NCBI GenBank assembly: GCA_945871915.1
Contig: CAMBXO010000003.1
Span: forward strand, 62,001 to 126,000
Source of the DNA: Singulisphaera sp. GP187
GTDB lineage: Bacteria > Planctomycetota > Phycisphaerae > Phycisphaerales > SM1A02
Direction of reading: 5' to 3'
DNA: 64,000 bases
Shown here: positions 1 to 64,000 of the stretch, piece by piece
Layout: every line of letters starts with the position of its first letter
Numbering within the stretch: position 1 is the stretch's first letter
The notes under the pieces: model-generated
What the model saw: the letters and a program-made list of their open reading frames with translations, nothing else
Told to the model about the DNA's origin: nothing
The model's database searches: none
Translations under genes and position numbers: made by a program

Positions 1-1
1 G

Positions 2-604
2 CCACTCTGCCATACGCGAGACGATCTTGCTTTAGCCGCCAATCGCCTGCGGCGTGCGTTCGATCATGCAGGTGTGCACCCCATTGGTTGCCGCGCGGTC
101 TTGGTGGAACCCAAAGACTTGAATCGCATCGCGCATGCTGCGGGCAGTAAGGGCGCCGTCAACGGATGGGCGGCCATGCGATTGGCAAGCCGCCTTCGCG
201 CGACCTATCCAGATGTTCCGATCGATCTTGCGTGCGATCGACATGGTGGTCGAATGCACTATCGAGAGGAGCTGGCCCGCGCTTTTCCTGATGCGGTGGT
301 ACGCGTGATGGACGAAACGGAGCGTGCGAGTGAATACGAACTTCGAGAAACGCGAGGGTCGATGCGGGTGCACTTTGAGACCGAGGCCGATGCTCGCCAC
401 CTTCCCGTGGCCCTTGCCAGCATGACCGCCAAGTACCTGCGGGAACTTCGCATGGCGCGGCTGAATGCATTCTTTGCACACCACATGCCAGGCCTAGCCC
501 CGACGGCGGGCTATGTACAGGATGGAAGGCGTTTTCTCGCACAAATTGAGCCCTTGATTGCCTCAACTGGCGTGGCAAGGGAGTGCCTTGTTCGAGCGGT
601 CTAG
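2..604 (+). CDS. RNase HII/RNase H-like protein, 5' end truncated by window
   Basis: Open frame continues upstream to base 2 with no stop. Motifs such as CDRHGGRMHYREEL, RHLPVALASMTAKYLREL and PTAGYVQDGRRFL recall RNase HII-like planctomycete proteins. Confidence 0.55.
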   Translation, partial: PLCHTRDDLALAANRLRRAFDHAGVHPIGCRAVLVEPKDLNRIAHAAGSKGAVNGWAAMRLASRLRATYPDVPIDLACDRHGGRMHYREELARAFPDAVVRVMDETERASEYELRETRGSMRVHFETEADARHLPVALASMTAKYLRELRMARLNAFFAHHMPGLAPTAGYVQDGRRFLAQIEPLIASTGVARECLVRAV

Positions 605-753
605 CCCGTGATCAACCGATCCAAGCCTTGACCAGCCCCCTGTGCTTTCCCTAATCTTCTCGATTCTCGGCTCTTCTGAGCGATGACCTCATCGCCGGCC
701 GGGTTGACGCAACCGAACGCAAGGAAATCGCCCTTTAGGGGCATGAGCACGCC

Positions 754-2868
754 ATGGCCACTGACCTCACGAAAGTTCGAAATATTGGAGTCTGCGCCCA
801 CATCGATGCCGGCAAGACAACTGTGACCGAGCGCATTCTTTTCTACACCGGAAAAATTCACCGGATGGGTGAAGTGCACGAAGGCACCGCAACCATGGAC
901 AGCTTGGAAGAGGAGCAGAAGCGCGGCATCACCATTCAGAGTGCCGCGACGACCTGCCCGTGGGATTACAACGGCGCCGAATACAAAATCAATCTGATCG
1001 ACACGCCGGGCCATGTGGACTTCACCATTGAAGTCGAACGATCGCTGCGCGTGCTCGACGGCGCTGTGGCGGTGTTCGATGGCAAGGAAGGCGTGGAGGC
1101 GCAGAGCGAAACCGTGTGGCGACAGGCCGATCGATACGGCGTGCCGCGCCTGTGTCTGGTGAACAAGATGGACAAGATGGGCGGCGACTTTGATTTCAGT
1201 TTCAATAGCATTCGCACGCGGCTTGGCGCCAATGCGATTCCGATTCAATGCCCCGTCGGCCAAGGAAATGACTTTAAGGGCGTCATTGATCTGATGCGCA
1301 TGAAGGCCATGTATTGGAATTCTGAGGAGCAAGGCGCCACCATTACTGAGACGGACATTCCGGCGGAGCATCTCGAAAAGGCCGAGATGTACCGAGCGAT
1401 CATGGTGGAGAAGATTTGCGAACTGGATGATGCGCTGACTGAGAAATTTCTGACGGATCCGGCGACTTTGACCGTTGAAGAACTCAAGGCTGGACTGCGG
1501 AGGGCGACGATTGCACTGAAGTGTTTCCCGGTTCTGTGCGGCTCGGCCCTGAAGTATGTGGGCGTGCAAAAGATTCTGGATGCCGTCATTGACTACCTAC
1601 CTTGCCCCACCGAATGCCCGGATGTGGAAGGCGTGGATCCACGGGATTCCACTGTGAAAATGTCCCGTCCGCATAGCGATACCGCGCCCTTTAGCGCGTT
1701 GGTGTTCAAGGTGGTCAGCGATGTTGCAGGCAACCTGACCTATCTGCGCATTTATTCCGGAACGCTTAAGAAGAGCATGCGGGTGTTGAATCCTGGCAAT
1801 GGCAAACGCGAGAATGTCAGCCGTCTGTACGAAATGCACGCACAGAACCGAACTGCACTGGATGAAACCGGTTGCGGCCAAATTGTTGCCGTGGTGGGCT
1901 TGAAGGATTCGTACACCGGAGACACGTTGTGCGATCAGGACCACCCCATCATTCTGGAGCGCATGACTTTCCCGGAACCGGTGATCTCCATGAGCATCGA
2001 GCCGAACTCCGCCGATGACAAGAAGAAACTTGGTGAAGCGCTCACCACCATTCGACGCGAAGATCCGTCGTTCCGTTCTAACTACAACGACGAGACTGGC
2101 GAGACCATCATTAGCGGTATGGGCGAGTTGCATCTGGAAATCATCAAGAACAAACTTGTTCGCGACATGAAAGTGAATGTCACCGTGGGCAAGCCGCGTG
2201 TTGCCTACCGCGAAACGATTACCGGCACCGCTAAAGATGTCCGCGGTCTGTTTAAGAAGCAGTCTGGTGGACGCGGTCAGTACGGCGATGCTGTGGTGAC
2301 CGTGATGCCGATGACCAAGGCCGAGGCTGAGGCCGAGGAATTGGTGATGAAAGATGGCGTCGTGTTTGAGGACAAGGTCTCAGGCGGTTCCATTCCTCGC
2401 GAATTCATTCCCAGCGTGGAGTGGGGCGCACGGCAAGCCGCGGCAAGCGGAATCTTGGGTGGCTACCCGGTGATCAATGTGCGCTGCCAACTTGTGTACG
2501 GCAGTTACCACGACGTGGACAGCAGCCAGATTGCGTTCGAGCAGGCTGGCGCGTTGGCCTTCCGAGAAGCATGCACCCGTGCAGGACTTGCATTGCTGGA
2601 ACCCATTATGAAATTGGTGGTCACGACACCGGACGAGTTCTTCGGCAATGTGGCCGGCGATCTTGCCAGCCGCCGCGGACAAATCGTGGACAGCGAATTG
2701 CGTGGAGTGACGCGACTGATTACCGCTGAGGTGCCACTGAGCGAACTCTTTGGCTACACCACCACGCTGCGAAGCATGACGCAGGGTCGCGCGAGCAGTT
2801 CCATGGAGCCATGCACCTACCGCATCATGCCGGATCGATTGAAAGACGAAGTGCTGGCACAAGCGTGA
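754..2868 (+). CDS. fusA: Elongation factor G
   Basis: 704 aa with [20 protein letters not shown]-loop, DTPGHVDF and [10 protein letters not shown]; full-length EF-G. Confidence 0.98.
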
Positions 2869-2893
2869 CGGGCGTGAAATTGAAATGAATGCA

Positions 2894-2927
2894 GGGCTCG
2901 TCCACCGATGGACGGGCCCTTTTTCTT
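2894..2927 (+). terminator. Rho-independent terminator after fusA
   Basis: GGGCTCGTCC-ACCGAT-GGACGGGCCC (10-bp stem with one G-U) followed by TTTTTCTT. Confidence 0.88.
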
Positions 2928-2983
2928 GCGCGGCGAACAACGCACTGTCTGTGCATCGATTGGAGCAAGTACCCTTTCTGCCG

Positions 2984-4078
2984 ATGTCCGACACGATCGA
3001 TCATTGGATGCGTCTGGCGGCACGGCTTGCCGTACGAGGTCACGGACATGTCGAGCCCAATCCGATGGTTGGTTGCATCATTCTGGATCGAAGTGGTGCG
3101 CTCGTTGGCATGGGGCATCACCGAGTGGTTGGCGGACCGCACGCCGAAGTTGAAGCGCTGCGGAAGGCTGGCGCAAAGGCTCGAGGCGGCACGGTGATTG
3201 TCACATTGGAGCCCTGCACCAATCACGGTCGCACACCTCCGTGCGTTGAATCGCTTCGAAGTGCTGGAATTTTGCAAGTGTTCTACGGCGAACGAGATCC
3301 CAATCCAGAGGCGGCCGGTGGAGAAGCGTGGCTCTGTGGAGCAGGTATTCCGACACAACAACGATCCACGCCCCAGACACGCGAACTGATTGCACCATTT
3401 GCAAAGCGCACGGCCACCGGATTGCCATGGGTCATCGCCAAATGGGCACAGACGGTGGATGGTCGCATTGCCACGCGGTCACACGACAGTCAATGGATTA
3501 GTTGCGAGCGAAGTCGGGCCATGGTGCATCGAGAGCGAGGTCGTGTTGATGTGATTTTGACCGGCATCGGAACGGTGATGCGAGACGATCCTCTGCTGAC
3601 ATGCCGAAGTGGATCGCCATGTCGAAACGCGGTGCGCGTGGTGGTTGATCCGGAACTGAATATCCCACTCGATCGAAAAATTGTGATGACAGCGAAGACG
3701 CACCGCACCATCGTGACCACGCTGCCGAAAGCATTCTCAGAAAAGAGCGAGCATCGACGGGCGTTGGGTGATCTTGGCGTTGGCTGCATGAAACAGCACA
3801 GCGACTTTCGGGGTCTGCTGGAGGCGTTGCGACGAGAATTTGACGCAAGCACCGTGTTGGTGGAGGCCGGAGGCGGACTCACTGGCGCCCTGCTTCGCGA
3901 GGGGCTCATCGATGAAGCGTGGGTGTTTGTGGGGCCCCGCCTGTTGGGAGATGAGACGGCCTTCGGACCGGCTCGAGGTTTTACGACGCCTCGAATTCAA
4001 GACGGAATTCCAATGAGACTTCTTTCGGTGCGGCAACGCGGAACCGACGCTCTGTTGCATTATCGTTTCGGCGGATGA
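2984..4078 (+). CDS. ribD: Bifunctional diaminohydroxyphosphoribosylaminopyrimidine deaminase / 5-amino-6-(5-phosphoribosylamino)uracil reductase
   Basis: Deaminase motifs HAEVEAL and TLEPCTNHGRTPPC, plus reductase region KWAQTVDGRIATRSHDSQWIS. ATG at 2984 preferred because the ORF-track start lies inside the upstream terminator. Confidence 0.95.
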   Translation: MSDTIDHWMRLAARLAVRGHGHVEPNPMVGCIILDRSGALVGMGHHRVVGGPHAEVEALRKAGAKARGGTVIVTLEPCTNHGRTPPCVESLRSAGILQVFYGERDPNPEAAGGEAWLCGAGIPTQQRSTPQTRELIAPFAKRTATGLPWVIAKWAQTVDGRIATRSHDSQWISCERSRAMVHRERGRVDVILTGIGTVMRDDPLLTCRSGSPCRNAVRVVVDPELNIPLDRKIVMTAKTHRTIVTTLPKAFSEKSEHRRALGDLGVGCMKQHSDFRGLLEALRREFDASTVLVEAGGGLTGALLREGLIDEAWVFVGPRLLGDETAFGPARGFTTPRIQDGIPMRLLSVRQRGTDALLHYRFGG

Positions 4079-5391
4079 TCCGACGGCTGCAGCGGCATTG
4101 AAAGACTGGCGGGGAACAAACGCGTGGGGCCATCGCCATCGTGCATGGCCCATTGGCCATCGGGAAGTCGCCACACGTGCACGCGGCGTGAATTGCCACC
4201 AAGAGGCACGACCTCAACCACAGCGATCAGCCACTCAGGTTGTGGAACTTCAGCACGCAGCGCGGTCGCACGAGCCTCACACAGAGAGTGCACCAATTCT
4301 TTGACTGAGCGAGGCTCGATTGGCTGCTTGGTTCCATCGGCACCGTTCCGCATCCACTCCCACCGATCACGCTGAAGATGGAGTCGCGTCTGGCCCTGCG
4401 AATCCAGAACTCGCAGCTGTGAAACTTCATTGGGCAGCATGGCACAACCACGCAGATCTATAAAGCTGGTCGCGTCCGGAAGGAGCGAGCGAATCGTTCG
4501 ATCATCGATCAGAACAACTGGCGGTCGATCGCCAACGCGAGCAAACCACCCACCTGAAGGCGATTGGGATCCAAGAGAAACCGTTTCAGTGCGTGGCTTT
4601 CCGGTAGTGACATCAAGCGTGCAAATCGACACGTCCGCGCGCGGCGGAGACAACCCAAAAATCGCCGCGTCCCCTACCGATTCTTGCACGACCCCTTGCG
4701 ACCGCAACCGACTGATGGCCTGCAGAAATTCAGTCACAGCGGCCGCTTCGGTGCGAGATTCGAATGGAGCCTTCATGTGCCACCCTGTTGGCGTTCGCTC
4801 CATCTCCAACTGGCTCTCGCCAGACTCACCGGTGGTTCGCATCAGAATGCGCTGACTATCTGCCCCTGCCAATTCAAAAAGGTGATCGTCACGCAGAGCG
4901 CCGCCCAATGCAGCCAGCGCAAGCCGACGCACGTCCGCAACGCACGGCCCGGCTTCACCCGCCTTCGCTTGGCCGACCCATGCCATGCCAGCCGGGTGAT
5001 CGGCTCCAATGAGAAGAGTTTGCTCCACCTGCTGTGGACCAGTCACCGTCAGCGTGACATCGGGGAGCGCAAGCCGTGACTCCTTCGGCGCACGATCGAT
5101 CGGCATTCGATAGACCGGTGCTGCGTCGGCGATCGCAGCAAGCAGATCTCGAATCGCCGTCGGGTCCGCTGGTTGTTCAAAGGGTTTGGTCTGCTTCCAC
5201 AGATCGCCCTTCCATTCATAGGTCAAATCCACTTCGCCGCCTTGAAGGTGAATGGCCAACACACCGTCAACCGGGCCTTGCCAGAAAGGCTGCGGCACAA
5301 ACGATGTGCCTGCTTGCCGCCACCACCAACCGAACGCCATGGCAACAACGGCCATGCACACAGGAAGGCTCCAACGGAGAAAGCGATTCAT
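4060..5391 (-). CDS. DUF4340-like membrane-anchored protein, partner of GldG-like ABC system
   Basis: N-terminal TM (MNRFLRWSLPVCMAVVAMAFG), overall DUF4340-like pattern, 4-bp ATGA overlap with the upstream permease/GldG gene. Confidence 0.65.
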   Translation of the reverse strand: MNRFLRWSLPVCMAVVAMAFGWWWRQAGTSFVPQPFWQGPVDGVLAIHLQGGEVDLTYEWKGDLWKQTKPFEQPADPTAIRDLLAAIADAAPVYRMPIDRAPKESRLALPDVTLTVTGPQQVEQTLLIGADHPAGMAWVGQAKAGEAGPCVADVRRLALAALGGALRDDHLFELAGADSQRILMRTTGESGESQLEMERTPTGWHMKAPFESRTEAAAVTEFLQAISRLRSQGVVQESVGDAAIFGLSPPRADVSICTLDVTTGKPRTETVSLGSQSPSGGWFARVGDRPPVVLIDDRTIRSLLPDATSFIDLRGCAMLPNEVSQLRVLDSQGQTRLHLQRDRWEWMRNGADGTKQPIEPRSVKELVHSLCEARATALRAEVPQPEWLIAVVEVVPLGGNSRRVHVWRLPDGQWAMHDGDGPTRLFPASLSMPLQPSDHPPKR

Positions 5392-8030
5392 GCTCGCCTC
5401 CTTGCTGCGGCGATGGCCATGCGTGAAACCACCATGCACAACACCGGTACCCAGACCACGGCGAACCCGTGATCAGATTCCGATTGCGGCGATGAAGCAT
5501 GGATGGCCGCTAGAGATGAATCATGTGCGAGCCATCGCACCGTTCCCACAAACAGATCTCGATTCCCCGGGAACCGAAGCATGCCACGAGCATCCACCAA
5601 CGCGGCCGAACCGGTCATGGGCCACGCCGAGCCGCCGGAGATCGCAACACGCCACGAGTCCTTTTCACTGACGGCAAGCAATGGAACATGCGCGTCGGGC
5701 TTCATGACTTTCTCGGGGGGAACTTGCTGCACGCCTCGCGAGATCACTCGAGGATCGTCTTCGATCCATGTGGCAGGCGATGGAGGAACTTCGACAACGG
5801 CCTCGGCGTTCCATCCGTTGATTGGATGCAGGGCAAGCGGAATCGGTGCGGGCCATAGGACTCGCCCTCGTATGAGGTGTGCAAGCGGATGCGATGCTCG
5901 ATCCACTTGTTCCAAAGCGTGAATGAGTTGATTGGATGTCTCGGAGCGAGCCAGAAGCTGCACCACCATCTCATTGGTCTTCGCCTGCAGACCTGCAAAC
6001 TGAACCAGAGATGCCCACGGGTCGCCCAATCCAAGCGAAGCGGAAACGCTGGGCGATGTCAGAATGAACACCGGTTGTTCGTCCTGCAGAAGTTTGGTGG
6101 CTGCATCCAGCACTGCACTTTCCGCCGCATCCGGCTCCATCTCACGACGCTCCAGCGGCGGAAGAATGATCCACACACGGTGCTGCGCTTCTCGAAGCGC
6201 TGGCCGCGGCCCTTGGGACGGATTCCATGCCTCCACTCGAAAGCGAAGAGCACGCAGTGCATTGGCCATGAACGCAAAGTCCGTTGCCGAGGCGGTTGCC
6301 TCAAACGGAGAACGCTTCCACCCGTGCACAAAGACAACCGTTTGGCGTTCCCCACCCTGCGATGCCGCAATGGTTTCAGCAAGAGCCGCGTCGGCAAGTT
6401 CGGCGCCTTCTAAGAGTCTCCATGCGGGAATGGCCGCACATCCCTGGGGACTGGTCACCACCACCACAGGTGGAGCGTGGAGTGCTGCGGCCACTTCGGT
6501 CAGTCGCAACGGCGGCAATCGATCGATGGAGTCCTGAGACAAGCGGGCGGCGTCTGCTAAACCGGCAAGGGCGCGACTGATTTCGCGTTGCTCTTTCCTT
6601 GAACCCGACTTCGACACAACATCTGCACCCGCCTGAAGCAGTTTGGCCCACACGCCACACTCCATTGCCAAGGCCCGGCTGGAACCCTCCACATCACCAA
6701 ATGGATTCTCAACGGTGGACGAGGCTGATGCTTCAAACGCTTTCTGCCACTGCCCACCCTCCGCACCCGCCCTCTGCAGCGCGGCGGCGAGGCTTTGTAA
6801 GACCTGCGAAACAGCCGGCGAGTTCGCGGTGCGAGCGGCCGCTTCCGACAGTGGAACTGACAAATCACTTCTGGAACAAATCGACTGAAGAACTTTCAAG
6901 GCCGCATCAAATCGCTCCCGCCATGATCGCGTGAGCGTGGATTCGCTGGCTGCGATGCGATCCATGGCCAGCGCGATCTCGCCAGCCTGCAATGGCGAAA
7001 GCATGTCGAGTTCTTGCAGTGTTGGATGGGAACCGGAAGCATCCACACATGCTTTCGCTCGTTTAACCGCTTGCCTTGCTGCAGCGGTTGCGGGTTCTCC
7101 AAGCCCTCGAGCGGCGAGCAGCGAGAAATGGATCGGTCCCTCAGTCTTTGTAAGAGCCGCTCGAAGAGTCTCTGAGGGTTTGCCCTGAATGAATTGATGA
7201 AAGTCCACGGAAGGCGGCATGGACCCAGGCCCTCGCATGGACAGACCAACCGCAACGATGGCCGCGAGTGAAAGTGTCAAGGCAGCGATGCGTCGTTGCA
7301 ACGAATCGGTCATGGTGCATCGACGCTCGGCGTCAACCCATCGTGCCGCAAGCCATGCAAATCCAACCGAGGTGCCTACCAGCGTTCCCATGGTTCCGAA
7401 ATCGATCACGCCGTTGGAACATTCCTGTGCACGACGAATCGGATCGAGTGCAAACCCAACCGCCGCATTCCACGGATCACTGAACACCTGCATGGAACGG
7501 GTGAGCAACACCCACCCGGTGACCAACAGGATTGCCGTTGCGGTAGCGCCGACGCTTGATCGAACGATGGCACCAGCCACGAGCCCAATAGAACCTGCTG
7601 CCATGCCCATCAGCCAAAGACCCGCCACGCCACTGACAATCGAGGCCCAATCAACGGAACTTCGCAGACTTTCAATGATCGCTTGCAACGGAAATCCAAT
7701 CAGCACAATGCACAGCGTCACGGCCATCGCCATCCATTTCGCCCAGATGGAATCCGCTGGTCGAGCTGGTGAGGCAAGAATGAGATCCCATGTGCCGTAC
7801 CTTCGCTCCGCCGACACACTGGCCGCTCCAAGAATGGCTGCTCCAATCAGCACGCACCAGGCGCCGACCGAAAAGGATGGAGCAAAGTCGGCAATGCCCG
7901 TTTGTGCCGACGCATGCGCCACCAACGGCAACCCCGTCAATGCGGCGGTTCCAATCGCTAGAAACCATGCCCGACCGCTTACGAATGCGTGCACTATTTC
8001 TCTGCGAGCAGTCGCGGACAAGGCACTCAT
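5388..8030 (-). CDS. Fused ABC-2 type permease and GldG-like (ABC-type uncharacterized) auxiliary domain protein
   Basis: 880 aa. N-terminal multi-TM ABC-2 permease region, then a large soluble region with a late TM near the C-terminus. Overlaps the ATPase gene by 4 bp. Confidence 0.7.
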   Translation of the reverse strand: MSALSATARREIVHAFVSGRAWFLAIGTAALTGLPLVAHASAQTGIADFAPSFSVGAWCVLIGAAILGAASVSAERRYGTWDLILASPARPADSIWAKWMAMAVTLCIVLIGFPLQAIIESLRSSVDWASIVSGVAGLWLMGMAAGSIGLVAGAIVRSSVGATATAILLVTGWVLLTRSMQVFSDPWNAAVGFALDPIRRAQECSNGVIDFGTMGTLVGTSVGFAWLAARWVDAERRCTMTDSLQRRIAALTLSLAAIVAVGLSMRGPGSMPPSVDFHQFIQGKPSETLRAALTKTEGPIHFSLLAARGLGEPATAAARQAVKRAKACVDASGSHPTLQELDMLSPLQAGEIALAMDRIAASESTLTRSWRERFDAALKVLQSICSRSDLSVPLSEAAARTANSPAVSQVLQSLAAALQRAGAEGGQWQKAFEASASSTVENPFGDVEGSSRALAMECGVWAKLLQAGADVVSKSGSRKEQREISRALAGLADAARLSQDSIDRLPPLRLTEVAAALHAPPVVVVTSPQGCAAIPAWRLLEGAELADAALAETIAASQGGERQTVVFVHGWKRSPFEATASATDFAFMANALRALRFRVEAWNPSQGPRPALREAQHRVWIILPPLERREMEPDAAESAVLDAATKLLQDEQPVFILTSPSVSASLGLGDPWASLVQFAGLQAKTNEMVVQLLARSETSNQLIHALEQVDRASHPLAHLIRGRVLWPAPIPLALHPINGWNAEAVVEVPPSPATWIEDDPRVISRGVQQVPPEKVMKPDAHVPLLAVSEKDSWRVAISGGSAWPMTGSAALVDARGMLRFPGNRDLFVGTVRWLAHDSSLAAIHASSPQSESDHGFAVVWVPVLCMVVSRMAIAAARRRA

Positions 8031-8959
8031 GGTTCCACCACTGACAATCTGCGAAACGCTTCTTCGAGTGGACCATGTTCGATGTCAAGTCGTCTCAGTG
8101 CAACGCCATCCCGTGCAAGCGCCTGCGCCACGCGACCTCGAACCTCTGGAGAAATTTCTCCCTCAGCAGTGATTTCGCACCAAGGGCGATCGGCGCACGG
8201 TGAGCGATGGGTAAGTCTGAGTCCACATTCCTGCAACGCTGCCTCGGCGCGCACCGAGTCGTCGACCTCAAGCTCCAACCGCACACTCACGCCAAGTTGC
8301 CGGCGCACGTGGGCTGGCGTTCCTGTGGAAATTACTCGACCTCGATCAATGACTACCAGTGCATCACACACGGCCTCGACTTCGGCGAGCACATGGGTAC
8401 TGAGAAGCACAGTCGTCGAACCCTTGAGTGACTGCAGCAACTGACGAAACAAAAGTACTTGCGCCGGATCGAGCCCAGCGGTGGGTTCATCCAAGATCAG
8501 CAATCGAGGTTGTGTCACCAAGGCCGCAGCCAATCCAACGCGCTGGCGAAAACCGCGACTGAGCGCGCGACACATGCGGTGTCGAACTTCGCCCAATGCA
8601 CAGCGATCGATCATGGCCTTCACGCTTGCATTGCGAGTGGGTCCATGCATCCCATGCAGCGTGGCCGACCATCTCAAGAACTCACTCACGGTTGAATCGG
8701 GATGCATCGGCGCCCCCTCCGGCAGCCATGCAATTCCTTGACGTGCCTGCCATGGATTGCTCCACACATCATGGCCATTCACCTGAATCCGCCCTCCATC
8801 TGGAGGCAGAACCCCCACCACCATACGCAGCGTTGTGCTCTTACCGGCTCCGTTAGGACCGAGAAAACCACAGAGGGAACCGGGGTCGACCCTCAGATTC
8901 ACATCATTCACTGCAATTCGGGAGCCGAATCGCTTGACCAGACCTTCGGCATGGAGCAT
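8027..8959 (-). CDS. ABC transporter ATP-binding protein (GldA/NatA-like)
   Basis: Walker A GPNGAGKST, signature region SRGFRQRVGLAAAL, Walker B LLILDEPTAGLDPAQ. ATG at 8959 gives a normal ATPase N-terminus. Confidence 0.92.
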   Translation of the reverse strand: MLHAEGLVKRFGSRIAVNDVNLRVDPGSLCGFLGPNGAGKSTTLRMVVGVLPPDGGRIQVNGHDVWSNPWQARQGIAWLPEGAPMHPDSTVSEFLRWSATLHGMHGPTRNASVKAMIDRCALGEVRHRMCRALSRGFRQRVGLAAALVTQPRLLILDEPTAGLDPAQVLLFRQLLQSLKGSTTVLLSTHVLAEVEAVCDALVVIDRGRVISTGTPAHVRRQLGVSVRLELEVDDSVRAEAALQECGLRLTHRSPCADRPWCEITAEGEISPEVRGRVAQALARDGVALRRLDIEHGPLEEAFRRLSVVEP

Positions 8960-9021
8960 GTGTATCTCGCCAGTCGATAAGTGTACGGAACTCCTGCATG
9001 TCACCACCCTAGACTTCAACC

Positions 9022-10527
9022 ATGGCTTCTCCCACCAACGAATCAGGCTCCTTTGATGCGGCGACGCTGCTGCAGGAATTAGCCGACGGCGTGGGCGTGG
9101 TGGATGCCTCCGGAGAAATTCTTTGGATGAGCCAACGGCTGGCCCTGAAAGAACCGGAGACGCTTCGAAAGTTTGCCGATGCGGCAAGCGAAGCGTTACG
9201 CGAGTCCCCAACACAACGACGCACCCAACTGCGACGCTTTCGGGCGTGCGGTCGAAGTTTTGAAGTCTCGGTGTCTCCTCTTGGCAACGGCGGAACTCCA
9301 ACACGTGCCCTGGCCACACTCATGAATGTTTCGCCCCGTCAGCGACTGCTCGATCGGGTGGAAACCGTTGATGCCATGGGCGCACAATTGCTTGACCTGG
9401 ATGCGTTCATTGTGAACCCGTTGAATGTTGCCGAGCGGTTGAAGCTGATCGAAGGGCGAGTCGAGCAAGGACTGCGAGACCTTTTTGCCGCCGCCCACTT
9501 TGAGGTTCGATTGCTTGATCGCACATCCAAGGTCTTGGAACTGGTGGTCCATCGTGGCATCGATCCGCTTCCGATCGGGCAGCGCATGAAAGCGGAACCC
9601 GAAGCCAATGGAATTACGGGGTGGGTTGCGAGCACCGGTGAGAGTGTGTTGTGTCTCGACCCACAACATGACCCTCGTTACATGCAAGGCATGGTTTCGT
9701 GCCGCTGCGCCTTGACCGCGCCGCTGTTGCTGCACGATCGTGTGGTGGGAACGGTCAATTTAGAGAGCGGCGATCCCCGCGCCTTTGAAGAAGAGGATCG
9801 CCTGCTTCTGGAGTTGTACGGCCGGTATATGGCCATGGCGCTCAACATTTTGGACATGCTGATTGTGGAGCGATACACCACCAATCAGCGAGTGAGTGGA
9901 AGTGTGCGAGATGAAATTGTCACGCCTGTTCGGCTGATGCGAGAATCGCTCGAGGCTGCCAAGGCTTCGGCGCCCGCCGGTGCCACCATGGAAGCTCTGG
10001 AGCGTTTGGAGAAAAACATTGGAACGCTCGAGGAGCGGTTGAAGGCGGCAGGCGATGGTTATAAGGGAGTACTCGGAGTCGATCGCATACAGGGACTTGA
10101 GTCACCGAACAGCCCACTGAAGAACAAGCGAGTGATGGTGGTCGACGACGAAGCGGGCATTCGAGAAGCCATCTCGACAATCTTGGGGCAACAGGGCGCC
10201 AAGGTGTGTGCGTATGAAACAGGTGATGCCGCGCTGGCGGCGCTAAAGGATGCCACCTCATCTGGCAATCCATTTGCCGTCGTGCTGTCGGATGTGCGGA
10301 TGCCCGACCGAAATGGGTATGAAATCTTTCGCGCCGCAAAGGACGCGGATCCCGATGTCCCAGTGATCCTGATGACTGGCTTTGGTTATGACCCGCATCA
10401 CAGCATCGTGCGTTCAAGTCAAGAAGGATTGCATTGCTTCCTGTTCAAACCATTTCAGGCGCAGCAACTTATTGAAGAAGTGCACAAGGCGCTCACCGCA
10501 TTGCCTGCGGCGAAGTGCTCCGGCTAG
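9022..10527 (+). CDS. PAS-like/GAF domain protein with C-terminal response regulator receiver domain
   Basis: Central GAF (GITGWVASTGESVLCLDPQHDPRY...TVNLESGDPRAFEEEDRLLLELYG) and C-terminal REC (VMVVDDEAGIREAI...VVLSDVRMPDRNGYE...FLFKPF). No HATPase motifs. Confidence 0.85.
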   Translation: MASPTNESGSFDAATLLQELADGVGVVDASGEILWMSQRLALKEPETLRKFADAASEALRESPTQRRTQLRRFRACGRSFEVSVSPLGNGGTPTRALATLMNVSPRQRLLDRVETVDAMGAQLLDLDAFIVNPLNVAERLKLIEGRVEQGLRDLFAAAHFEVRLLDRTSKVLELVVHRGIDPLPIGQRMKAEPEANGITGWVASTGESVLCLDPQHDPRYMQGMVSCRCALTAPLLLHDRVVGTVNLESGDPRAFEEEDRLLLELYGRYMAMALNILDMLIVERYTTNQRVSGSVRDEIVTPVRLMRESLEAAKASAPAGATMEALERLEKNIGTLEERLKAAGDGYKGVLGVDRIQGLESPNSPLKNKRVMVVDDEAGIREAISTILGQQGAKVCAYETGDAALAALKDATSSGNPFAVVLSDVRMPDRNGYEIFRAAKDADPDVPVILMTGFGYDPHHSIVRSSQEGLHCFLFKPFQAQQLIEEVHKALTALPAAKCSG

Positions 10528-11516
10528 AGCGCGCTGGCAGCGGATCGCCCACATTCGCCACGGCAATCCGCGACGAGCACTCGATCCAACCCTTCGTGGT
10601 CCTGCACCACATCTCGAAACTCGAGAGCCGGTTCAGCCTGCACAAGTGTGCGAACCGCTGCACCTTGCGACGCCGCGATCTCCACCAACAATCGCCCGCC
10701 AGGTGTCATCCATTTGGATGCTTGGTGAATCAGTGGCGTCAGAATGCGTAATCCATCTGGGCCTCCGCGAAGTGCCGTGGCAGGCTCGTGGTCACGGACA
10801 TTGGGTGCGCACTCCGTCCACTCGATATCACTGATGTAGGGTGGATTCGCAACGACCAGATCGAAGGTGGCAACGTCCGAGGGCTGTAAGACCTCATACA
10901 AATCGCCCACACGAAACTCGATTCGATCCTGTACACCATGCCTCGTTGCATTTCGCAAGGCAAGGCTTGTTGCCGCGGCCACACAATCACTTGCGACAAC
11001 GGACATGGATGGAACATTTTCTGCCGTTGCAGCGGCACCCCGTCGAGGCGTGATCAGCGTGGCCACAACACTGATGGCCACACAGCCAGACCCCGTACAC
11101 AGATCGAGCATCCGAAGGTGTCCGCCGTTGCGTCCGCGAGCAAATTGAACGGCTTGTTCCACCAGCGTTTCCGTTGACGGCCGAGGAATCAGGGTGCTTC
11201 GATCCACAAACATGGGCCGTGCATAAAACCATGTTTCGCCGACCAGATATTGCACCGGTTCGTGGGCTGCGGCGCGGCGAACCATTTCTCGCAATCGAGC
11301 ACGCTCGTCAGGCGAAGCGGGACGATCCACTTCCATGTACAGACGGGTGCGTTCACAATTGAACACATGGCTGAGCAACAGTTCCGCGCAGAGGCGTGGC
11401 GCGTCCACTGCATGACGTGCAAGAAATTCCGTGACCCATTGCAACAGCCGCCGCGTGGTCCATGCCCCCTCAGTTGCCGTTGTTGCGTTGGGAGCCGTGG
11501 GACCATCTTCACGCAT
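10524..11516 (-). CDS. prmC: Peptide chain release factor N5-glutamine methyltransferase
   Basis: LIPRPSTETLVEQA, LDLCTGSGCVAIS and the catalytic NPPYI motif. Confidence 0.93.
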   Translation of the reverse strand: MREDGPTAPNATTATEGAWTTRRLLQWVTEFLARHAVDAPRLCAELLLSHVFNCERTRLYMEVDRPASPDERARLREMVRRAAAHEPVQYLVGETWFYARPMFVDRSTLIPRPSTETLVEQAVQFARGRNGGHLRMLDLCTGSGCVAISVVATLITPRRGAAATAENVPSMSVVASDCVAAATSLALRNATRHGVQDRIEFRVGDLYEVLQPSDVATFDLVVANPPYISDIEWTECAPNVRDHEPATALRGGPDGLRILTPLIHQASKWMTPGGRLLVEIAASQGAAVRTLVQAEPALEFRDVVQDHEGLDRVLVADCRGECGRSAASAL

Positions 11517-11619
11517 GATTCACACTGTCCCAACACTGAATCAGTGATTGAATCACACGGTCATGCCACATTGGAATAAGGCTATCATTGCCGCCCCGGT
11601 AAAAACGACAGGAGACCTT

Positions 11620-12087
11620 ATGTCTGACATTCGAGCAGTTCTTGAAGGGGTAGCCGACATTGCTCGCGAGCGCGGTGTCTTTGGAAATGTGGAACTTGGC
11701 AGCGACACACTGCGTTGCCAAGCCAAGGAATCCACGGCAGAAGCGTGGTACCACGTTCAACGCGAAGGAAATGGCTGGTGCGTCAGTCTGTCCACGGCCG
11801 ATCGTTGGCTGAGCGAAAGTATTGAGGCTGATTTGATGCACGCCGGGGATTCCATGGAGGAATTGATCGAAGAGGAATTGGTTGACCTTGGTGGCGAGGG
11901 TCCGGTTGCCGCACCCAAGCACTTCAGGGCCGATGATCGATCGTATGTTTTTAGAAGCCATGTGCCGCAGGTGGATGAGCGCCGCAATGCTTCGGCTGAG
12001 CGAGCCACGCACATCGCCCTTTGGTTGCTGGCGTACGAGGCGGCCTTTCGAAATCTTGGCGACATGGCTGGAAGTCGCGAGGAATAA
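11620..12087 (+). CDS. Conserved hypothetical protein
   Basis: ATG at 11620 preceded by GGAG-type RBS (caggagacctt), lies immediately upstream of the glycosyltransferase. Confidence 0.7.
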   Translation: MSDIRAVLEGVADIARERGVFGNVELGSDTLRCQAKESTAEAWYHVQREGNGWCVSLSTADRWLSESIEADLMHAGDSMEELIEEELVDLGGEGPVAAPKHFRADDRSYVFRSHVPQVDERRNASAERATHIALWLLAYEAAFRNLGDMAGSREE

Positions 12088-12089
12088 TT

Positions 12090-13556
12090 GTGGCGCAACG
12101 AGTGCTCATGCTTGGTTGGGAATTTCCACCGTTCATCTCCGGTGGTCTTGGCACAGCGTGCTATGGATTGACCAAGGCACTCGATCGCCGCAATGTCGAT
12201 GTGACCTTTGTCCTGCCCAAGCATGTTCAGGAAGCCTTTGCAAGCCATGTGCACTTGGTGAGCCCTGGCGCATTGCCGTCGCACCCGTCACTGCCCCCGC
12301 CGCCAGCTGTTGTTCGGTTGCGAGAGACACAGGTGAGCGAGCCCTCCACGATTGCGCAGGAAGTGATGGCGCAGATTACGCAGAACCTTTCTCGGGTCAC
12401 CACACTTGGTCTTCCAATTACGGTCCCTGCTCCCTACTCCAGTTCCTTGGCACCGGCCTTGTTTCGACTGGCAATGGAATCGCACGAACTTCGTCGCATT
12501 CTGAAATTGCCTGACAACCTTACCCCGGAACTTCGCACCCAACTTTTGTTGGAGATGGCCGTCCGTGACGCGGTTCCGGAATCTGGAGGTCGAGGCACCG
12601 AACAATTCCACTCTCGCAAGAGCGATTACGGTGGTGATCTGATCGCAGAGAGTGAGCGGTATGCACGGTTTTGTGTGGCGGCTGCACGATCCGTTCCGTT
12701 TGATGTGATTCATGCGCACGACTGGCTCACGTACCCCGCAGGGCTTGCTGTGGCGCGCATGACTGGCAAACCGCTGGTGGTTCATGTGCACAGCACCGAG
12801 TTCGATCGCAGTGGCGAACATGTCAACCAGCCGATCTACAACATTGAGCGACGAGGTATGCACGGTGCCGTGCGGGTGATTACCGTGAGCATGCTCACAC
12901 GCAATCTGTGCGTGAATCGGTATGGTGTCAATCCTGACAAAATTGATGTGGTGTACAACGGCGTGGACCTGGATCCTCGCAGCGCAGGCATTGAACCCAT
13001 TAAGCACTCCGAAAAAGTTGTGCTGTACTTCGGTCGCATCACCATGCAGAAGGGCCCGGAGTATTTCATCGCAGCGGCCAAACGAGTTCTTGAAGTGATG
13101 CAAGGTGTCAAATTTGTCGTGGCCGGCAATGGCGATCAGGCGCAGCGCATGATCGAGATGGCGGCCTCCATGGGCATTGGAAACAAAGTGCTCTTTACCG
13201 GATTTCTGCGTGGCAAAGATATTCAGCGAGTCTTCGGAATTGCAGACCTGTATGTGATGCCAAGCGTGAGTGAACCGTTCGGCATTGCGCCGCTTGAGGC
13301 CATGGGCCATCGCGTGCCTGTGATCATTAGCCGCACCAGCGGCGTGGGCGAAATTTTGACCAATGTGTTGAAGTGCGACTTTTGGGATGTGGATGACATG
13401 GCCAACAAGATTGTGGCTGTGTTGCGGCACCCCCCGCTTCAACGCACCCTTCGCGACAGCGGTTACTTTGAGGTTCGCGGCATTACATGGGATGGCGCGG
13501 CCGCTAAAGTTGATGCGGTCTATGAGCGTGCTTTGGCTGCCGTGCGTGGCCGGTAA
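12090..13556 (+). CDS. Glycosyltransferase family 4/5-like (glycogen synthase-like)
   Basis: MLGWEFPPFISGGLGTACYGLTKAL N-terminus, DVIHAHDWLTYPAG, YFGRITMQKGPEYFI, MPSVSEPFGIAPLEAM. Likely GTG start at 12090. Confidence 0.88.
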   Translation: MAQRVLMLGWEFPPFISGGLGTACYGLTKALDRRNVDVTFVLPKHVQEAFASHVHLVSPGALPSHPSLPPPPAVVRLRETQVSEPSTIAQEVMAQITQNLSRVTTLGLPITVPAPYSSSLAPALFRLAMESHELRRILKLPDNLTPELRTQLLLEMAVRDAVPESGGRGTEQFHSRKSDYGGDLIAESERYARFCVAAARSVPFDVIHAHDWLTYPAGLAVARMTGKPLVVHVHSTEFDRSGEHVNQPIYNIERRGMHGAVRVITVSMLTRNLCVNRYGVNPDKIDVVYNGVDLDPRSAGIEPIKHSEKVVLYFGRITMQKGPEYFIAAAKRVLEVMQGVKFVVAGNGDQAQRMIEMAASMGIGNKVLFTGFLRGKDIQRVFGIADLYVMPSVSEPFGIAPLEAMGHRVPVIISRTSGVGEILTNVLKCDFWDVDDMANKIVAVLRHPPLQRTLRDSGYFEVRGITWDGAAAKVDAVYERALAAVRGR

Positions 13557-13661
13557 GCCAACCCTCCGACCGTGATGACGGTTGCACCGGAAAGCGGAAA
13601 CTGCTGCCGCGCAAGAACGGGGAAGATTCCAACCCCGGATCGCACTAGAATCAAAGGTCCC

Positions 13662-16643
13662 ATGGCCTTCTTCTCCAAGCGACGCAACGGAACTGCGACC
13701 ACGGCTTCAAAACCTTTCGCCGCGCCGACCGATCCGACGTTGGAGGCGCTCATTCATGCCAAGGGTCTTGATCTATTAAACCGCGCACGCAGCAATCGAA
13801 GTGGATTGCTGAGCGCGGCATTCTGGTCGGACAAATTGATGGATTGGTCCATGAAGGACGAAGCCTTTAAGGTTCAATTGTTCCGCTTTGTGGATGCATT
13901 TCCAATGCTCAAGACTCCGGAGTCAGTGCACGAGCACTTGGTTGACTATCTCACGCAGCCTGGCGTGAAACTTCCGCCGGGGCTGGACCTTGGATTGAAA
14001 GCGGGCGGTTTGGCCAAGGGAATCATGACCAAGACCGTGAGCCACCAGATTTCCGGGATGGCAGCCAAATTCATTGCCGGAACAAATGCACACGGCGCGC
14101 TTCCGCAGTTGCGAAAACTGTGGGATGCAGGGCTTGGTTTTAGTGTTGATCTGCTCGGTGAGGCGTGCGTCAGCGATGAAGAGGCCGCGGCCTATCAGCA
14201 GAAGTATTTGGACTTGATTCAAAATCTTCCTTTAGAAGTTTCAAAGTGGCCTGCCAATCCTCGAATGGAACAGGATCACCTTGGTTCGATTCCTCGAGTC
14301 AATGTCAGCATCAAGATCAGTTCGTTGCATGCCCGTACCGATCCCATTGATCACGAAGGTTCGATTCACGGTTTGATGACTGCACTTCGTCCCATTCTGA
14401 AAGCTGCGCACCAGCGAGGTGTCTTGATCAACTTTGACATGGAACAATTTGCGCTGAAGGATCTCACGCTGGATTTGTTCATGCGCTGCTGCGAAGACAT
14501 TCCGTTTGAAGCCGGTATCGCGATGCAGGCGTATCTCAAGAGCGGTGATGAGGATGCACGGCGCATCGTTCAATGGAGCCAGCGCACCGGCCGCGTGGTG
14601 ACCGTGCGATTGGTAAAGGGTGCGTATTGGGATTATGAAACCATTCGCGCAGAGCAGCAGGATTGGGTGTCCCCAGTGTGGCCGAAGAAAATTCTTACCG
14701 ATGCCTGCTTTGAGCGCATGCAGCGCATCCTGCTTGAGAGCACACCGAAGCGATCGGGCATTGGTGGCGTGAAAGTTGCCCTTGGAAGTCACAATGCCCG
14801 AAGCATTGCGGCGTCCTTGGCGGCAGTCGAACAATTGGGGCTTCCGCCCTCCGCCGTTGAATTGCAAATGCTCCACGGCATGGCCGATCAGTTGAAAGAG
14901 GCTGCGATCGAGTTGGGCTTGCGTGTGCGCGAATATGTCCCAGTTGGTGAAATGATTCCCGGTATGGCGTATTTGGTGCGGCGACTGTTGGAGAACACCA
15001 GTAACGAGAGTTGGTTGAAAGCTGGGTTCATGGACCATGCTGATCCAGCCCTTCTGCTGGCCAATCCGCACGTGGTGGCACCGCTCGCCGAAGCGGACAA
15101 CACACCCGAGCGGCACGCTCTGTCGGTTGCGCACCCCGAAGTCGATGATGGCCGCCCGTTTGTCACGGAGCCATTGCGAGACTTCTCAGATGCGTCTACT
15201 CGAAGTGCGTTTGCCGATGCCGTCCGTCACGCGACTGTGCCGTCTGTTGCAAACGATGGCACCGTGGCGATGGCGCGAGATGCGGTCACGCTTCTTGAGA
15301 AAAGCTTTACATCATGGCGAGAGGTGCCCATCCTTGAACGCGCTGCGGTTCTGATCCGCGCGGCTGACATCATGCACGATCGTCGCGACCAGTTAAGCGG
15401 CGTGATTGTGCGTGAGTCAGGCAAGACCTGGCGCGAGGCCGATGCGGATGTTTGTGAAGCCATCGATTTCTGCCGCTTTTACGCTCGCGAAGCCGTTCCC
15501 CTCTTTGAGCGCAAGCGCCTTGGGCGTTTCGTAGGCGAATGGAACGAAGTGTTCCACCAGCCGCGAGGTGTATGTGCCGTGATTAGCCCGTGGAATTTTC
15601 CAATCGCCATTTGTTGCGGCATGACGGTTGCCGCATTGGTGACAGGCAATACGGTGGTGGTCAAACCTGCGGAACAGACGCCGGCGATTGCCAAGATGCT
15701 CTGTGAAATTCTCTGGACGGCTGGTGCGCCGCGTGACGCACTGGCATTCCTTGCTGGTGCTGGCGAAACCGTGGGTGCGGCTCTTGTTCGCGACCCTCGC
15801 ATTGCATTGATTGCCTTTACTGGCAGCAAGGCGGTGGGCCTGGACATTGTCAAAGCAGCCGCCGAGGTCGGTGAATCGCAGGCGTTTGTCAAACATGTGG
15901 TCTGCGAAATGGGCGGCAAGAACGCAATCATTGTGGATGCCAGCGCCGATCTGGACGAGGCCGTTCTTGGCGTGCGGCAGAGTGCCTTTGGATTCAGTGG
16001 CCAGAAATGTTCGGCGTGTAGCCGAGTCATTGTTGTGGAGAGCGCCCACGACGCCTTTCTGCATCGATTGGTGGAAGCAACAAGGTGCCTTGTTGTGGGC
16101 GATCCGAGTTCTCCCGGCACCGACATTGGTCCAGTGATCGACGCAGAGGCCGCGGCCCGTATCAAGCAATGGATCGAGATTGGATCCAGCGAAGGAAAAG
16201 TGGAAATCCAGTTGCCGGTGCCAGCAGGTCTCGAGGAGCGAGTTGGAAAGCCCTTTGTTGGCCCCACCATCATCAGCGGAATTCGGCCAGAGCATCGCCT
16301 TGCCACCGAAGAGATTTTCGGCCCCGTTCTTGCCGTCATCAAGGCCAAGAACTTTGAGGAAGCCTTGGCGATCGCCAACAGCACTGCCTACAAGTTGACG
16401 GGTGGTGTGTATTCACGCAAGCCCAGCAATCTTGAGCGTGCCAAGCGCGACTACCGCGTGGGCAATCTGTATCTCAATCGCTCCATCACCGGCGCGCTGG
16501 TTGGTCGACAACCCTTTGGCGGTTTCGGCATGAGCGGGCTCGGCAGTAAAGCTGGCGGCGCCGAATACTTGCACCACTTCACGGTTCCACGAGCCATGTG
16601 CGAGAACACCATGCGTCGCGGCTTTGCACCGGGGCTGGAATAA
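13662..16643 (+). CDS. putA: Bifunctional proline dehydrogenase / delta-1-pyrroline-5-carboxylate dehydrogenase
   Basis: PRODH motifs VRLVKGAYWDYE and LGSHNARS; ALDH motifs VISPWNFPIAI, CEMGGKNAIIVD, FSGQKCSACSR, EEIFGPVL, GGFGMSG. Confidence 0.93.
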   Translation: MAFFSKRRNGTATTASKPFAAPTDPTLEALIHAKGLDLLNRARSNRSGLLSAAFWSDKLMDWSMKDEAFKVQLFRFVDAFPMLKTPESVHEHLVDYLTQPGVKLPPGLDLGLKAGGLAKGIMTKTVSHQISGMAAKFIAGTNAHGALPQLRKLWDAGLGFSVDLLGEACVSDEEAAAYQQKYLDLIQNLPLEVSKWPANPRMEQDHLGSIPRVNVSIKISSLHARTDPIDHEGSIHGLMTALRPILKAAHQRGVLINFDMEQFALKDLTLDLFMRCCEDIPFEAGIAMQAYLKSGDEDARRIVQWSQRTGRVVTVRLVKGAYWDYETIRAEQQDWVSPVWPKKILTDACFERMQRILLESTPKRSGIGGVKVALGSHNARSIAASLAAVEQLGLPPSAVELQMLHGMADQLKEAAIELGLRVREYVPVGEMIPGMAYLVRRLLENTSNESWLKAGFMDHADPALLLANPHVVAPLAEADNTPERHALSVAHPEVDDGRPFVTEPLRDFSDASTRSAFADAVRHATVPSVANDGTVAMARDAVTLLEKSFTSWREVPILERAAVLIRAADIMHDRRDQLSGVIVRESGKTWREADADVCEAIDFCRFYAREAVPLFERKRLGRFVGEWNEVFHQPRGVCAVISPWNFPIAICCGMTVAALVTGNTVVVKPAEQTPAIAKMLCEILWTAGAPRDALAFLAGAGETVGAALVRDPRIALIAFTGSKAVGLDIVKAAAEVGESQAFVKHVVCEMGGKNAIIVDASADLDEAVLGVRQSAFGFSGQKCSACSRVIVVESAHDAFLHRLVEATRCLVVGDPSSPGTDIGPVIDAEAAARIKQWIEIGSSEGKVEIQLPVPAGLEERVGKPFVGPTIISGIRPEHRLATEEIFGPVLAVIKAKNFEEALAIANSTAYKLTGGVYSRKPSNLERAKRDYRVGNLYLNRSITGALVGRQPFGGFGMSGLGSKAGGAEYLHHFTVPRAMCENTMRRGFAPGLE

Positions 16644-16644
16644 T

Positions 16645-18195
16645 TCATCCAACGCCTGAAGCCGCAAGGCTTCCACAGGCTCCGCGAAACCGATCCAGCA
16701 GTCGATAGCCGATTCCTTCAGCGATGTGTTGTGGCGCCACGGACGCAGCATCTTCAAGATCCGCAATGGTTCTGGCCACTCTGCGAATTTTGTCATACGC
16801 CCTTGCACTCAATCCGAGTTCTGCCATGGCTTGCCGAAGCAAATCCCTGGATGCGTCCGTGAGCGCAACCGCCGCATCTAAGGCGCCACCCGTCAGCGCA
16901 GCATTCGGAAGTTCCCCCTGCCGGTGGCGAGATCGCTCGCGGGCAGCCATCACTCGGGCTCGCATCGCCGCTGTGCCTTCGGTTGCTCGCGGCGTAACCA
17001 GCGCGTCAAATGAAACCGCCGCCACTTCGACATGCAGATCAATGCGATCAATCACTGGCCCGCTCAATCGCTCCAGATAACGATCCATGGCACTGGCGCC
17101 GCCCACGCGTAAGTCGCCGCGAGCTGTTGGATTCATGGCCGCAACCAACAACGCGCGAGCCGGGAATCGAACGGAGCCTCGCGCACGACTCACGGTAACA
17201 AAGCCATCTTCAAGCGGCTCTCGTAAGGCTTCAAGCACACTGCGAGGAAACTCGGCGACTTCATCCAGAAACAGAACGCCGCCGTGTGCAAGACTGACTT
17301 CGCCGGGCCGGGGATTGCTTCCGCCGCCAACCATCGCCGCCGCACTCGCCGTATGGTGCGGGCAACGCACAGGCCTTCGCGAAAGCAACCCACCACCCGG
17401 TGGCAAGGAACCCGCACAAGAGTGCACGCGAGTGGCCTGCATGCGCTCCTCCAAATTCATGGGCGGCAAAATGCCGGGTAGCGCACGAGCCATCAGCGTT
17501 TTGCCGCTGCCCGCAGGCCCGATCATGAGCACATTGTGCATGCCGGCTGCGGCAACACACAACGCTCGCCGCGCGGCATGGTGTCCTTTGACTCGATCAA
17601 AGTCCACCTCGCACACTTCGTTCGCCTCCACGGTTTGCAAAGGCGCTGCCATAGACCCCTGCTTCTCACCACGAATCACGGCGATGGCCTCTTGCAATGT
17701 GGAAACGCCAACGGCTCGCACGCCCTCTACGGCTGCAGCTTCTGCAACATTTTCTTTGGGAACCATGACATGATCGAACCCGGCTTGGCGAGCGAGCATG
17801 CCGAGGCAAATAGCACCCCGCACCGGACGCACGCGACCATCGAGCGCGAGTTCGCCCGCAATTAGCCAACGATCAAGTTGAACAGCCTTGCCGGTTGAAC
17901 CCGTTCGCAATACCCCACCTGCAATCAGCACACTGAGTGCCATCGGCAGATCAAACGCCGGCCCCTCCTTGCGAAGATCGGCTGGTGCAAGATTGATGGT
18001 GACGCGACCGCCCGGCCATACCAAGCCCGTATTGCACACTGCGGTCTGAACCCGATCGATCGCCTCGCGCACGGCGACATCGGGCAACCCAACCAGCGTG
18101 GTGCGCGGCAAGCCACGGCCACTGAGATCCACTTCGACCTCGCATGGAAACGCATCAATACCCCGCAATGCAAATCCATGCACTCGCACACTCAT
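16645..18195 (-). CDS. YifB/ComM family Mg-chelatase-like AAA ATPase
   Basis: Lon-like N-terminal domain (LSGRGLPRTTLVGLPDVAVREA), MIGPAGSGKTLMARALPGILPPM, HTASAAAMVGGGSNPRPGEVSLAHGGVLFLDE. Confidence 0.95.
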   Translation of the reverse strand: MSVRVHGFALRGIDAFPCEVEVDLSGRGLPRTTLVGLPDVAVREAIDRVQTAVCNTGLVWPGGRVTINLAPADLRKEGPAFDLPMALSVLIAGGVLRTGSTGKAVQLDRWLIAGELALDGRVRPVRGAICLGMLARQAGFDHVMVPKENVAEAAAVEGVRAVGVSTLQEAIAVIRGEKQGSMAAPLQTVEANEVCEVDFDRVKGHHAARRALCVAAAGMHNVLMIGPAGSGKTLMARALPGILPPMNLEERMQATRVHSCAGSLPPGGGLLSRRPVRCPHHTASAAAMVGGGSNPRPGEVSLAHGGVLFLDEVAEFPRSVLEALREPLEDGFVTVSRARGSVRFPARALLVAAMNPTARGDLRVGGASAMDRYLERLSGPVIDRIDLHVEVAAVSFDALVTPRATEGTAAMRARVMAARERSRHRQGELPNAALTGGALDAAVALTDASRDLLRQAMAELGLSARAYDKIRRVARTIADLEDAASVAPQHIAEGIGYRLLDRFRGACGSLAASGVG

Positions 18196-18329
18196 GCAAC
18201 GAAGCGTGCCAACCTCCCACCGGTTTGACGCATTTCACCGCCTATTTTCCAAAAGAATTGTGTAGATGAATCAGCATTGTGGGAATGCAGCCACATGAAT
18301 TGAATCGCCGTGGCGTTAGACTTGCTGCA

Positions 18330-19976
18330 ATGGCATGCATCCTGCTGATCGGTGATGGTGGAGAACGCCGCAATGTTCTTGCCGCCGCACTTCGTGGACA
18401 CGACGTCACGCTTGCATCCGACGGACTCGACGGTTTCCGCATAGCCAGTGCGATGGCCCCCGATGCCGTGGCCATTGTGGACAGTCCCGCATGCGACGCG
18501 GTGGCGTTCACCACATCGGCGCGGCATCTTGCACCGCTGCATTCGTGCATGATTGTGGTTGTTGCTTCCAGAGATCGACATGCCGAACTGATGCGACTTG
18601 GAGCCGATCAAGTTCTGGCCGCGGACGCCATGCCGCAAGAGTTTCATAACGCGATGGATGGCCGCCTTCATCGCCGCCAACAACTGCTTGAGGTTCCCGG
18701 AGTGGATTCCCATCGCCGTCATGCAGAGGCGATCGTTCGTTCCATGGCCGATTCGCGACGACTGCACGGTGTGATTGCTTTGTGCGTGGACCGGCTCGAT
18801 GCACTCTCCGCTGCACTCGGCGGCCAAGCGGCCTTAACGCTTCGAAGTGAATTACGCCGGAGGATTTCGCCATTGGTTCCGGCCGGCGGGAATGTGGCCA
18901 TGCTGGACGATGGCGCCGTGATTGCCGTGGAATCCGCAAGCCACACGACACTGGAATTAGCCGAGGCTCTCTTGCGACACGCTCGATTGCCTTTAGTGGT
19001 GGAGGGTCGTGAACTTCGACTTCGAGTTCATGCCGGGATTGTTGAAGTTGGAAGCGCCCCGCTTGACGCCGCCACCATGGTGAGGCGCGCCGAAGTTGCG
19101 GCCCGCGACGCTCGCGATCTTGGACTGCCACATCCACAGCTCTGGAAGGATGATCTTGCCAATCGAGTGTTGGGCGATCTTGAACTTGCCAGCGCCATGC
19201 GGCGAGCCGTGGAACAGGCGGAATTTCGATTGGTGTTCCAGCCGCAAGTAGGCATGGATCGAGGCGAACCCTTTGGCGTGGAGGCGCTGATCCGTTGGAA
19301 TCTTCCCGGTGGTGTCAGCGTTCCACCCAAGCGATTCGTTACGGTTGCTGAGGAGAGCGGTCTCATTGATGACATTGGTTCCTGGAGTCTGCGGGAAGCG
19401 TGTCGACATGCGGTGAGGTGCGACGAGCATGGACTTCGCCTCAGAATTTCGGTGAATGTCTCCGCGGGTCAGTTGGTCAAAGGGCCTTTGGTCGATGTCG
19501 TTCGACAATCGCTCGCCGAGAGTGGACTTCCGGGCGATCGGTTGACACTTGAAATCGGCGAGAGCGCAATTTCAGGAAACGCCGACGATGTTCGAGCCGT
19601 GCTGGAGTCGCTTCGCAATCTAGGCGTCACCATTTGTGTGGATGATTTCGGTGCCGGGCTGGCCACGGTGGCGCACCTTCGAAATCTTCCGATTCAAGAA
19701 ATCAAGATCGACCGCAGTTTTGTGCGATCACTTCCTGGAGGTGCCGAGGATCGGCTCGCTGTGGAAACGGTCCTTCGCCTTGCACGGCAACTTGGTCTTC
19801 GCACCATTGCGGTTGGCGTGGAGACTGCAGCGCAATGGTCGTGGCTGAAAGAGCAAGGCTGCGACGCCGCACAGGGATGGCTCATCGGCAAACCACTGGA
19901 AGCCGATCAACTGCTTGAAGCCGTTGGGCACTTGCGCCGCAAGCACGGCAAGTTTGCTGAAGCCGCTGCGGAGTGA
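18330..19976 (+). CDS. Receiver-like / degenerate GGDEF / EAL domain protein
   Basis: EAL region: FGVEALIRWNLPGG, RISVNVSAGQL, TLEIGES, CVDDFGAG, IKIDRSFV, VGVETAAQ. GGDEF signature absent; N-terminal ILLIGDGGERRNVLAAAL resembles REC. Confidence 0.88.
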   Translation: MACILLIGDGGERRNVLAAALRGHDVTLASDGLDGFRIASAMAPDAVAIVDSPACDAVAFTTSARHLAPLHSCMIVVVASRDRHAELMRLGADQVLAADAMPQEFHNAMDGRLHRRQQLLEVPGVDSHRRHAEAIVRSMADSRRLHGVIALCVDRLDALSAALGGQAALTLRSELRRRISPLVPAGGNVAMLDDGAVIAVESASHTTLELAEALLRHARLPLVVEGRELRLRVHAGIVEVGSAPLDAATMVRRAEVAARDARDLGLPHPQLWKDDLANRVLGDLELASAMRRAVEQAEFRLVFQPQVGMDRGEPFGVEALIRWNLPGGVSVPPKRFVTVAEESGLIDDIGSWSLREACRHAVRCDEHGLRLRISVNVSAGQLVKGPLVDVVRQSLAESGLPGDRLTLEIGESAISGNADDVRAVLESLRNLGVTICVDDFGAGLATVAHLRNLPIQEIKIDRSFVRSLPGGAEDRLAVETVLRLARQLGLRTIAVGVETAAQWSWLKEQGCDAAQGWLIGKPLEADQLLEAVGHLRRKHGKFAEAAAE

Positions 19977-20057
19977 GTGAAAACTCAAACCTGTTTGGCC
20001 TCGGCAATCTGACTGCTATCACCATGCTGTGTGTTGGAAAGGGCTAGCCTTCCCGAC

Positions 20058-20813
20058 ATGGAAACAATTCAAGATCAAATCCGGGAACTACAGTTGAGTG
20101 TCCGCGCACAGCAGACCAGCATCCGCCGTCAGCGGTTCGCCATCGTCACGCTTTCCAGCATCCTCACAGGCTTTGCCCTCATCAGCGCAACCCAACCCGC
20201 AGGCGACGCTACGTTTGACAAAATCACATGCAGAGCGTGGCAGGTGGTGGACAAGGACGGAACAAGACGGGTCAGCGCAGCCTCGCTCGAAGACGGATCA
20301 GCCGTCATCAGTTGGTTAGACAAGAACGGGGAATTACGGATCAGTTCATTCACCGACGCTGACGGCTCGGCAGGCATCACGTGGGTAGACAAGGAAGGGA
20401 AGGAAAGGATCCACGCAGTCACCGAAGCCAACGGAGAATCCTCCGTCGGATGGATAGACAAGGAAGGCAATCTGCGAATCAATGCATTGACCCATCCAAA
20501 TGGCACTGCCGGCGTCGGTTGGTTAGACAAAGACACAGAGACGCGGATCACCGCAGAAACCAATACGAAAGGAGATGCCACCGTCCGTTGGGCCGACCAA
20601 GGCGGAAAGCTGCGGATCAGCGCCCACTCCTTCGCGGATGGCACATCCGGCATGAGTTGGTTCGATAAGGACGGGAAGCTGCGGATCAATGCACTGACCG
20701 ATCCGAATGGCCTTGCCGCCTCCGGATGGTTAGACAAGGACGGGAAGCCACGGATCGCCACTGGCACCCACGCGGATGGCACGGTGACCTATCCCACGAA
20801 GGACGGCAAATAG
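20058..20813 (+). CDS. Membrane-anchored protein with tandem 23-aa W-x-D-K-x-G-x-x-R-I repeats
   Basis: N-terminal coiled coil (METIQDQIRELQLSVRAQQTSIRRQ), TM (FAIVTLSSILTGFALIS), then eight gapless 23-residue repeats. Confidence 0.8.
   Translation: METIQDQIRELQLSVRAQQTSIRRQRFAIVTLSSILTGFALISATQPAGDATFDKITCRAWQVVDKDGTRRVSAASLEDGSAVISWLDKNGELRISSFTDADGSAGITWVDKEGKERIHAVTEANGESSVGWIDKEGNLRINALTHPNGTAGVGWLDKDTETRITAETNTKGDATVRWADQGGKLRISAHSFADGTSGMSWFDKDGKLRINALTDPNGLAASGWLDKDGKPRIATGTHADGTVTYPTKDGK
20244..20795 (+). repeat. Eight in-frame 69-bp repeat units encoding 23-aa motifs
   Basis: Units: VVDKDGTRRVSAASLEDGSAVIS / WLDKNGELRISSFTDADGSAGIT / WVDKEGKERIHAVTEANGESSVG / WIDKEGNLRINALTHPNGTAGVG / WLDKDTETRITAETNTKGDATVR / WADQGGKLRISAHSFADGTSGMS / WFDKDGKLRINALTDPNGLAASG / WLDKDGKPRIATGTHADGTVTYP. 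Confidence 0.9.
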
Positions 20814-20926
20814 ACAACGCCACGCAGGACGAATTACTAAGGCAGAAGCATCGGCAAGCTGGGCTGGAATAAAACGCCCCGCCAGCCGAAGCTGGAGGAG
20901 GCGAAGGTTTGACTCGGGCCAACTGA

Positions 20927-21400
20927 TTATCGCGGCGCGTTGATGTTGCAGTCGATGGGTGGCGGCGGTGTCTCATCGGTGCTGCTACCAAAATCAAGAA
21001 GCACGGCTGACATGTCACCCGCATCCACTTGCCTTGACTGGTCAACATCTGCTCTAAGAATTGCTGAAGTGCCGTCATCTATGGCCTGCCAGTGGCCAAA
21101 GTAGTAGGACTGACTAACGAAAAATTCACCAGTTGGAAAGCCGGTCCCATCGTCACCTCTTTGGGTCATCCCGAGGTACTTCACCTCTGTGACGTTGTCT
21201 GACCAAATTCTATAACCCCAATGGGCCCCACCACCACCATCACCCATGCCGTCGTAGACACCTGCTGCGACTATTCTCCTCTCCACACTCGTCCCCTGCG
21301 CGAACGCTTCACTGCTCCCGCGATGCGTAGCGATAAACGCTGTAGCAACTATTCCAATCGATAGAGCCACGAGGCCCGTCCCGGTACTGATCTGTTTCAT
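20927..21400 (-). CDS. Secreted protein with C-terminal dockerin-like motif
   Basis: Signal-peptide-like N-terminus (MKQISTGTGLVALSIGIVATAFIATHRGSSEAFAQ) and RADVDQSRQVDAGDMSAVLLDFG near the C-terminus. Confidence 0.65.
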   Translation of the reverse strand: MKQISTGTGLVALSIGIVATAFIATHRGSSEAFAQGTSVERRIVAAGVYDGMGDGGGGAHWGYRIWSDNVTEVKYLGMTQRGDDGTGFPTGEFFVSQSYYFGHWQAIDDGTSAILRADVDQSRQVDAGDMSAVLLDFGSSTDETPPPPIDCNINAPR

Positions 21401-21578
21401 ATTGAATCCAAACCTTTCTGCCGGATCCCCCGGCAGCAATAGGATGCACCATGCCAGCGGATGAGGCAAGCAAAATCTGCCGAATCCCGCACGGTAATCA
21501 CCTACAAGTCTGCTGTTCGGGCTCTTTGGCCGAAGTTGAGAATCCCTCGTGGCCGGTTCTCTGCGATCCGGCCGCCCG

Positions 21579-21995
21579 CTAGGCGCTAAAACTGCTGCCG
21601 CACCCGCAGGTGGTCGTGGCGTTGGGATTATTGAAGACAAACCCGCGCCCCATGATCTCGTCTTTGAAATCAATCGTGGTGCCGTTCACATAGAGGTAAC
21701 TCTTTGGATCGCAAATCACACGAACGGTAAATGCATCGCCAATCGTGGCCGTGGCCACGCCGCCTGCACCCTCGCCGTTGGCTGGCTTGGCCGCTTCGGG
21801 CCGCCGCGTGTAACTGAACTCCCAAAGTTCGTCGGATTCCTTTTGCACTTCAGTCAAATCGAGCAAATAACTAAATCCGCTGCAGCCGCCACCCTTCACG
21901 CCGACGCGCAGACGCACCTTGTCTGCGTCGAGGCCCTGCTGACGAATAATGGCGTCGATCTCTCGGGCGGCGGTTTCAGTGACTTGGACGGGCAT
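21579..21995 (-). CDS. iscA: IscA/ErpA (HesB) family iron-sulfur cluster assembly protein
   Basis: VKGGGCSGFSYLLDL and C-terminal TTCGCGSSF. Confidence 0.92.
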   Translation of the reverse strand: MPVQVTETAAREIDAIIRQQGLDADKVRLRVGVKGGGCSGFSYLLDLTEVQKESDELWEFSYTRRPEAAKPANGEGAGGVATATIGDAFTVRVICDPKSYLYVNGTTIDFKDEIMGRGFVFNNPNATTTCGCGSSFSA

Positions 21996-22013
21996 GCGAA
22001 CTCCTGTTCTGAA

Positions 22014-22439
22014 TTAGTGGGCACTCGAAGCGGCCGCGACGGCAACTCCGTTTTTCTTTTTCCAATCTTCAATCGCATTTCGAATGCTGTCCTCAGCCAG
22101 CACACTGCAGTGAATTTTCACCGGCGGAAGGCTGAGTTCTTCAACGATCTGCGTGTTCTTAATCGTCAGGGCCTCATCCACCGTCTTGCCCTTGATCCAT
22201 TCCGTTGCAAGGCTGCTACTGGCAATCGCGCTGCCACAACCGAAGCACTTGAACTTGGCATCCTCAATCACGCCCTTTGGGTTGACTTTGATGTGCAATT
22301 GCATCACATCGCCGCACTCCGGCGCACCCACAATTCCCACGCCGACATCGGTGCGAGCCTGCACTTCTTTGCTGCTACCGAAACTGCCCACATTTCGCGG
22401 GTTCTGATAATGGTCGATGACTTTGTCGCTGTAGGCCAT
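22014..22439 (-). CDS. iscU: Iron-sulfur cluster scaffold protein IscU/NifU-like
   Basis: AYSDKVIDHYQNPRNVGSF, GAPECGDVMQLHIKV, CFGCGSAIASSSLATEW, KIHCSVLAEDSI. Confidence 0.95.
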   Translation of the reverse strand: MAYSDKVIDHYQNPRNVGSFGSSKEVQARTDVGVGIVGAPECGDVMQLHIKVNPKGVIEDAKFKCFGCGSAIASSSLATEWIKGKTVDEALTIKNTQIVEELSLPPVKIHCSVLAEDSIRNAIEDWKKKNGVAVAAASSAH

Positions 22440-22460
22440 GGTGTGGTTCCTTTGTTCAGT

Positions 22461-23699
22461 TTAGTGGGACTGCCACTGGATCTTGCTGATGTCAACGCCT
22501 TCTTTGTAAAGGTCAAATAGCGGACTCATTTGCCGCAGGTGCTCCACGGCCTTGGTGATCTTGTCGATCGCGTAATTCACTTCGTCTTCCGTGGTCCACC
22601 GACCCAGACTGAGGCGAAGACTGCTGTGGGCGAGTTCGTCACCAACGCCCAAACTCTTCAACACATAACTCGGCTCAAGACTCGCACTGGTGCATGCGGA
22701 ACCGCTGCTGCACGCAATGTCCTTGATGCCCATGAGCAGGCTCTCGCCCTCGACGAAACCGAAACTGATATTCACCAGATTCGGAACGCGCCGCTCGGCA
22801 TGACCATTGACTTGCGTGACTTCGATGCGCTTCGTCAATTCGGTTTCGAGTTTTTTTCTCAGTTTCAGAAGGCGTTCACCATCTCGATCCATCTCGGCGC
22901 TGCACAGTTCGCATGCTTTTCCGAAGCCGACAATGCCCGTTGTATTCAGTGTGCCGCTTCGCATGCCGCGTTCATGCCCGCCGCCATCAATGATGGCTTC
23001 CAACCGCACCCTGGGCTTGCGGCGACGCACATAGAGAGCACCCACACCCTTTGGGCCATAAATCTTGTGACCGCTCCAACTCAGCAAGTCAATGTTGTCG
23101 CGTTCCACGTCGGTTGGCATCTTGCCAACCCACTGCGTGGCATCGGTGTGAAAGATGATCTCGCGTTCGTGGCACAATTTTCCAATTTCAGGAACTTCAT
23201 TCACCGTGCCGATTTCGTTGTTGGCCCACATGATGGTGACCAAAATCGTGTCGGGCCGAATGGCGGCCTGCACCATGGCCGCCGTAATCACACCGTCTGA
23301 TGGCGGATCCAAGAACGTGACTTCAAAACCCTCTCGCTGCAATCGCTTGCAAGGGTCGAGCACGGCTTTGTGTTCATGAGCAGCGGTAATAATGTGGCCG
23401 CGATTGGGTTGCCCTTCGGCAGCCTTGGCGTAGATATATGCGGCGCCCTTGATCGCAAGGTTGTTGCCTTCGGTTGAGCCGCTGGTCCAAATGATTTCTT
23501 TGGCGTTGGCACCGATCAATGCCGCGGCCTCCTCGCGAGCGTGATCGATGGCATCTTCAGATTCCCATCCAAACTTATGGTTTCGACTGGCGCTGTTGCC
23601 GTACTTCTCGGTGAAAAACGGAAGCATGGCTTCGACGACTCGTGGGTCGCATCGAGTGGTTGCGGCATTGTCGAGATAGATTGGAAGTTTGGGAGTCAT
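22461..23699 (-). CDS. iscS: Cysteine desulfurase IscS
   Basis: PIYLDNAATTRCDPRV, SGSTEGNNLAIKGAA, LLSWSGHKIYGPKGVGALY, ACSSGSACTSASLEPS. Confidence 0.95.
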   Translation of the reverse strand: MTPKLPIYLDNAATTRCDPRVVEAMLPFFTEKYGNSASRNHKFGWESEDAIDHAREEAAALIGANAKEIIWTSGSTEGNNLAIKGAAYIYAKAAEGQPNRGHIITAAHEHKAVLDPCKRLQREGFEVTFLDPPSDGVITAAMVQAAIRPDTILVTIMWANNEIGTVNEVPEIGKLCHEREIIFHTDATQWVGKMPTDVERDNIDLLSWSGHKIYGPKGVGALYVRRRKPRVRLEAIIDGGGHERGMRSGTLNTTGIVGFGKACELCSAEMDRDGERLLKLRKKLETELTKRIEVTQVNGHAERRVPNLVNISFGFVEGESLLMGIKDIACSSGSACTSASLEPSYVLKSLGVGDELAHSSLRLSLGRWTTEDEVNYAIDKITKAVEHLRQMSPLFDLYKEGVDISKIQWQSH

Positions 23700-23812
23700 T
23701 TTGAAGTGTGCGCAGCCATAAACATTGGCTCGAGCAATGCGAGTATAGGCAGTCGATGACAATTATGGAAGAGTCGTCCGTAATGTTTCACGCCCGCGGT
23801 TAGGCTTCCAAA

Positions 23813-24679
23813 ATGCGTGTGCTTGAAACAACCACCGATGTCTCCGAATTCTTTGGATGCAGCTTGGTGCCAACCATGGGTGCCCTGCACGCTGGCCACC
23901 GATCGCTGATTGAACGGGCCCGCCAGGAGCGAACAGGCCCGGTTGTTGTGACCCTGTTTGTGAATCCAACCCAATTTGGTCCGGGCGAGGATTTCAGCAA
24001 GTATCCGCGGACGATGGATGAAGATGTTGCGTTGGCCGAGGCGGCCGGCGCTGATGCGATTTTTATTCCGAATTCGGCCACGATGTACCCGGCTGGGTTA
24101 GAAGCAGCCGGGCAGGCAGCGGCGAAGTGGCCTTTGCCGCCGACGGCGTCCGAGCCACACCTTGAGGATCGCGTGCGACCCGGCCACTTTGGCGGAGTGT
24201 GTCAGGTGGTTTCCCGACTCTTTGATCTGTGCCGTCCGGCCGCCGCGTACTTTGGAGAAAAAGATTTTCAGCAGGTGCGAGTGATCTCGCAGATGGTCGA
24301 ACAAAGCACCGGCCCCTGGCGAAACCTGCGAGTGGTGGCCTGCCCAACTCAACGGGATGTTGACGGCCTTGCCATCAGCAGTCGCAATCGATATCTGACA
24401 GCGCAGCATCGCGTGTGCGCACTGGGAATCTTTCGGGCACTCACCATGGCTTCTCATGCGAAGGACGCGCAGCATGCAGAATCACTTATGCATTCAACAC
24501 TTGTGCAGAGTGGCGTTTCAATTGACTATGCCGTGGTCCGCGACGCATTCACGCTTTGCCCCACTGCCGGTACCGCCACTCCACGGCGAGCTCTGATTGC
24601 GGTGCGATTGCCCACCGCACGACTGATTGACAATATGGCCATGCCCACACTCGACCGAACAACACTTGCAAATGCTTGA
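23813..24679 (+). CDS. panC: Pantoate--beta-alanine ligase
   Basis: LVPTMGALHAGHRSLI, TLFVNPTQFGPGEDFSKYPRT, YFGEKDFQQ, DGLAISSRNRYL. Confidence 0.96.
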   Translation: MRVLETTTDVSEFFGCSLVPTMGALHAGHRSLIERARQERTGPVVVTLFVNPTQFGPGEDFSKYPRTMDEDVALAEAAGADAIFIPNSATMYPAGLEAAGQAAAKWPLPPTASEPHLEDRVRPGHFGGVCQVVSRLFDLCRPAAAYFGEKDFQQVRVISQMVEQSTGPWRNLRVVACPTQRDVDGLAISSRNRYLTAQHRVCALGIFRALTMASHAKDAQHAESLMHSTLVQSGVSIDYAVVRDAFTLCPTAGTATPRRALIAVRLPTARLIDNMAMPTLDRTTLANA

Positions 24680-24697
24680 TCGGACTATCCTTCGCGC

Positions 24698-25888
24698 ATG
24701 AGTGATCCACGACATGGCGTCCGTCGCCGCCTTTTCACAGCCGCATTCATCTGCGTGCAGGCGGCTATCTGCTGCGGCGGTTTGGCCGCGATGCCGTGGG
24801 GCGACGAGATCAACCCCAAGTGGCTGGATAAAGCCGTTACTGAAGAAACACGAAAGAACTTGAGTGCACTGATCGGCCACTCGCTGCCGGATGCCCCTGC
24901 GAGCGTGCGTTGGTTTGGCGGTGAAGCCATCAGCCCGTCTGATGGGCAACTGACCATTGTGCAAACCTATTCCGCCACGGAGGGTCGCGCGACACTGATC
25001 AACAAAGTGCGCAAAGCGTTGCCACCTGGTGTTCGATTTGTTGCGATTCACATGAACCAAGATGCTGAGAAAGTGGCCAAACAATTCACCAAGAAGCCGC
25101 CTCCAAATCTTGTGGCCCTTGATGTGGAGGGTGCGTGGCTGAAAGAAATAGGTCTTGGAGACAAACCGATCAATCTTGTTGTGGATGTGAACGGCGGTGT
25201 TCGGATGATTGGCCTTCGTACAGAGAGTTTGAAAGATGCCCTTACTCCGCTGCTGAAAGAGGTTGCCGATCCCAGCAAGAAGGCCAAGCCGGTGGCGAAA
25301 CCTGAAGCCGCAACGAAACCCGCGACCGGTGCGAAACCACCCAAGGCTCCAGAGATTGGCGGCGACGGATTTCCTGTTTTTACAGAGAAGCTCGCCAAGT
25401 GTGCTGACAAGCGAGGACTGAAGATGCCGGAGTTTTTTGTGGCGGCATGGATCACCACTCCAGCGGAAGTGGCTCCGAACAAGTTGCTGGTGATCGACTT
25501 TTGGGCCACATGGTGCGGCCCTTGCCTGAAGGCGATTCCACATATGAATGAACTGGCCACCACCTTTGCCAACGACGCGATGATTGTCGGCATGAGTGAC
25601 GAGAACAAGAGTGCCTTTGATGCCGGAATGACCAAAGCGAACCTGACACCCGAAAGCTTCAAGTACGCGCTAGCCATCGATCCAGAATCCACACTCAAGA
25701 CTTTTTTTGGAGTCACGGCAATTCCCAATTGTGCCGTGATTTCAAGTGATGGACTGGTGCGCTGGCAAGGCCATCCCGCGGGACTGACTCGCGAAGTCAT
25801 GCAGTCCCTCGTTGACGCACAAAAGAAACTCTCCGCCAAGAGCGAGAGCAAAGACTCCACCAAGTCCAAGGGAAAGAAAAAGCCCTAA
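24698..25888 (+). CDS. Two-domain thioredoxin-like (TlpA/redoxin type) protein
   Basis: C-terminal FWATWCGPCLKAIPHMNELA; N-terminal signal-like segment and a second thioredoxin-fold-like region lacking CxxC. Confidence 0.8.
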   Translation: MSDPRHGVRRRLFTAAFICVQAAICCGGLAAMPWGDEINPKWLDKAVTEETRKNLSALIGHSLPDAPASVRWFGGEAISPSDGQLTIVQTYSATEGRATLINKVRKALPPGVRFVAIHMNQDAEKVAKQFTKKPPPNLVALDVEGAWLKEIGLGDKPINLVVDVNGGVRMIGLRTESLKDALTPLLKEVADPSKKAKPVAKPEAATKPATGAKPPKAPEIGGDGFPVFTEKLAKCADKRGLKMPEFFVAAWITTPAEVAPNKLLVIDFWATWCGPCLKAIPHMNELATTFANDAMIVGMSDENKSAFDAGMTKANLTPESFKYALAIDPESTLKTFFGVTAIPNCAVISSDGLVRWQGHPAGLTREVMQSLVDAQKKLSAKSESKDSTKSKGKKKP

Positions 25889-25906
25889 TTCACGCGGCTC
25901 TCTGGC

Positions 25907-25976
25907 GTTAGCCAGCACACGCTTCGCGTCGAACGACCTCGATTGACCAGCTCACGCTTCGCGTCGAACGACCTCG
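25907..25976. repeat. 35-bp tandem duplication overlapping the 3' end of the polyprenyl synthase gene
   Basis: GTTAGCCAGCACACGCTTCGCGTCGAACGACCTCG (25907-25941) and ATTGACCAGCTCACGCTTCGCGTCGAACGACCTCG (25942-25976); the 24-bp distal parts are almost identical. Confidence 0.9.
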
Positions 25977-26959
25977 TCTGCCAATTCGCACAGCAAGTCT
26001 TTGGCAACGCCGTGAGGAATTGATTCCAGTGCCGACTTGGCGGATTCCACAAGCTGGATCGCCGTCGCCTTGGCCTCATCTAACGCCCCGCTCAAGCGAA
26101 GTCGCTCCAGAAGGGCCGCGCCATCTCGATTGTGAATAATCGAGAGCACCTCGCTGCGTTCCCACGGAGTTGCCTGACGCAAAAGCATGATGACTGGAAG
26201 TGTTGTTTTACCCTTTTCTAAATCGCGACCAAGAGTCTTGCCAACCAAGGCTTCTTCACCAGCCAGATCCAAGACATCGTCCTGAATCTGAAAAGCACAC
26301 CCGGTGAATTCGCCATATTTTCCAAGTGAATCCTGGACCAACTCGCTGGCGCCACTCAGTCGCGCGCCGATGGAGCAACAGGACGACACCAGCGCCGCCG
26401 TCTTGCGGCGGACGATTTGCATATAGGTGAGTTCGTCAAGACTTGGATCCTCGCGACGGCTGAGTTGAAGCAATTCGCCTTCGCACAAGGTGTTGGTGGT
26501 CTCGCCAAAGAGCACATTGACCGCCGGATCGCCGATCAGTGAGCACAAATGAAATGCATTGGAAATCAGCCAGTCACCAAGCATGACCGCTGTCTCATTG
26601 CCCCGCAAACTGTTCACGGTTCGACCTCTCCGCCGCGTGTCGGCCTCATCCAGAACATCATCATGCACCAACGTGGCCATGTGAATCATTTCGGCCACAG
26701 CTGCCGCCGTTCGGTGAGCCTTGTTCAGCACGGCGCCATCCTCCGACCCTCGTGCGGCCATTCCGCTGAGCAACAGCAACGTGGGCCGCAACATCTTGCC
26801 GCGGTATCGCTCCACATGATGCGCCAACTCGTTCACCGCAGGTAGATCGCTTCGCAATTGATTGGCAAAGATCTCCTCCACATCGCGCAAGCCGCCAAGA
26901 ATGGCCGCCGACAGCGGTGCGTGACGCGTGACTGGAGAAAGAATGGATGGATGCACCAT
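25952..26959 (-). CDS. Polyprenyl synthetase (trans-isoprenyl diphosphate synthase)
   Basis: First DDxxD in MATLVHDDVLDEADTRRRGR; second Asp-rich motif in FQIQDDVLDLAGEE. Confidence 0.93.
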   Translation of the reverse strand: MVHPSILSPVTRHAPLSAAILGGLRDVEEIFANQLRSDLPAVNELAHHVERYRGKMLRPTLLLLSGMAARGSEDGAVLNKAHRTAAAVAEMIHMATLVHDDVLDEADTRRRGRTVNSLRGNETAVMLGDWLISNAFHLCSLIGDPAVNVLFGETTNTLCEGELLQLSRREDPSLDELTYMQIVRRKTAALVSSCCSIGARLSGASELVQDSLGKYGEFTGCAFQIQDDVLDLAGEEALVGKTLGRDLEKGKTTLPVIMLLRQATPWERSEVLSIIHNRDGAALLERLRLSGALDEAKATAIQLVESAKSALESIPHGVAKDLLCELADEVVRREA

Positions 26960-26984
26960 ACGAGTGTTGTACCGTCTGAATTGA

Positions 26985-27026
26985 GAGGCCTGTTTCGAGA
27001 GGTCTGTTTCGAGAGGTTTGTTTCGA
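26985..27026. repeat. 14-bp tandem repeat, three units plus a degenerate fourth
   Basis: GAGGCCTGTTTCGA GAGGTCTGTTTCGA GAGGTTTGTTTCGA, then GGGGCCTATTTC. Confidence 0.88.
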
Positions 27027-27031
27027 GGGGC

Positions 27032-27877
27032 CTATTTCTCTGCCGCGATATAGGCAATCCAGCCGCCACACGCTTCACCCACTGTGGCCTTCTTGAAAAT
27101 ACCGTTTCCATCCCCTGCCGCATGGTTGGTGCCTTCCCAATACACATGGGTCTTTCGAAAGCCTGCTTCGGCAAGACACTCGCGAATTTCGGGGATGCAC
27201 CACAATCGCCAATCGTATGTGAAGGCCTTTCGCAAGCGACTTCCATCGGGAAATGTAAAGTGAATGTGGTTCAGCACATCGCCTGAAATGGGGTCATAGT
27301 GTTCGGTCTCCCAGTGATAGGTGAATCCGTCGAGATCTCGTTCATCCGTCTGCTCAGAAAAACTGTCATAGCCACCATAGCAGTCCAGAAACATGATGCC
27401 GCCACTCTTGATTTGAGTGCGAGCATGTTTGAAGTAGCGAATCAGTTCTGCTCGCTCCTTGAAGAGGTAGTACGAAAAATTGAACGCCGCCACCACATCA
27501 ACAGGTGTCCAATTTTGGGAGCGAGCATCCCCACACTCAATGTGCAAACGCTTCAGCTGTGATGGATTCAATTCTGTGCTTCGCCGGGATCGACCCCACG
27601 CCAGCACCTTGGGATCTCGATCAAACCCACAGGCCCAATTGGTTGCCCGCTGTTTCACCCATGTCGCGCTGAGCAAGTGCGTGCCGCAGAAATCTTCACG
27701 AAGACTTGTGGGCGTTCGATGACGAAGCGATCGGAACACGCGATCAATCAATGCCGACTCGTCCACTGGACTCTGCACGCTGTGCTCGTAGAGTTCATGG
27801 CGATCACTTGTTGCTGCCGTGCGCCATGGACTGATGGGCTTGCGTGGGCGTTTTTTGGACAATTGGAGGCTGGGCAT
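27032..27877 (-). CDS. Class I SAM-dependent methyltransferase
   Basis: FCGTHLLSATWVK...ACGFDRDPKVLAWG and later VDVVAAFNFSYYLF...GGIMFLDCYGG. Confidence 0.8.
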   Translation of the reverse strand: MPSLQLSKKRPRKPISPWRTAATSDRHELYEHSVQSPVDESALIDRVFRSLRHRTPTSLREDFCGTHLLSATWVKQRATNWACGFDRDPKVLAWGRSRRSTELNPSQLKRLHIECGDARSQNWTPVDVVAAFNFSYYLFKERAELIRYFKHARTQIKSGGIMFLDCYGGYDSFSEQTDERDLDGFTYHWETEHYDPISGDVLNHIHFTFPDGSRLRKAFTYDWRLWCIPEIRECLAEAGFRKTHVYWEGTNHAAGDGNGIFKKATVGEACGGWIAYIAAEK

Positions 27878-27890
27878 TGGAGGGAAGAAT

Positions 27891-28691
27891 CTAGCGAATC
27901 ACAGGGCTTTCAGGGCGCATGGTTTTAGAAAGTGCGACTTTTGCAATGTGCCCAATGATGAGCAATGAAATCAAAAGCACCGCAAGACCGATGGCGAATG
28001 CCACGATTCCTTGATCGGTGGAAAGGGCAACCAGATCCTTGGAGCCCTGCTCGGCTGCCCAGTGACTGATCATCGTGGCGACCAATGTTCGCGGAGCCAT
28101 TCCAACGATGGTTCCGGCAAGAAAAAGATAAAATGGCACTCCTGAACTGGCCATGGCAAGGTTGGTGAGTGAGAATGGGCAACTCGGAGAAAGTCGCAGC
28201 AATGCCACCAACAGAAAGGTCCGCCGGGGCCGCTCCTCCACCAGCGCTCGGCGAATCACGGCTGCTTTGGGCCATTGATCAATCCATCCTTGCACTCCGT
28301 TGCGACCCGTGAACAATTTTGAAATCGCGAATCCGATGGTTGAACCACCGATATAGCCAACAACGCAGGCGGGAAATGCAACCCACGGACCAAAGATCCA
28401 TCCGCCCACGAAACTTGGGGCGTAGGTGGGAAGCAATCCGGTGCCGCAGCACACGGCGTATGCCACTGCAAAAATGACTGCACCCTGAATCGGATCTCTG
28501 CCGAGCCATTGAGTGAGCGGCTCAATTTCTGCAAGGAGCACAAATCCCAGCAGCGCGGGCAGAATGGACCAGATCGCCAGAAGAATTCCGGCTCCGAACA
28601 CGCCGGGGGGCGTGGGTACGACTGGTGCGTCCAACGGCGCCCCACTACCAGACGGCGTCGCATCAACCGGCTGCAAGGGTTCTGCTGACAC
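27891..28691 (-). CDS. TVP38/TMEM64 (SNARE-associated/VTT) family membrane protein
   Basis: Multi-TM protein with FVGGWIFGPWVAFPACVVGYIGGSTIGFAISK and LLRLSPSCPFSLTNLAMASSGVPFYLFLAGTIVGMAPRT. Confidence 0.82.
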   Translation of the reverse strand: MSAEPLQPVDATPSGSGAPLDAPVVPTPPGVFGAGILLAIWSILPALLGFVLLAEIEPLTQWLGRDPIQGAVIFAVAYAVCCGTGLLPTYAPSFVGGWIFGPWVAFPACVVGYIGGSTIGFAISKLFTGRNGVQGWIDQWPKAAVIRRALVEERPRRTFLLVALLRLSPSCPFSLTNLAMASSGVPFYLFLAGTIVGMAPRTLVATMISHWAAEQGSKDLVALSTDQGIVAFAIGLAVLLISLLIIGHIAKVALSKTMRPESPVIR

Positions 28692-28700
28692 AGGGTCTAC

Positions 28701-30095
28701 CTAGACTGGAACCGGCACGCGAGCATCCATGTGCCGCACGATCTCCGTTGCAAACTCGCTGCACTTCACCTTGCGGGCACCTTCCATCAAGCGGTGAAAG
28801 TCATAGGTGACAGTCTTGGCACCGATCGCACCGTCCATGCCGGCAATGATGAGATCGGCCGCTTCGTTCCAACCCATGTATCGAAGCATCATTTCACCGC
28901 TCAGAATCATGCTGCCGGGATTCACCTGGTCTAAGTTGGCGTACTTGGGAGCCGTTCCGTGGGTGGCTTCAAAGATGGCGTGACCCGTGTCGTTGTTGAT
29001 GTTGGCGCCCGGTGCAATGCCAATTCCACCAACCTGTGCCGCCAGCGCATCGCTGAGATAGTCGCCATTCAAATTCATGGTGGCAATCACATCAAAGTCT
29101 TTGCCACGAGTGAGCACCTGCTGCAACGTGACATCCGCGATGGAGTCCCGCACAAGGAGTTTCTTTTTCCACTTGCCTTCGCCGTGCGTGGGCCAGAGCT
29201 TGAGAGCCGTTTCCACTTCGGAGACGATTTTCTTCTTCTGTTCTGGGGTCATCATGTCGAAACCGGGATCGATCAATCGTGCATTGGCTTCGGCAGTCAG
29301 GTCTTTGTTCGACTCTTGATTGCCCAGAATCCATGTTTCACGCTCGCTCACCGATTCACCACGGAATTCCCGTGCAGCAAGTTCATAGCCCCAATCCTTG
29401 AAGGCACCTTCCGTGAACTTCATGATGTTGCCCTTGTGCACCAACGTGAGGCTCTTGCGGCCTTCTCGTAAGGCGTACTGAATGGCTGCCCGAATCAATC
29501 GCTCGCTGCCCTCTTTGGAAACGGGTTTCAGGCCAATGCCGCTGGTCGCAGGGAAACGGATTTTGCCGAACTCCTTTGGAAAGGCCTCCTTGAACAACTC
29601 AAGAAATTTTTTGCACTCCGGAGAACCTTCCTTGAATTCGATGCCCGCATAAATGTCTTCGCAATTCTCGCGGAAGATCACCATGTTGCAGTCGCCGGGC
29701 TTCTTCACCGGACTTGGCACACCGGTAAACCAACGGACAGGCCGTAGGCAGATATACAAATCCAAAATCTGCCGCAACGCCACATTCAGTGATCGAATGC
29801 CGCCACCGATCGGAGTGGTGAGAGGCCCCTTGATGCCAACCAGCATGTCGCGGAATGCTTGCAGTGTGGCTTCGGGCAACCATTGCCCGGTTGCATTGAA
29901 CGCCTTTTCACCAGCGAGCACTTCATGCCAATGGATGCGGCGCTTTCCGCCGTAGGCCTTCTCCACGGCACCATCCAGCACGCGAACGCTTGCCTTCCAA
30001 ATATCGGGGCCCGTGCCGTCACCTTCGATGAATGGAATGATGGGCTGGTCGGGAACCTGCAGGCCACTCGTAGACATTGAAATGCGATTGCTCAT
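28701..30095 (-). CDS. icd: NADP-dependent isocitrate dehydrogenase
   Basis: [78 protein letters not shown]. Confidence 0.96.
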
Positions 30096-30151
30096 GGTTG
30101 CTTTCTCCTTGGATCAATGAAGTGTAAGAAGTGATGACTGTTTGGATCGGT

Positions 30152-30760
30152 TCAATTGGGCTTCATCATGTCCCGCGACTTGGTGGTGCCAACGGAGACG
30201 GCAGCACCGGAAACAGCTGGAATTTCTGGTGGAATCCCCTGTTCCTGTCCAACGGTTTCCACTGGAAATTCAGGAGTGGCTGCCGCCATTTTTTCCGCGG
30301 GCACACCATCTTTACTTGGTTCAGCAGGATGCGTGACCGATGGCACGGCTCGAGCCGGGGGCAAGGACATGCCGGCAAGCCGCCGCTCAACTTCGTTCAT
30401 GAATTGCTGACCCTGAAGCCAAAAGTGCGCGGGCACGCACGGCGTGGTGGTGCTGAAACTGAGAATTGGCGGATCAGTGGACTGAACCACGGCGGTGAAC
30501 TTCCACTCAAATTCTTCGCGACGCGGACGCTGACCAACAATCACCAGATCGCGGCGAACATCTCTGCGAATCTGCACGGTTCCGGTGAGATCGTCTCGCC
30601 ACACTTCGTTATCCACCACCAACCAGTCGGGATACCGAGGGTCCTTGGCTGTCTCCACCATGGCCATCCATACTTGATCTCGGGTGTACCCAGCAAACTC
30701 TCGCTCGGCAGAACCGCAGCCAGTGAGCCAAGCGACCATCGCGAGGGGCACACACCACAT
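30152..30760 (-). CDS. Putative lipoprotein of unknown function
   Basis: MWCVPLAMVAWLTGCGSA lipobox; directly downstream of yebC on the same strand. Confidence 0.65.
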   Translation of the reverse strand: MWCVPLAMVAWLTGCGSAEREFAGYTRDQVWMAMVETAKDPRYPDWLVVDNEVWRDDLTGTVQIRRDVRRDLVIVGQRPRREEFEWKFTAVVQSTDPPILSFSTTTPCVPAHFWLQGQQFMNEVERRLAGMSLPPARAVPSVTHPAEPSKDGVPAEKMAAATPEFPVETVGQEQGIPPEIPAVSGAAVSVGTTKSRDMMKPN

Positions 30761-30776
30761 CCATGGAGTCAACCAC

Positions 30777-31493
30777 TTACGCGACACTGGTGTGCACCTT
30801 CTGGACATCTTCATGTTCCTCAAGAGCCTCCACCAACTGCTCAAGGTTGGCAAGTGCCTGCTCATCAATGTGCACCGGGCTCATGGGCAGAAAGAGTATC
30901 TCGGCACTCTCCACGGGAATGCCCGCGTGATCGATGGCCTCTCGAACCGCACCAAAGTGGGCGGGGTCGGTCAGCACCTGAAATCCCTCGTCCATAGTTC
31001 CCACATCTTCGGCTCCGGCCTCCAGCGCGAGTTCCATGAGTCGATCTTCACGAACGGATTCCGCAGCAATCAACAGAACGCCCTTCTGAGAAAATGAAAA
31101 TGCCACGCTGCCAGGCACGCCAAGTTTTCCGCCATTCTTGTCAAACAGCGTGCGAATTTCTGGAGCTGTTCGATTCAGATTGCTGGTCAACGCCTCCACC
31201 ACAACGGCCACACCGCTTGGACCATAGCCCTCGTAACGAACCGCTTCGAAACGCTCACCATCTAAGCCGCCCGCACCCTTCTTGATTGCTTTCTCAATGG
31301 TGTCACGCGGCATGTTGGCGGCTTTGGCATCGAGGACCGCCAACCGAAGTGTCGCATTGAACTTCACATCGCCCCCGCCATGACGAGCCGCAACAATGAT
31401 CGCGCGACTGCGCTTGCTCCAAATGCGACCGCGTTGTGCGTCGACGGCCGCCTTACGGTGTTTGATGTTCTTCCAGGCGCTGTGACCAGCCAT
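30777..31493 (-). CDS. yebC: YebC/PmpR family protein
   Basis: MAGHSAWKNIKHRKAAVDAQRGRIWSK and MPRDTIEKAIKKGAG. Confidence 0.96.
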   Translation of the reverse strand: MAGHSAWKNIKHRKAAVDAQRGRIWSKRSRAIIVAARHGGGDVKFNATLRLAVLDAKAANMPRDTIEKAIKKGAGGLDGERFEAVRYEGYGPSGVAVVVEALTSNLNRTAPEIRTLFDKNGGKLGVPGSVAFSFSQKGVLLIAAESVREDRLMELALEAGAEDVGTMDEGFQVLTDPAHFGAVREAIDHAGIPVESAEILFLPMSPVHIDEQALANLEQLVEALEEHEDVQKVHTSVA

Positions 31494-31495
31494 GA

Positions 31496-34400
31496 CTACG
31501 GAGTTTGTTGAGAGGGAGTTGGAGGAGACGTGAACGAGGGAGGAGTGGCGGTGGGCGGCGGAACTCGCGGCGTGAGCACGGGCGTTTGACTCTCAGAGAG
31601 CGCCTTCAGTTTGGATTGTGCCCGCGAGATGGCCGCCCCATCTCGTGCATCGTAGAACGAAGCCGCATTCCATGCTCGAATTCCCCAGAGTCGTTGCTGC
31701 ATTCCATCGAACGCTTGAATCGAGCGATCACGCAGCCCGGTGCCAGTGCCCGCTTCAACCACGCGCCGCCACGTGCGTGCGGCATCTTCATGCAAACCAG
31801 ATTGCCACAAAGCATCCGCAAGATGATCGAGCGACTCAAGACTTGGTGCATTGCCTTGCGTTGCATGTTTGAGTTGACTCACAGCCTTGGAGAGATCGGG
31901 ATCCTCGGCTTCGTGGAGGTAACTCCACCATCCAGCGGTGTCCAAGGTGCTGGTGTCGTTGGGGCGAGCCGCAATCGCTCGCTGCACCAAGCCGCTGGTC
32001 TGTGCATCCAACTGCCCGCGTGCAATGCGCAGCCACGCGAGATTGTTGAGCGCCTCGCCCAAGGTGGGATCGAGTGCAATCGCTTGTTCAAACAACTTTT
32101 CGGCGGTCGAATCAAAGTCGGCCAACATGAAGCATCCGGCCAATTCGTTCAGTTGCAACGCTTGGGAGATATTGCGTGCAAGGTGGCTGGAATTTTCTTC
32201 TGGAAGCAGCGGTGCCTCGCCCTTGTTGAGTGCTTCGTTCAGCAACTTTTCTGCAAAGTCTGCGTCATCCATCGCGGCACACAAGGCAATCTCGGCTCGC
32301 ATCAGCGATCGATGCTCTTGGGGTGCGGCCACACCGCGGGCCAAAGTCAACAGACTGCGAGCGCGACGAAGCAGACCCTCATCCACCAGCAATTGGGCCG
32401 CCTCCATGGTGGCCGCTGCATCCCATGGCTGAGCGTGTTGTGCTGCAATAGTTTGAGCCTGTGCGTCCTCACCACCCAGCATGGCGGCCGCCACCACGGC
32501 TGGCCCCGCATCGGGTGAGGTGAGTGCTGCTTGACCGAGTGACGCAAGCAGTTCCCGACGCTGTGGACTCTCCCGTGGAAGACTCAGCGCCACCACCAAC
32601 GCCGTTGATCGCTGCGACGCGGTGAGCGTTTGACATTGAGAAACCTGTTTCAGAATCTCTGCTGCGGCGGTGGTGCGACCAGCCCGCAATGCGCACTCCG
32701 CGCGTTCCAGCGTGGCTCGCGGACCCGACTCAAGCGAATCAAGCGCGGCCATCGCCTGCCACCCCTCCTCCATCCGACCTTCAAGAACCAGACCTCGAGC
32801 CAAGGCACGCGTGCGAGCGGCGCTTGTTGGATCGGCTGCACTGGCTCGTCGCAAATCTTCTACCGCTTCGGCAAGACGACCTTGTCGTGCCTTGGCGCTG
32901 ACGAGCGCTTCAAGCAGCGCCGGAGCAGCAGGTCGACGAACCGTCATGACTTCAAGCCATGCTTCCAATTGCACCAGCGAATTCGATGCGGCGCTGGCGA
33001 TCACCAACGCGGCCGCCACTTCATGATCCATCGGATCCTCGACTAAGAGTGCGCGAAGCGTCTCTTGTGCTGGATCCGCCTGCCCTTGTCGAACCCGTTG
33101 GAGTGCCTCGAAACGACAGAGCTCCCGCAGCGAAGCATCGGCCAATGGATCAGCTCGCAACAACTGACGAAGTTCGCCAAGATTCGTGCGCCCCGGTGGC
33201 GTGAGTTCAAGAAATCGCCTCGCACCCTCGAATCGATTCGGATTGCACTCCCATGCCCGTTCTGCGGAGAGTCGTGCTTCATCCAAATTGATGCGGTCCT
33301 GTTCCATTCGGTCTCTGGAATCTTCTGCCGCTGAAACAAGATCAGCCTGACTGCGCCCGATCCATGCCAACGGAAGGTGATCGTTCTTTTGAATGGCCGC
33401 TTCGGCAAAGCGATCTGCCTGTTCACCCGCACCAAGGGCGGCAAAGCACTCGGCCAGCGTTGCGCACAATTCGGCTGACTGCGGTTCAGAGAGCGAGACC
33501 TTGGTGACCTTTGCAAGGTCTTCCATCGACGCGGCTGCTTCGGCGGCCACAGCAAGGAATGGCTCGCGGAATTCCGCGGGAATTCCCTCTCGATTCGAAA
33601 TGGCAAACGCCGACTCCGCATCCCCACCTTGCAATTCAAACTGCGCCAACACAAGCCACGCAGCCTCTGTCTCCGCTCGCCCGTTTGCTGGAGCCGTTTG
33701 GTCGGTTGATTTCAATGCCACTCGCTCGTTCAATGCTCGGCGAATGGCTTCGGCAGAAGCCGGCATACATCGAAGCGCCCACGCCATGTCCGCAGATTGC
33801 CATGGATGCTGTTGGCACCAGTGCCATGCAAGGTCAATGGCTTTGGAAAGACCTTCACGCTCCGCCACCATGGAACACACACTGGCAAGATCGGGTCGCT
33901 GACCGCCTTGCAACAGCGATTCGATTGGCGTGTCACCGCACGCGGAAGCATGATCGGATGTTTGCTTGAGACGGATTCGCTGCGCCACCACATCGCAAGG
34001 CGCGGGGGCAAGGCACTGAAGCCACGAGTCATCTGTGCAATGTGCGAGCACCATGGCGGCTGCTGGCGCGCCAGTTCGTGCAGCCGCACTCGGATGTTGC
34101 AATACATGCGCAAGTTCGAACGCCGCGGTCATAGGCTTTCCCGCGCTGCATAGTGCCCACACGAAGCGAGGAAGCGCCACGCGATCCTCAGGCCCCGCTT
34201 CGGCACAGGCCACGCGAAGCGATGTGCATGCAGACTCATACTGCCCCACCGCCATCAGACACTCACCTGCAATCCGTTGCAGTTCGCCCGCCTGTCTGCG
34301 AATGGCAGCGGCCTCGATTCCCTGCATTTTCATGCTTCCATTGGCCGCTTCCATCAGGCACTCAGCCGCCGCCTGCAGGTGCCCGATTTCTCGTAACGAC

Positions 34401-35044
34401 AAACCAAGTGCCGCCGCCTGTGCAATGGCCGCGGCCGGTTCGGGCGTTGGAGTTTCACCCACTCGCTGAATCTGGCGAAGGCGAAGCAGTCGTTCTGCTG
34501 CAAGAAGTGATTGTCTGGTTGCGGCGGCGTCGATTCCACCTGCGGCAAGTGCTTCGGCATCAAACGGCATCTCGGCCAGCACGCGCCCCCATGCCTCGCC
34601 AGCAAGGTCGCGTCGACTCACCACATCAAGAAATCGCGCCAACTCCCGCCACGCCGCCGTGTCAGCTGGAATACGACGCACATGGTCGGCGAGCAATCGA
34701 ATCGCTGCATCCGGTTCCTGTCGCGCCATAGCGGCTCGCGCGGCGAGAATGGTTTCACTTGGCGGCAAGGGAGCAATCTGTTCCGCATGGTCCCGCAGTG
34801 GAGAGAGCGCGGCGGACACCTGTTCAAGCGACTTGTACGCAAGATCCGGGTCCGCATTGGGCAACCCATCCAGCCACGACGGCCGCGGGGGCATGTGGGC
34901 TGGCGGATCAATCTTTTCGTCAGTGGCGAGTGCCTGAAGCGCCGCCATAGAGCGGGGTCCGGGTGCATGGCACGCATTGAGCAGTATCGCAGTGAGGACC
35001 ACCACGATGAAACATGGTCGATCAGCCGCGGTCGAACGAATCAC
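31496..35044 (-). CDS. Very large TPR-repeat lipoprotein
   Basis: 1182 aa. N-terminal lipobox (VVLTAILLNACHAPG), many alanine-rich helical TPR-like repeats (e.g. SAEKLFEQAIALDPTLGEALNNLAWLRIARGQLD). Confidence 0.8.
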   Translation of the reverse strand: MIRSTAADRPCFIVVVLTAILLNACHAPGPRSMAALQALATDEKIDPPAHMPPRPSWLDGLPNADPDLAYKSLEQVSAALSPLRDHAEQIAPLPPSETILAARAAMARQEPDAAIRLLADHVRRIPADTAAWRELARFLDVVSRRDLAGEAWGRVLAEMPFDAEALAAGGIDAAATRQSLLAAERLLRLRQIQRVGETPTPEPAAAIAQAAALGLSLREIGHLQAAAECLMEAANGSMKMQGIEAAAIRRQAGELQRIAGECLMAVGQYESACTSLRVACAEAGPEDRVALPRFVWALCSAGKPMTAAFELAHVLQHPSAAARTGAPAAAMVLAHCTDDSWLQCLAPAPCDVVAQRIRLKQTSDHASACGDTPIESLLQGGQRPDLASVCSMVAEREGLSKAIDLAWHWCQQHPWQSADMAWALRCMPASAEAIRRALNERVALKSTDQTAPANGRAETEAAWLVLAQFELQGGDAESAFAISNREGIPAEFREPFLAVAAEAAASMEDLAKVTKVSLSEPQSAELCATLAECFAALGAGEQADRFAEAAIQKNDHLPLAWIGRSQADLVSAAEDSRDRMEQDRINLDEARLSAERAWECNPNRFEGARRFLELTPPGRTNLGELRQLLRADPLADASLRELCRFEALQRVRQGQADPAQETLRALLVEDPMDHEVAAALVIASAASNSLVQLEAWLEVMTVRRPAAPALLEALVSAKARQGRLAEAVEDLRRASAADPTSAARTRALARGLVLEGRMEEGWQAMAALDSLESGPRATLERAECALRAGRTTAAAEILKQVSQCQTLTASQRSTALVVALSLPRESPQRRELLASLGQAALTSPDAGPAVVAAAMLGGEDAQAQTIAAQHAQPWDAAATMEAAQLLVDEGLLRRARSLLTLARGVAAPQEHRSLMRAEIALCAAMDDADFAEKLLNEALNKGEAPLLPEENSSHLARNISQALQLNELAGCFMLADFDSTAEKLFEQAIALDPTLGEALNNLAWLRIARGQLDAQTSGLVQRAIAARPNDTSTLDTAGWWSYLHEAEDPDLSKAVSQLKHATQGNAPSLESLDHLADALWQSGLHEDAARTWRRVVEAGTGTGLRDRSIQAFDGMQQRLWGIRAWNAASFYDARDGAAISRAQSKLKALSESQTPVLTPRVPPPTATPPSFTSPPTPSQQTP

Positions 35045-35688
35045 TTTTTCTTCTTGCCCAATCGAGGCACGCGACCACTTCCTAGGAAGCGATCGGTCGC
35101 CTTTCGCAACGCCGCGTGCGCCTGCAACGCATCCTCTGCAAGAACATGCCGCCCCAGCAATGCGGCAACTTCGACTGGATCGCCGCCATCGGAAAGAACT
35201 TCGGCTTCGGTCAGCACATCCACCGTGGCTTGGTCCACCGGAACACCGTGAATCTGCAATCCAAGCAGCAGCGTGCGACTGGCCACATAGGGAGTGATCC
35301 CAGCGAGCCCCTCAAGATATGTCTTGGCGTCTCGCTTGCTCACACTTCGCAACCGCTCCAAACTCACCTTGTGTTCTTTTTTGTAAAGATCCATCAGGGT
35401 CCGCCGCATCAGTTGGCAACGATCCCATGCCAGCGGATACCGCACGCCAATCAGTCCAACTTGTTCCTTGACCAACATGACGCGAAGGTCATTCATGTCG
35501 ACCGAACCTCGCTGCAATTTCGAGAATGCAGCAAGCCCCTGTTCGTCCGTGGCATCGGCCATCATGAAACTTTGCACCAGCAATTCCACAAGGTCGGCAA
35601 GCGGCTCGGGCGGCTTGGCGTCATGAGACTTGAGAAGTTGATTGAATTTTCCGATGGCAAGTTCGCTCTTCATGGCAGATACCGTCAT
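35041..35688 (-). CDS. HhH-GPD/endonuclease III-like protein, probably catalytically degenerate
   Basis: LEGLAGITPYVASRTLLLGLQIHGVPVDQATVDVL resembles EndoIII LPGVGRKTAN...FGWPTIAVDTH, but without the HhH lysine and C-terminal Fe-S cysteines. Confidence 0.55.
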   Translation of the reverse strand: MTVSAMKSELAIGKFNQLLKSHDAKPPEPLADLVELLVQSFMMADATDEQGLAAFSKLQRGSVDMNDLRVMLVKEQVGLIGVRYPLAWDRCQLMRRTLMDLYKKEHKVSLERLRSVSKRDAKTYLEGLAGITPYVASRTLLLGLQIHGVPVDQATVDVLTEAEVLSDGGDPVEVAALLGRHVLAEDALQAHAALRKATDRFLGSGRVPRLGKKKK

Positions 35689-36077
35689 GGGGTTCCTTCA
35701 GTCGAAGTGGGAGATCGAAGTTCCGTCAAACGAGAATCCATCTCTGCTTGACGCTTCAGTGAATCGTCGAGTTCAAATTCCAAACGAGGCATGCGGCGGA
35801 TTTCAACATGCCGGGCCATGCCTTCTTTCAGATGGCCGGCGGCGTGGCGCAAGGCATCAAGGGCGCGCGTGCCACTTCGTTCAGGCAGAACCGATACACC
35901 AACGCGCAACGCCTGACCGTCGGTCGACAGCGAAGCGCTGGCGACTGTGACAAGCGTGTCATCGAGCCGGGGATCGCTGAGGCCTTCGGAGAGCGTTTGC
36001 TGCAGCGCGCGACGAAGGGCGCTCACCACGCGGTCGGTGCTGAAGTCCTGCTCTCGATCGTGGTCGTGTCGCCTCAT
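35685..36077 (-). CDS. rbfA: Ribosome-binding factor A
   Basis: Short protein overlapping infB by 4 bp: DRVVSALRRALQQTLSEGLSDPRLDDTLVTVASASLSTDGQALRVGVSVL...RMPRLEFELDDSLKR. Confidence 0.88.
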   Translation of the reverse strand: MRRHDHDREQDFSTDRVVSALRRALQQTLSEGLSDPRLDDTLVTVASASLSTDGQALRVGVSVLPERSGTRALDALRHAAGHLKEGMARHVEIRRMPRLEFELDDSLKRQAEMDSRLTELRSPTSTEGTP

Positions 36078-38836
36078 TTTTTCTCTGGCAGCTTGCGGCT
36101 TACGGTGGTGGTGCGATAGCACTCCAGCACATCGCCTTCCTTGATGTCGTCGTAGCCCACAATCTTCATGCCACACTCATTGCCGGATCGAACCTCTTTG
36201 GCGTCATCCTTGAATCGCTTCAGCTGCTCAAGGCGACGATCCTTCTCGATCACGATTCCATCGCGTGTCACACGAATCTGTGCGTTGCGCTCGATCACGC
36301 CATCGGTCACATAGCAACCGGCGATCATGCCGACTCGGCTGATCTTGAACACCTGACGAACATCAGCGTGACCGAGCACTTCGAGCCGAACTTCCGGAGC
36401 CAAGAGACCCGAGGCCGCGCGAGTGACATCGTCCACAACTTCGTAGATGACTTCGTAGAGACGAATTTCGACGCCCTTCTGTTCCGCCAGACTTCGTGCC
36501 TTACCACTGCTGGTCACATTGAAGCCCACAATAATGGCGTTGGTGGCCGCCGCGAGCGCGACATCACTTTCGTTGATGCCGCCCACCGCGCAATGCTTCA
36601 CGCTGACGCCAACTTCGTCGGCCTTGATCTTGGACAATTCCGAACGAAGCGCTTCAGCACTGCCTTGCACATCCGCCTTCACCACCAGCGCGAGTTCCTT
36701 CACCTGAGACTTGCCCATGTGCTCAAAGATGTTGTCCAGCGTGATCTTGGGAGCCGCCAATTCAAGTTCTCGCTCCACACGCCGCCGATCCGTCGCCGCT
36801 TCTTCAGCCTCCTTCACGCTCTTGGTGCAGAAGAAATGATCGCCCGCATCGGGAAGAAGATCAATGCCGCTAATGGCAACAGGCGTACTGGGTCCCGCGC
36901 TGTCGATGCGATCGCCGTGATCGTTCACAATGTCTCGCACTCGACCGAAGGCCCGACCGATCACAACAAAGTCTCCTCGCTTGAGAAGCCCCTCTTGAAC
37001 CATCAGCCGCGCCACAGGCCCGCGACCCTCTTCGACCTGCGCCTCCAGCACGGTGCCCTGCGCGATGCCCTGGCAATCCGCCTTCAGATTCAGCACATCC
37101 GCTTGATAATCAAGCACATCCAGCAGATCCTGAATTCCGGAATTCTTCACCGCGCTGGTCTGAATCACTTCAATCTGCCCGCCCCATGGCACGGTGTTCA
37201 AACCGTGCTCCGCCAACTGGCCGTAAATGCGTTGGATATTTTTCTCAGTCGCTTCGGGCTTGTCAATCTTGTTCAGAGCCACGACGATGGGAACGTTGGC
37301 GGCCTTCGCGTGATTGATGCTCTCGATGGTCTGGGGCATCACGCCGTCGTCGGCGGCAACCACCAGCACCACAATGTCCGTCACCTTGGCTCCGCGTGAA
37401 CGCATGTTGGTGAACGCCTCGTGACCTGGCGTGTCGATAAAGGTGATCACGCGATCGCGATCCCCTGCCTTGACCGGAGTTTGGAACGCCCGCGTCGCCT
37501 GCGTGATGCCGCCTGCTTCGCCGTCGACAATATTGGTATTGCGAATTCGGTCAAGCAAACTGGTCTTGCCGTGATCGACATGGCCCATGATGGTGACCAC
37601 GGGGCTGCGAGGCCGCTCATCGGTGCGTACCCGCTCCTTGAAGCCCGCTTCAATAATTTCCGCAGCACTCTTGGCCTCTTCGATCTGAAGTTCGACATCG
37701 AACCCCAGCATGGTTTCCAACGCCTGATCCGCCGTAATCACGCTATTAATCGTTGCAACCGTGCCTTGCAGAAAGAGTTTTTTCAGGATGTCGCCCACTT
37801 TCACACCAGTCACAGAACTCAGTTCCTTAATGTGAATCGGCTCGGCAATCTTGACTGGACCCGTCGCAGGGCCAGCTGGTTTGGGCGCCTGCGAAGGGCC
37901 TCGCTTGGTTTCGGTTGATCGCTTATGCGTTCGGAAAAATCCGCCAGCACGACTGAGGCGATTTTCTCGCTCGGCAAGGTCCTGCGCGCGCCACGGCTCG
38001 GCTCCAGCTGTTTCTTCTCGCGGTCTCGCGCCCTCGCCGGCCTTGGCACGCCGTTGCGGAGGACTGCCTCGACGCTCGCCCGTTCCTCGCTGCGGCCGAT
38101 CCGATGGCGGCGCCGCACCTGGTGCACCAGCCCCAGCACCCGCGCCGCCAAATCGAGGACCGCGTGCAACCGGAGCTCCGGTGCGAGGTCGTGGCGCTGG
38201 AAGGTTTTCTGGATGTTCCACTCGAATCAACTTCGGCCCGGCCATCGATGTCTTAATTGGCTGTTCAAGTCGTGGTCCGACTGGTCGCACATCTTTGGGG
38301 CGCGTGGGCACATTGATCGTCGGCGGTGGTCCCGGCTTGAGAAAGCGTGGGCGAGCGGGTGCCGCCGGCGCGTGCACGTGAGATGGCGGTGGCGGTGGTG
38401 GATCGACCGGATGCTTTGGACTCACGGTTCGATGTGGTATCGCCGGCGACGGCGAGGCTTCGACTGGAATTGGTTTTGGATCGACCGTACGAGCGACGGC
38501 CGGTGCGATGGGAGGCGGTGGTGGAATGGTCTTGACCACCACAGGCTTGGCAACAGGACTTGATGGCGGCGTTGGTTGGGAAACCCCACGCTTTGCTTTG
38601 GTTGGTGCGGGTGCATCCACCACCGCTGTCGCCGCAACGACCGGTGCAGCAACCGCAACACTGGCAGCACCTGCGAACCAATCTCGAATCGTCTCTGCAA
38701 GGCCTGCCGACACCGTCGACTGCGGCTGCTTGACATCGTCCAATCCCTCGGTTCCGCACCGAGCGATAATTTCCTTGGACGCAATGCCGAGTTCCTTGGC
38801 CAATTGCGAGACTCGTACTTTCGCGATTTTGCTCAC
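36074..38836 (-). CDS. infB: Translation initiation factor IF-2
   Basis: [43 protein letters not shown], Pro/Ala-rich N-terminus. Confidence 0.98.
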
Positions 38837-38874
38837 GTGTTCTCCTGTGTTTCCAATTCGAAATCGCTTAGGCG

Positions 38875-40197
38875 TCAGCCCTTCGCGCCGCCTCCACCAA
38901 GAATGTCATCTGCCGCCGCCTCGGCTGCCTCATCGACCGCAGCCGATGGTGCCTCGCTCAGCAACGCATCCGCCGTGGTGGCATCTTCGGCCGCACGGGC
39001 TTCGGCTTCTTCGCGATCCTTGGCCTGCTGTTCCGCAACAATCTTGGCTCGATCACTGCATGCAGCCACAATGGCATCGGCAATCTCTGCCGTGGCCTGC
39101 AACTCATTCTCGAGCATCTCAGGACCAACCTCTTCAACATCGAACACGCTGATCAGGCCAAGAGCGCCCATTTTGTCCAGCATTTCATCGGTCACACCTT
39201 CGATGGGTCGAACGGTCTCCTCCAGCGTGGCCAATCCCTTGGCGAATTCATCTGGAGTCAGAATGTCCACGTCCCATCCAGTCAGGCGTGCAGCAAGCCG
39301 AACATTCTGTCCACGCCGACCGATCGCAAGACTCAGTTGATCCTCTCGAACAATGATGGTGGCGCGGCCCAGTTCGAAGCACAGACTCACTTCTTCCACT
39401 TCGGCGGGTTTCAGTGCGTTGGAAATCAACACCTGACTGCTTTCGTTCCAGCGAACAATGTCAATCTTTTCGCCACCGAGTTCATCCACAATGTTTCGAA
39501 TACGACTGCCACGCACACCAACGCACGCACCCACCGCATCCACTTTGCTGTCCACGCTACTCACAGCGAGTTTGGTTCGGAACCCTGGCTCGCGACTCAT
39601 GGCCTTGATCTCAATGACGCGGTCGGCAACCTCAGGCACCTCGGCCTCAAAGAGGCGGCGAATGAAATCAGGATGCGCACGACTGAGCACAATCTTCACC
39701 TGATAGCCAGCATCCCGCACATCCAGAATCAAGCACCGCACGCGATCGCCGGGCTGAAATTGCTCGCCAGGAATCTGCTCGCTGCGAGGCATGAATCCCT
39801 CGGCTCGATCGATTTGCACCACCAGTGAGCCGCCTTCGTATCGCTGCGCTGAACCGGTAACCAACTCACCTTGACGCTTGACAAATTCCTCAAGGAGGCT
39901 GTTGCGCTCTTCCTCTCGGAATTTCTGGATCATCACCTGCTTGGCCGTTTGCGCCGGAATGCGGCCCATGGCCGAGAGTGGAATGTCCTCTTGTGTGCCA
40001 TCGGCGACATTGCGCCAAATGCGAATGCCGCCACCAAGCCGATCCATTTCACAACCGAATTCCTCAAGATCCATGCTGTTGAAATGCTTGCGGGCCGCGC
40101 TGATCATGGCTTGCTCGAGGTCGGTAATCAAAATTTCGCGGTCGATATTTCGCTCCCGGGCGATGCTGTCAAGAATTCGGAGTGTTTCGCTGTTCAT
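38875..40197 (-). CDS. nusA: Transcription termination/antitermination protein NusA
   Basis: S1/KH organisation: QPGDRVRCLILDV, RAHPDFIRRLFEAEVPEVADRVIEIKA, DAVGACVGVRGSRIRNIVDELGGEKIDIVRW, AIGRRGQNVRLAARLTGWDVDI. Confidence 0.97.
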   Translation of the reverse strand: MNSETLRILDSIARERNIDREILITDLEQAMISAARKHFNSMDLEEFGCEMDRLGGGIRIWRNVADGTQEDIPLSAMGRIPAQTAKQVMIQKFREEERNSLLEEFVKRQGELVTGSAQRYEGGSLVVQIDRAEGFMPRSEQIPGEQFQPGDRVRCLILDVRDAGYQVKIVLSRAHPDFIRRLFEAEVPEVADRVIEIKAMSREPGFRTKLAVSSVDSKVDAVGACVGVRGSRIRNIVDELGGEKIDIVRWNESSQVLISNALKPAEVEEVSLCFELGRATIIVREDQLSLAIGRRGQNVRLAARLTGWDVDILTPDEFAKGLATLEETVRPIEGVTDEMLDKMGALGLISVFDVEEVGPEMLENELQATAEIADAIVAACSDRAKIVAEQQAKDREEAEARAAEDATTADALLSEAPSAAVDEAAEAAADDILGGGGAKG

Positions 40198-40249
40198 TTA
40201 AATTGTCTGCCTTCATGGGTTGAGATGTTGAATTGTCAGTAAGCAACGC

Positions 40250-40298
40250 GGAAACAAACACGGGTCACGCGTGGGGCGATTGCCCATGCGTGACCCGT
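40250..40298 (-). terminator. Long hairpin with U-rich tail upstream of nusA (terminator/attenuator candidate)
   Basis: On the minus strand ACGGGTCACGCATGGG-CAATCGC-CCCACGCGTGACCCGT (about 16-bp stem with one wobble), then GTTTGTTTCC. Confidence 0.7.
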
Positions 40299-40441
40299 CC
40301 ACTGGCGTCACCTGATTTCAGGGTGAGCCATGACGCCTTTGAAAGCAACCGCTACAAAGCGGCCTCCCAAAGAGGTCTTTCGACCCCCATCGGCGGTCCG
40401 ATGGGATTCCCATGCACGACCTGAACGCTTGAAGGCGTCAT
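40250..40441 (-). ncRNA. Candidate structured RNA / 5' leader of nusA operon (family unknown)
   Basis: ATGACGCCTT (40432-40441) closes with AAGGCGTCAT (40330-40339); between them are CCCATCGG/CCGATGGG, GGTC-GAAA-GACC and CCGCT/AGCGG hairpins, then a further hairpin and the terminator-like stem. Confidence 0.6.
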
Positions 40442-40625
40442 AGGGCGTGGGTGTTGGGCGAAGCGATGTTCATAAAACGATCATTCGGTTCAATCGAAAA
40501 GCGGACGGCTCGGTTGCACATCGCACCGAGAGGCGGAGATGGTAGCGGATTTTGCACTTTTTCTCAACCCGCACTCGCTCAACTGCGTTTCCTGCTTCAT
40601 GAAAAGCGGTTGCTACGCTCGCTTT

Positions 40626-42560
40626 ATGACAGATGGTCACCGGTCACGCATGACACGAATGTTGGCGACTGCCCTGCTTGTGGCCAGTAGCGCGATGGCC
40701 CAAACTGCAACGAAGGGCTTTGCAGTTCTTGGACAGAAGTCGTCGGACTCACAGCAAGATGTCTCGAGTGTGGTCAAGGCGAAACTGTTTCTCTCAGCCG
40801 ATGCCGTTGCACAAGGCGGCGATCTGCCTGTGGCGGTTCAGTTGACCATTGAGCCGGGATGGCATGTGTGGGCCAATGAAACGCAGGCTCGAAGTCTTCC
40901 CGACACCGCTGTGTTTGAGAGCGCCGTCTTTACATCCATCGCGCTTTCATCAACGAATGACTCGCTTCAATTGCTGGGAACACAATGGCCGCTCCCGCAA
41001 GCCATCAAGGCTGATCTTGGCGAGGGGCCACAGTCGTATGCCGTGTTTGAAGGTTCGGTCACGCTGTATGCAAAGCTGGGTGTGGCGGCTGCGGCAGCGG
41101 GAACTTTGAACGGCTCACTCACGCTCTCGTTGCAAGCCTGTACCTCAACCAATTGTGTGGCGCCGCAGGAGATCAATCTGCCACTCTCCATTCAGGTACG
41201 GCCCGGCACCAATCCTCGTTTGCACCCGGAAATCTTTGCTGGCTATGACTCGCACAAGTTGGTGAATCAGCCGGGGCCTGATGCGAACCCCGATGCGGGC
41301 GTGGACTCCGGTGCGATTCGCTTTGATATTTTCGGAACCGACTTTACGGTCGATCCCCGTGGGGCTGGATTGATCGTGTTGTTGTTGGTTGCGTTTCTCG
41401 GCGGCGGGTTGCTCAACTTTACGCCGTGCGTTCTGCCGGTGATCCCACTCAAAATCATGGCGCTGAGTGCCGCCGCTGGTGATCGCAAGCGATGTTTTCG
41501 ATTGGGCCTTTGCATGAGTCTGGGAGTGCTTGCTTTCTGGCTGGTGCTTGGCGGATTTGTGGGCGGCCTGAGCGGATTTACCGAAGCCAATCAACTCTTT
41601 CAATATCCGGCGTTCACGTTGGCACTCGGTGCCTTTATCGCTGTGATGGCTGTTGGAATGGCCGGCACATTCGCGCTTCAATTGCCCCAATGGGTGAATT
41701 CTGTCGAGGCCACGCACGACAGCCCGCGGGGAAGTTTTGTGATGGGAGTGATGACGGCCGTACTCAGCACTCCTTGCACCGCGCCACTGATGGGCGCTGC
41801 GGCGGGATGGGCAGCCAGCAGTGGAAGCCTTGCCACCGTGTTGATGGTGTTCGGAACAATCGGCGCAGGCATGGCGTCACCATACCTGCTGCTGAGCGCT
41901 GCACCTCACCTTGTTCGTAAGATGCCTCGAAGCGGTCCCGCCAGCGAATTGGTGAAGCAGGTCATGGCTCTCTTGCTGCTCGCCGCCGCAGCATTTTTTA
42001 TTGGCGCCGGTGTCAATGGATGGCTCGACACTCCAACGCGGCTTCACTGGTGGGTGGTGGGTGGTTTCGGCGCCGCTGCGGGCGTGTGGTTGCTGTGGCG
42101 AACATTCGCCATCACTTCGAGTGCAAACCGCCGCATTGTTTTCGGTGGCGTGGGCTTGGTGATCGCCACGCTGAGTCTTGGTATCACCAGTGAACTCGCT
42201 GCTCGAAGTCGAATCGATTGGATTGCCTATTCCGAACAAGCTTTGGCTACTGCCAAGGCTGAACACAAGGTGATCGTCCTTGACTTCACCGCAGAATGGT
42301 GCTTGAACTGCAAAGCACTTGAATCAGCCGTTCTCAATCGGCCTCTGGTTGCCGAGGCCATCAACGATCAGGGTGTGGCCGCCATCAAAGTGGATATCAC
42401 CAGTCGTAAGAGCGACGGATGGAATTTGCTTCACACGTTCAACCGAGTCAGCATTCCATTGCTGGTGGTGCAACGGCCCGATGGAACGGTTGTTCTGAAG
42501 AGCGATGCGTATACACCGGATCAAGTGATTACGGCGGTGAATCAGGCTCTAGCAAAGTGA
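40626..42560 (+). CDS. DsbD-like thiol:disulfide interchange protein
   Basis: N-terminal DsbD-alpha-like domain, multi-TM region (LLNFTPCVLPVIPLKIMAL, STPCTAPLMGAA), C-terminal thioredoxin VLDFTAEWCLNCKALE. Confidence 0.93.
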   Translation: MTDGHRSRMTRMLATALLVASSAMAQTATKGFAVLGQKSSDSQQDVSSVVKAKLFLSADAVAQGGDLPVAVQLTIEPGWHVWANETQARSLPDTAVFESAVFTSIALSSTNDSLQLLGTQWPLPQAIKADLGEGPQSYAVFEGSVTLYAKLGVAAAAAGTLNGSLTLSLQACTSTNCVAPQEINLPLSIQVRPGTNPRLHPEIFAGYDSHKLVNQPGPDANPDAGVDSGAIRFDIFGTDFTVDPRGAGLIVLLLVAFLGGGLLNFTPCVLPVIPLKIMALSAAAGDRKRCFRLGLCMSLGVLAFWLVLGGFVGGLSGFTEANQLFQYPAFTLALGAFIAVMAVGMAGTFALQLPQWVNSVEATHDSPRGSFVMGVMTAVLSTPCTAPLMGAAAGWAASSGSLATVLMVFGTIGAGMASPYLLLSAAPHLVRKMPRSGPASELVKQVMALLLLAAAAFFIGAGVNGWLDTPTRLHWWVVGGFGAAAGVWLLWRTFAITSSANRRIVFGGVGLVIATLSLGITSELAARSRIDWIAYSEQALATAKAEHKVIVLDFTAEWCLNCKALESAVLNRPLVAEAINDQGVAAIKVDITSRKSDGWNLLHTFNRVSIPLLVVQRPDGTVVLKSDAYTPDQVITAVNQALAK

Positions 42561-44727
42561 TGCCTGCAAGCCGTTGGGCTTCGGCTCGATCTCGTTGAGA
42601 AAGGCGAGCCAACGGATCAAGGCCATTGGAGTCGTCCGCTGCAATCGCCATTCCTGCAAAGGTCACCGCATCGGGGCGACCAAGCGACGCGGCCATGCGA
42701 GCGGCTCGTAACCAAGCGCTGGCAGCGCGACGATCGAATGAAGTCACCGCCAAGGCTCGTTGCATGGCTGTGGTTCGATCACCCGGTTGTTGCGAGGCTG
42801 TTGCAACGATCTCCCATGCCAATGCCGACATGTGCAGCGCGTCAAGGTGCGTGGCAAACGCCAAGCCTGCTCCACGCTTGACGGCCGAGTCGGCATCCAA
42901 CGCGGCAGCGAGCGCGGCTTCTTTTCCGCGAGGCGAAGAAAGCCCGCTCACGGCTGCGGCTCGCAACAATTGATCGCAGGCGAGAAGGCGGCTCCATGCC
43001 CGCAGCGCATCGGCAGCATTCCGCCTTGCTTGGTGCGGCGAAATTCCAGAATCCGCATGCATCTCCCGCAGCAATTGTTCGGCCGTCGCGTGCATGCTGG
43101 TTTCCATTCGACGGGCGGCGGATGAACCAAGCACCACAGCTATGGCTGCGAACACGGCACACGCCGCTCCCACCAGTCGCGGCCACCATCGGAGCGGTTG
43201 TCGAAATTCAGCAGAATCTGGCTCCAATGCGTGAGGCGGAACCGAGGCGCCGAGCACCACCAAGAGCCACGCGCTCGATCCGGGATTCCACAAGGTCATT
43301 TCAACCTGTGCATGACAGAGCACCACCAGCGCCGCCGGAAAAAGCATGCGAGCACCAGAGGATCGAGCGGACCACAACCGCGGCATCAACATCACTGCGG
43401 TGCCGGCCCACGCAATACCACCAACCAAACGAATCAAAAGAGATGTTCCATCCATTGTGTGCAATTCCGCAAACACGGACACCACGACTGCCGCAATCAC
43501 GGCAAGAAGAATGACGCGTTGAGCGGTTCCGTCACGCACACCTGGAGTTGGAAGCGGCCTCGATTCACGGGCCGCGCCTCGCGCCGACCAAATAAGAAGT
43601 GACATGGCGACTGCAATCCAAACAAATCCTGCCACACCCAATTGCGCGACCCAATCCGCAAAGGCCGCATGCGCGCTTTGCACCAGTTCGACTGCATCCG
43701 CTGGTCGCCACTGCGAACTGGCATCTTTGAAACCATCTGGACCTGTTCCAATCCATGGATTCTCCCGCCACGCAGTCCACGCCGTCTGCAAGTAATGCCA
43801 TCGAAAGAGAAGGCTTCGCTCGTGCGGAAACATTTCTAAACAGACCGTGCCTCGCACAATCGCCGCGATGGAACTGGCTAGAACCAAGGTCACTGCACCA
43901 GTCACAACGAGTGCCGGCCGGATACGCATCCAGCGAAGCGCCGCAACGGCAGCAAATCCGATGAGCATGGCCGCGATGGCCCCCTTACTTCCATTCACAA
44001 GAACCACCGCAGCGCACGCTGCCGCCAGCATGCCCCACGACGCCCCCTTACGACTTTCGGGCCGCGGCAATCCGGCGATCGCAACGGCAGCAACAGCCAT
44101 GACACCTGAAAACAAATTGGCCAAACCAAACCAACCTGTCATCTCTCGCTGCTCGAGCCTTCGCAGATAGCCCTGCGCCTGCGGCCCGGCCGGATCCCAT
44201 CCGCGATCGTTGAAAAATTCTAAATCGCGACCGCTGGTTTGAAAGAACTGCACCGTCGATGGGTGCTCATAAAACCATTGCCAGGATCCGCGCGCAAGCC
44301 AAAGACAACACACGCCGAGCATGGTGGCCACCAATGCGCTCCACGCCAATCGGGCCTGTTGCCGCGGGTTTCGTGCCACTGCCACCGCCGCAGCGCACGC
44401 AAGAAATGCAACGATCCATTGCCACCCCCGCCATCCCATGGCCCCCAGTTGCGACTCATTGCCACACCGAAGCACCAACACTGCCAGCGCAGCCACCGCA
44501 ATCATTCCCGCAGCTCGCCCTGCAAAGCACAACACCATGGCCGCCGACACCACCGCAATGCATCCGTCAATCAAAAGACTTCCGGCTGGTCCAAGCCCTG
44601 CAAATGGATTTGGATCAAGGAGTGGATCCACATCAAACCAAACAAGCGGCGTAAAGACGATCAGCGTTCGTAGACAAACGAGGACACCTAACGCAGCGCC
44701 CACAATCGCTGGCCACCAGCGACTCAT
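42529..44727 (-). CDS. O-antigen ligase/polymerase-like membrane protein
   Basis: About a dozen hydrophobic segments, WYEHPSTVQFFQTSG...FGLANLFSGVMAV, SLLFRWHYLQTAWTAWRENPWIGTGPDGF typical of O-antigen ligase family; helical C-terminal region. Confidence 0.8.
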   Translation of the reverse strand: MSRWWPAIVGAALGVLVCLRTLIVFTPLVWFDVDPLLDPNPFAGLGPAGSLLIDGCIAVVSAAMVLCFAGRAAGMIAVAALAVLVLRCGNESQLGAMGWRGWQWIVAFLACAAAVAVARNPRQQARLAWSALVATMLGVCCLWLARGSWQWFYEHPSTVQFFQTSGRDLEFFNDRGWDPAGPQAQGYLRRLEQREMTGWFGLANLFSGVMAVAAVAIAGLPRPESRKGASWGMLAAACAAVVLVNGSKGAIAAMLIGFAAVAALRWMRIRPALVVTGAVTLVLASSIAAIVRGTVCLEMFPHERSLLFRWHYLQTAWTAWRENPWIGTGPDGFKDASSQWRPADAVELVQSAHAAFADWVAQLGVAGFVWIAVAMSLLIWSARGAARESRPLPTPGVRDGTAQRVILLAVIAAVVVSVFAELHTMDGTSLLIRLVGGIAWAGTAVMLMPRLWSARSSGARMLFPAALVVLCHAQVEMTLWNPGSSAWLLVVLGASVPPHALEPDSAEFRQPLRWWPRLVGAACAVFAAIAVVLGSSAARRMETSMHATAEQLLREMHADSGISPHQARRNAADALRAWSRLLACDQLLRAAAVSGLSSPRGKEAALAAALDADSAVKRGAGLAFATHLDALHMSALAWEIVATASQQPGDRTTAMQRALAVTSFDRRAASAWLRAARMAASLGRPDAVTFAGMAIAADDSNGLDPLARLSQRDRAEAQRLAGITLLEPDSPP

Positions 44728-45851
44728 CGTTTATGAATTCCTTCAACCGCCGCAAGCACACCAAGAGCCAGCAGCGTTTGGCAACACACCAGCAACGCTT
44801 GCCACGGCGCCAAACTTCCCAAACTCACCCCGCCAATTCCAATCACCGCGGCCATGGCCCAAATCACGTACACGGCTCCTCGCTTGGTAAATCCTCGTTG
44901 AACCAGTCGGTGGGAAAAGTGCTGCTGATCCCCGACAAATGGGCTCATTCCTTGCTTCACTCTCACCACACTGGTTGCCACCAAGTCATACAACGGAATG
45001 GCAAGAACAATCACCGGCGTCGCCACGCCGTACCAATGCGAGCCCATGGCGTAGTGCGCATCGGCAGGATCGGTGTACGTGCAACGAATGGCCAGTGCGC
45101 CAAGAAGTAAACCGAGTGTCTGACTTCCGGCATCACCCATAAAGATGCGAGCGCCGCCACGGGGGAAAAAATTGAAGACAAGGAATCCCACCAGCGAGCC
45201 CGTGAGCAATCCAAAGAGCCCTGCAATGAACCACTGCTTTGACACCAGTGCCACACCCATCAATAGCAGTGCCGCAATCGCACCCACACCGGCGGACAGT
45301 CCGTCCATGTTGTCCATGTAGTTCATGGCGTTGATCAACACCAACAGCCACACCACGCCAAGGAACACACTCACTCCGTATCCCATCGGCACGGCGCTAT
45401 CCAGCATGGTCAGCGGACGAACATCGGCAATCCACGCGATCGCCACAGCCGGCACGATCTGGAGAAGCAACTTGAGGCAAGGCTGCATGGCGCGACGGTC
45501 GTCAATCAATCCAGCCACCACCGTCCATACAACACAGGCGATCAGAATCCATCCAAACTTCTCTCCTGAATGAAGTCGTTGGGAGAATCCTTCAATTCCA
45601 CCCCACAGCGATTCTGGTGGAATTGGAAGAAGCCCCGACACCGCCCCCATGGCCACCAGCAACGGCAGCAGAAAGGCACCAGCAATGGCGACACCACCAA
45701 TGTTGGGAACAGGCCGTAAAGCCTTGAAATGCCCCGCTGAACCGGGTGAATCCAGCATGTTCCAGCGCGTGCCAATGGCGATCAGCCCAGCCGTCATGGA
45801 CAGCGAAAGGAGCAGACCGACCAGAACCAGTCCCGGCGCGAGCCACAACAT
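44724..45851 (-). CDS. MraY/WecA-like undecaprenyl-phosphate glycosyl-1-phosphate transferase
   Basis: DDRRAMQP, NYMDNMDGLSAGVGAIAALL, FPRGGARIFMGDAGSQTLGLLLGAL. Confidence 0.88.
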   Translation of the reverse strand: MLWLAPGLVLVGLLLSLSMTAGLIAIGTRWNMLDSPGSAGHFKALRPVPNIGGVAIAGAFLLPLLVAMGAVSGLLPIPPESLWGGIEGFSQRLHSGEKFGWILIACVVWTVVAGLIDDRRAMQPCLKLLLQIVPAVAIAWIADVRPLTMLDSAVPMGYGVSVFLGVVWLLVLINAMNYMDNMDGLSAGVGAIAALLLMGVALVSKQWFIAGLFGLLTGSLVGFLVFNFFPRGGARIFMGDAGSQTLGLLLGALAIRCTYTDPADAHYAMGSHWYGVATPVIVLAIPLYDLVATSVVRVKQGMSPFVGDQQHFSHRLVQRGFTKRGAVYVIWAMAAVIGIGGVSLGSLAPWQALLVCCQTLLALGVLAAVEGIHKR

Positions 45852-45875
45852 GCCGCTAATGTAATCGCTGTGTCC

Positions 45876-46463
45876 ATGAAGCGAATCACGGTCTACTGCA
45901 GCAGCAGCACCAGCCTCGACCCGCAATTCTTTGACGCCGCACGCAAACTCGGCAATGCCATGGGTGCGCGCGGGCTTGAACTGGTCTATGGCGGTGGAGG
46001 AATCGGCCTCATGGGCGAAGTGGCCCGCGCCATGAAAAAAGCCGGTGGGCGGATTCACGGCATCATCACCAAGCGACTGCTTGAACTGGAACAAGGCTTC
46101 GATGGATGCGATGAACTTGTGGTGGTGGAATCCATGAGCGAACGCAAGCGTTTGATGTCTCATCATGGCGATGGCTTTATCGCGCTGCCGGGCGGGCTAG
46201 GAACTTTTGAGGAGTTCTTCGAGGTGCTGGTGCAGCGGCAAGTGGGCGAACACTGTAAGCCGATCGGCTTGGTGAATCTCTGCGGCTACTACAACCCGCT
46301 CATCAATCTGATTGACCACGGTATTGAACATCGATTCATCAAACCCGCAGTGCATCATCTCTTGCAAGTAGATGAAAACCCAGAAGTGGTTCTCGAAGGT
46401 GTGTTGAGCGCCGAGCCGTTTGACATTGATCCCGATCGCTTTCTTCCGATGGGCAAGGGATGA
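45876..46463 (+). CDS. LOG family protein (TIGR00730-type Rossmann fold)
   Basis: ELVYGGGGIGLMGEVA, MSERKRLM, ALPGGLGTFEEFFEVL. Confidence 0.93.
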   Translation: MKRITVYCSSSTSLDPQFFDAARKLGNAMGARGLELVYGGGGIGLMGEVARAMKKAGGRIHGIITKRLLELEQGFDGCDELVVVESMSERKRLMSHHGDGFIALPGGLGTFEEFFEVLVQRQVGEHCKPIGLVNLCGYYNPLINLIDHGIEHRFIKPAVHHLLQVDENPEVVLEGVLSAEPFDIDPDRFLPMGKG

Positions 46464-47290
46464 ACGGCCAACCGATCGGACTCATCGCAGGCAACGGTGA
46501 ATTGCCAATCTTGGTTGCACACGGAGCGCACGCCGCAGGTCGTAAGGTGATCTGCGTTGGACTTGCAGGCAATTTTGATCCGCGTTTACCCGCGGTATGT
46601 GATCGGTTTCATGTGGCTGGAATCATTCGCATCGGGCAATGGGTTCGGTTGCTTCGCCGCGCCGGCGTGCATGAAACCATCATGGTGGGCGGCGTTCGCA
46701 AGGCGCGAATGCATGACCCTTTCATGTGGTTTCGCCAGATTCCAGATTTGCGTGCCTTGAAGGTGTGGTACCGTCACCTTCGTCACGATCGACGCAACCA
46801 CGCGGTGCTCGCCGCGATTGCCAATGAACTCGCTTCCTGTGGAGTGCCGCTCATGGACTCGACTTCATTCATACAAGACCATCTGGCCAGTGCGGGTGTG
46901 ATGGGTCGTGTGCAGCCCAGTGCAGAATTGAAAGCCGACGCCGACTTTGGTTGGCCGCTGATTTCAAAGTTGGTGGAACTGGATGTGGGGCAGTCCATCG
47001 CGGTCCGCAATCGAGATGTGATCGCCGTTGAAGCGGTCGAAGGAACGGATGCCATGATTGAACGCGCGGGTGAACTCTGCCGTTCGACCGGATGGACACT
47101 TCTGAAGACCGCAAAGGCCGCACACGATCGGCGGGCTGATGTTCCAACCGTTGGCGTGTCGACCGTTGAACGCGTCGCAGCGCATGGATGCCGATGCATT
47201 GCCGTGGGAACCGGACGGGTGATCTTGGTGGATCGCCCCGCCGTCGTTGCCGCCGCCGATCGATTGGGCGTTGCCCTGCTTGGCATGTAA
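46460..47290 (+). CDS. lpxI: LpxI-like UDP-2,3-diacylglucosamine pyrophosphatase
   Basis: IGLIAGNGELPILVAHGAHAAGRKVICVGLAG and overall LpxI/DUF1009 pattern; ATGA overlap with the LOG gene. Confidence 0.85.
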   Translation: MNGQPIGLIAGNGELPILVAHGAHAAGRKVICVGLAGNFDPRLPAVCDRFHVAGIIRIGQWVRLLRRAGVHETIMVGGVRKARMHDPFMWFRQIPDLRALKVWYRHLRHDRRNHAVLAAIANELASCGVPLMDSTSFIQDHLASAGVMGRVQPSAELKADADFGWPLISKLVELDVGQSIAVRNRDVIAVEAVEGTDAMIERAGELCRSTGWTLLKTAKAAHDRRADVPTVGVSTVERVAAHGCRCIAVGTGRVILVDRPAVVAAADRLGVALLGM

Positions 47291-47368
47291 AAGAATTCCT
47301 GACGGTTGCGTCACCTTGCGTTCGACACGCAGCGCGGATTCAACGCATTCCTTCGTAGCATCACACCC

Positions 47369-48004
47369 ATGACCGGTACGCCACCCGCCGAGGCTGCTTC
47401 GGGCCACGGCGACACACCGCTTGCCAGCCGTGCGGGGCTGAAAATGCAGCACGCCCTGCAGACCTTTGCCCTGCCCGTCGCTGGCTGTGTGGTAGCGGAC
47501 TTTGGCTGCAATGTGGGTGGGTTCACCGACGTCATGTTGCGAGCCGGCGCTTCGCATGTGTATGCAGTCGACACCGGCTACGGAACGCTTGCATGGCGGC
47601 TTCGCCAAGATGCTCGCGTGACCACCATGGAACGAACCAATGCGCTGCATGCTGAGCCGCCACCTGATCGAGTGGATGTTGTCATGGTGGATCTTGCATG
47701 GACACCTCAACGACTCTCCATTCCTGCGGCGCTTCGATGGCTGCGACCCAACGGAAAAATAATTTCACTTGTCAAACCCCATTACGAATTACAAGGTGAT
47801 CAGAAGGCGTGGCTGCAGGATGGATTTCTTCCGCACGAACATGTTCCAACTGTTGTGCAAGGTGTTCGAGAATCGATGGCGGGACTCGGCGCGGAAGTTC
47901 TTGCAGAGACGCCCTCTCCAATTACAGGCGGCAAGTCAGCAAAGCGATCTGGAAGTCCAGGCAACATGGAGTGGCTCATGCTGCTGCGTGCGATCACGGC
48001 TTGA
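47369..48004 (+). CDS. FtsJ/TlyA-like SAM-dependent RNA methyltransferase
   Basis: LASRAGLKMQHAL, VADFGCNVGGFTDVMLRAGASHVYAVDTGYGTLAW. Confidence 0.82.
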   Translation: MTGTPPAEAASGHGDTPLASRAGLKMQHALQTFALPVAGCVVADFGCNVGGFTDVMLRAGASHVYAVDTGYGTLAWRLRQDARVTTMERTNALHAEPPPDRVDVVMVDLAWTPQRLSIPAALRWLRPNGKIISLVKPHYELQGDQKAWLQDGFLPHEHVPTVVQGVRESMAGLGAEVLAETPSPITGGKSAKRSGSPGNMEWLMLLRAITA

Positions 48005-48029
48005 AGTCCGTCAGACCAACCCAGCGAAC

Positions 48030-48500
48030 TCACTTTGCAGGTTCAACGACCACCGCTTCACGCACCACTATCGGCACGGTCATCCACAAACGCGGGGCTC
48101 CCTGCTCGTGGCAAAAAATGGCAATGCCATCGATCTCGTTGTTCACAAAAACATTTTTTGCGTCCGTGCCTTCGGCCATGGTCAACTGGGTGTAGCGAGC
48201 CACCAGCAGATCACCGCTGGCACCCATGGGCTCAAAACTCAGCAGTTTTGCGTGCACATCCAGTAAGGGCATGAGTTGGTCGTAGAGCGCCGCGGCATCA
48301 TCGACAAAGGGTGACTTGGTATGAAAGCTGGCCAACATGGCCGCCCGATCTTCCACGGCCACCGCTTCGATATTGGATTGAAGCGTGGACTTGGCTGTGT
48401 TGGTGTCGCCTAAATTTCGAAAACTTGTCCCAATGACAAATCCCAATATGCACGCGGCGATGGCGACAATGATATTGGGGCGATTGACGCCTGAACTCAT
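48030..48500 (-). CDS. Hypothetical membrane-anchored protein
   Basis: N-terminal TM (IIVAIAACILGFVIGTSF); overlaps the downstream glycine-zipper gene start by 4 bp. Confidence 0.6.
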   Translation of the reverse strand: MSSGVNRPNIIVAIAACILGFVIGTSFRNLGDTNTAKSTLQSNIEAVAVEDRAAMLASFHTKSPFVDDAAALYDQLMPLLDVHAKLLSFEPMGASGDLLVARYTQLTMAEGTDAKNVFVNNEIDGIAIFCHEQGAPRLWMTVPIVVREAVVVEPAK

Positions 48501-48784
48501 TGCGTGGTCGCTGGGGAAGTGGGCGTGGCAGCAGGATGCTTGGTCTTGCCTTGGATCTGATCACCAGCCCAAGCTCCAATAGCTGCACCGCCAATGCCAG
48601 CAGCTAGACCGATCGCAGGGTTGCCGGTGGCAAGACCGGCGCCAAGTCCGGCGCCGATTCCGCCAACGGCGGCACCAGCGATTGCACCCGTTCCGTCATT
48701 CTGACCCTTCATGGCGTTGCATCCTGCAAACACAAGCAACACCACGCATGCCGTCGCAATTGATTTGTGGGAGGTCTTTTCCAT
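48497..48784 (-). CDS. Glycine-zipper lipoprotein
   Basis: Lipobox CVVLLVFAGCNAM; GAIAGAAVGGIGAGLGAGLATGNPAIGLAAGIGGAAIGAWAGDQI. Confidence 0.8.
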   Translation of the reverse strand: MEKTSHKSIATACVVLLVFAGCNAMKGQNDGTGAIAGAAVGGIGAGLGAGLATGNPAIGLAAGIGGAAIGAWAGDQIQGKTKHPAATPTSPATTQ

Positions 48785-48866
48785 GACCTGAAATCTATCA
48801 GGAAAATGTCTCTACGAACTGCAGAAAATCGTCCACTTCGGCTAGAATTCCCCTTCTAGAAAACCG

Positions 48867-51443
48867 ATGAACGAGGCCACACCCAACACCCCGGCACCTT
48901 TGGATCGCGTGGTCGAAAGACCCATCGATCAGGAACTGCATGACAGTTACCTGACTTATGCCATGAGCACCATCATGGACCGGGCGTTGCCGGATGTTCG
49001 GGATGGGTTGAAGCCCTCTCAACGCCGCATTTTGGTGGCGATGCACGACCTGAATCTGACTCCAGGTCGAAAACACATCAAGTGCGCCAAGATTTGCGGC
49101 GACACCAGCGGCAACTACCACCCACACGGCGAAAGCGTGATCTATCCGACCCTTGTCAATCTGGGACAGGTCTGGAAAACCCGCCACATGCTGGTGGACA
49201 AGCAGGGCAATTTCGGTTCAATCGAAGGCGATCCGCCAGCCGCCATGCGTTACACCGAGGCTCGCATGACGGCCGAGGCCACGGCTCTGCTGGAGGATCT
49301 TGACAAGGACACGGTCGACTTCAAGGCAAATTACGACGAGCGTTTACAGGAGCCAACGGTTCTTCCGGCTCGCTTACCCAATTTGCTGGTGAACGGAAGT
49401 TCCGGCATCGCCGTTGGCATGGCCAGCAGCATGCCTCCACACAATCTTGGCGAAGTGTGCGATGCGATTGTGGTGCTGCTTGATCGACCCGAGGCTGGTC
49501 TCGATGAACTTCTGAAAATCATTCCGGGTCCGGACTTTCCAACCGGCGGAATCGTGGTGGGCCGACGAGGCATTGCGGAGGCGTACGCAGGTGGTCGCGG
49601 GCGCATCACGCTGCGAGGCCGTGTTCGCCAGGTCAAAGAAGGCGGCCGCGACGCGCTGGAAATTTACGAGATTCCCTATCAGGTGGTGCAGAGCCAGTTG
49701 ATTGAAAAAATCGTGGACGCCAGTCGCGAGGGGCGCATTCCAGATGTTGCCGATGTTCGCAATCACTCTGGGCGCGACGCACAGACTCGCATTCTGGTGG
49801 TGCTTAAAAAGGGTGCTGATCCCGAAGTGGTTGAGAAGCAACTTTACGAATACACGCCGCTGCAAAGCACCTTCAGCATCATCAACATCGCGCTGGTCAA
49901 TCGCCAACCTCGCACGCTTGGGCTGAAGCAACTCATTCACTTTTATATCGAGCACCGCAAAGATGTGGTGCGGCGGCGGACTGCCTTCTTGTTGCGACAG
50001 GCCAAACAACAGGCCCATCGATTGGAAGGCCTTTTGTATGCGGTGTGCGACATTGACGAGGTCATCAAGATCATTCGAGAGAGTCGCGATCGTGAAGAGG
50101 CATTAGGGAAATTGATGGCCCGCGGGTTCCGCATTGCCCCCGGCCATCGCTACGAAAAACTGATTCCCGATCGCATCGTGCAGTCCACGCGGTCTGGGGA
50201 AGGTGCCAAACTTTCCCGTGTACAGGCCGAAGCCATCGGCGCCATGCGGCTGATCCAATTGGTCGGGCTGGAAGTCGAAAAACTTACGGCGGAATTTTCG
50301 AAATTGCTCGAGGACATTGAGGGCTACGAGTCGATTTTGGCCAACGAGTCGCTGGTGCTGGACATCGTTCGAGAGGACACACTGGAACTCAAAGAACGCT
50401 TTGCCAATCCGCGGCGGACCTCCATCGAAGCGGGCGAAGCGGAAGCCTTCGAGATGGCTGACCTTATTCCGGAGCATGAGGTGGTGGTCACCATTTCGCA
50501 CGCGGGATGGGTGAAGCGGTTGCCAAGCGATGCGTACCGAACGCAGGGTCGCGGCGGCGTGGGTGTGCGAGGCAGTGACGCAAAGGATGGCGACTTTATT
50601 GAGCAACTCTTCACAGGCAGCAGCCACGATGATTTGCTTTGCTTCACCAACACCGGGCGAGTCTTCCGCATCAAGACCTGGCAGATTCCAGAGATGGCTC
50701 GCACGGCCAAGGGCCGCGCCATTCAAAACATTCTCGATCTGCGAGAAGGCGAAATGGTGCGAAGTTTCCTTCCTGTTTCAGGTTTTGAAACGCGAGAAGA
50801 TTTTCTCTTCTTTGCCACGCGGCATGGTCGAGTCAAGCGCACCGCACTGCAGGATTACCGCAATGTCAACAAGGGCGGCATTATTGCGCTCAACCTCAAT
50901 GAAGGTGATGACTTGGTCAATGTGCTGCTGACCAGTGGCCGCGATCAGGTGATGCTGGCTTCTGCATCGGGTATGGCGATTCGCTTTGACGAAAATGATG
51001 CACGCGTGATGGGGCGAGCGGCGGCGGGCGTGTTGGGTATTGACCTTTCGGAGGGCGATACAGTGATTGGAGCCATTCGTTGCGATGACACGGCTGATTT
51101 GCTCACCGTCACGCACAATGGATTTGGAAAGCGCACGCTGCAGGCCGAATACTTGGTCCAACAAGAAGACGGCACAACGCGGGCTCAAAGTCGGGGTGGC
51201 AAGGGTCGCATTGACATCAAGACCGATGGCCGCAATGGCGCCGTAGTCGCCGTTCGCAGCGTGGTGGATGGCGACGAGATGATGCTGATCAGTCGAGATG
51301 GCATGATTGTTCGATCACCCGTCTCGGATGTCGGCCGAATCGGCCGCAACACCATGGGCGTTCGCGTGATGCAACTCCGTGAAGGCGATGCCGTGATGGC
51401 TGTGGCCATGGTTGCCGAAACAGACCAGCCACCAACATCCTGA
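48867..51443 (+). CDS. gyrA: DNA gyrase/topoisomerase IV subunit A
   Basis: [55 protein letters not shown]-terminal beta-propeller repeats (GRGGVGVRG...). Confidence 0.95.
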
Positions 51444-51484
51444 TTCATTCGGATGGTCACATGCCGTCCGCTACTATGGCGGGC

Positions 51485-51829
51485 ATGGCAATTACGGCAT
51501 GGTCAGACGACATTGCGTTGGTGAATCTGGGCCGCGAACCGCAGCTTTCAGAAGACTTTTCAACCCTTCTGCACTCACTCGACGGACCCGGTGCAACGCC
51601 TCGGCATGTGGTGCTGGATTTGCACGATGTGCACATGCTCACGTCCAGCAACCTTGCGGCATTGATGCGATTACGCAAATTGCAGAAGCTCTCCAAGAAG
51701 CGACTTGTGATTTGCCGCATACCCGATCGCGTGTGGGCGGTCTTTTTGACCGCGGGCCTTGACGAAATACTTGAAACCTGCGCCGATGTCGGCACCGCCC
51801 TTGCATCGATTCAGATTGGAATTGGCTGA
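51485..51829 (+). CDS. STAS domain protein (anti-sigma factor antagonist-like)
   Basis: VVLDLHDVHMLTSSNLAALMRLRKLQKLSKKRLVICRI. Confidence 0.7.
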   Translation: MAITAWSDDIALVNLGREPQLSEDFSTLLHSLDGPGATPRHVVLDLHDVHMLTSSNLAALMRLRKLQKLSKKRLVICRIPDRVWAVFLTAGLDEILETCADVGTALASIQIGIG

Positions 51830-51832
51830 GCC

Positions 51833-52264
51833 GTGCGCCGAATCCGCCGCGAGACAACAGAGGCTCGCATTGAGCTCAATCCGCTGATTGACTTGATGAC
51901 GTTTCTGCTGACCTTCTTCATCTACGCCGTGGTGATGATGGTTCGGGTGGACATGGTGCCGATGGAACTGAAACAATTCAGCACCGGGCTTCCGGCGAAG
52001 CCCACCCCCGCCGCGACCATCAGTCTGGACTTGGATGGATCAATCTATTTCAATAAAGAAAAAGTGAAACTGGAAGAGGTGGCCGTGAAGGTCAAGGCCG
52101 CAAAGGATGCCGACCCAACCACCGTGGTCTACCTGGCTATTGCCAACGGGCAAGGGACACTGGATCGCGCGCCGGTGATGCAGGATTTATGGGATCGCCT
52201 CAATGGGCTTGGCGTCGCTGTGAATCTGGTCGGTAAACCCAAGGAAAAAGCGGCTGAGCCATGA
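51833..52264 (+). CDS. ExbD/TolR biopolymer transport protein
   Basis: ELNPLIDLMTFLLTFFIYAVVMM single N-terminal TM with conserved Asp, then periplasmic ISLDLDGSIYFNKEKV. GTG start. Confidence 0.85.
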   Translation: MRRIRRETTEARIELNPLIDLMTFLLTFFIYAVVMMVRVDMVPMELKQFSTGLPAKPTPAATISLDLDGSIYFNKEKVKLEEVAVKVKAAKDADPTTVVYLAIANGQGTLDRAPVMQDLWDRLNGLGVAVNLVGKPKEKAAEP

Positions 52265-53706
52265 TGCCCCGCACGCAGACCTCTGAGTTCGTTGCCATCG
52301 AGCGGCTCGAACACACGCTGCATGCGATGGAGTCCGACCGCAACGCCAACGGGCCGCTGTTGATCGGCATCGCTATCAGCGTTGTGTTCCACAGTTTTCT
52401 TTTCGTGCCAAGCCTTCGCTCCATGCTTGATGTGTCGCACGACGGATCCGATCGCAGTCGTGCCGCATCGTTTAGCGTGGAAAAAGAAGTGGAAAAACGA
52501 GATCCGCTGACGGACGAGCAGAAACAAAATGAATTGCAACTTGGAATTGAGAACGGCACCACCAAGCCCACGATGACCTGGATCGGTTACGAGGAATATC
52601 AAGAGCATCTGGCTCGACTCAGCGAAGTGGATCAAGCGGCCTTTCGAGATACCGATCAGGGTGGGCAGCCCATGCCAGAGGCACGGCAAAACCAACCACT
52701 CGTTCCGCAGGTTCCGCAACCCGCCGAGGCTGCGCCGCCTGCGCCGGATGCACAACAACCTTCCATGTCTGAGGCTCGGCCACCATCGCCGGCCCATCCG
52801 CCTGTGCAGCCACCTTCGCCCACCAAGCCCCCTTCGCAACATCAAGCCAAGCCGCAGCCAACTTCTCAAGTTGCTTCGGATCCTTCGACAAAGCCATCCG
52901 CGCCGCCGCCCATTTCTGCCGCAACTGAAGAAGCAACCGCGACCAGCAAGGATGCCATTGCGATTCCAGTCGCCGATCAAAATAAAATTGAGCCCATGAT
53001 TCAGCCGGTGGCGAAGGCGATCGATTCCAAGGAAAAAGAAGCCAAAGACGCGCCACCTCCGCCCAAGGCAGACAAACCATTGGATGAGCCACCAACGCCG
53101 CCCGATCCACAAACGAAAGCGCCGACTGAGAAACCATCGCCGGACGAGAAACCATCACCGACCGACACCCCATCGCCAACTGAACCAACGCCGCCTTCGG
53201 AGTCTCCGTCAACACCACAGAATGCTTCGCCACCACCCTCGCCTCCGCCAACCAAAGCAGCCGAGGGTCAGCAGCAACCCTCGGCCTCGCCTACCACGGG
53301 TCCAAGTCCTGACCCCAGTGCTCGGCCGGGTGCCAAGCCGGGACCAAAAGCAGATGGCGACTTGAGTGATCGTGAGAGTGATGCAACCAGCACCATCAAT
53401 GTGCCGCCAAGTCAGTGGCGAAATGGAAAGCCGCTTGCAGCGAAGGGTCTCAAGGTTCTCACCAAGCGTCCCTACTTTGATGAACTCACTTCAGTCACCA
53501 CCGCGCCGGGTTCTCCATTGGCTTCGATTGAATTCGACAGAACTGGCAAGGCGGTCAATTGCGTTTTGGTGGAGAGTTCGGGCTATCGAGATGTGGATCA
53601 GGCCATTCTCGATTCGCTGTTTGGCTGGAAAGCGCAAGGCCCGCAACTTGAAAAACTCAAGCCAGGCGAAACCGTGAAATTTAAAATTCGACTGTTGCTC
53701 AAGTAG
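52261..53706 (+). CDS. TonB-like energy transducer with very long Pro-rich linker
   Basis: N-terminal TM (LLIGIAISVVFHSFLFVPS), roughly 300-aa Pro-rich central region, C-terminal PGSPLASIEFDRTGKAVNCVLVESSGYRDVDQAILDSLFGWKAQGPQL. Confidence 0.82.
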   Translation: MMPRTQTSEFVAIERLEHTLHAMESDRNANGPLLIGIAISVVFHSFLFVPSLRSMLDVSHDGSDRSRAASFSVEKEVEKRDPLTDEQKQNELQLGIENGTTKPTMTWIGYEEYQEHLARLSEVDQAAFRDTDQGGQPMPEARQNQPLVPQVPQPAEAAPPAPDAQQPSMSEARPPSPAHPPVQPPSPTKPPSQHQAKPQPTSQVASDPSTKPSAPPPISAATEEATATSKDAIAIPVADQNKIEPMIQPVAKAIDSKEKEAKDAPPPPKADKPLDEPPTPPDPQTKAPTEKPSPDEKPSPTDTPSPTEPTPPSESPSTPQNASPPPSPPPTKAAEGQQQPSASPTTGPSPDPSARPGAKPGPKADGDLSDRESDATSTINVPPSQWRNGKPLAAKGLKVLTKRPYFDELTSVTTAPGSPLASIEFDRTGKAVNCVLVESSGYRDVDQAILDSLFGWKAQGPQLEKLKPGETVKFKIRLLLK

Positions 53707-53725
53707 AGCGACCCACGCAAGCGAC

Positions 53726-54514
53726 TCACGCCAGCGCCGATTGCATGCGCTGCAGCAAGGCTCGATCGGTCAAGTCGTAAAACAAGGGCGTAATCGTGAC
53801 CGCGCCGCGATACAGCAACTCCACATCGCTGCCCTCAGCTGTGTGCAAAAACTCCATGCCGTTGCCGCAGGGCCAGTAGTAGGTTCGGCCATCTGGCGAC
53901 TGTCGCTGCTCGTAACCATCAATGCCCGCTGCGGTGTTCATAGGAACCACATGAATGGGCGGCATGGGCGCATCAGCGACCTCCGTACACGGAATGTTGA
54001 TGTTGATGGCGCGGTGCGAATCAAGCATTCCGGCCTTGAGCACTCGGTCAATGGCGACTCTGGCGATCGCGGCGGCACGCGGAAAGTGCGCGCGACCCGG
54101 CGTACCCAACAAAAGGCTGACCGCAATCGCGGGCACACCCAGAAACGCCGCCTCCATCGCCGCCGCAATGGTGCCAGAATAAATCACATTGATGCCCACA
54201 TTCGCACCATGGTTCATGCCGCTGATCACCAGATCGGGTCGCGAGCCCTTGCCGAATCGCTCAGGCCACAAGGCTCGAAGCGCCACCTTCACGCAATCGG
54301 CCGGAGTGCCTTCGACAGCAGTTCCTTGGCCGCCAGTCTCTAGAGAAGCCAACTTCGTCATAAGGGGGCGATGAAAAGTAATTCCGTGACTCTCGGCGCT
54401 TTGTCCACTGGCTGGCGCCACCACAATGCGCGTTCCGAGTGACTCGGTGGCGTGATGCAGCGCGGCAAGGCCAGTGGCGTAGATTCCATCGTCGTTGGTG
54501 TGAAGAATGTTCAT
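53726..54514 (-). CDS. surE: 5'/3'-nucleotidase SurE
   Basis: MNILHTNDDGIYATGLAALHHA, VVAPASGQSAESHGIT, DLVISGMNHGANVGINVIYSGTIAAAMEAAFLG. Confidence 0.96.
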   Translation of the reverse strand: MNILHTNDDGIYATGLAALHHATESLGTRIVVAPASGQSAESHGITFHRPLMTKLASLETGGQGTAVEGTPADCVKVALRALWPERFGKGSRPDLVISGMNHGANVGINVIYSGTIAAAMEAAFLGVPAIAVSLLLGTPGRAHFPRAAAIARVAIDRVLKAGMLDSHRAININIPCTEVADAPMPPIHVVPMNTAAGIDGYEQRQSPDGRTYYWPCGNGMEFLHTAEGSDVELLYRGAVTITPLFYDLTDRALLQRMQSALA

Positions 54515-54521
54515 AGGTGAT

Positions 54522-55766
54522 TCAGTTTGAAATAGAGGGCGGCGGTGCATACCCACCTTCCGGGCGAGGTTCCAAAATGTAATCGCGACCGCCCCATCGC
54601 ACCGGCCGCCGATGATCCAAGTCGCTGGCTGCTTCCAACATGCAGTGGGCCACAAGCCATGCACCCAACGGATGAAAAATGGCTGCAAGAGCCGGTGCGC
54701 CGCACATGGTGTTGAGCCATCCCGCGACAATCACGAGAGCCCCGACGCATCCAAGACCAAGAACCATCGTTACCGTTGCCAGAGGATCCATTGTGCCGCC
54801 ACGCCACGCCCCACCGCACAGGATCGCCGCTCCAGCAACGATTGGGAACACCGCACCGCACACAAACGCCTCCATGGCAAGTGATCGCAGGCGAGCCGGA
54901 GCCCGTTCAGCCGCTTCGAGATAAATGCGCTTCCATCCTTTATGAAACTCAGCCATGCTTTCGTACATCTCTACTCGAAGCATTCCGTCAGCGGTACACA
55001 ATCCGCCGCGGCCACCCGCGTCGCGCACGCGGCGAGCAAATGCAATGTCCTCAAGCAAGTCGTCTCGCACAATTGCATGACCACCCAGTTTCTCGTACAT
55101 GCTCCGTTGGAAGAGCATGAACTGCCCGTTGGCAAAAGCTCGCGGGTTGTCGGGATCATTCACGCGAGGAATTGGATACATACGCATCAGCATCACTGCT
55201 GCAACTGGTTGAACGATGGCCTCAAACCAATGCCGCACCCCAGGGGTTGCAAGCAACGAGAGCAGCGAGAGCCCTCGATGCTTCAGGATGGCAACGCTGG
55301 CACGCAGCAACGACGGATCAAACACCACATCGGCGTCTGTGAACAGCAGCAATTCACCTGTTGCATGGCTGGCGCCCACCCTTGCGGCATTGCATTTTCC
55401 CGCCCAATCCGCCGGGCACGAGTCGTTCACCACAAGTTTCAGGCGAGCATCCGCCGCGGCAATTGGCTGCAAGGCTTCCCAGGTGCCATCGGTACAGCGA
55501 TCGAGCACCACGATCACTTCAAGGGCTTTCCATTGGCTGGCCAAAATGCTGCGAACCACCCTGGGTGCGTGGGCTTCTTCATTGTGGGCTGGAATAATCA
55601 CGCTCACCATCGGCTCTGGTCCAGTCAGCGGAAGTGAAAGACCATGGGGCGCTCGGGGAATGCGAGGCAGATCCCGAATCACGCGAGCCGCGACCAGCAG
55701 CCACCAGCCACAACCGCACCCAGCAACAACGGCAAGAAACCAAAGGGTGACCAATCTGAAATCCAT
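54522..55766 (-). CDS. Family 2 glycosyltransferase (HpnB-like)
   Basis: VSVIIPAHNEEAHAPRVVRSIL, LDRCTDGTWE, PADWAGKCNAARVGASHATGELLLFTDADVVFDP, EDIAFARRVR. Confidence 0.87.
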   Translation of the reverse strand: MDFRLVTLWFLAVVAGCGCGWWLLVAARVIRDLPRIPRAPHGLSLPLTGPEPMVSVIIPAHNEEAHAPRVVRSILASQWKALEVIVVLDRCTDGTWEALQPIAAADARLKLVVNDSCPADWAGKCNAARVGASHATGELLLFTDADVVFDPSLLRASVAILKHRGLSLLSLLATPGVRHWFEAIVQPVAAVMLMRMYPIPRVNDPDNPRAFANGQFMLFQRSMYEKLGGHAIVRDDLLEDIAFARRVRDAGGRGGLCTADGMLRVEMYESMAEFHKGWKRIYLEAAERAPARLRSLAMEAFVCGAVFPIVAGAAILCGGAWRGGTMDPLATVTMVLGLGCVGALVIVAGWLNTMCGAPALAAIFHPLGAWLVAHCMLEAASDLDHRRPVRWGGRDYILEPRPEGGYAPPPSISN

Positions 55767-55853
55767 TGCGTGAGCGTAGCCGAATCGAGACTCGGAGCGA
55801 CCACCAACGACACCAGATCCCCTGCATGCATTCACCGCTAGCATTCCGCAGCC

Positions 55854-57500
55854 GTGTACGCGATCCAATTGGCCAATCGCTACCTCACCAGCCGCATCAT
55901 TCCGTTGATCGCAGTTGGTGCGGTCGCGCTCTGTGTTGCGCTGGTGGTGATTGTGGTGAGCGTGATGAGCGGATTCCTTGACATGCTGAAATCCAGCGGG
56001 CGCACGCTGATGGGCGATGTGGTGATCAATTATCCGGTGCGCGGAATGCCGTGGTATGACGACTTGGTTCGCGAAATTGAAACCATGCCCGAAGCGGCGG
56101 CTGCCTCACCGCTCGTGGATACCTACGGTTTGCTTCGCATGCCGTATCCGCAGGGAGCCGACAAGGAAGTGGTGACCGCAAATGTGTGGGGCATCGAGCC
56201 GGCAAGTTTTGAACGCGTGACGGACTATTCCACAACGCTGTATTGGAAACCACCAGCAAGCGAAGCGGACGCGGCGGCCATGGCGGTCGATGACCCGCGA
56301 TTGCAACTGAACTCTCAGCACGAGAAGAATGGCCTGTCCCTCACGCAAGCAGGCACCAATGAACCCGGCATGGTGATGGGAATGCATGTCAGCATCGTGA
56401 ACGAACGCCAACGAGATGGAACCTATCGAAGCCGCTACGGTTGGTTTATGCCGGATCAGCAAGTGACGCTGACGCTGGTGCCCATTAGTGGCAAGGGCAC
56501 GGTCGCCGAACCTCGCGAGCGGCTCTTTCCAGTGGTCAATGAGTTTCGAAGCGGCGTGTATCAGATTGATAAGAATCGTGTTCTCATTCCGTTGGCGGAG
56601 GCGCAACGTCTTTTGCGACTCGACCAAGGCACGCTGTATGACATGGAGGCACCGCCCAATGCCGACGGTTCGCAGCCGGTTCTGGGAGTCAGTCCTCCTC
56701 GCGTGCATCGAATCTTGGCGCGCGCCAAGCCCGGCATCACCGCCGATGCCCTTCGTGCTGCCGTTGAAATTGCCTACGAACGATTCTTCGAAAAAGAAAT
56801 GGCCGATGGAACGCGTGTGGTCAAGCCGCCTCGCCGCGATCTGATTTCCATTTTGACATGGGAACAGCATTTGCGAGATCTGATCGGCCCAGTGGAAAAG
56901 GAACGCGAAATGATGCGCATTCTTTTTTCCATTGTGTATTTGGTCTGCGCCGGTCTTGTGTTGAGCATCTTTTGGGCCATCGTCCAAGAGAAGTCGCGTG
57001 ACATTGGCATCCTGCGCTCGATCGGCGCCAGCCGCACGGCGGTGTTGTGGATTTTTCTTCAATATGGACTGGTCATTGGCGCGGTGGGCGGCGCGATTGG
57101 CGTCGGTCTTGGCTGGCTGGTCATTTGCAATATCAACTCCATCCACGATGCCATCGGCGCCGATGCTCCGCCCTGGACATGGATGGCCGCGTTTGGAATG
57201 GGCTCGCTCTCGCTTGTTATGGCGCTGCGAGGGTCGTTCCGCGGAATTCTTCTGCCGACATTGTTATGGCTGGTCACCGCGATGACGCTGGGGCTGGTTG
57301 GGTGTGGACTGTTGGCTCATCGTGGCACGCTCATTTGGGATCCAGCTGTTTACTATTTCAGCAGCATTCCCAGCCAAATCGACTGGCTCACCGCCGGCAT
57401 CACATGGATTGGTGCTGTCGTGTTCAGCGTTCTCGGCGCCAGCGTTCCTGCGGCCAAAGCGGCGGACATCGATCCGGTGAGGGCACTCCGCTATGAATGA
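55854..57500 (+). CDS. LolC/E-like ABC transporter permease
   Basis: ANRYLTSRIIPLIAVGAVALCVALVVIVVSVMSGF N-terminus; C-terminal FtsX-like region DIGILRSIGASRTAVLWIFLQYGLVIGAVGGAIG. Confidence 0.88.
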   Translation: MYAIQLANRYLTSRIIPLIAVGAVALCVALVVIVVSVMSGFLDMLKSSGRTLMGDVVINYPVRGMPWYDDLVREIETMPEAAAASPLVDTYGLLRMPYPQGADKEVVTANVWGIEPASFERVTDYSTTLYWKPPASEADAAAMAVDDPRLQLNSQHEKNGLSLTQAGTNEPGMVMGMHVSIVNERQRDGTYRSRYGWFMPDQQVTLTLVPISGKGTVAEPRERLFPVVNEFRSGVYQIDKNRVLIPLAEAQRLLRLDQGTLYDMEAPPNADGSQPVLGVSPPRVHRILARAKPGITADALRAAVEIAYERFFEKEMADGTRVVKPPRRDLISILTWEQHLRDLIGPVEKEREMMRILFSIVYLVCAGLVLSIFWAIVQEKSRDIGILRSIGASRTAVLWIFLQYGLVIGAVGGAIGVGLGWLVICNINSIHDAIGADAPPWTWMAAFGMGSLSLVMALRGSFRGILLPTLLWLVTAMTLGLVGCGLLAHRGTLIWDPAVYYFSSIPSQIDWLTAGITWIGAVVFSVLGASVPAAKAADIDPVRALRYE

Positions 57501-58191
57501 GCCGCTCCTGATTCAAGCTCGCGCCTTGCACAAGACCTATCGCCTGGGCAAAGTGGATGTCCCCGTGTTGCGAGGCGCGGATTTTTCCATGCGACCAGGT
57601 GAATGGGTCGCCATTCTGGGAAGTTCCGGAAGCGGAAAGAGCACCTTGCTCCACCTGCTTGGGTTGCTTGAAGAAGCCGACTCCACCAGCGGCGAAATGT
57701 GGTTTGAAGGAAAGCCAGTCTCGGGATTGCATGGCGCGGCGAGAAATCACTATCGCAATCAGTGCGTCGGATTCGTATTTCAGTTTTATCACCTGCTGCC
57801 TGAACTGAATGTTCTGGAGAATGCACTCCTGCCCTGCAAGATCAGTGCCGGGTTGGGGTGGCCCGCGGCTCGTTCGGCTGCACGCGCACGCACCATGGAT
57901 CTGCTTCATCGATTCGGCCTTTCGGATCGCCTACTTCATCGACCTCGCGAACTCAGCGGCGGTGAACGGCAGCGCGTGGCCATTGCCCGCGCGCTCGCCA
58001 ATCAGCCGCGACTGTTGCTGGCCGATGAACCCACCGGCAATTTGGATGCTCGAACGGGCGGCGAAATTCTGGACCGGATCGCCTCACTGCATCGCGACGG
58101 GCTTTCCATTGCGATGGTGACGCATGACCCCGCCGTTGCGGCGCGCGCCGATCGCATTGTGCATTTGATCGACGGCGTTGTGCAGGGCTAG
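57493..58191 (+). CDS. LolD-like ABC transporter ATP-binding protein
   Basis: GSSGSGKSTLLHLLGLL, LSGGERQRVAIARALANQPRLLLADEPTGNLD. Confidence 0.94.
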   Translation: MNEPLLIQARALHKTYRLGKVDVPVLRGADFSMRPGEWVAILGSSGSGKSTLLHLLGLLEEADSTSGEMWFEGKPVSGLHGAARNHYRNQCVGFVFQFYHLLPELNVLENALLPCKISAGLGWPAARSAARARTMDLLHRFGLSDRLLHRPRELSGGERQRVAIARALANQPRLLLADEPTGNLDARTGGEILDRIASLHRDGLSIAMVTHDPAVAARADRIVHLIDGVVQG

Positions 58192-58196
58192 ACCGA

Positions 58197-59492
58197 TTAC
58201 GGGTGTTGCCCGTACCAGCCTTCGATCGTCTGCGCAAACTGCGCGGTGTCAGTGCCAAATCTTTTCTTAAGAGATTCCTCCCACGGAATCCCACTCTTGA
58301 CATCCTTCACCCACTCTCCAAACGCATTGCCCTTTTGATCAATCATCAAACAGACAGCCAGATATCCGACCGCGTAGCCCACTGCATTCTCTCCGGGCCA
58401 CACACCATCGCGACCGGTGCTCTGAAGCAGCGGCATCATGCTTTGGCCGTCTCGCATAAATCGAAGTCCCTGTTCGCGTCGACCCGCGTCCACCGGTGAA
58501 CTATCAAAACTGCGGGCTGCAACAAACTCGGCGTAGCCCTCCTCCGCCCAGATCGGCAACTGCACAGGCGTGCCGTACCGGTGCATGAAGCCGTGAGTCG
58601 CCTCATGCACCAGCGTTGCCATGAATTGATCGTCGTTGGGACTTCGCCACGCATTCACCATGACCTTGGGACCAATCATGTGGCAGAGTCCGATGCAGCC
58701 CGGAGGCGGCATGACTCCAAAAGCAGCTTCCTCGATGGCGCGAAAACGATTCTCGTCGCCACTCACAATGCACACGCCTTTCCCATGAAAGAGATTCAGC
58801 CCCTTGGGAAGTGCAAACATCTCCGAAACCTTGCGATACATGTTGTCCATGCGTTGCCCAAGGTCTTGCGATTCACCTCGTCCAAGGTCGGAATAGATCA
58901 CCCAGTAATCCGTTTCCACCTGCGTGAATTGAGCATGCACTTCGCGCAATGCTTTTTCGGCATCGGCTTTCATTTCAGCTAGCGCGGTGACGCGCTGCTC
59001 GTCAGTTGCAATGGGCCATGTTGGAATTCCACTCTCCGCGCGACCTTGAGGAAGTGATGCTCGAAGTCTGCGCTCGGCGGCCATACGCCGAATCTCCGGC
59101 GCTTCTAGGCGAGCCGCCGCAACCGCTTCGTGCGGAACACCGTCCATCCGCAATGCCTGCCGCAGCGTGGAGTCACCCATATTCAGGCCATCTTCAGTGC
59201 ACAACAGCGCGCGACCCAGCAATACCATCTGCGCCGCATTGCGTGTGTCAATGCATTTTCGAAGGGTTCTGTTGAGATCGGCCGCCGTGAAATCTGCCCA
59301 GAGCAGCCGACCAAAGTCGCCATCACATCCATCCGCATCCCACTTGGAAACCTCGCCATTGATTCGACTTCCGTCTGCCAATTTGACACGAATCGAGAGC
59401 GCGTTGTCCAGCTTGCCCTGTGCCAATGCCGGAATGGGATAGGCAGCACCGACCACTGCAAACCAAAGGACAATCTTGAACCACTGCATCAC
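58197..59492 (-). CDS. Secreted gluzincin-like putative metallopeptidase (DUF1570-like)
   Basis: Signal-like N-terminus; HEATHGFMHRYG zinc-binding HExxH followed downstream by WAEEGYAEF. Confidence 0.72.
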   Translation of the reverse strand: MMQWFKIVLWFAVVGAAYPIPALAQGKLDNALSIRVKLADGSRINGEVSKWDADGCDGDFGRLLWADFTAADLNRTLRKCIDTRNAAQMVLLGRALLCTEDGLNMGDSTLRQALRMDGVPHEAVAAARLEAPEIRRMAAERRLRASLPQGRAESGIPTWPIATDEQRVTALAEMKADAEKALREVHAQFTQVETDYWVIYSDLGRGESQDLGQRMDNMYRKVSEMFALPKGLNLFHGKGVCIVSGDENRFRAIEEAAFGVMPPPGCIGLCHMIGPKVMVNAWRSPNDDQFMATLVHEATHGFMHRYGTPVQLPIWAEEGYAEFVAARSFDSSPVDAGRREQGLRFMRDGQSMMPLLQSTGRDGVWPGENAVGYAVGYLAVCLMIDQKGNAFGEWVKDVKSGIPWEESLKKRFGTDTAQFAQTIEGWYGQHP

Positions 59493-59574
59493 AATTCCAG
59501 CCTATCCGGCTACCATCGCTTAAGGAAGCGTTGGATTCTGTCGATTCCACCTATCCCTAGGAGGTCTCTTTACG

Positions 59575-62103
59575 ATGTTTGAACGTCTCACCGATCGTGC
59601 CCGCAAGGTGATGGCCCTGGCCAATCAGGAAGCCCAGCGATTTAACCACGAATACATCGGCACGGAGCACATCTTGCTCGGCCTTGTCAAAGAAGGCAGC
59701 GGAGTTGGCGCGAATGTTCTGAAGAACCTTGGCATTGATCTTCGCAAGGTTCGCCTTGAAGTTGAAAAACTTGTCAAGAGTGGTCCGGAGATGGTCACCA
59801 TGGGCAAGTTGCCCCAGACTCCACGAGCAAAAAAGGTGATCGAATACGCAATTGAAGAAGCCCGCAACCTGAATCACAACTATGTCGGCACCGAGCATTT
59901 GTTGCTTGGGCTTCTGCGCGAGCAGGACGGCGTGGCCGCGCAAGTGCTGCTCAACCTTGGTTTGAAACTTGAAGAAGTGCGTGAAGAAGTTTTGAATCTG
60001 CTTGGAGCCGGAGGCGATAGCGAGCAGGAAAACGCTCCGCAAGGAGCTGAACCCGCTGGAGCTGAATCCGCGGAACCCGCAGCCGGAACGCCTCGCCGTG
60101 GCAAGAGCAAGACCCCTGCTCTAGACAGTTTTGGTCGCGACCTCACCGAATTGGCCCGCAACGGCGAACTGGATCCAGTCATCGGCCGCGCCAACGAGAT
60201 CGAGCGATTGGTGCAAATTCTCTGCCGCCGCACCAAGAACAACCCGGTGCTTCTGGGCGAAGCGGGCGTTGGCAAGACCGCCATTGTGGAAGGACTCGCT
60301 CAGCAAATCGTTTCGCAATCTGTTCCGGACCTGCTTCATGACAAGCGACTGGTGGTGCTTGACCTTGCCATGATGGTGGCTGGCACCAAGTATCGCGGGC
60401 AATTTGAGGAGCGCATCAAGGCCGTCATGAATGAGGTGCGTCGCGCCAAAAACATCATTCTGTTTATTGACGAATTGCACACGCTGGTTGGTGCAGGTGG
60501 TGCCGAAGGTGCCATCGACGCAAGCAATGTGCTGAAGCCCGCCATGGCACGCGGCGAGATTCAGTGCGTGGGTGCGACCACTTTTGACGAGTACCGCAAG
60601 TACATCGAAAAGGATGCCGCACTTGAGCGCCGATTCCAGAGCATTGCTGTGGAGCCACCGGGCCCCGCCGAGACCCTTGAAATTCTCAAGGGGTTGCGTG
60701 ACAAGTACGCGGCGCACCACCGTGTGAAGTACACCGACGAAGCCCTTCGCATGGCAGTTGAATTAAGCGGCCGATACATCCCAGGCCGCGTTCAGCCTGA
60801 CAAGTCGATCGATGTCATTGACGAGGCCGGTGCTCGATTGCGTCTGAAGACCATGGCCAAGCCGCCGGATCTTGCCGACCTTGAAACGCGCATTGAACGC
60901 CTGTCGGTGGAAAAAGACGAAGCCGTCAAGGGAGCCGACTACGAGAAGGCTGCCGAACTGCGCGATCAAGCAGAAAAACTTCGCAAGGAAAAAGAAAAAC
61001 TGCAGCAGCAGTGGCGTGATCGCATGAACGAGACCACCGGAACGGTGGACGAAGAAGTGATCGCCGAAGTTGTGAGCAAGATGACCGGTGTTCCTCTGAC
61101 TCGACTGGAAAAAGAAGAGAGCGCCCGCCTGCTGCAACTGGAAAACGAACTGCACAAAACGGTGGTCGGACAGGACGAGGCCGTGAAGGCTGTCAGTCGC
61201 TCGATCCGCAAGGCTCGTTCGGGTCTGAAGGACCCCAAGCGACCGATGGGTTGCTTTATCTTCCTCGGCCCCACCGGTGTGGGTAAAACGCTGCTTGCCA
61301 AAGCACTCGCGGAGTTCATGTTCGGTGATCAGGATGCCCTGTTCACACTGGACATGAGCGAGTACATGGAGAAGCACAATGTTTCGCGACTGGTCGGCGC
61401 GCCTCCTGGGTATGTGGGCTACGAAGAAGGCGGTCAGTTGACGGAGCGCATCCGCCGCCGCCCCTATGCCGTGGTGCTGCTTGATGAAGTGGAGAAGGGT
61501 CACCCGGACATCTTCAACATGCTGCTGCAAATTATGGAAGAAGGCCGTTTGACCGATTCATTCGGCCGACACATCGACTTTCGAAACTGCATCATCATCA
61601 TGACCAGCAACTTGGGTGCCGATGTCATTAAGGGCGGAAGCAACTTTGGCTTTACCAAACGGGCCGAAGTGCAGGACTACGAGAAGATGAAGAAGGCTCT
61701 CACCAGCGAGGTGGAGAAGTTCTTCCGCCCGGAGTTCATCAACCGGCTTGACGAAGTCATCGTCTTTAGACCGTTGGTGAAGGATGATCTGAATTACATC
61801 ATCGACTTCGAGTTGGCCAAATTGCGAAAGCGATTGACCGAGAAGGGCATGACCATGGAGATCGATCAATTGGCCAAGGATTTCCTGATCGATCGCGGAT
61901 ACAACCCGGACTTTGGTGCAAGGCCATTGCGCCGAGCTCTGTCGCAGTTTGTCGAGGACCCCTTGGCGGAAAATCTGCTGAGCGGTGAATTTGGAAGTGG
62001 CGACACCATCCACATTACGCGCGAAGAGGGCAAGGACCACCTTGCTTTCAAGGCGTCCAAAGCACCAGCGGCTGAGACCAAGACCGCGGCAACCCCCGGC
62101 TGA
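59575..62103 (+). CDS. clpC: ATP-dependent Clp protease ATP-binding subunit ClpC
   Basis: [37 protein letters not shown], two AAA modules ([32 protein letters not shown]), UVR-like linker [15 protein letters not shown]. Confidence 0.98.
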
Positions 62104-62128
62104 TTGCATCCAGTCAAGCGTTTGCACC

Positions 62129-62159
62129 ACACCGTTGCTTTCGCAGCGGTGTTTTTCTT
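62129..62159 (+). terminator. Rho-independent terminator after clpC
   Basis: ACACCGTTGC-TTTC-GCAGCGGTGT (10-bp stem, one G-U) followed by TTTTCTT. Confidence 0.88.
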
Positions 62160-62769
62160 AGCGAATGCCCGCCAAGCCAAGTCCCTCCGGCGTTCGTTCA
62201 ATCTCCACGATCGTAAAGCCAAACTTGCCACGATCGGAATCCGGCAATTGGTATCGGGTCATCTCAGGATTGACTTGCGTCACTTTCATCGTCGCTGATC
62301 GCATGGCGGACGTGATGTAAAGACTGGAGGCCATCAACTCCCGTCGATTCGCTTCGCAGTATTTCACGAACGCCTCGCGACCACCGGTTGATTTCATGCG
62401 TTCACGCTGCGGCGCCGAGAGCACCACATCGTAAATCTCACCGTACGCCTGATTGCGAAGACCCCCCATAAAGGACTCCATCACCAAATCAGGAATCAGA
62501 ATCGGCGCGCGAGTGGGCTTCTGAGGTGCACTTGGATTTTCTGCAGGTGCGGTCGCATCCGGTGTCACGGCCTGATCGACTCTCGTGCTCGCTGAACCCG
62601 GAATTTTAGAAGTCACCACCACCTTGGTTCCATCGGGTCGCACATAGGTCTCTTCCAGTGGTCGCCCTTGATTGATCGCAATGTAATCGGGCCGGTAGTG
62701 ATATTCGGTGCGCTCCGTTGCACAATGGCACAGCGCCACCACCATCATGGCGAGGGCCAATCGCATCAT
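62158..62769 (-). CDS. Putative lipoprotein of unknown function
   Basis: MMRLALAMMVVALCHCATE lipobox; overlaps nadB stop by 4 bp. Confidence 0.65.
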   Translation of the reverse strand: MMRLALAMMVVALCHCATERTEYHYRPDYIAINQGRPLEETYVRPDGTKVVVTSKIPGSASTRVDQAVTPDATAPAENPSAPQKPTRAPILIPDLVMESFMGGLRNQAYGEIYDVVLSAPQRERMKSTGGREAFVKYCEANRRELMASSLYITSAMRSATMKVTQVNPEMTRYQLPDSDRGKFGFTIVEIERTPEGLGLAGIR

Positions 62770-64000
62770 GGTCGTGCAGCGCGGACATCGGCCAGCGCCC
62801 CCACCGAAGCCCACGCGTGACCGCTCTGACCGTATCGCCAAAGCAAGTGCCCGCACAGATTGGAATCGACCGCTGGAAAATCGGCGCGTCCATGTGTTCC
62901 GCGACTTTCCGTTCGTGTCAGTGCAGCCTGCGTGGCCAAGCGCCCCACCGTCAACATGTTCTGAACTTCCCACCCTTCCGGATTTTCAAAGACTCGATCC
63001 ATGGCGTAGCGATTCCAGAAGTCAAACATGCCAAGCACATCTTGCAAGCGTGTGCCAGTGCGTTCCACTCCCATATTCCGCCACATCGCGCTGCGAAGAC
63101 TGCTGCGGATGTCGGAGAGATCCAATTCGCCTCGATCCTGTTGCTCCACTTCATGAACCAGTGTGAATGGGCCGGCTTGCGGTGCGTCATCATGCAGAAT
63201 CGCTTCTGCAACGCGAGCACCAAAGACAAGACCTTCCAGCAAACTGTTGCTGGCCAATCGATTGGCGCCATGCACGCCCGTGGCGGCAACTTCGCCGCAT
63301 GCATACAAGTTGTCCAAATCCGTTCGACCATTTCGATCGGTTCGCACACCTCCAACACAATAGTGCGCCGCCGGATGAACTGGGATCAGATCATGCCCGG
63401 GGTCAAGACCAAATCCACCAAGCATGCGGGCCAAACCCGGAAACCGCTTGCGAAAACCTTCCCCGCCCATGGCTCGTGCATCCAACAAGACATGACTCTC
63501 ACCCGTAGCCGCCAGATGTTGCATGATCGCGCGGCTCACCACATCGCGCGTCGCCAGCGACCCGCGATCATCAACCCCATCCATGATCGAGTGCCCCTTG
63601 CGATCCACCAGAATTGCTCCTTCGCCACGAACGGCTTCACTAATTAAGTGACGCGGTGCACCCGCGACATACAACGTGGTTGGGTGAAATTGCATGAATT
63701 CCAAATCGGCCAGCGTTGCCCCCGCCCGCCACGCCATGGCGACTCCGTCTCCAGTTGCCACTCGAGGATTGCTTGTCTCACGCCACAACTGTCCGGACCC
63801 GCCCGTGGCCACAACGACTGACTTGGCCCAGATAATTTGCAAACCGTATCGGGGATGCCAACTCACAATGCCGGCAGCGCGTCGTTGCTGACGCCGCGTA
63901 TCCACCAGCACATCGATAGCGAAACAACGATCAAAGATGCGAAGCTTTGGAAGCGTGCGAACCCGTTCAATAAGGCAGCGAGCCAATTCACTTCCGGTGG
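62766..64000 (-). CDS. nadB: L-aspartate oxidase (C-terminal part; N-terminus beyond window)
   Basis: VVVATGGSGQLWRETSNPRVATGDGVAMAWRAGATLADLEFMQFHPTTLY, YACGEVAATGVHGANRLASNSLLEGLVFG. Confidence 0.93.
   Translation of the reverse strand, partial: TGSELARCLIERVRTLPKLRIFDRCFAIDVLVDTRRQQRRAAGIVSWHPRYGLQIIWAKSVVVATGGSGQLWRETSNPRVATGDGVAMAWRAGATLADLEFMQFHPTTLYVAGAPRHLISEAVRGEGAILVDRKGHSIMDGVDDRGSLATRDVVSRAIMQHLAATGESHVLLDARAMGGEGFRKRFPGLARMLGGFGLDPGHDLIPVHPAAHYCVGGVRTDRNGRTDLDNLYACGEVAATGVHGANRLASNSLLEGLVFGARVAEAILHDDAPQAGPFTLVHEVEQQDRGELDLSDIRSSLRSAMWRNMGVERTGTRLQDVLGMFDFWNRYAMDRVFENPEGWEVQNMLTVGRLATQAALTRTESRGTHGRADFPAVDSNLCGHLLWRYGQSGHAWASVGALADVRAARP

Follow-up and report, generated by a model that had tools for sequence, protein, structure and literature searches.

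In ribosome-mediated attenuators of the trp type, a leader reading frame is followed by a terminator. Attenuation of the Bacillus subtilis nusA gene is reportedly defined by the absence of an antiterminator. A review (PMC12288461, on Mondal et al. 2016) describes NusA-stimulated termination in the leader of that gene as the means of its autoregulation, and interrupted U tracts mark NusA/NusG-dependent terminators in the same species (PMC8060035). In Escherichia coli, toiL is a short reading frame (uORF), and the level at which the downstream gene is expressed is proposed to depend on its translation (PMC12121999), and the metY-nusA-infB operon is controlled by several promoters and by changes in mRNA stability (PMC6511841).

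Here, we investigated the region upstream of nusA in a 64,000-nt stretch of DNA (the window; contig CAMBXO010000003.1, positions 62,001 to 126,000) from a 2.24 Mb Phycisphaerales assembly. The Pfam matches in Table 1 identify the three downstream genes as encoding NusA, IF-2 and RbfA, in agreement with a preliminary description made from the letters alone, and the PDB structures matching the window's NusA include the NusA relatives 2ASB and 2ATW. The nusA ATG is at 40197. We propose, with a probability of about 0.6, that in Phycisphaerales the nusA-infB-rbfA mRNA has this region as its 5' leader and that the leader functions as a translation-coupled transcription attenuator. By analogy with B. 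subtilis, the attenuator is probably self-regulated by NusA-stimulated termination, and these bacteria probably use the leader to tune the amounts of NusA and initiation factor IF2. The products of nusA and infB are core factors joining transcription and translation. See Table 1 for the coordinates of all features.

Table 1. Features of the nusA leader and operon in the window, with pairing given for the cells of the genus alignment.
Feature	Positions	Strand	Remarks
Promoter-like site, TTGAGA-17 nt-TACCAT	40539..40567	-	1 found vs 0.2 expected
uORF1	40438..40473	-	11 codons (MNIASPNTHAL, stop); TGA overlaps uORF2 ATG (ATGA); overlap kept genus-wide
uORF2	40352..40441	-	29 codons (MTPSSVQVVHGNPIGPPMGVERPLWEAAL, stop); stop in P3 loop
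Closing-stem arms, ATGACGCCTT and AAGGCGTCAT	40441-40432; 40339-40330	-	
Hairpin P1, GACGC/GCGTT	40424..40439	-	begins on uORF2 start codon; 100% paired
Hairpin P2, CCCATCGG-ACCG-CCGATGGG (CCCATCGGACCGCCGATGGG)	40386..40405	-	97.9% paired; 3 pairs changed on both sides
GAAA-loop hairpin, GGTCGAAAGACC	40385-40374	-	
CCGCTTTGTAGCGG	inside 40364-40347	-	
Hairpin P3	40344..40368	-	around uORF2 stop codon; 97.2% paired; 1 pair changed on both sides
Hairpin P4	40304..40329	-	between uORF2 stop and terminator-like stem; 93.1% paired; 4 pairs changed on both sides
Terminator-like hairpin	40298-40260	-	95.2% paired; 4 covarying pairs
Interrupted U tract, GTTTGTTTCC	40259-40250	-	follows the terminator-like hairpin
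Short octamer array, GACAATTC-AACATCTC-AACCC	40217..40237	-	between terminator and nusA
nusA	38875..40197	-	first gene of operon; Pfam NusA_N and KH_5; PDB NusA matches
infB (translation initiation factor IF2)	36074..38836	-	second gene; Pfam IF-2, GTP_EFTU, IF2_N
rbfA	35685..36176	-	third gene; Pfam RBFA; true start uncertain

The preliminary description had reported a structured leader, and every sequence that it named was located in this region on the minus strand. The structure is real: at -97.5 kcal/mol, the fold of the 192 nt was equalled by none of 200 dinucleotide shuffles (-69.9 +/- 4.2 kcal/mol; z = -6.6). We then used an alignment of 12 sequences from the genus (A1), in which P1, P2, P3, P4 and the terminator-like hairpin are paired in 96.3% of cells, a percentage that is flattering because the structure was derived from the same sequences. 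The 12 pairs that changed on both sides are harder to explain away. The covariation score of these five local hairpins is 0.277 versus 0.151 in shuffles, and sliding their partners lowers pairing to about 34-41%. The covariation among relatives on which the proposal of a leader RNA was to stand or fall is present in these five genus hairpins. Other genera carry different stems at the position of P1, in 53 of 120 cases against 19.5% in controls.

The outermost helix did not hold up in relatives. The 10-bp closing stem put forward in the preliminary description is paired in 55.2% of the genus cells with covariation at shuffle level, and its full 10 bp occur only in the window's own species within A1. 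The local hairpins described inside it are all present in the window's genome, and one of them, the GAAA-loop hairpin, is not conserved in relatives. A search of the whole window found no Rfam 15 family at gathering score, as would be expected of an unassigned RNA, and a relaxed search gave chance-level matches only (the best had E 0.13 and scored 19 bits, where the cut-off is 50). Neither 6S RNA nor tmRNA matched at the locus, again as first described; tmRNA was found elsewhere in the window's genome, in which 6S RNA had no Rfam match.

The main feature of the leader was missed in the preliminary description: the hairpins sit in and around two overlapping uORFs. Among all genus members compared, uORF2 is 29-30 codons long, the sole indel inside it is 3 nt, and most indels past its stop have lengths not divisible by three. 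In most groups of relatives, substitutions in uORF2 fall evenly on first, second and third codon positions, and the peptide therefore looks unselected; selection at the peptide level was considered and rejected on this basis. The lack of a selected peptide counts against an attenuator. Since the uORF peptides are not conserved, translation itself seems to matter, and the kept feature of the leader, as judged from these comparisons, appears to be where ribosomes would start and stop.

This arrangement extends across the order. NusA searches covered 15 same-genus and 100 same-family genomes, mostly metagenome assemblies, as well as 80 further loci from GTDB contigs, and gave a discovery set of 158 distinct nusA upstream regions, oriented and with identical leaders removed. 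Later, 60 regions drawn across the order and 40 drawn across the class were fetched. In Phycisphaerales nusA leaders, the overlap between uORF1 and uORF2 is either 4 nt (ATGA) or 11 nt (ATGNNNNNTRA). The usual end of uORF2 is a start codon followed by any codon and a stop, or else the first TGA of ATGANNTGA. A rule combining the overlap with such an ending, written after seeing the discovery set, is satisfied by 95 of its 158 leaders; dinucleotide shuffles gave a mean of 2.2 (max 5), and reverse complements gave 5. With the rule frozen, 25 of 64 held-out order-level leaders carry the pattern versus 0.65 (max 4) in shuffles and 0 in reverse complements; none of these leaders shares its last 150 nt with a discovery leader, and some may still be moderately close to members of the discovery set. 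Among control windows taken from these loci (n=730), the rate was 0.8%, and thinning related leaders left 75 of 145 with the pattern against 1-6. The pattern is essentially absent in other orders of the class.

The end of uORF2 is informative about what is being kept. ATG-NNN-stop occurs in 132 of 222 leaders (9-17 in shuffles), and its frame relative to the uORF2 start is 0, 1 or 2 in 71, 5 and 19 cases when an open frame is not required, the frame-2 cases being of the overlap type. At the terminal start codon, ATG is used in 75 leaders, GTG in 15, TTG in 9 and CTG in 6, with ATG at 0.5% in background ORFs; these counts follow initiation-codon usage, not amino-acid usage. Stop codons interchange, and the uORF1 stops of the 11-nt class are TGA (40), TAA (28) and TAG (1). 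A uORF1 of exactly nine codons is found in 21 discovery and 15 held-out leaders, versus 0.3 and 0.05 in shuffles. The window's genus retains the 4-nt overlap and has the uORF2 endings TTG-TAG, CTG-TAG, TTG-TAA or CGN-TAG; on this comparison, the genus is derived and lacks the start-X-stop ending, and this point weighs against an attenuator of the kind we propose.

These data bear on whether translation is involved at all. If the RNA worked by structure only, the hairpins would be a protein or ligand site and the reading frames by-products of stems of the type ATGACGC...GCGTC. The even spread of uORF2 substitutions would fit such an RNA, and so would the position of P1, which opens on the AUG, and its covariation between genera. 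However, stems would not account for the interchange of TGA, TAA and TAG or of terminal ATG, GTG and TTG, for the 71:5:19 frame bias, or for the recurrence of a uORF1 of exactly nine codons, and we regard this explanation as quite improbable. The conservation of the start and stop arrangement across the order suggests a leader that is read by ribosomes, not one that binds a ligand.

Upstream of the uORFs, close relatives (L002 and L003) carry TTGAGA-17-TACAAT at the same place as the promoter-like site of the window, and the leader transcript is expected to start near 40530. Downstream of them lies the terminator-like hairpin, the tail of which ends 53 nt before the nusA ATG, where the preliminary description had placed a terminator-like stem about 50 nt ahead of the gene. 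Requiring a stem of >= 9 bp followed by >= 5 T in 12 nt, we found such hairpins in 98 of 222 leaders; shuffles gave 7-11, and reverse complements gave 5. The distance from the uORF2 stop to the hairpin is about 20-110 nt, with an order-wide median of 49 nt. The U tract is often interrupted across the order, and the window's tail, GTTTGTTT, fits the description of NusA/NusG-dependent terminator tracts in B. subtilis. A minority of leaders (for example, L043, L044 and L048) have a hairpin without a U tract, which speaks against the attenuator.

An antiterminator was also sought. Pairing to the 5' arm of the terminator-like hairpin reached -16.4 kcal/mol versus -16.3 kcal/mol in shuffles (p = 0.72), and a candidate first suspected from CCGTGACC/GGTCACGG in some genera showed no enrichment over shuffles. 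The lack of a conserved antiterminator can be held against an attenuator in general; for one of the B. subtilis nusA type, a terminator-like hairpin lies between the promoter-like site and nusA, and no enrichment of antiterminator pairing was seen, which is absence of evidence only. A two-state riboswitch platform is unsupported because no conserved antiterminator was found. The preliminary description had favored an aptamer closed by the 10-bp stem and joined to an expression platform, and strong folding and a terminator-like hairpin do occur together in the window's species. A metabolite riboswitch is nevertheless very improbable, given a closing helix that is not conserved, no antiterminator, no Rfam match, and a fast sequence turnover between genera that is unlike that of aptamer cores.

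A covariance model built from A1 gave one strong match per genome in 15 of 16 genus genomes, and nusA lies directly downstream of the match in 14 of these 15; the remaining genome, G002, has no NusA match in its assembly. Within the genus genomes, strong matches occur only at the nusA leader and none away from nusA. These comparisons support a conserved, covarying RNA outside Rfam that carries a terminator-like hairpin and is found only before nusA. We also considered that the unit from promoter to terminator is a stable trans-acting small RNA whose position at nusA is incidental, since it has its own promoter-like site and terminator-like hairpin and would give a highly structured product. 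Little probability attaches to this explanation: strong model matches are confined to nusA, the linkage holds order-wide while the sequence changes, and the array and spacer between the terminator and nusA are conserved too.

The array consists order-wide of 8-nt repeats just before nusA (ACAAYYCN, also written (ACAACYCA)n or (ACAACUCA)n). Units of the form ACA(A/T)(C/T)(C/T)C lie at 8-nt spacing between the hairpin and the nusA start, with 181 in the last 100 nt, where the 100-nt blocks ahead of it hold 4 and 3; the spacing is exactly 8 nt in 52 adjacent pairs. Held-out leaders have 46 units against 0-4. Two units in a row (ACAWYYCNACAWYYC) occur at two places in the window's genome, one of which is the nusA leader, and runs of three are present in 9 of 101 genomes, with all matches but one just before nusA. 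The most extreme array, in leader L081, has about nine copies of ACAACTCA before nusA. The repeats are C/A-rich and G-poor with regularly spaced YC steps, and no complementarity to 16S rRNA was found in the five genes examined. The array is almost confined to the position before nusA and offers an obvious place to look for a site of protein-RNA recognition.

The KH domains of mycobacterial NusA bind the RNA GAACUCAAUAG, which the array resembles. The rRNA leaders of these genomes, in which NusA action is expected, did not contain the octamer array, and this counts against the NusA-regulated attenuator. An argument for NusA binding by analogy with rRNA leaders was rejected for the same reason, leaving Rho or S1 equally open, and the array may bind NusA, Rho or S1. 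If it were a Rho loading site, translation of the uORFs would decide between nusA translation and premature Rho termination. The base composition, the regular YC steps and the position before the nusA start are all compatible with this, and the E. coli toiL-topAI leader offers a precedent for a uORF acting together with Rho (PMC12121999). However, the terminator-like hairpin upstream of the array would then be unnecessary, and Rho loading needs neither the exact repeated sequence nor its nusA-specificity; we consider control of this type unlikely.

In the translation-coupled attenuator that we favor, transcription would start about 50 nt upstream of uORF1. A ribosome on uORF1 would terminate on the uORF2 start codon and re-initiate on uORF2, clear P1 and P2, and stop in P3, upstream of the terminator-like hairpin. 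RNA polymerase would then either stop at the hairpin or read through into nusA. The most likely feedback would be NusA-stimulated termination at the hairpin, such that enough NusA would mean less transcription of nusA and infB, and the outcome would be adjusted by the efficiency of uORF initiation, which depends on IF2 from the same operon. The 8-nt array would be the landing site of an RNA-binding factor (the NusA KH domains, Rho or ribosomal protein S1). As to the signal, an initiation-dependent leader is of interest because IF2 is encoded in the operon. We tentatively entertain, as a doubtful extension, a start-codon relay that senses translation initiation itself, with NusA on the array as a second feedback loop; uORF1, the overlapping uORF2 and a terminal start-X-stop mini-ORF would make initiation repeated and hence IF2-dependent. 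If true, the relay would link the supplies of two factors, one for transcription and one for translation initiation, through a single RNA.

The B. subtilis nusA leader is the closest parallel, sharing an intrinsic-terminator-like hairpin, an interrupted U tract and the lack of a conserved antiterminator; only here are there overlapping uORFs, hairpins on start and stop codons and an 8-nt array, and our side of the comparison consists of sequence. As with toiL-topAI, translation of a short uORF is proposed here to govern downstream expression, but toiL acts via ribosome stalling, occlusion of a ribosome-binding site and Rho, whereas here coupled uORFs precede a terminator-like hairpin. It resembles trp-type attenuators in having a leader frame followed by a terminator, yet has no regulatory codon run, no selected peptide and no alternative antiterminator helix. 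The E. coli metY-nusA-infB operon is a further example of control of a NusA/IF2 operon, in which we know of no comparable uORF pair. The conservation of a start/stop-codon layout rather than a peptide is an unusual design, and it makes it possible to test whether a transcript gauges translation initiation. The literature that we found on uORFs and leaders, which covers the field incompletely, does not describe such a system, and the leader was unseen by the annotation tools used, as it has no Rfam match and its uORFs are below the usual gene-calling lengths.

Several side observations were made. The Rfam 6S model found nothing above its cut-off in genomes G000, G006, G014, G024, G046 and G048, all six of which gave a tmRNA match; 6S RNA may be too divergent in these genomes or absent. 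Four family genomes (G046, G056, G083 and G106) had a NusA match with one in-frame TGA in the search table, which may be due to a sequencing error, a match running past the true stop, or another cause. After rbfA, a 215-aa ORF (35041-35688, minus strand) had no Pfam match at E <= 1e-5 and by eye resembles the DNA-glycosylase/endonuclease III type. A Pfam search showed that the divergent gene on the other strand of the nusA leader is DsbD-like. The listed start of this ORF (40539, plus strand) falls inside the predicted nusA promoter, and inspection of the sequence makes a start near 40650 (plus strand; MTRMLATALLVASSAMAQ...), with a signal-peptide-like N terminus, more likely. Finally, in the 16S rRNA upstream regions (L215-L224), a boxA-like stretch, CTCTTTGAMAAGTGAACAGTTGG, is shared after the promoter and is likely a Nus-factor site.
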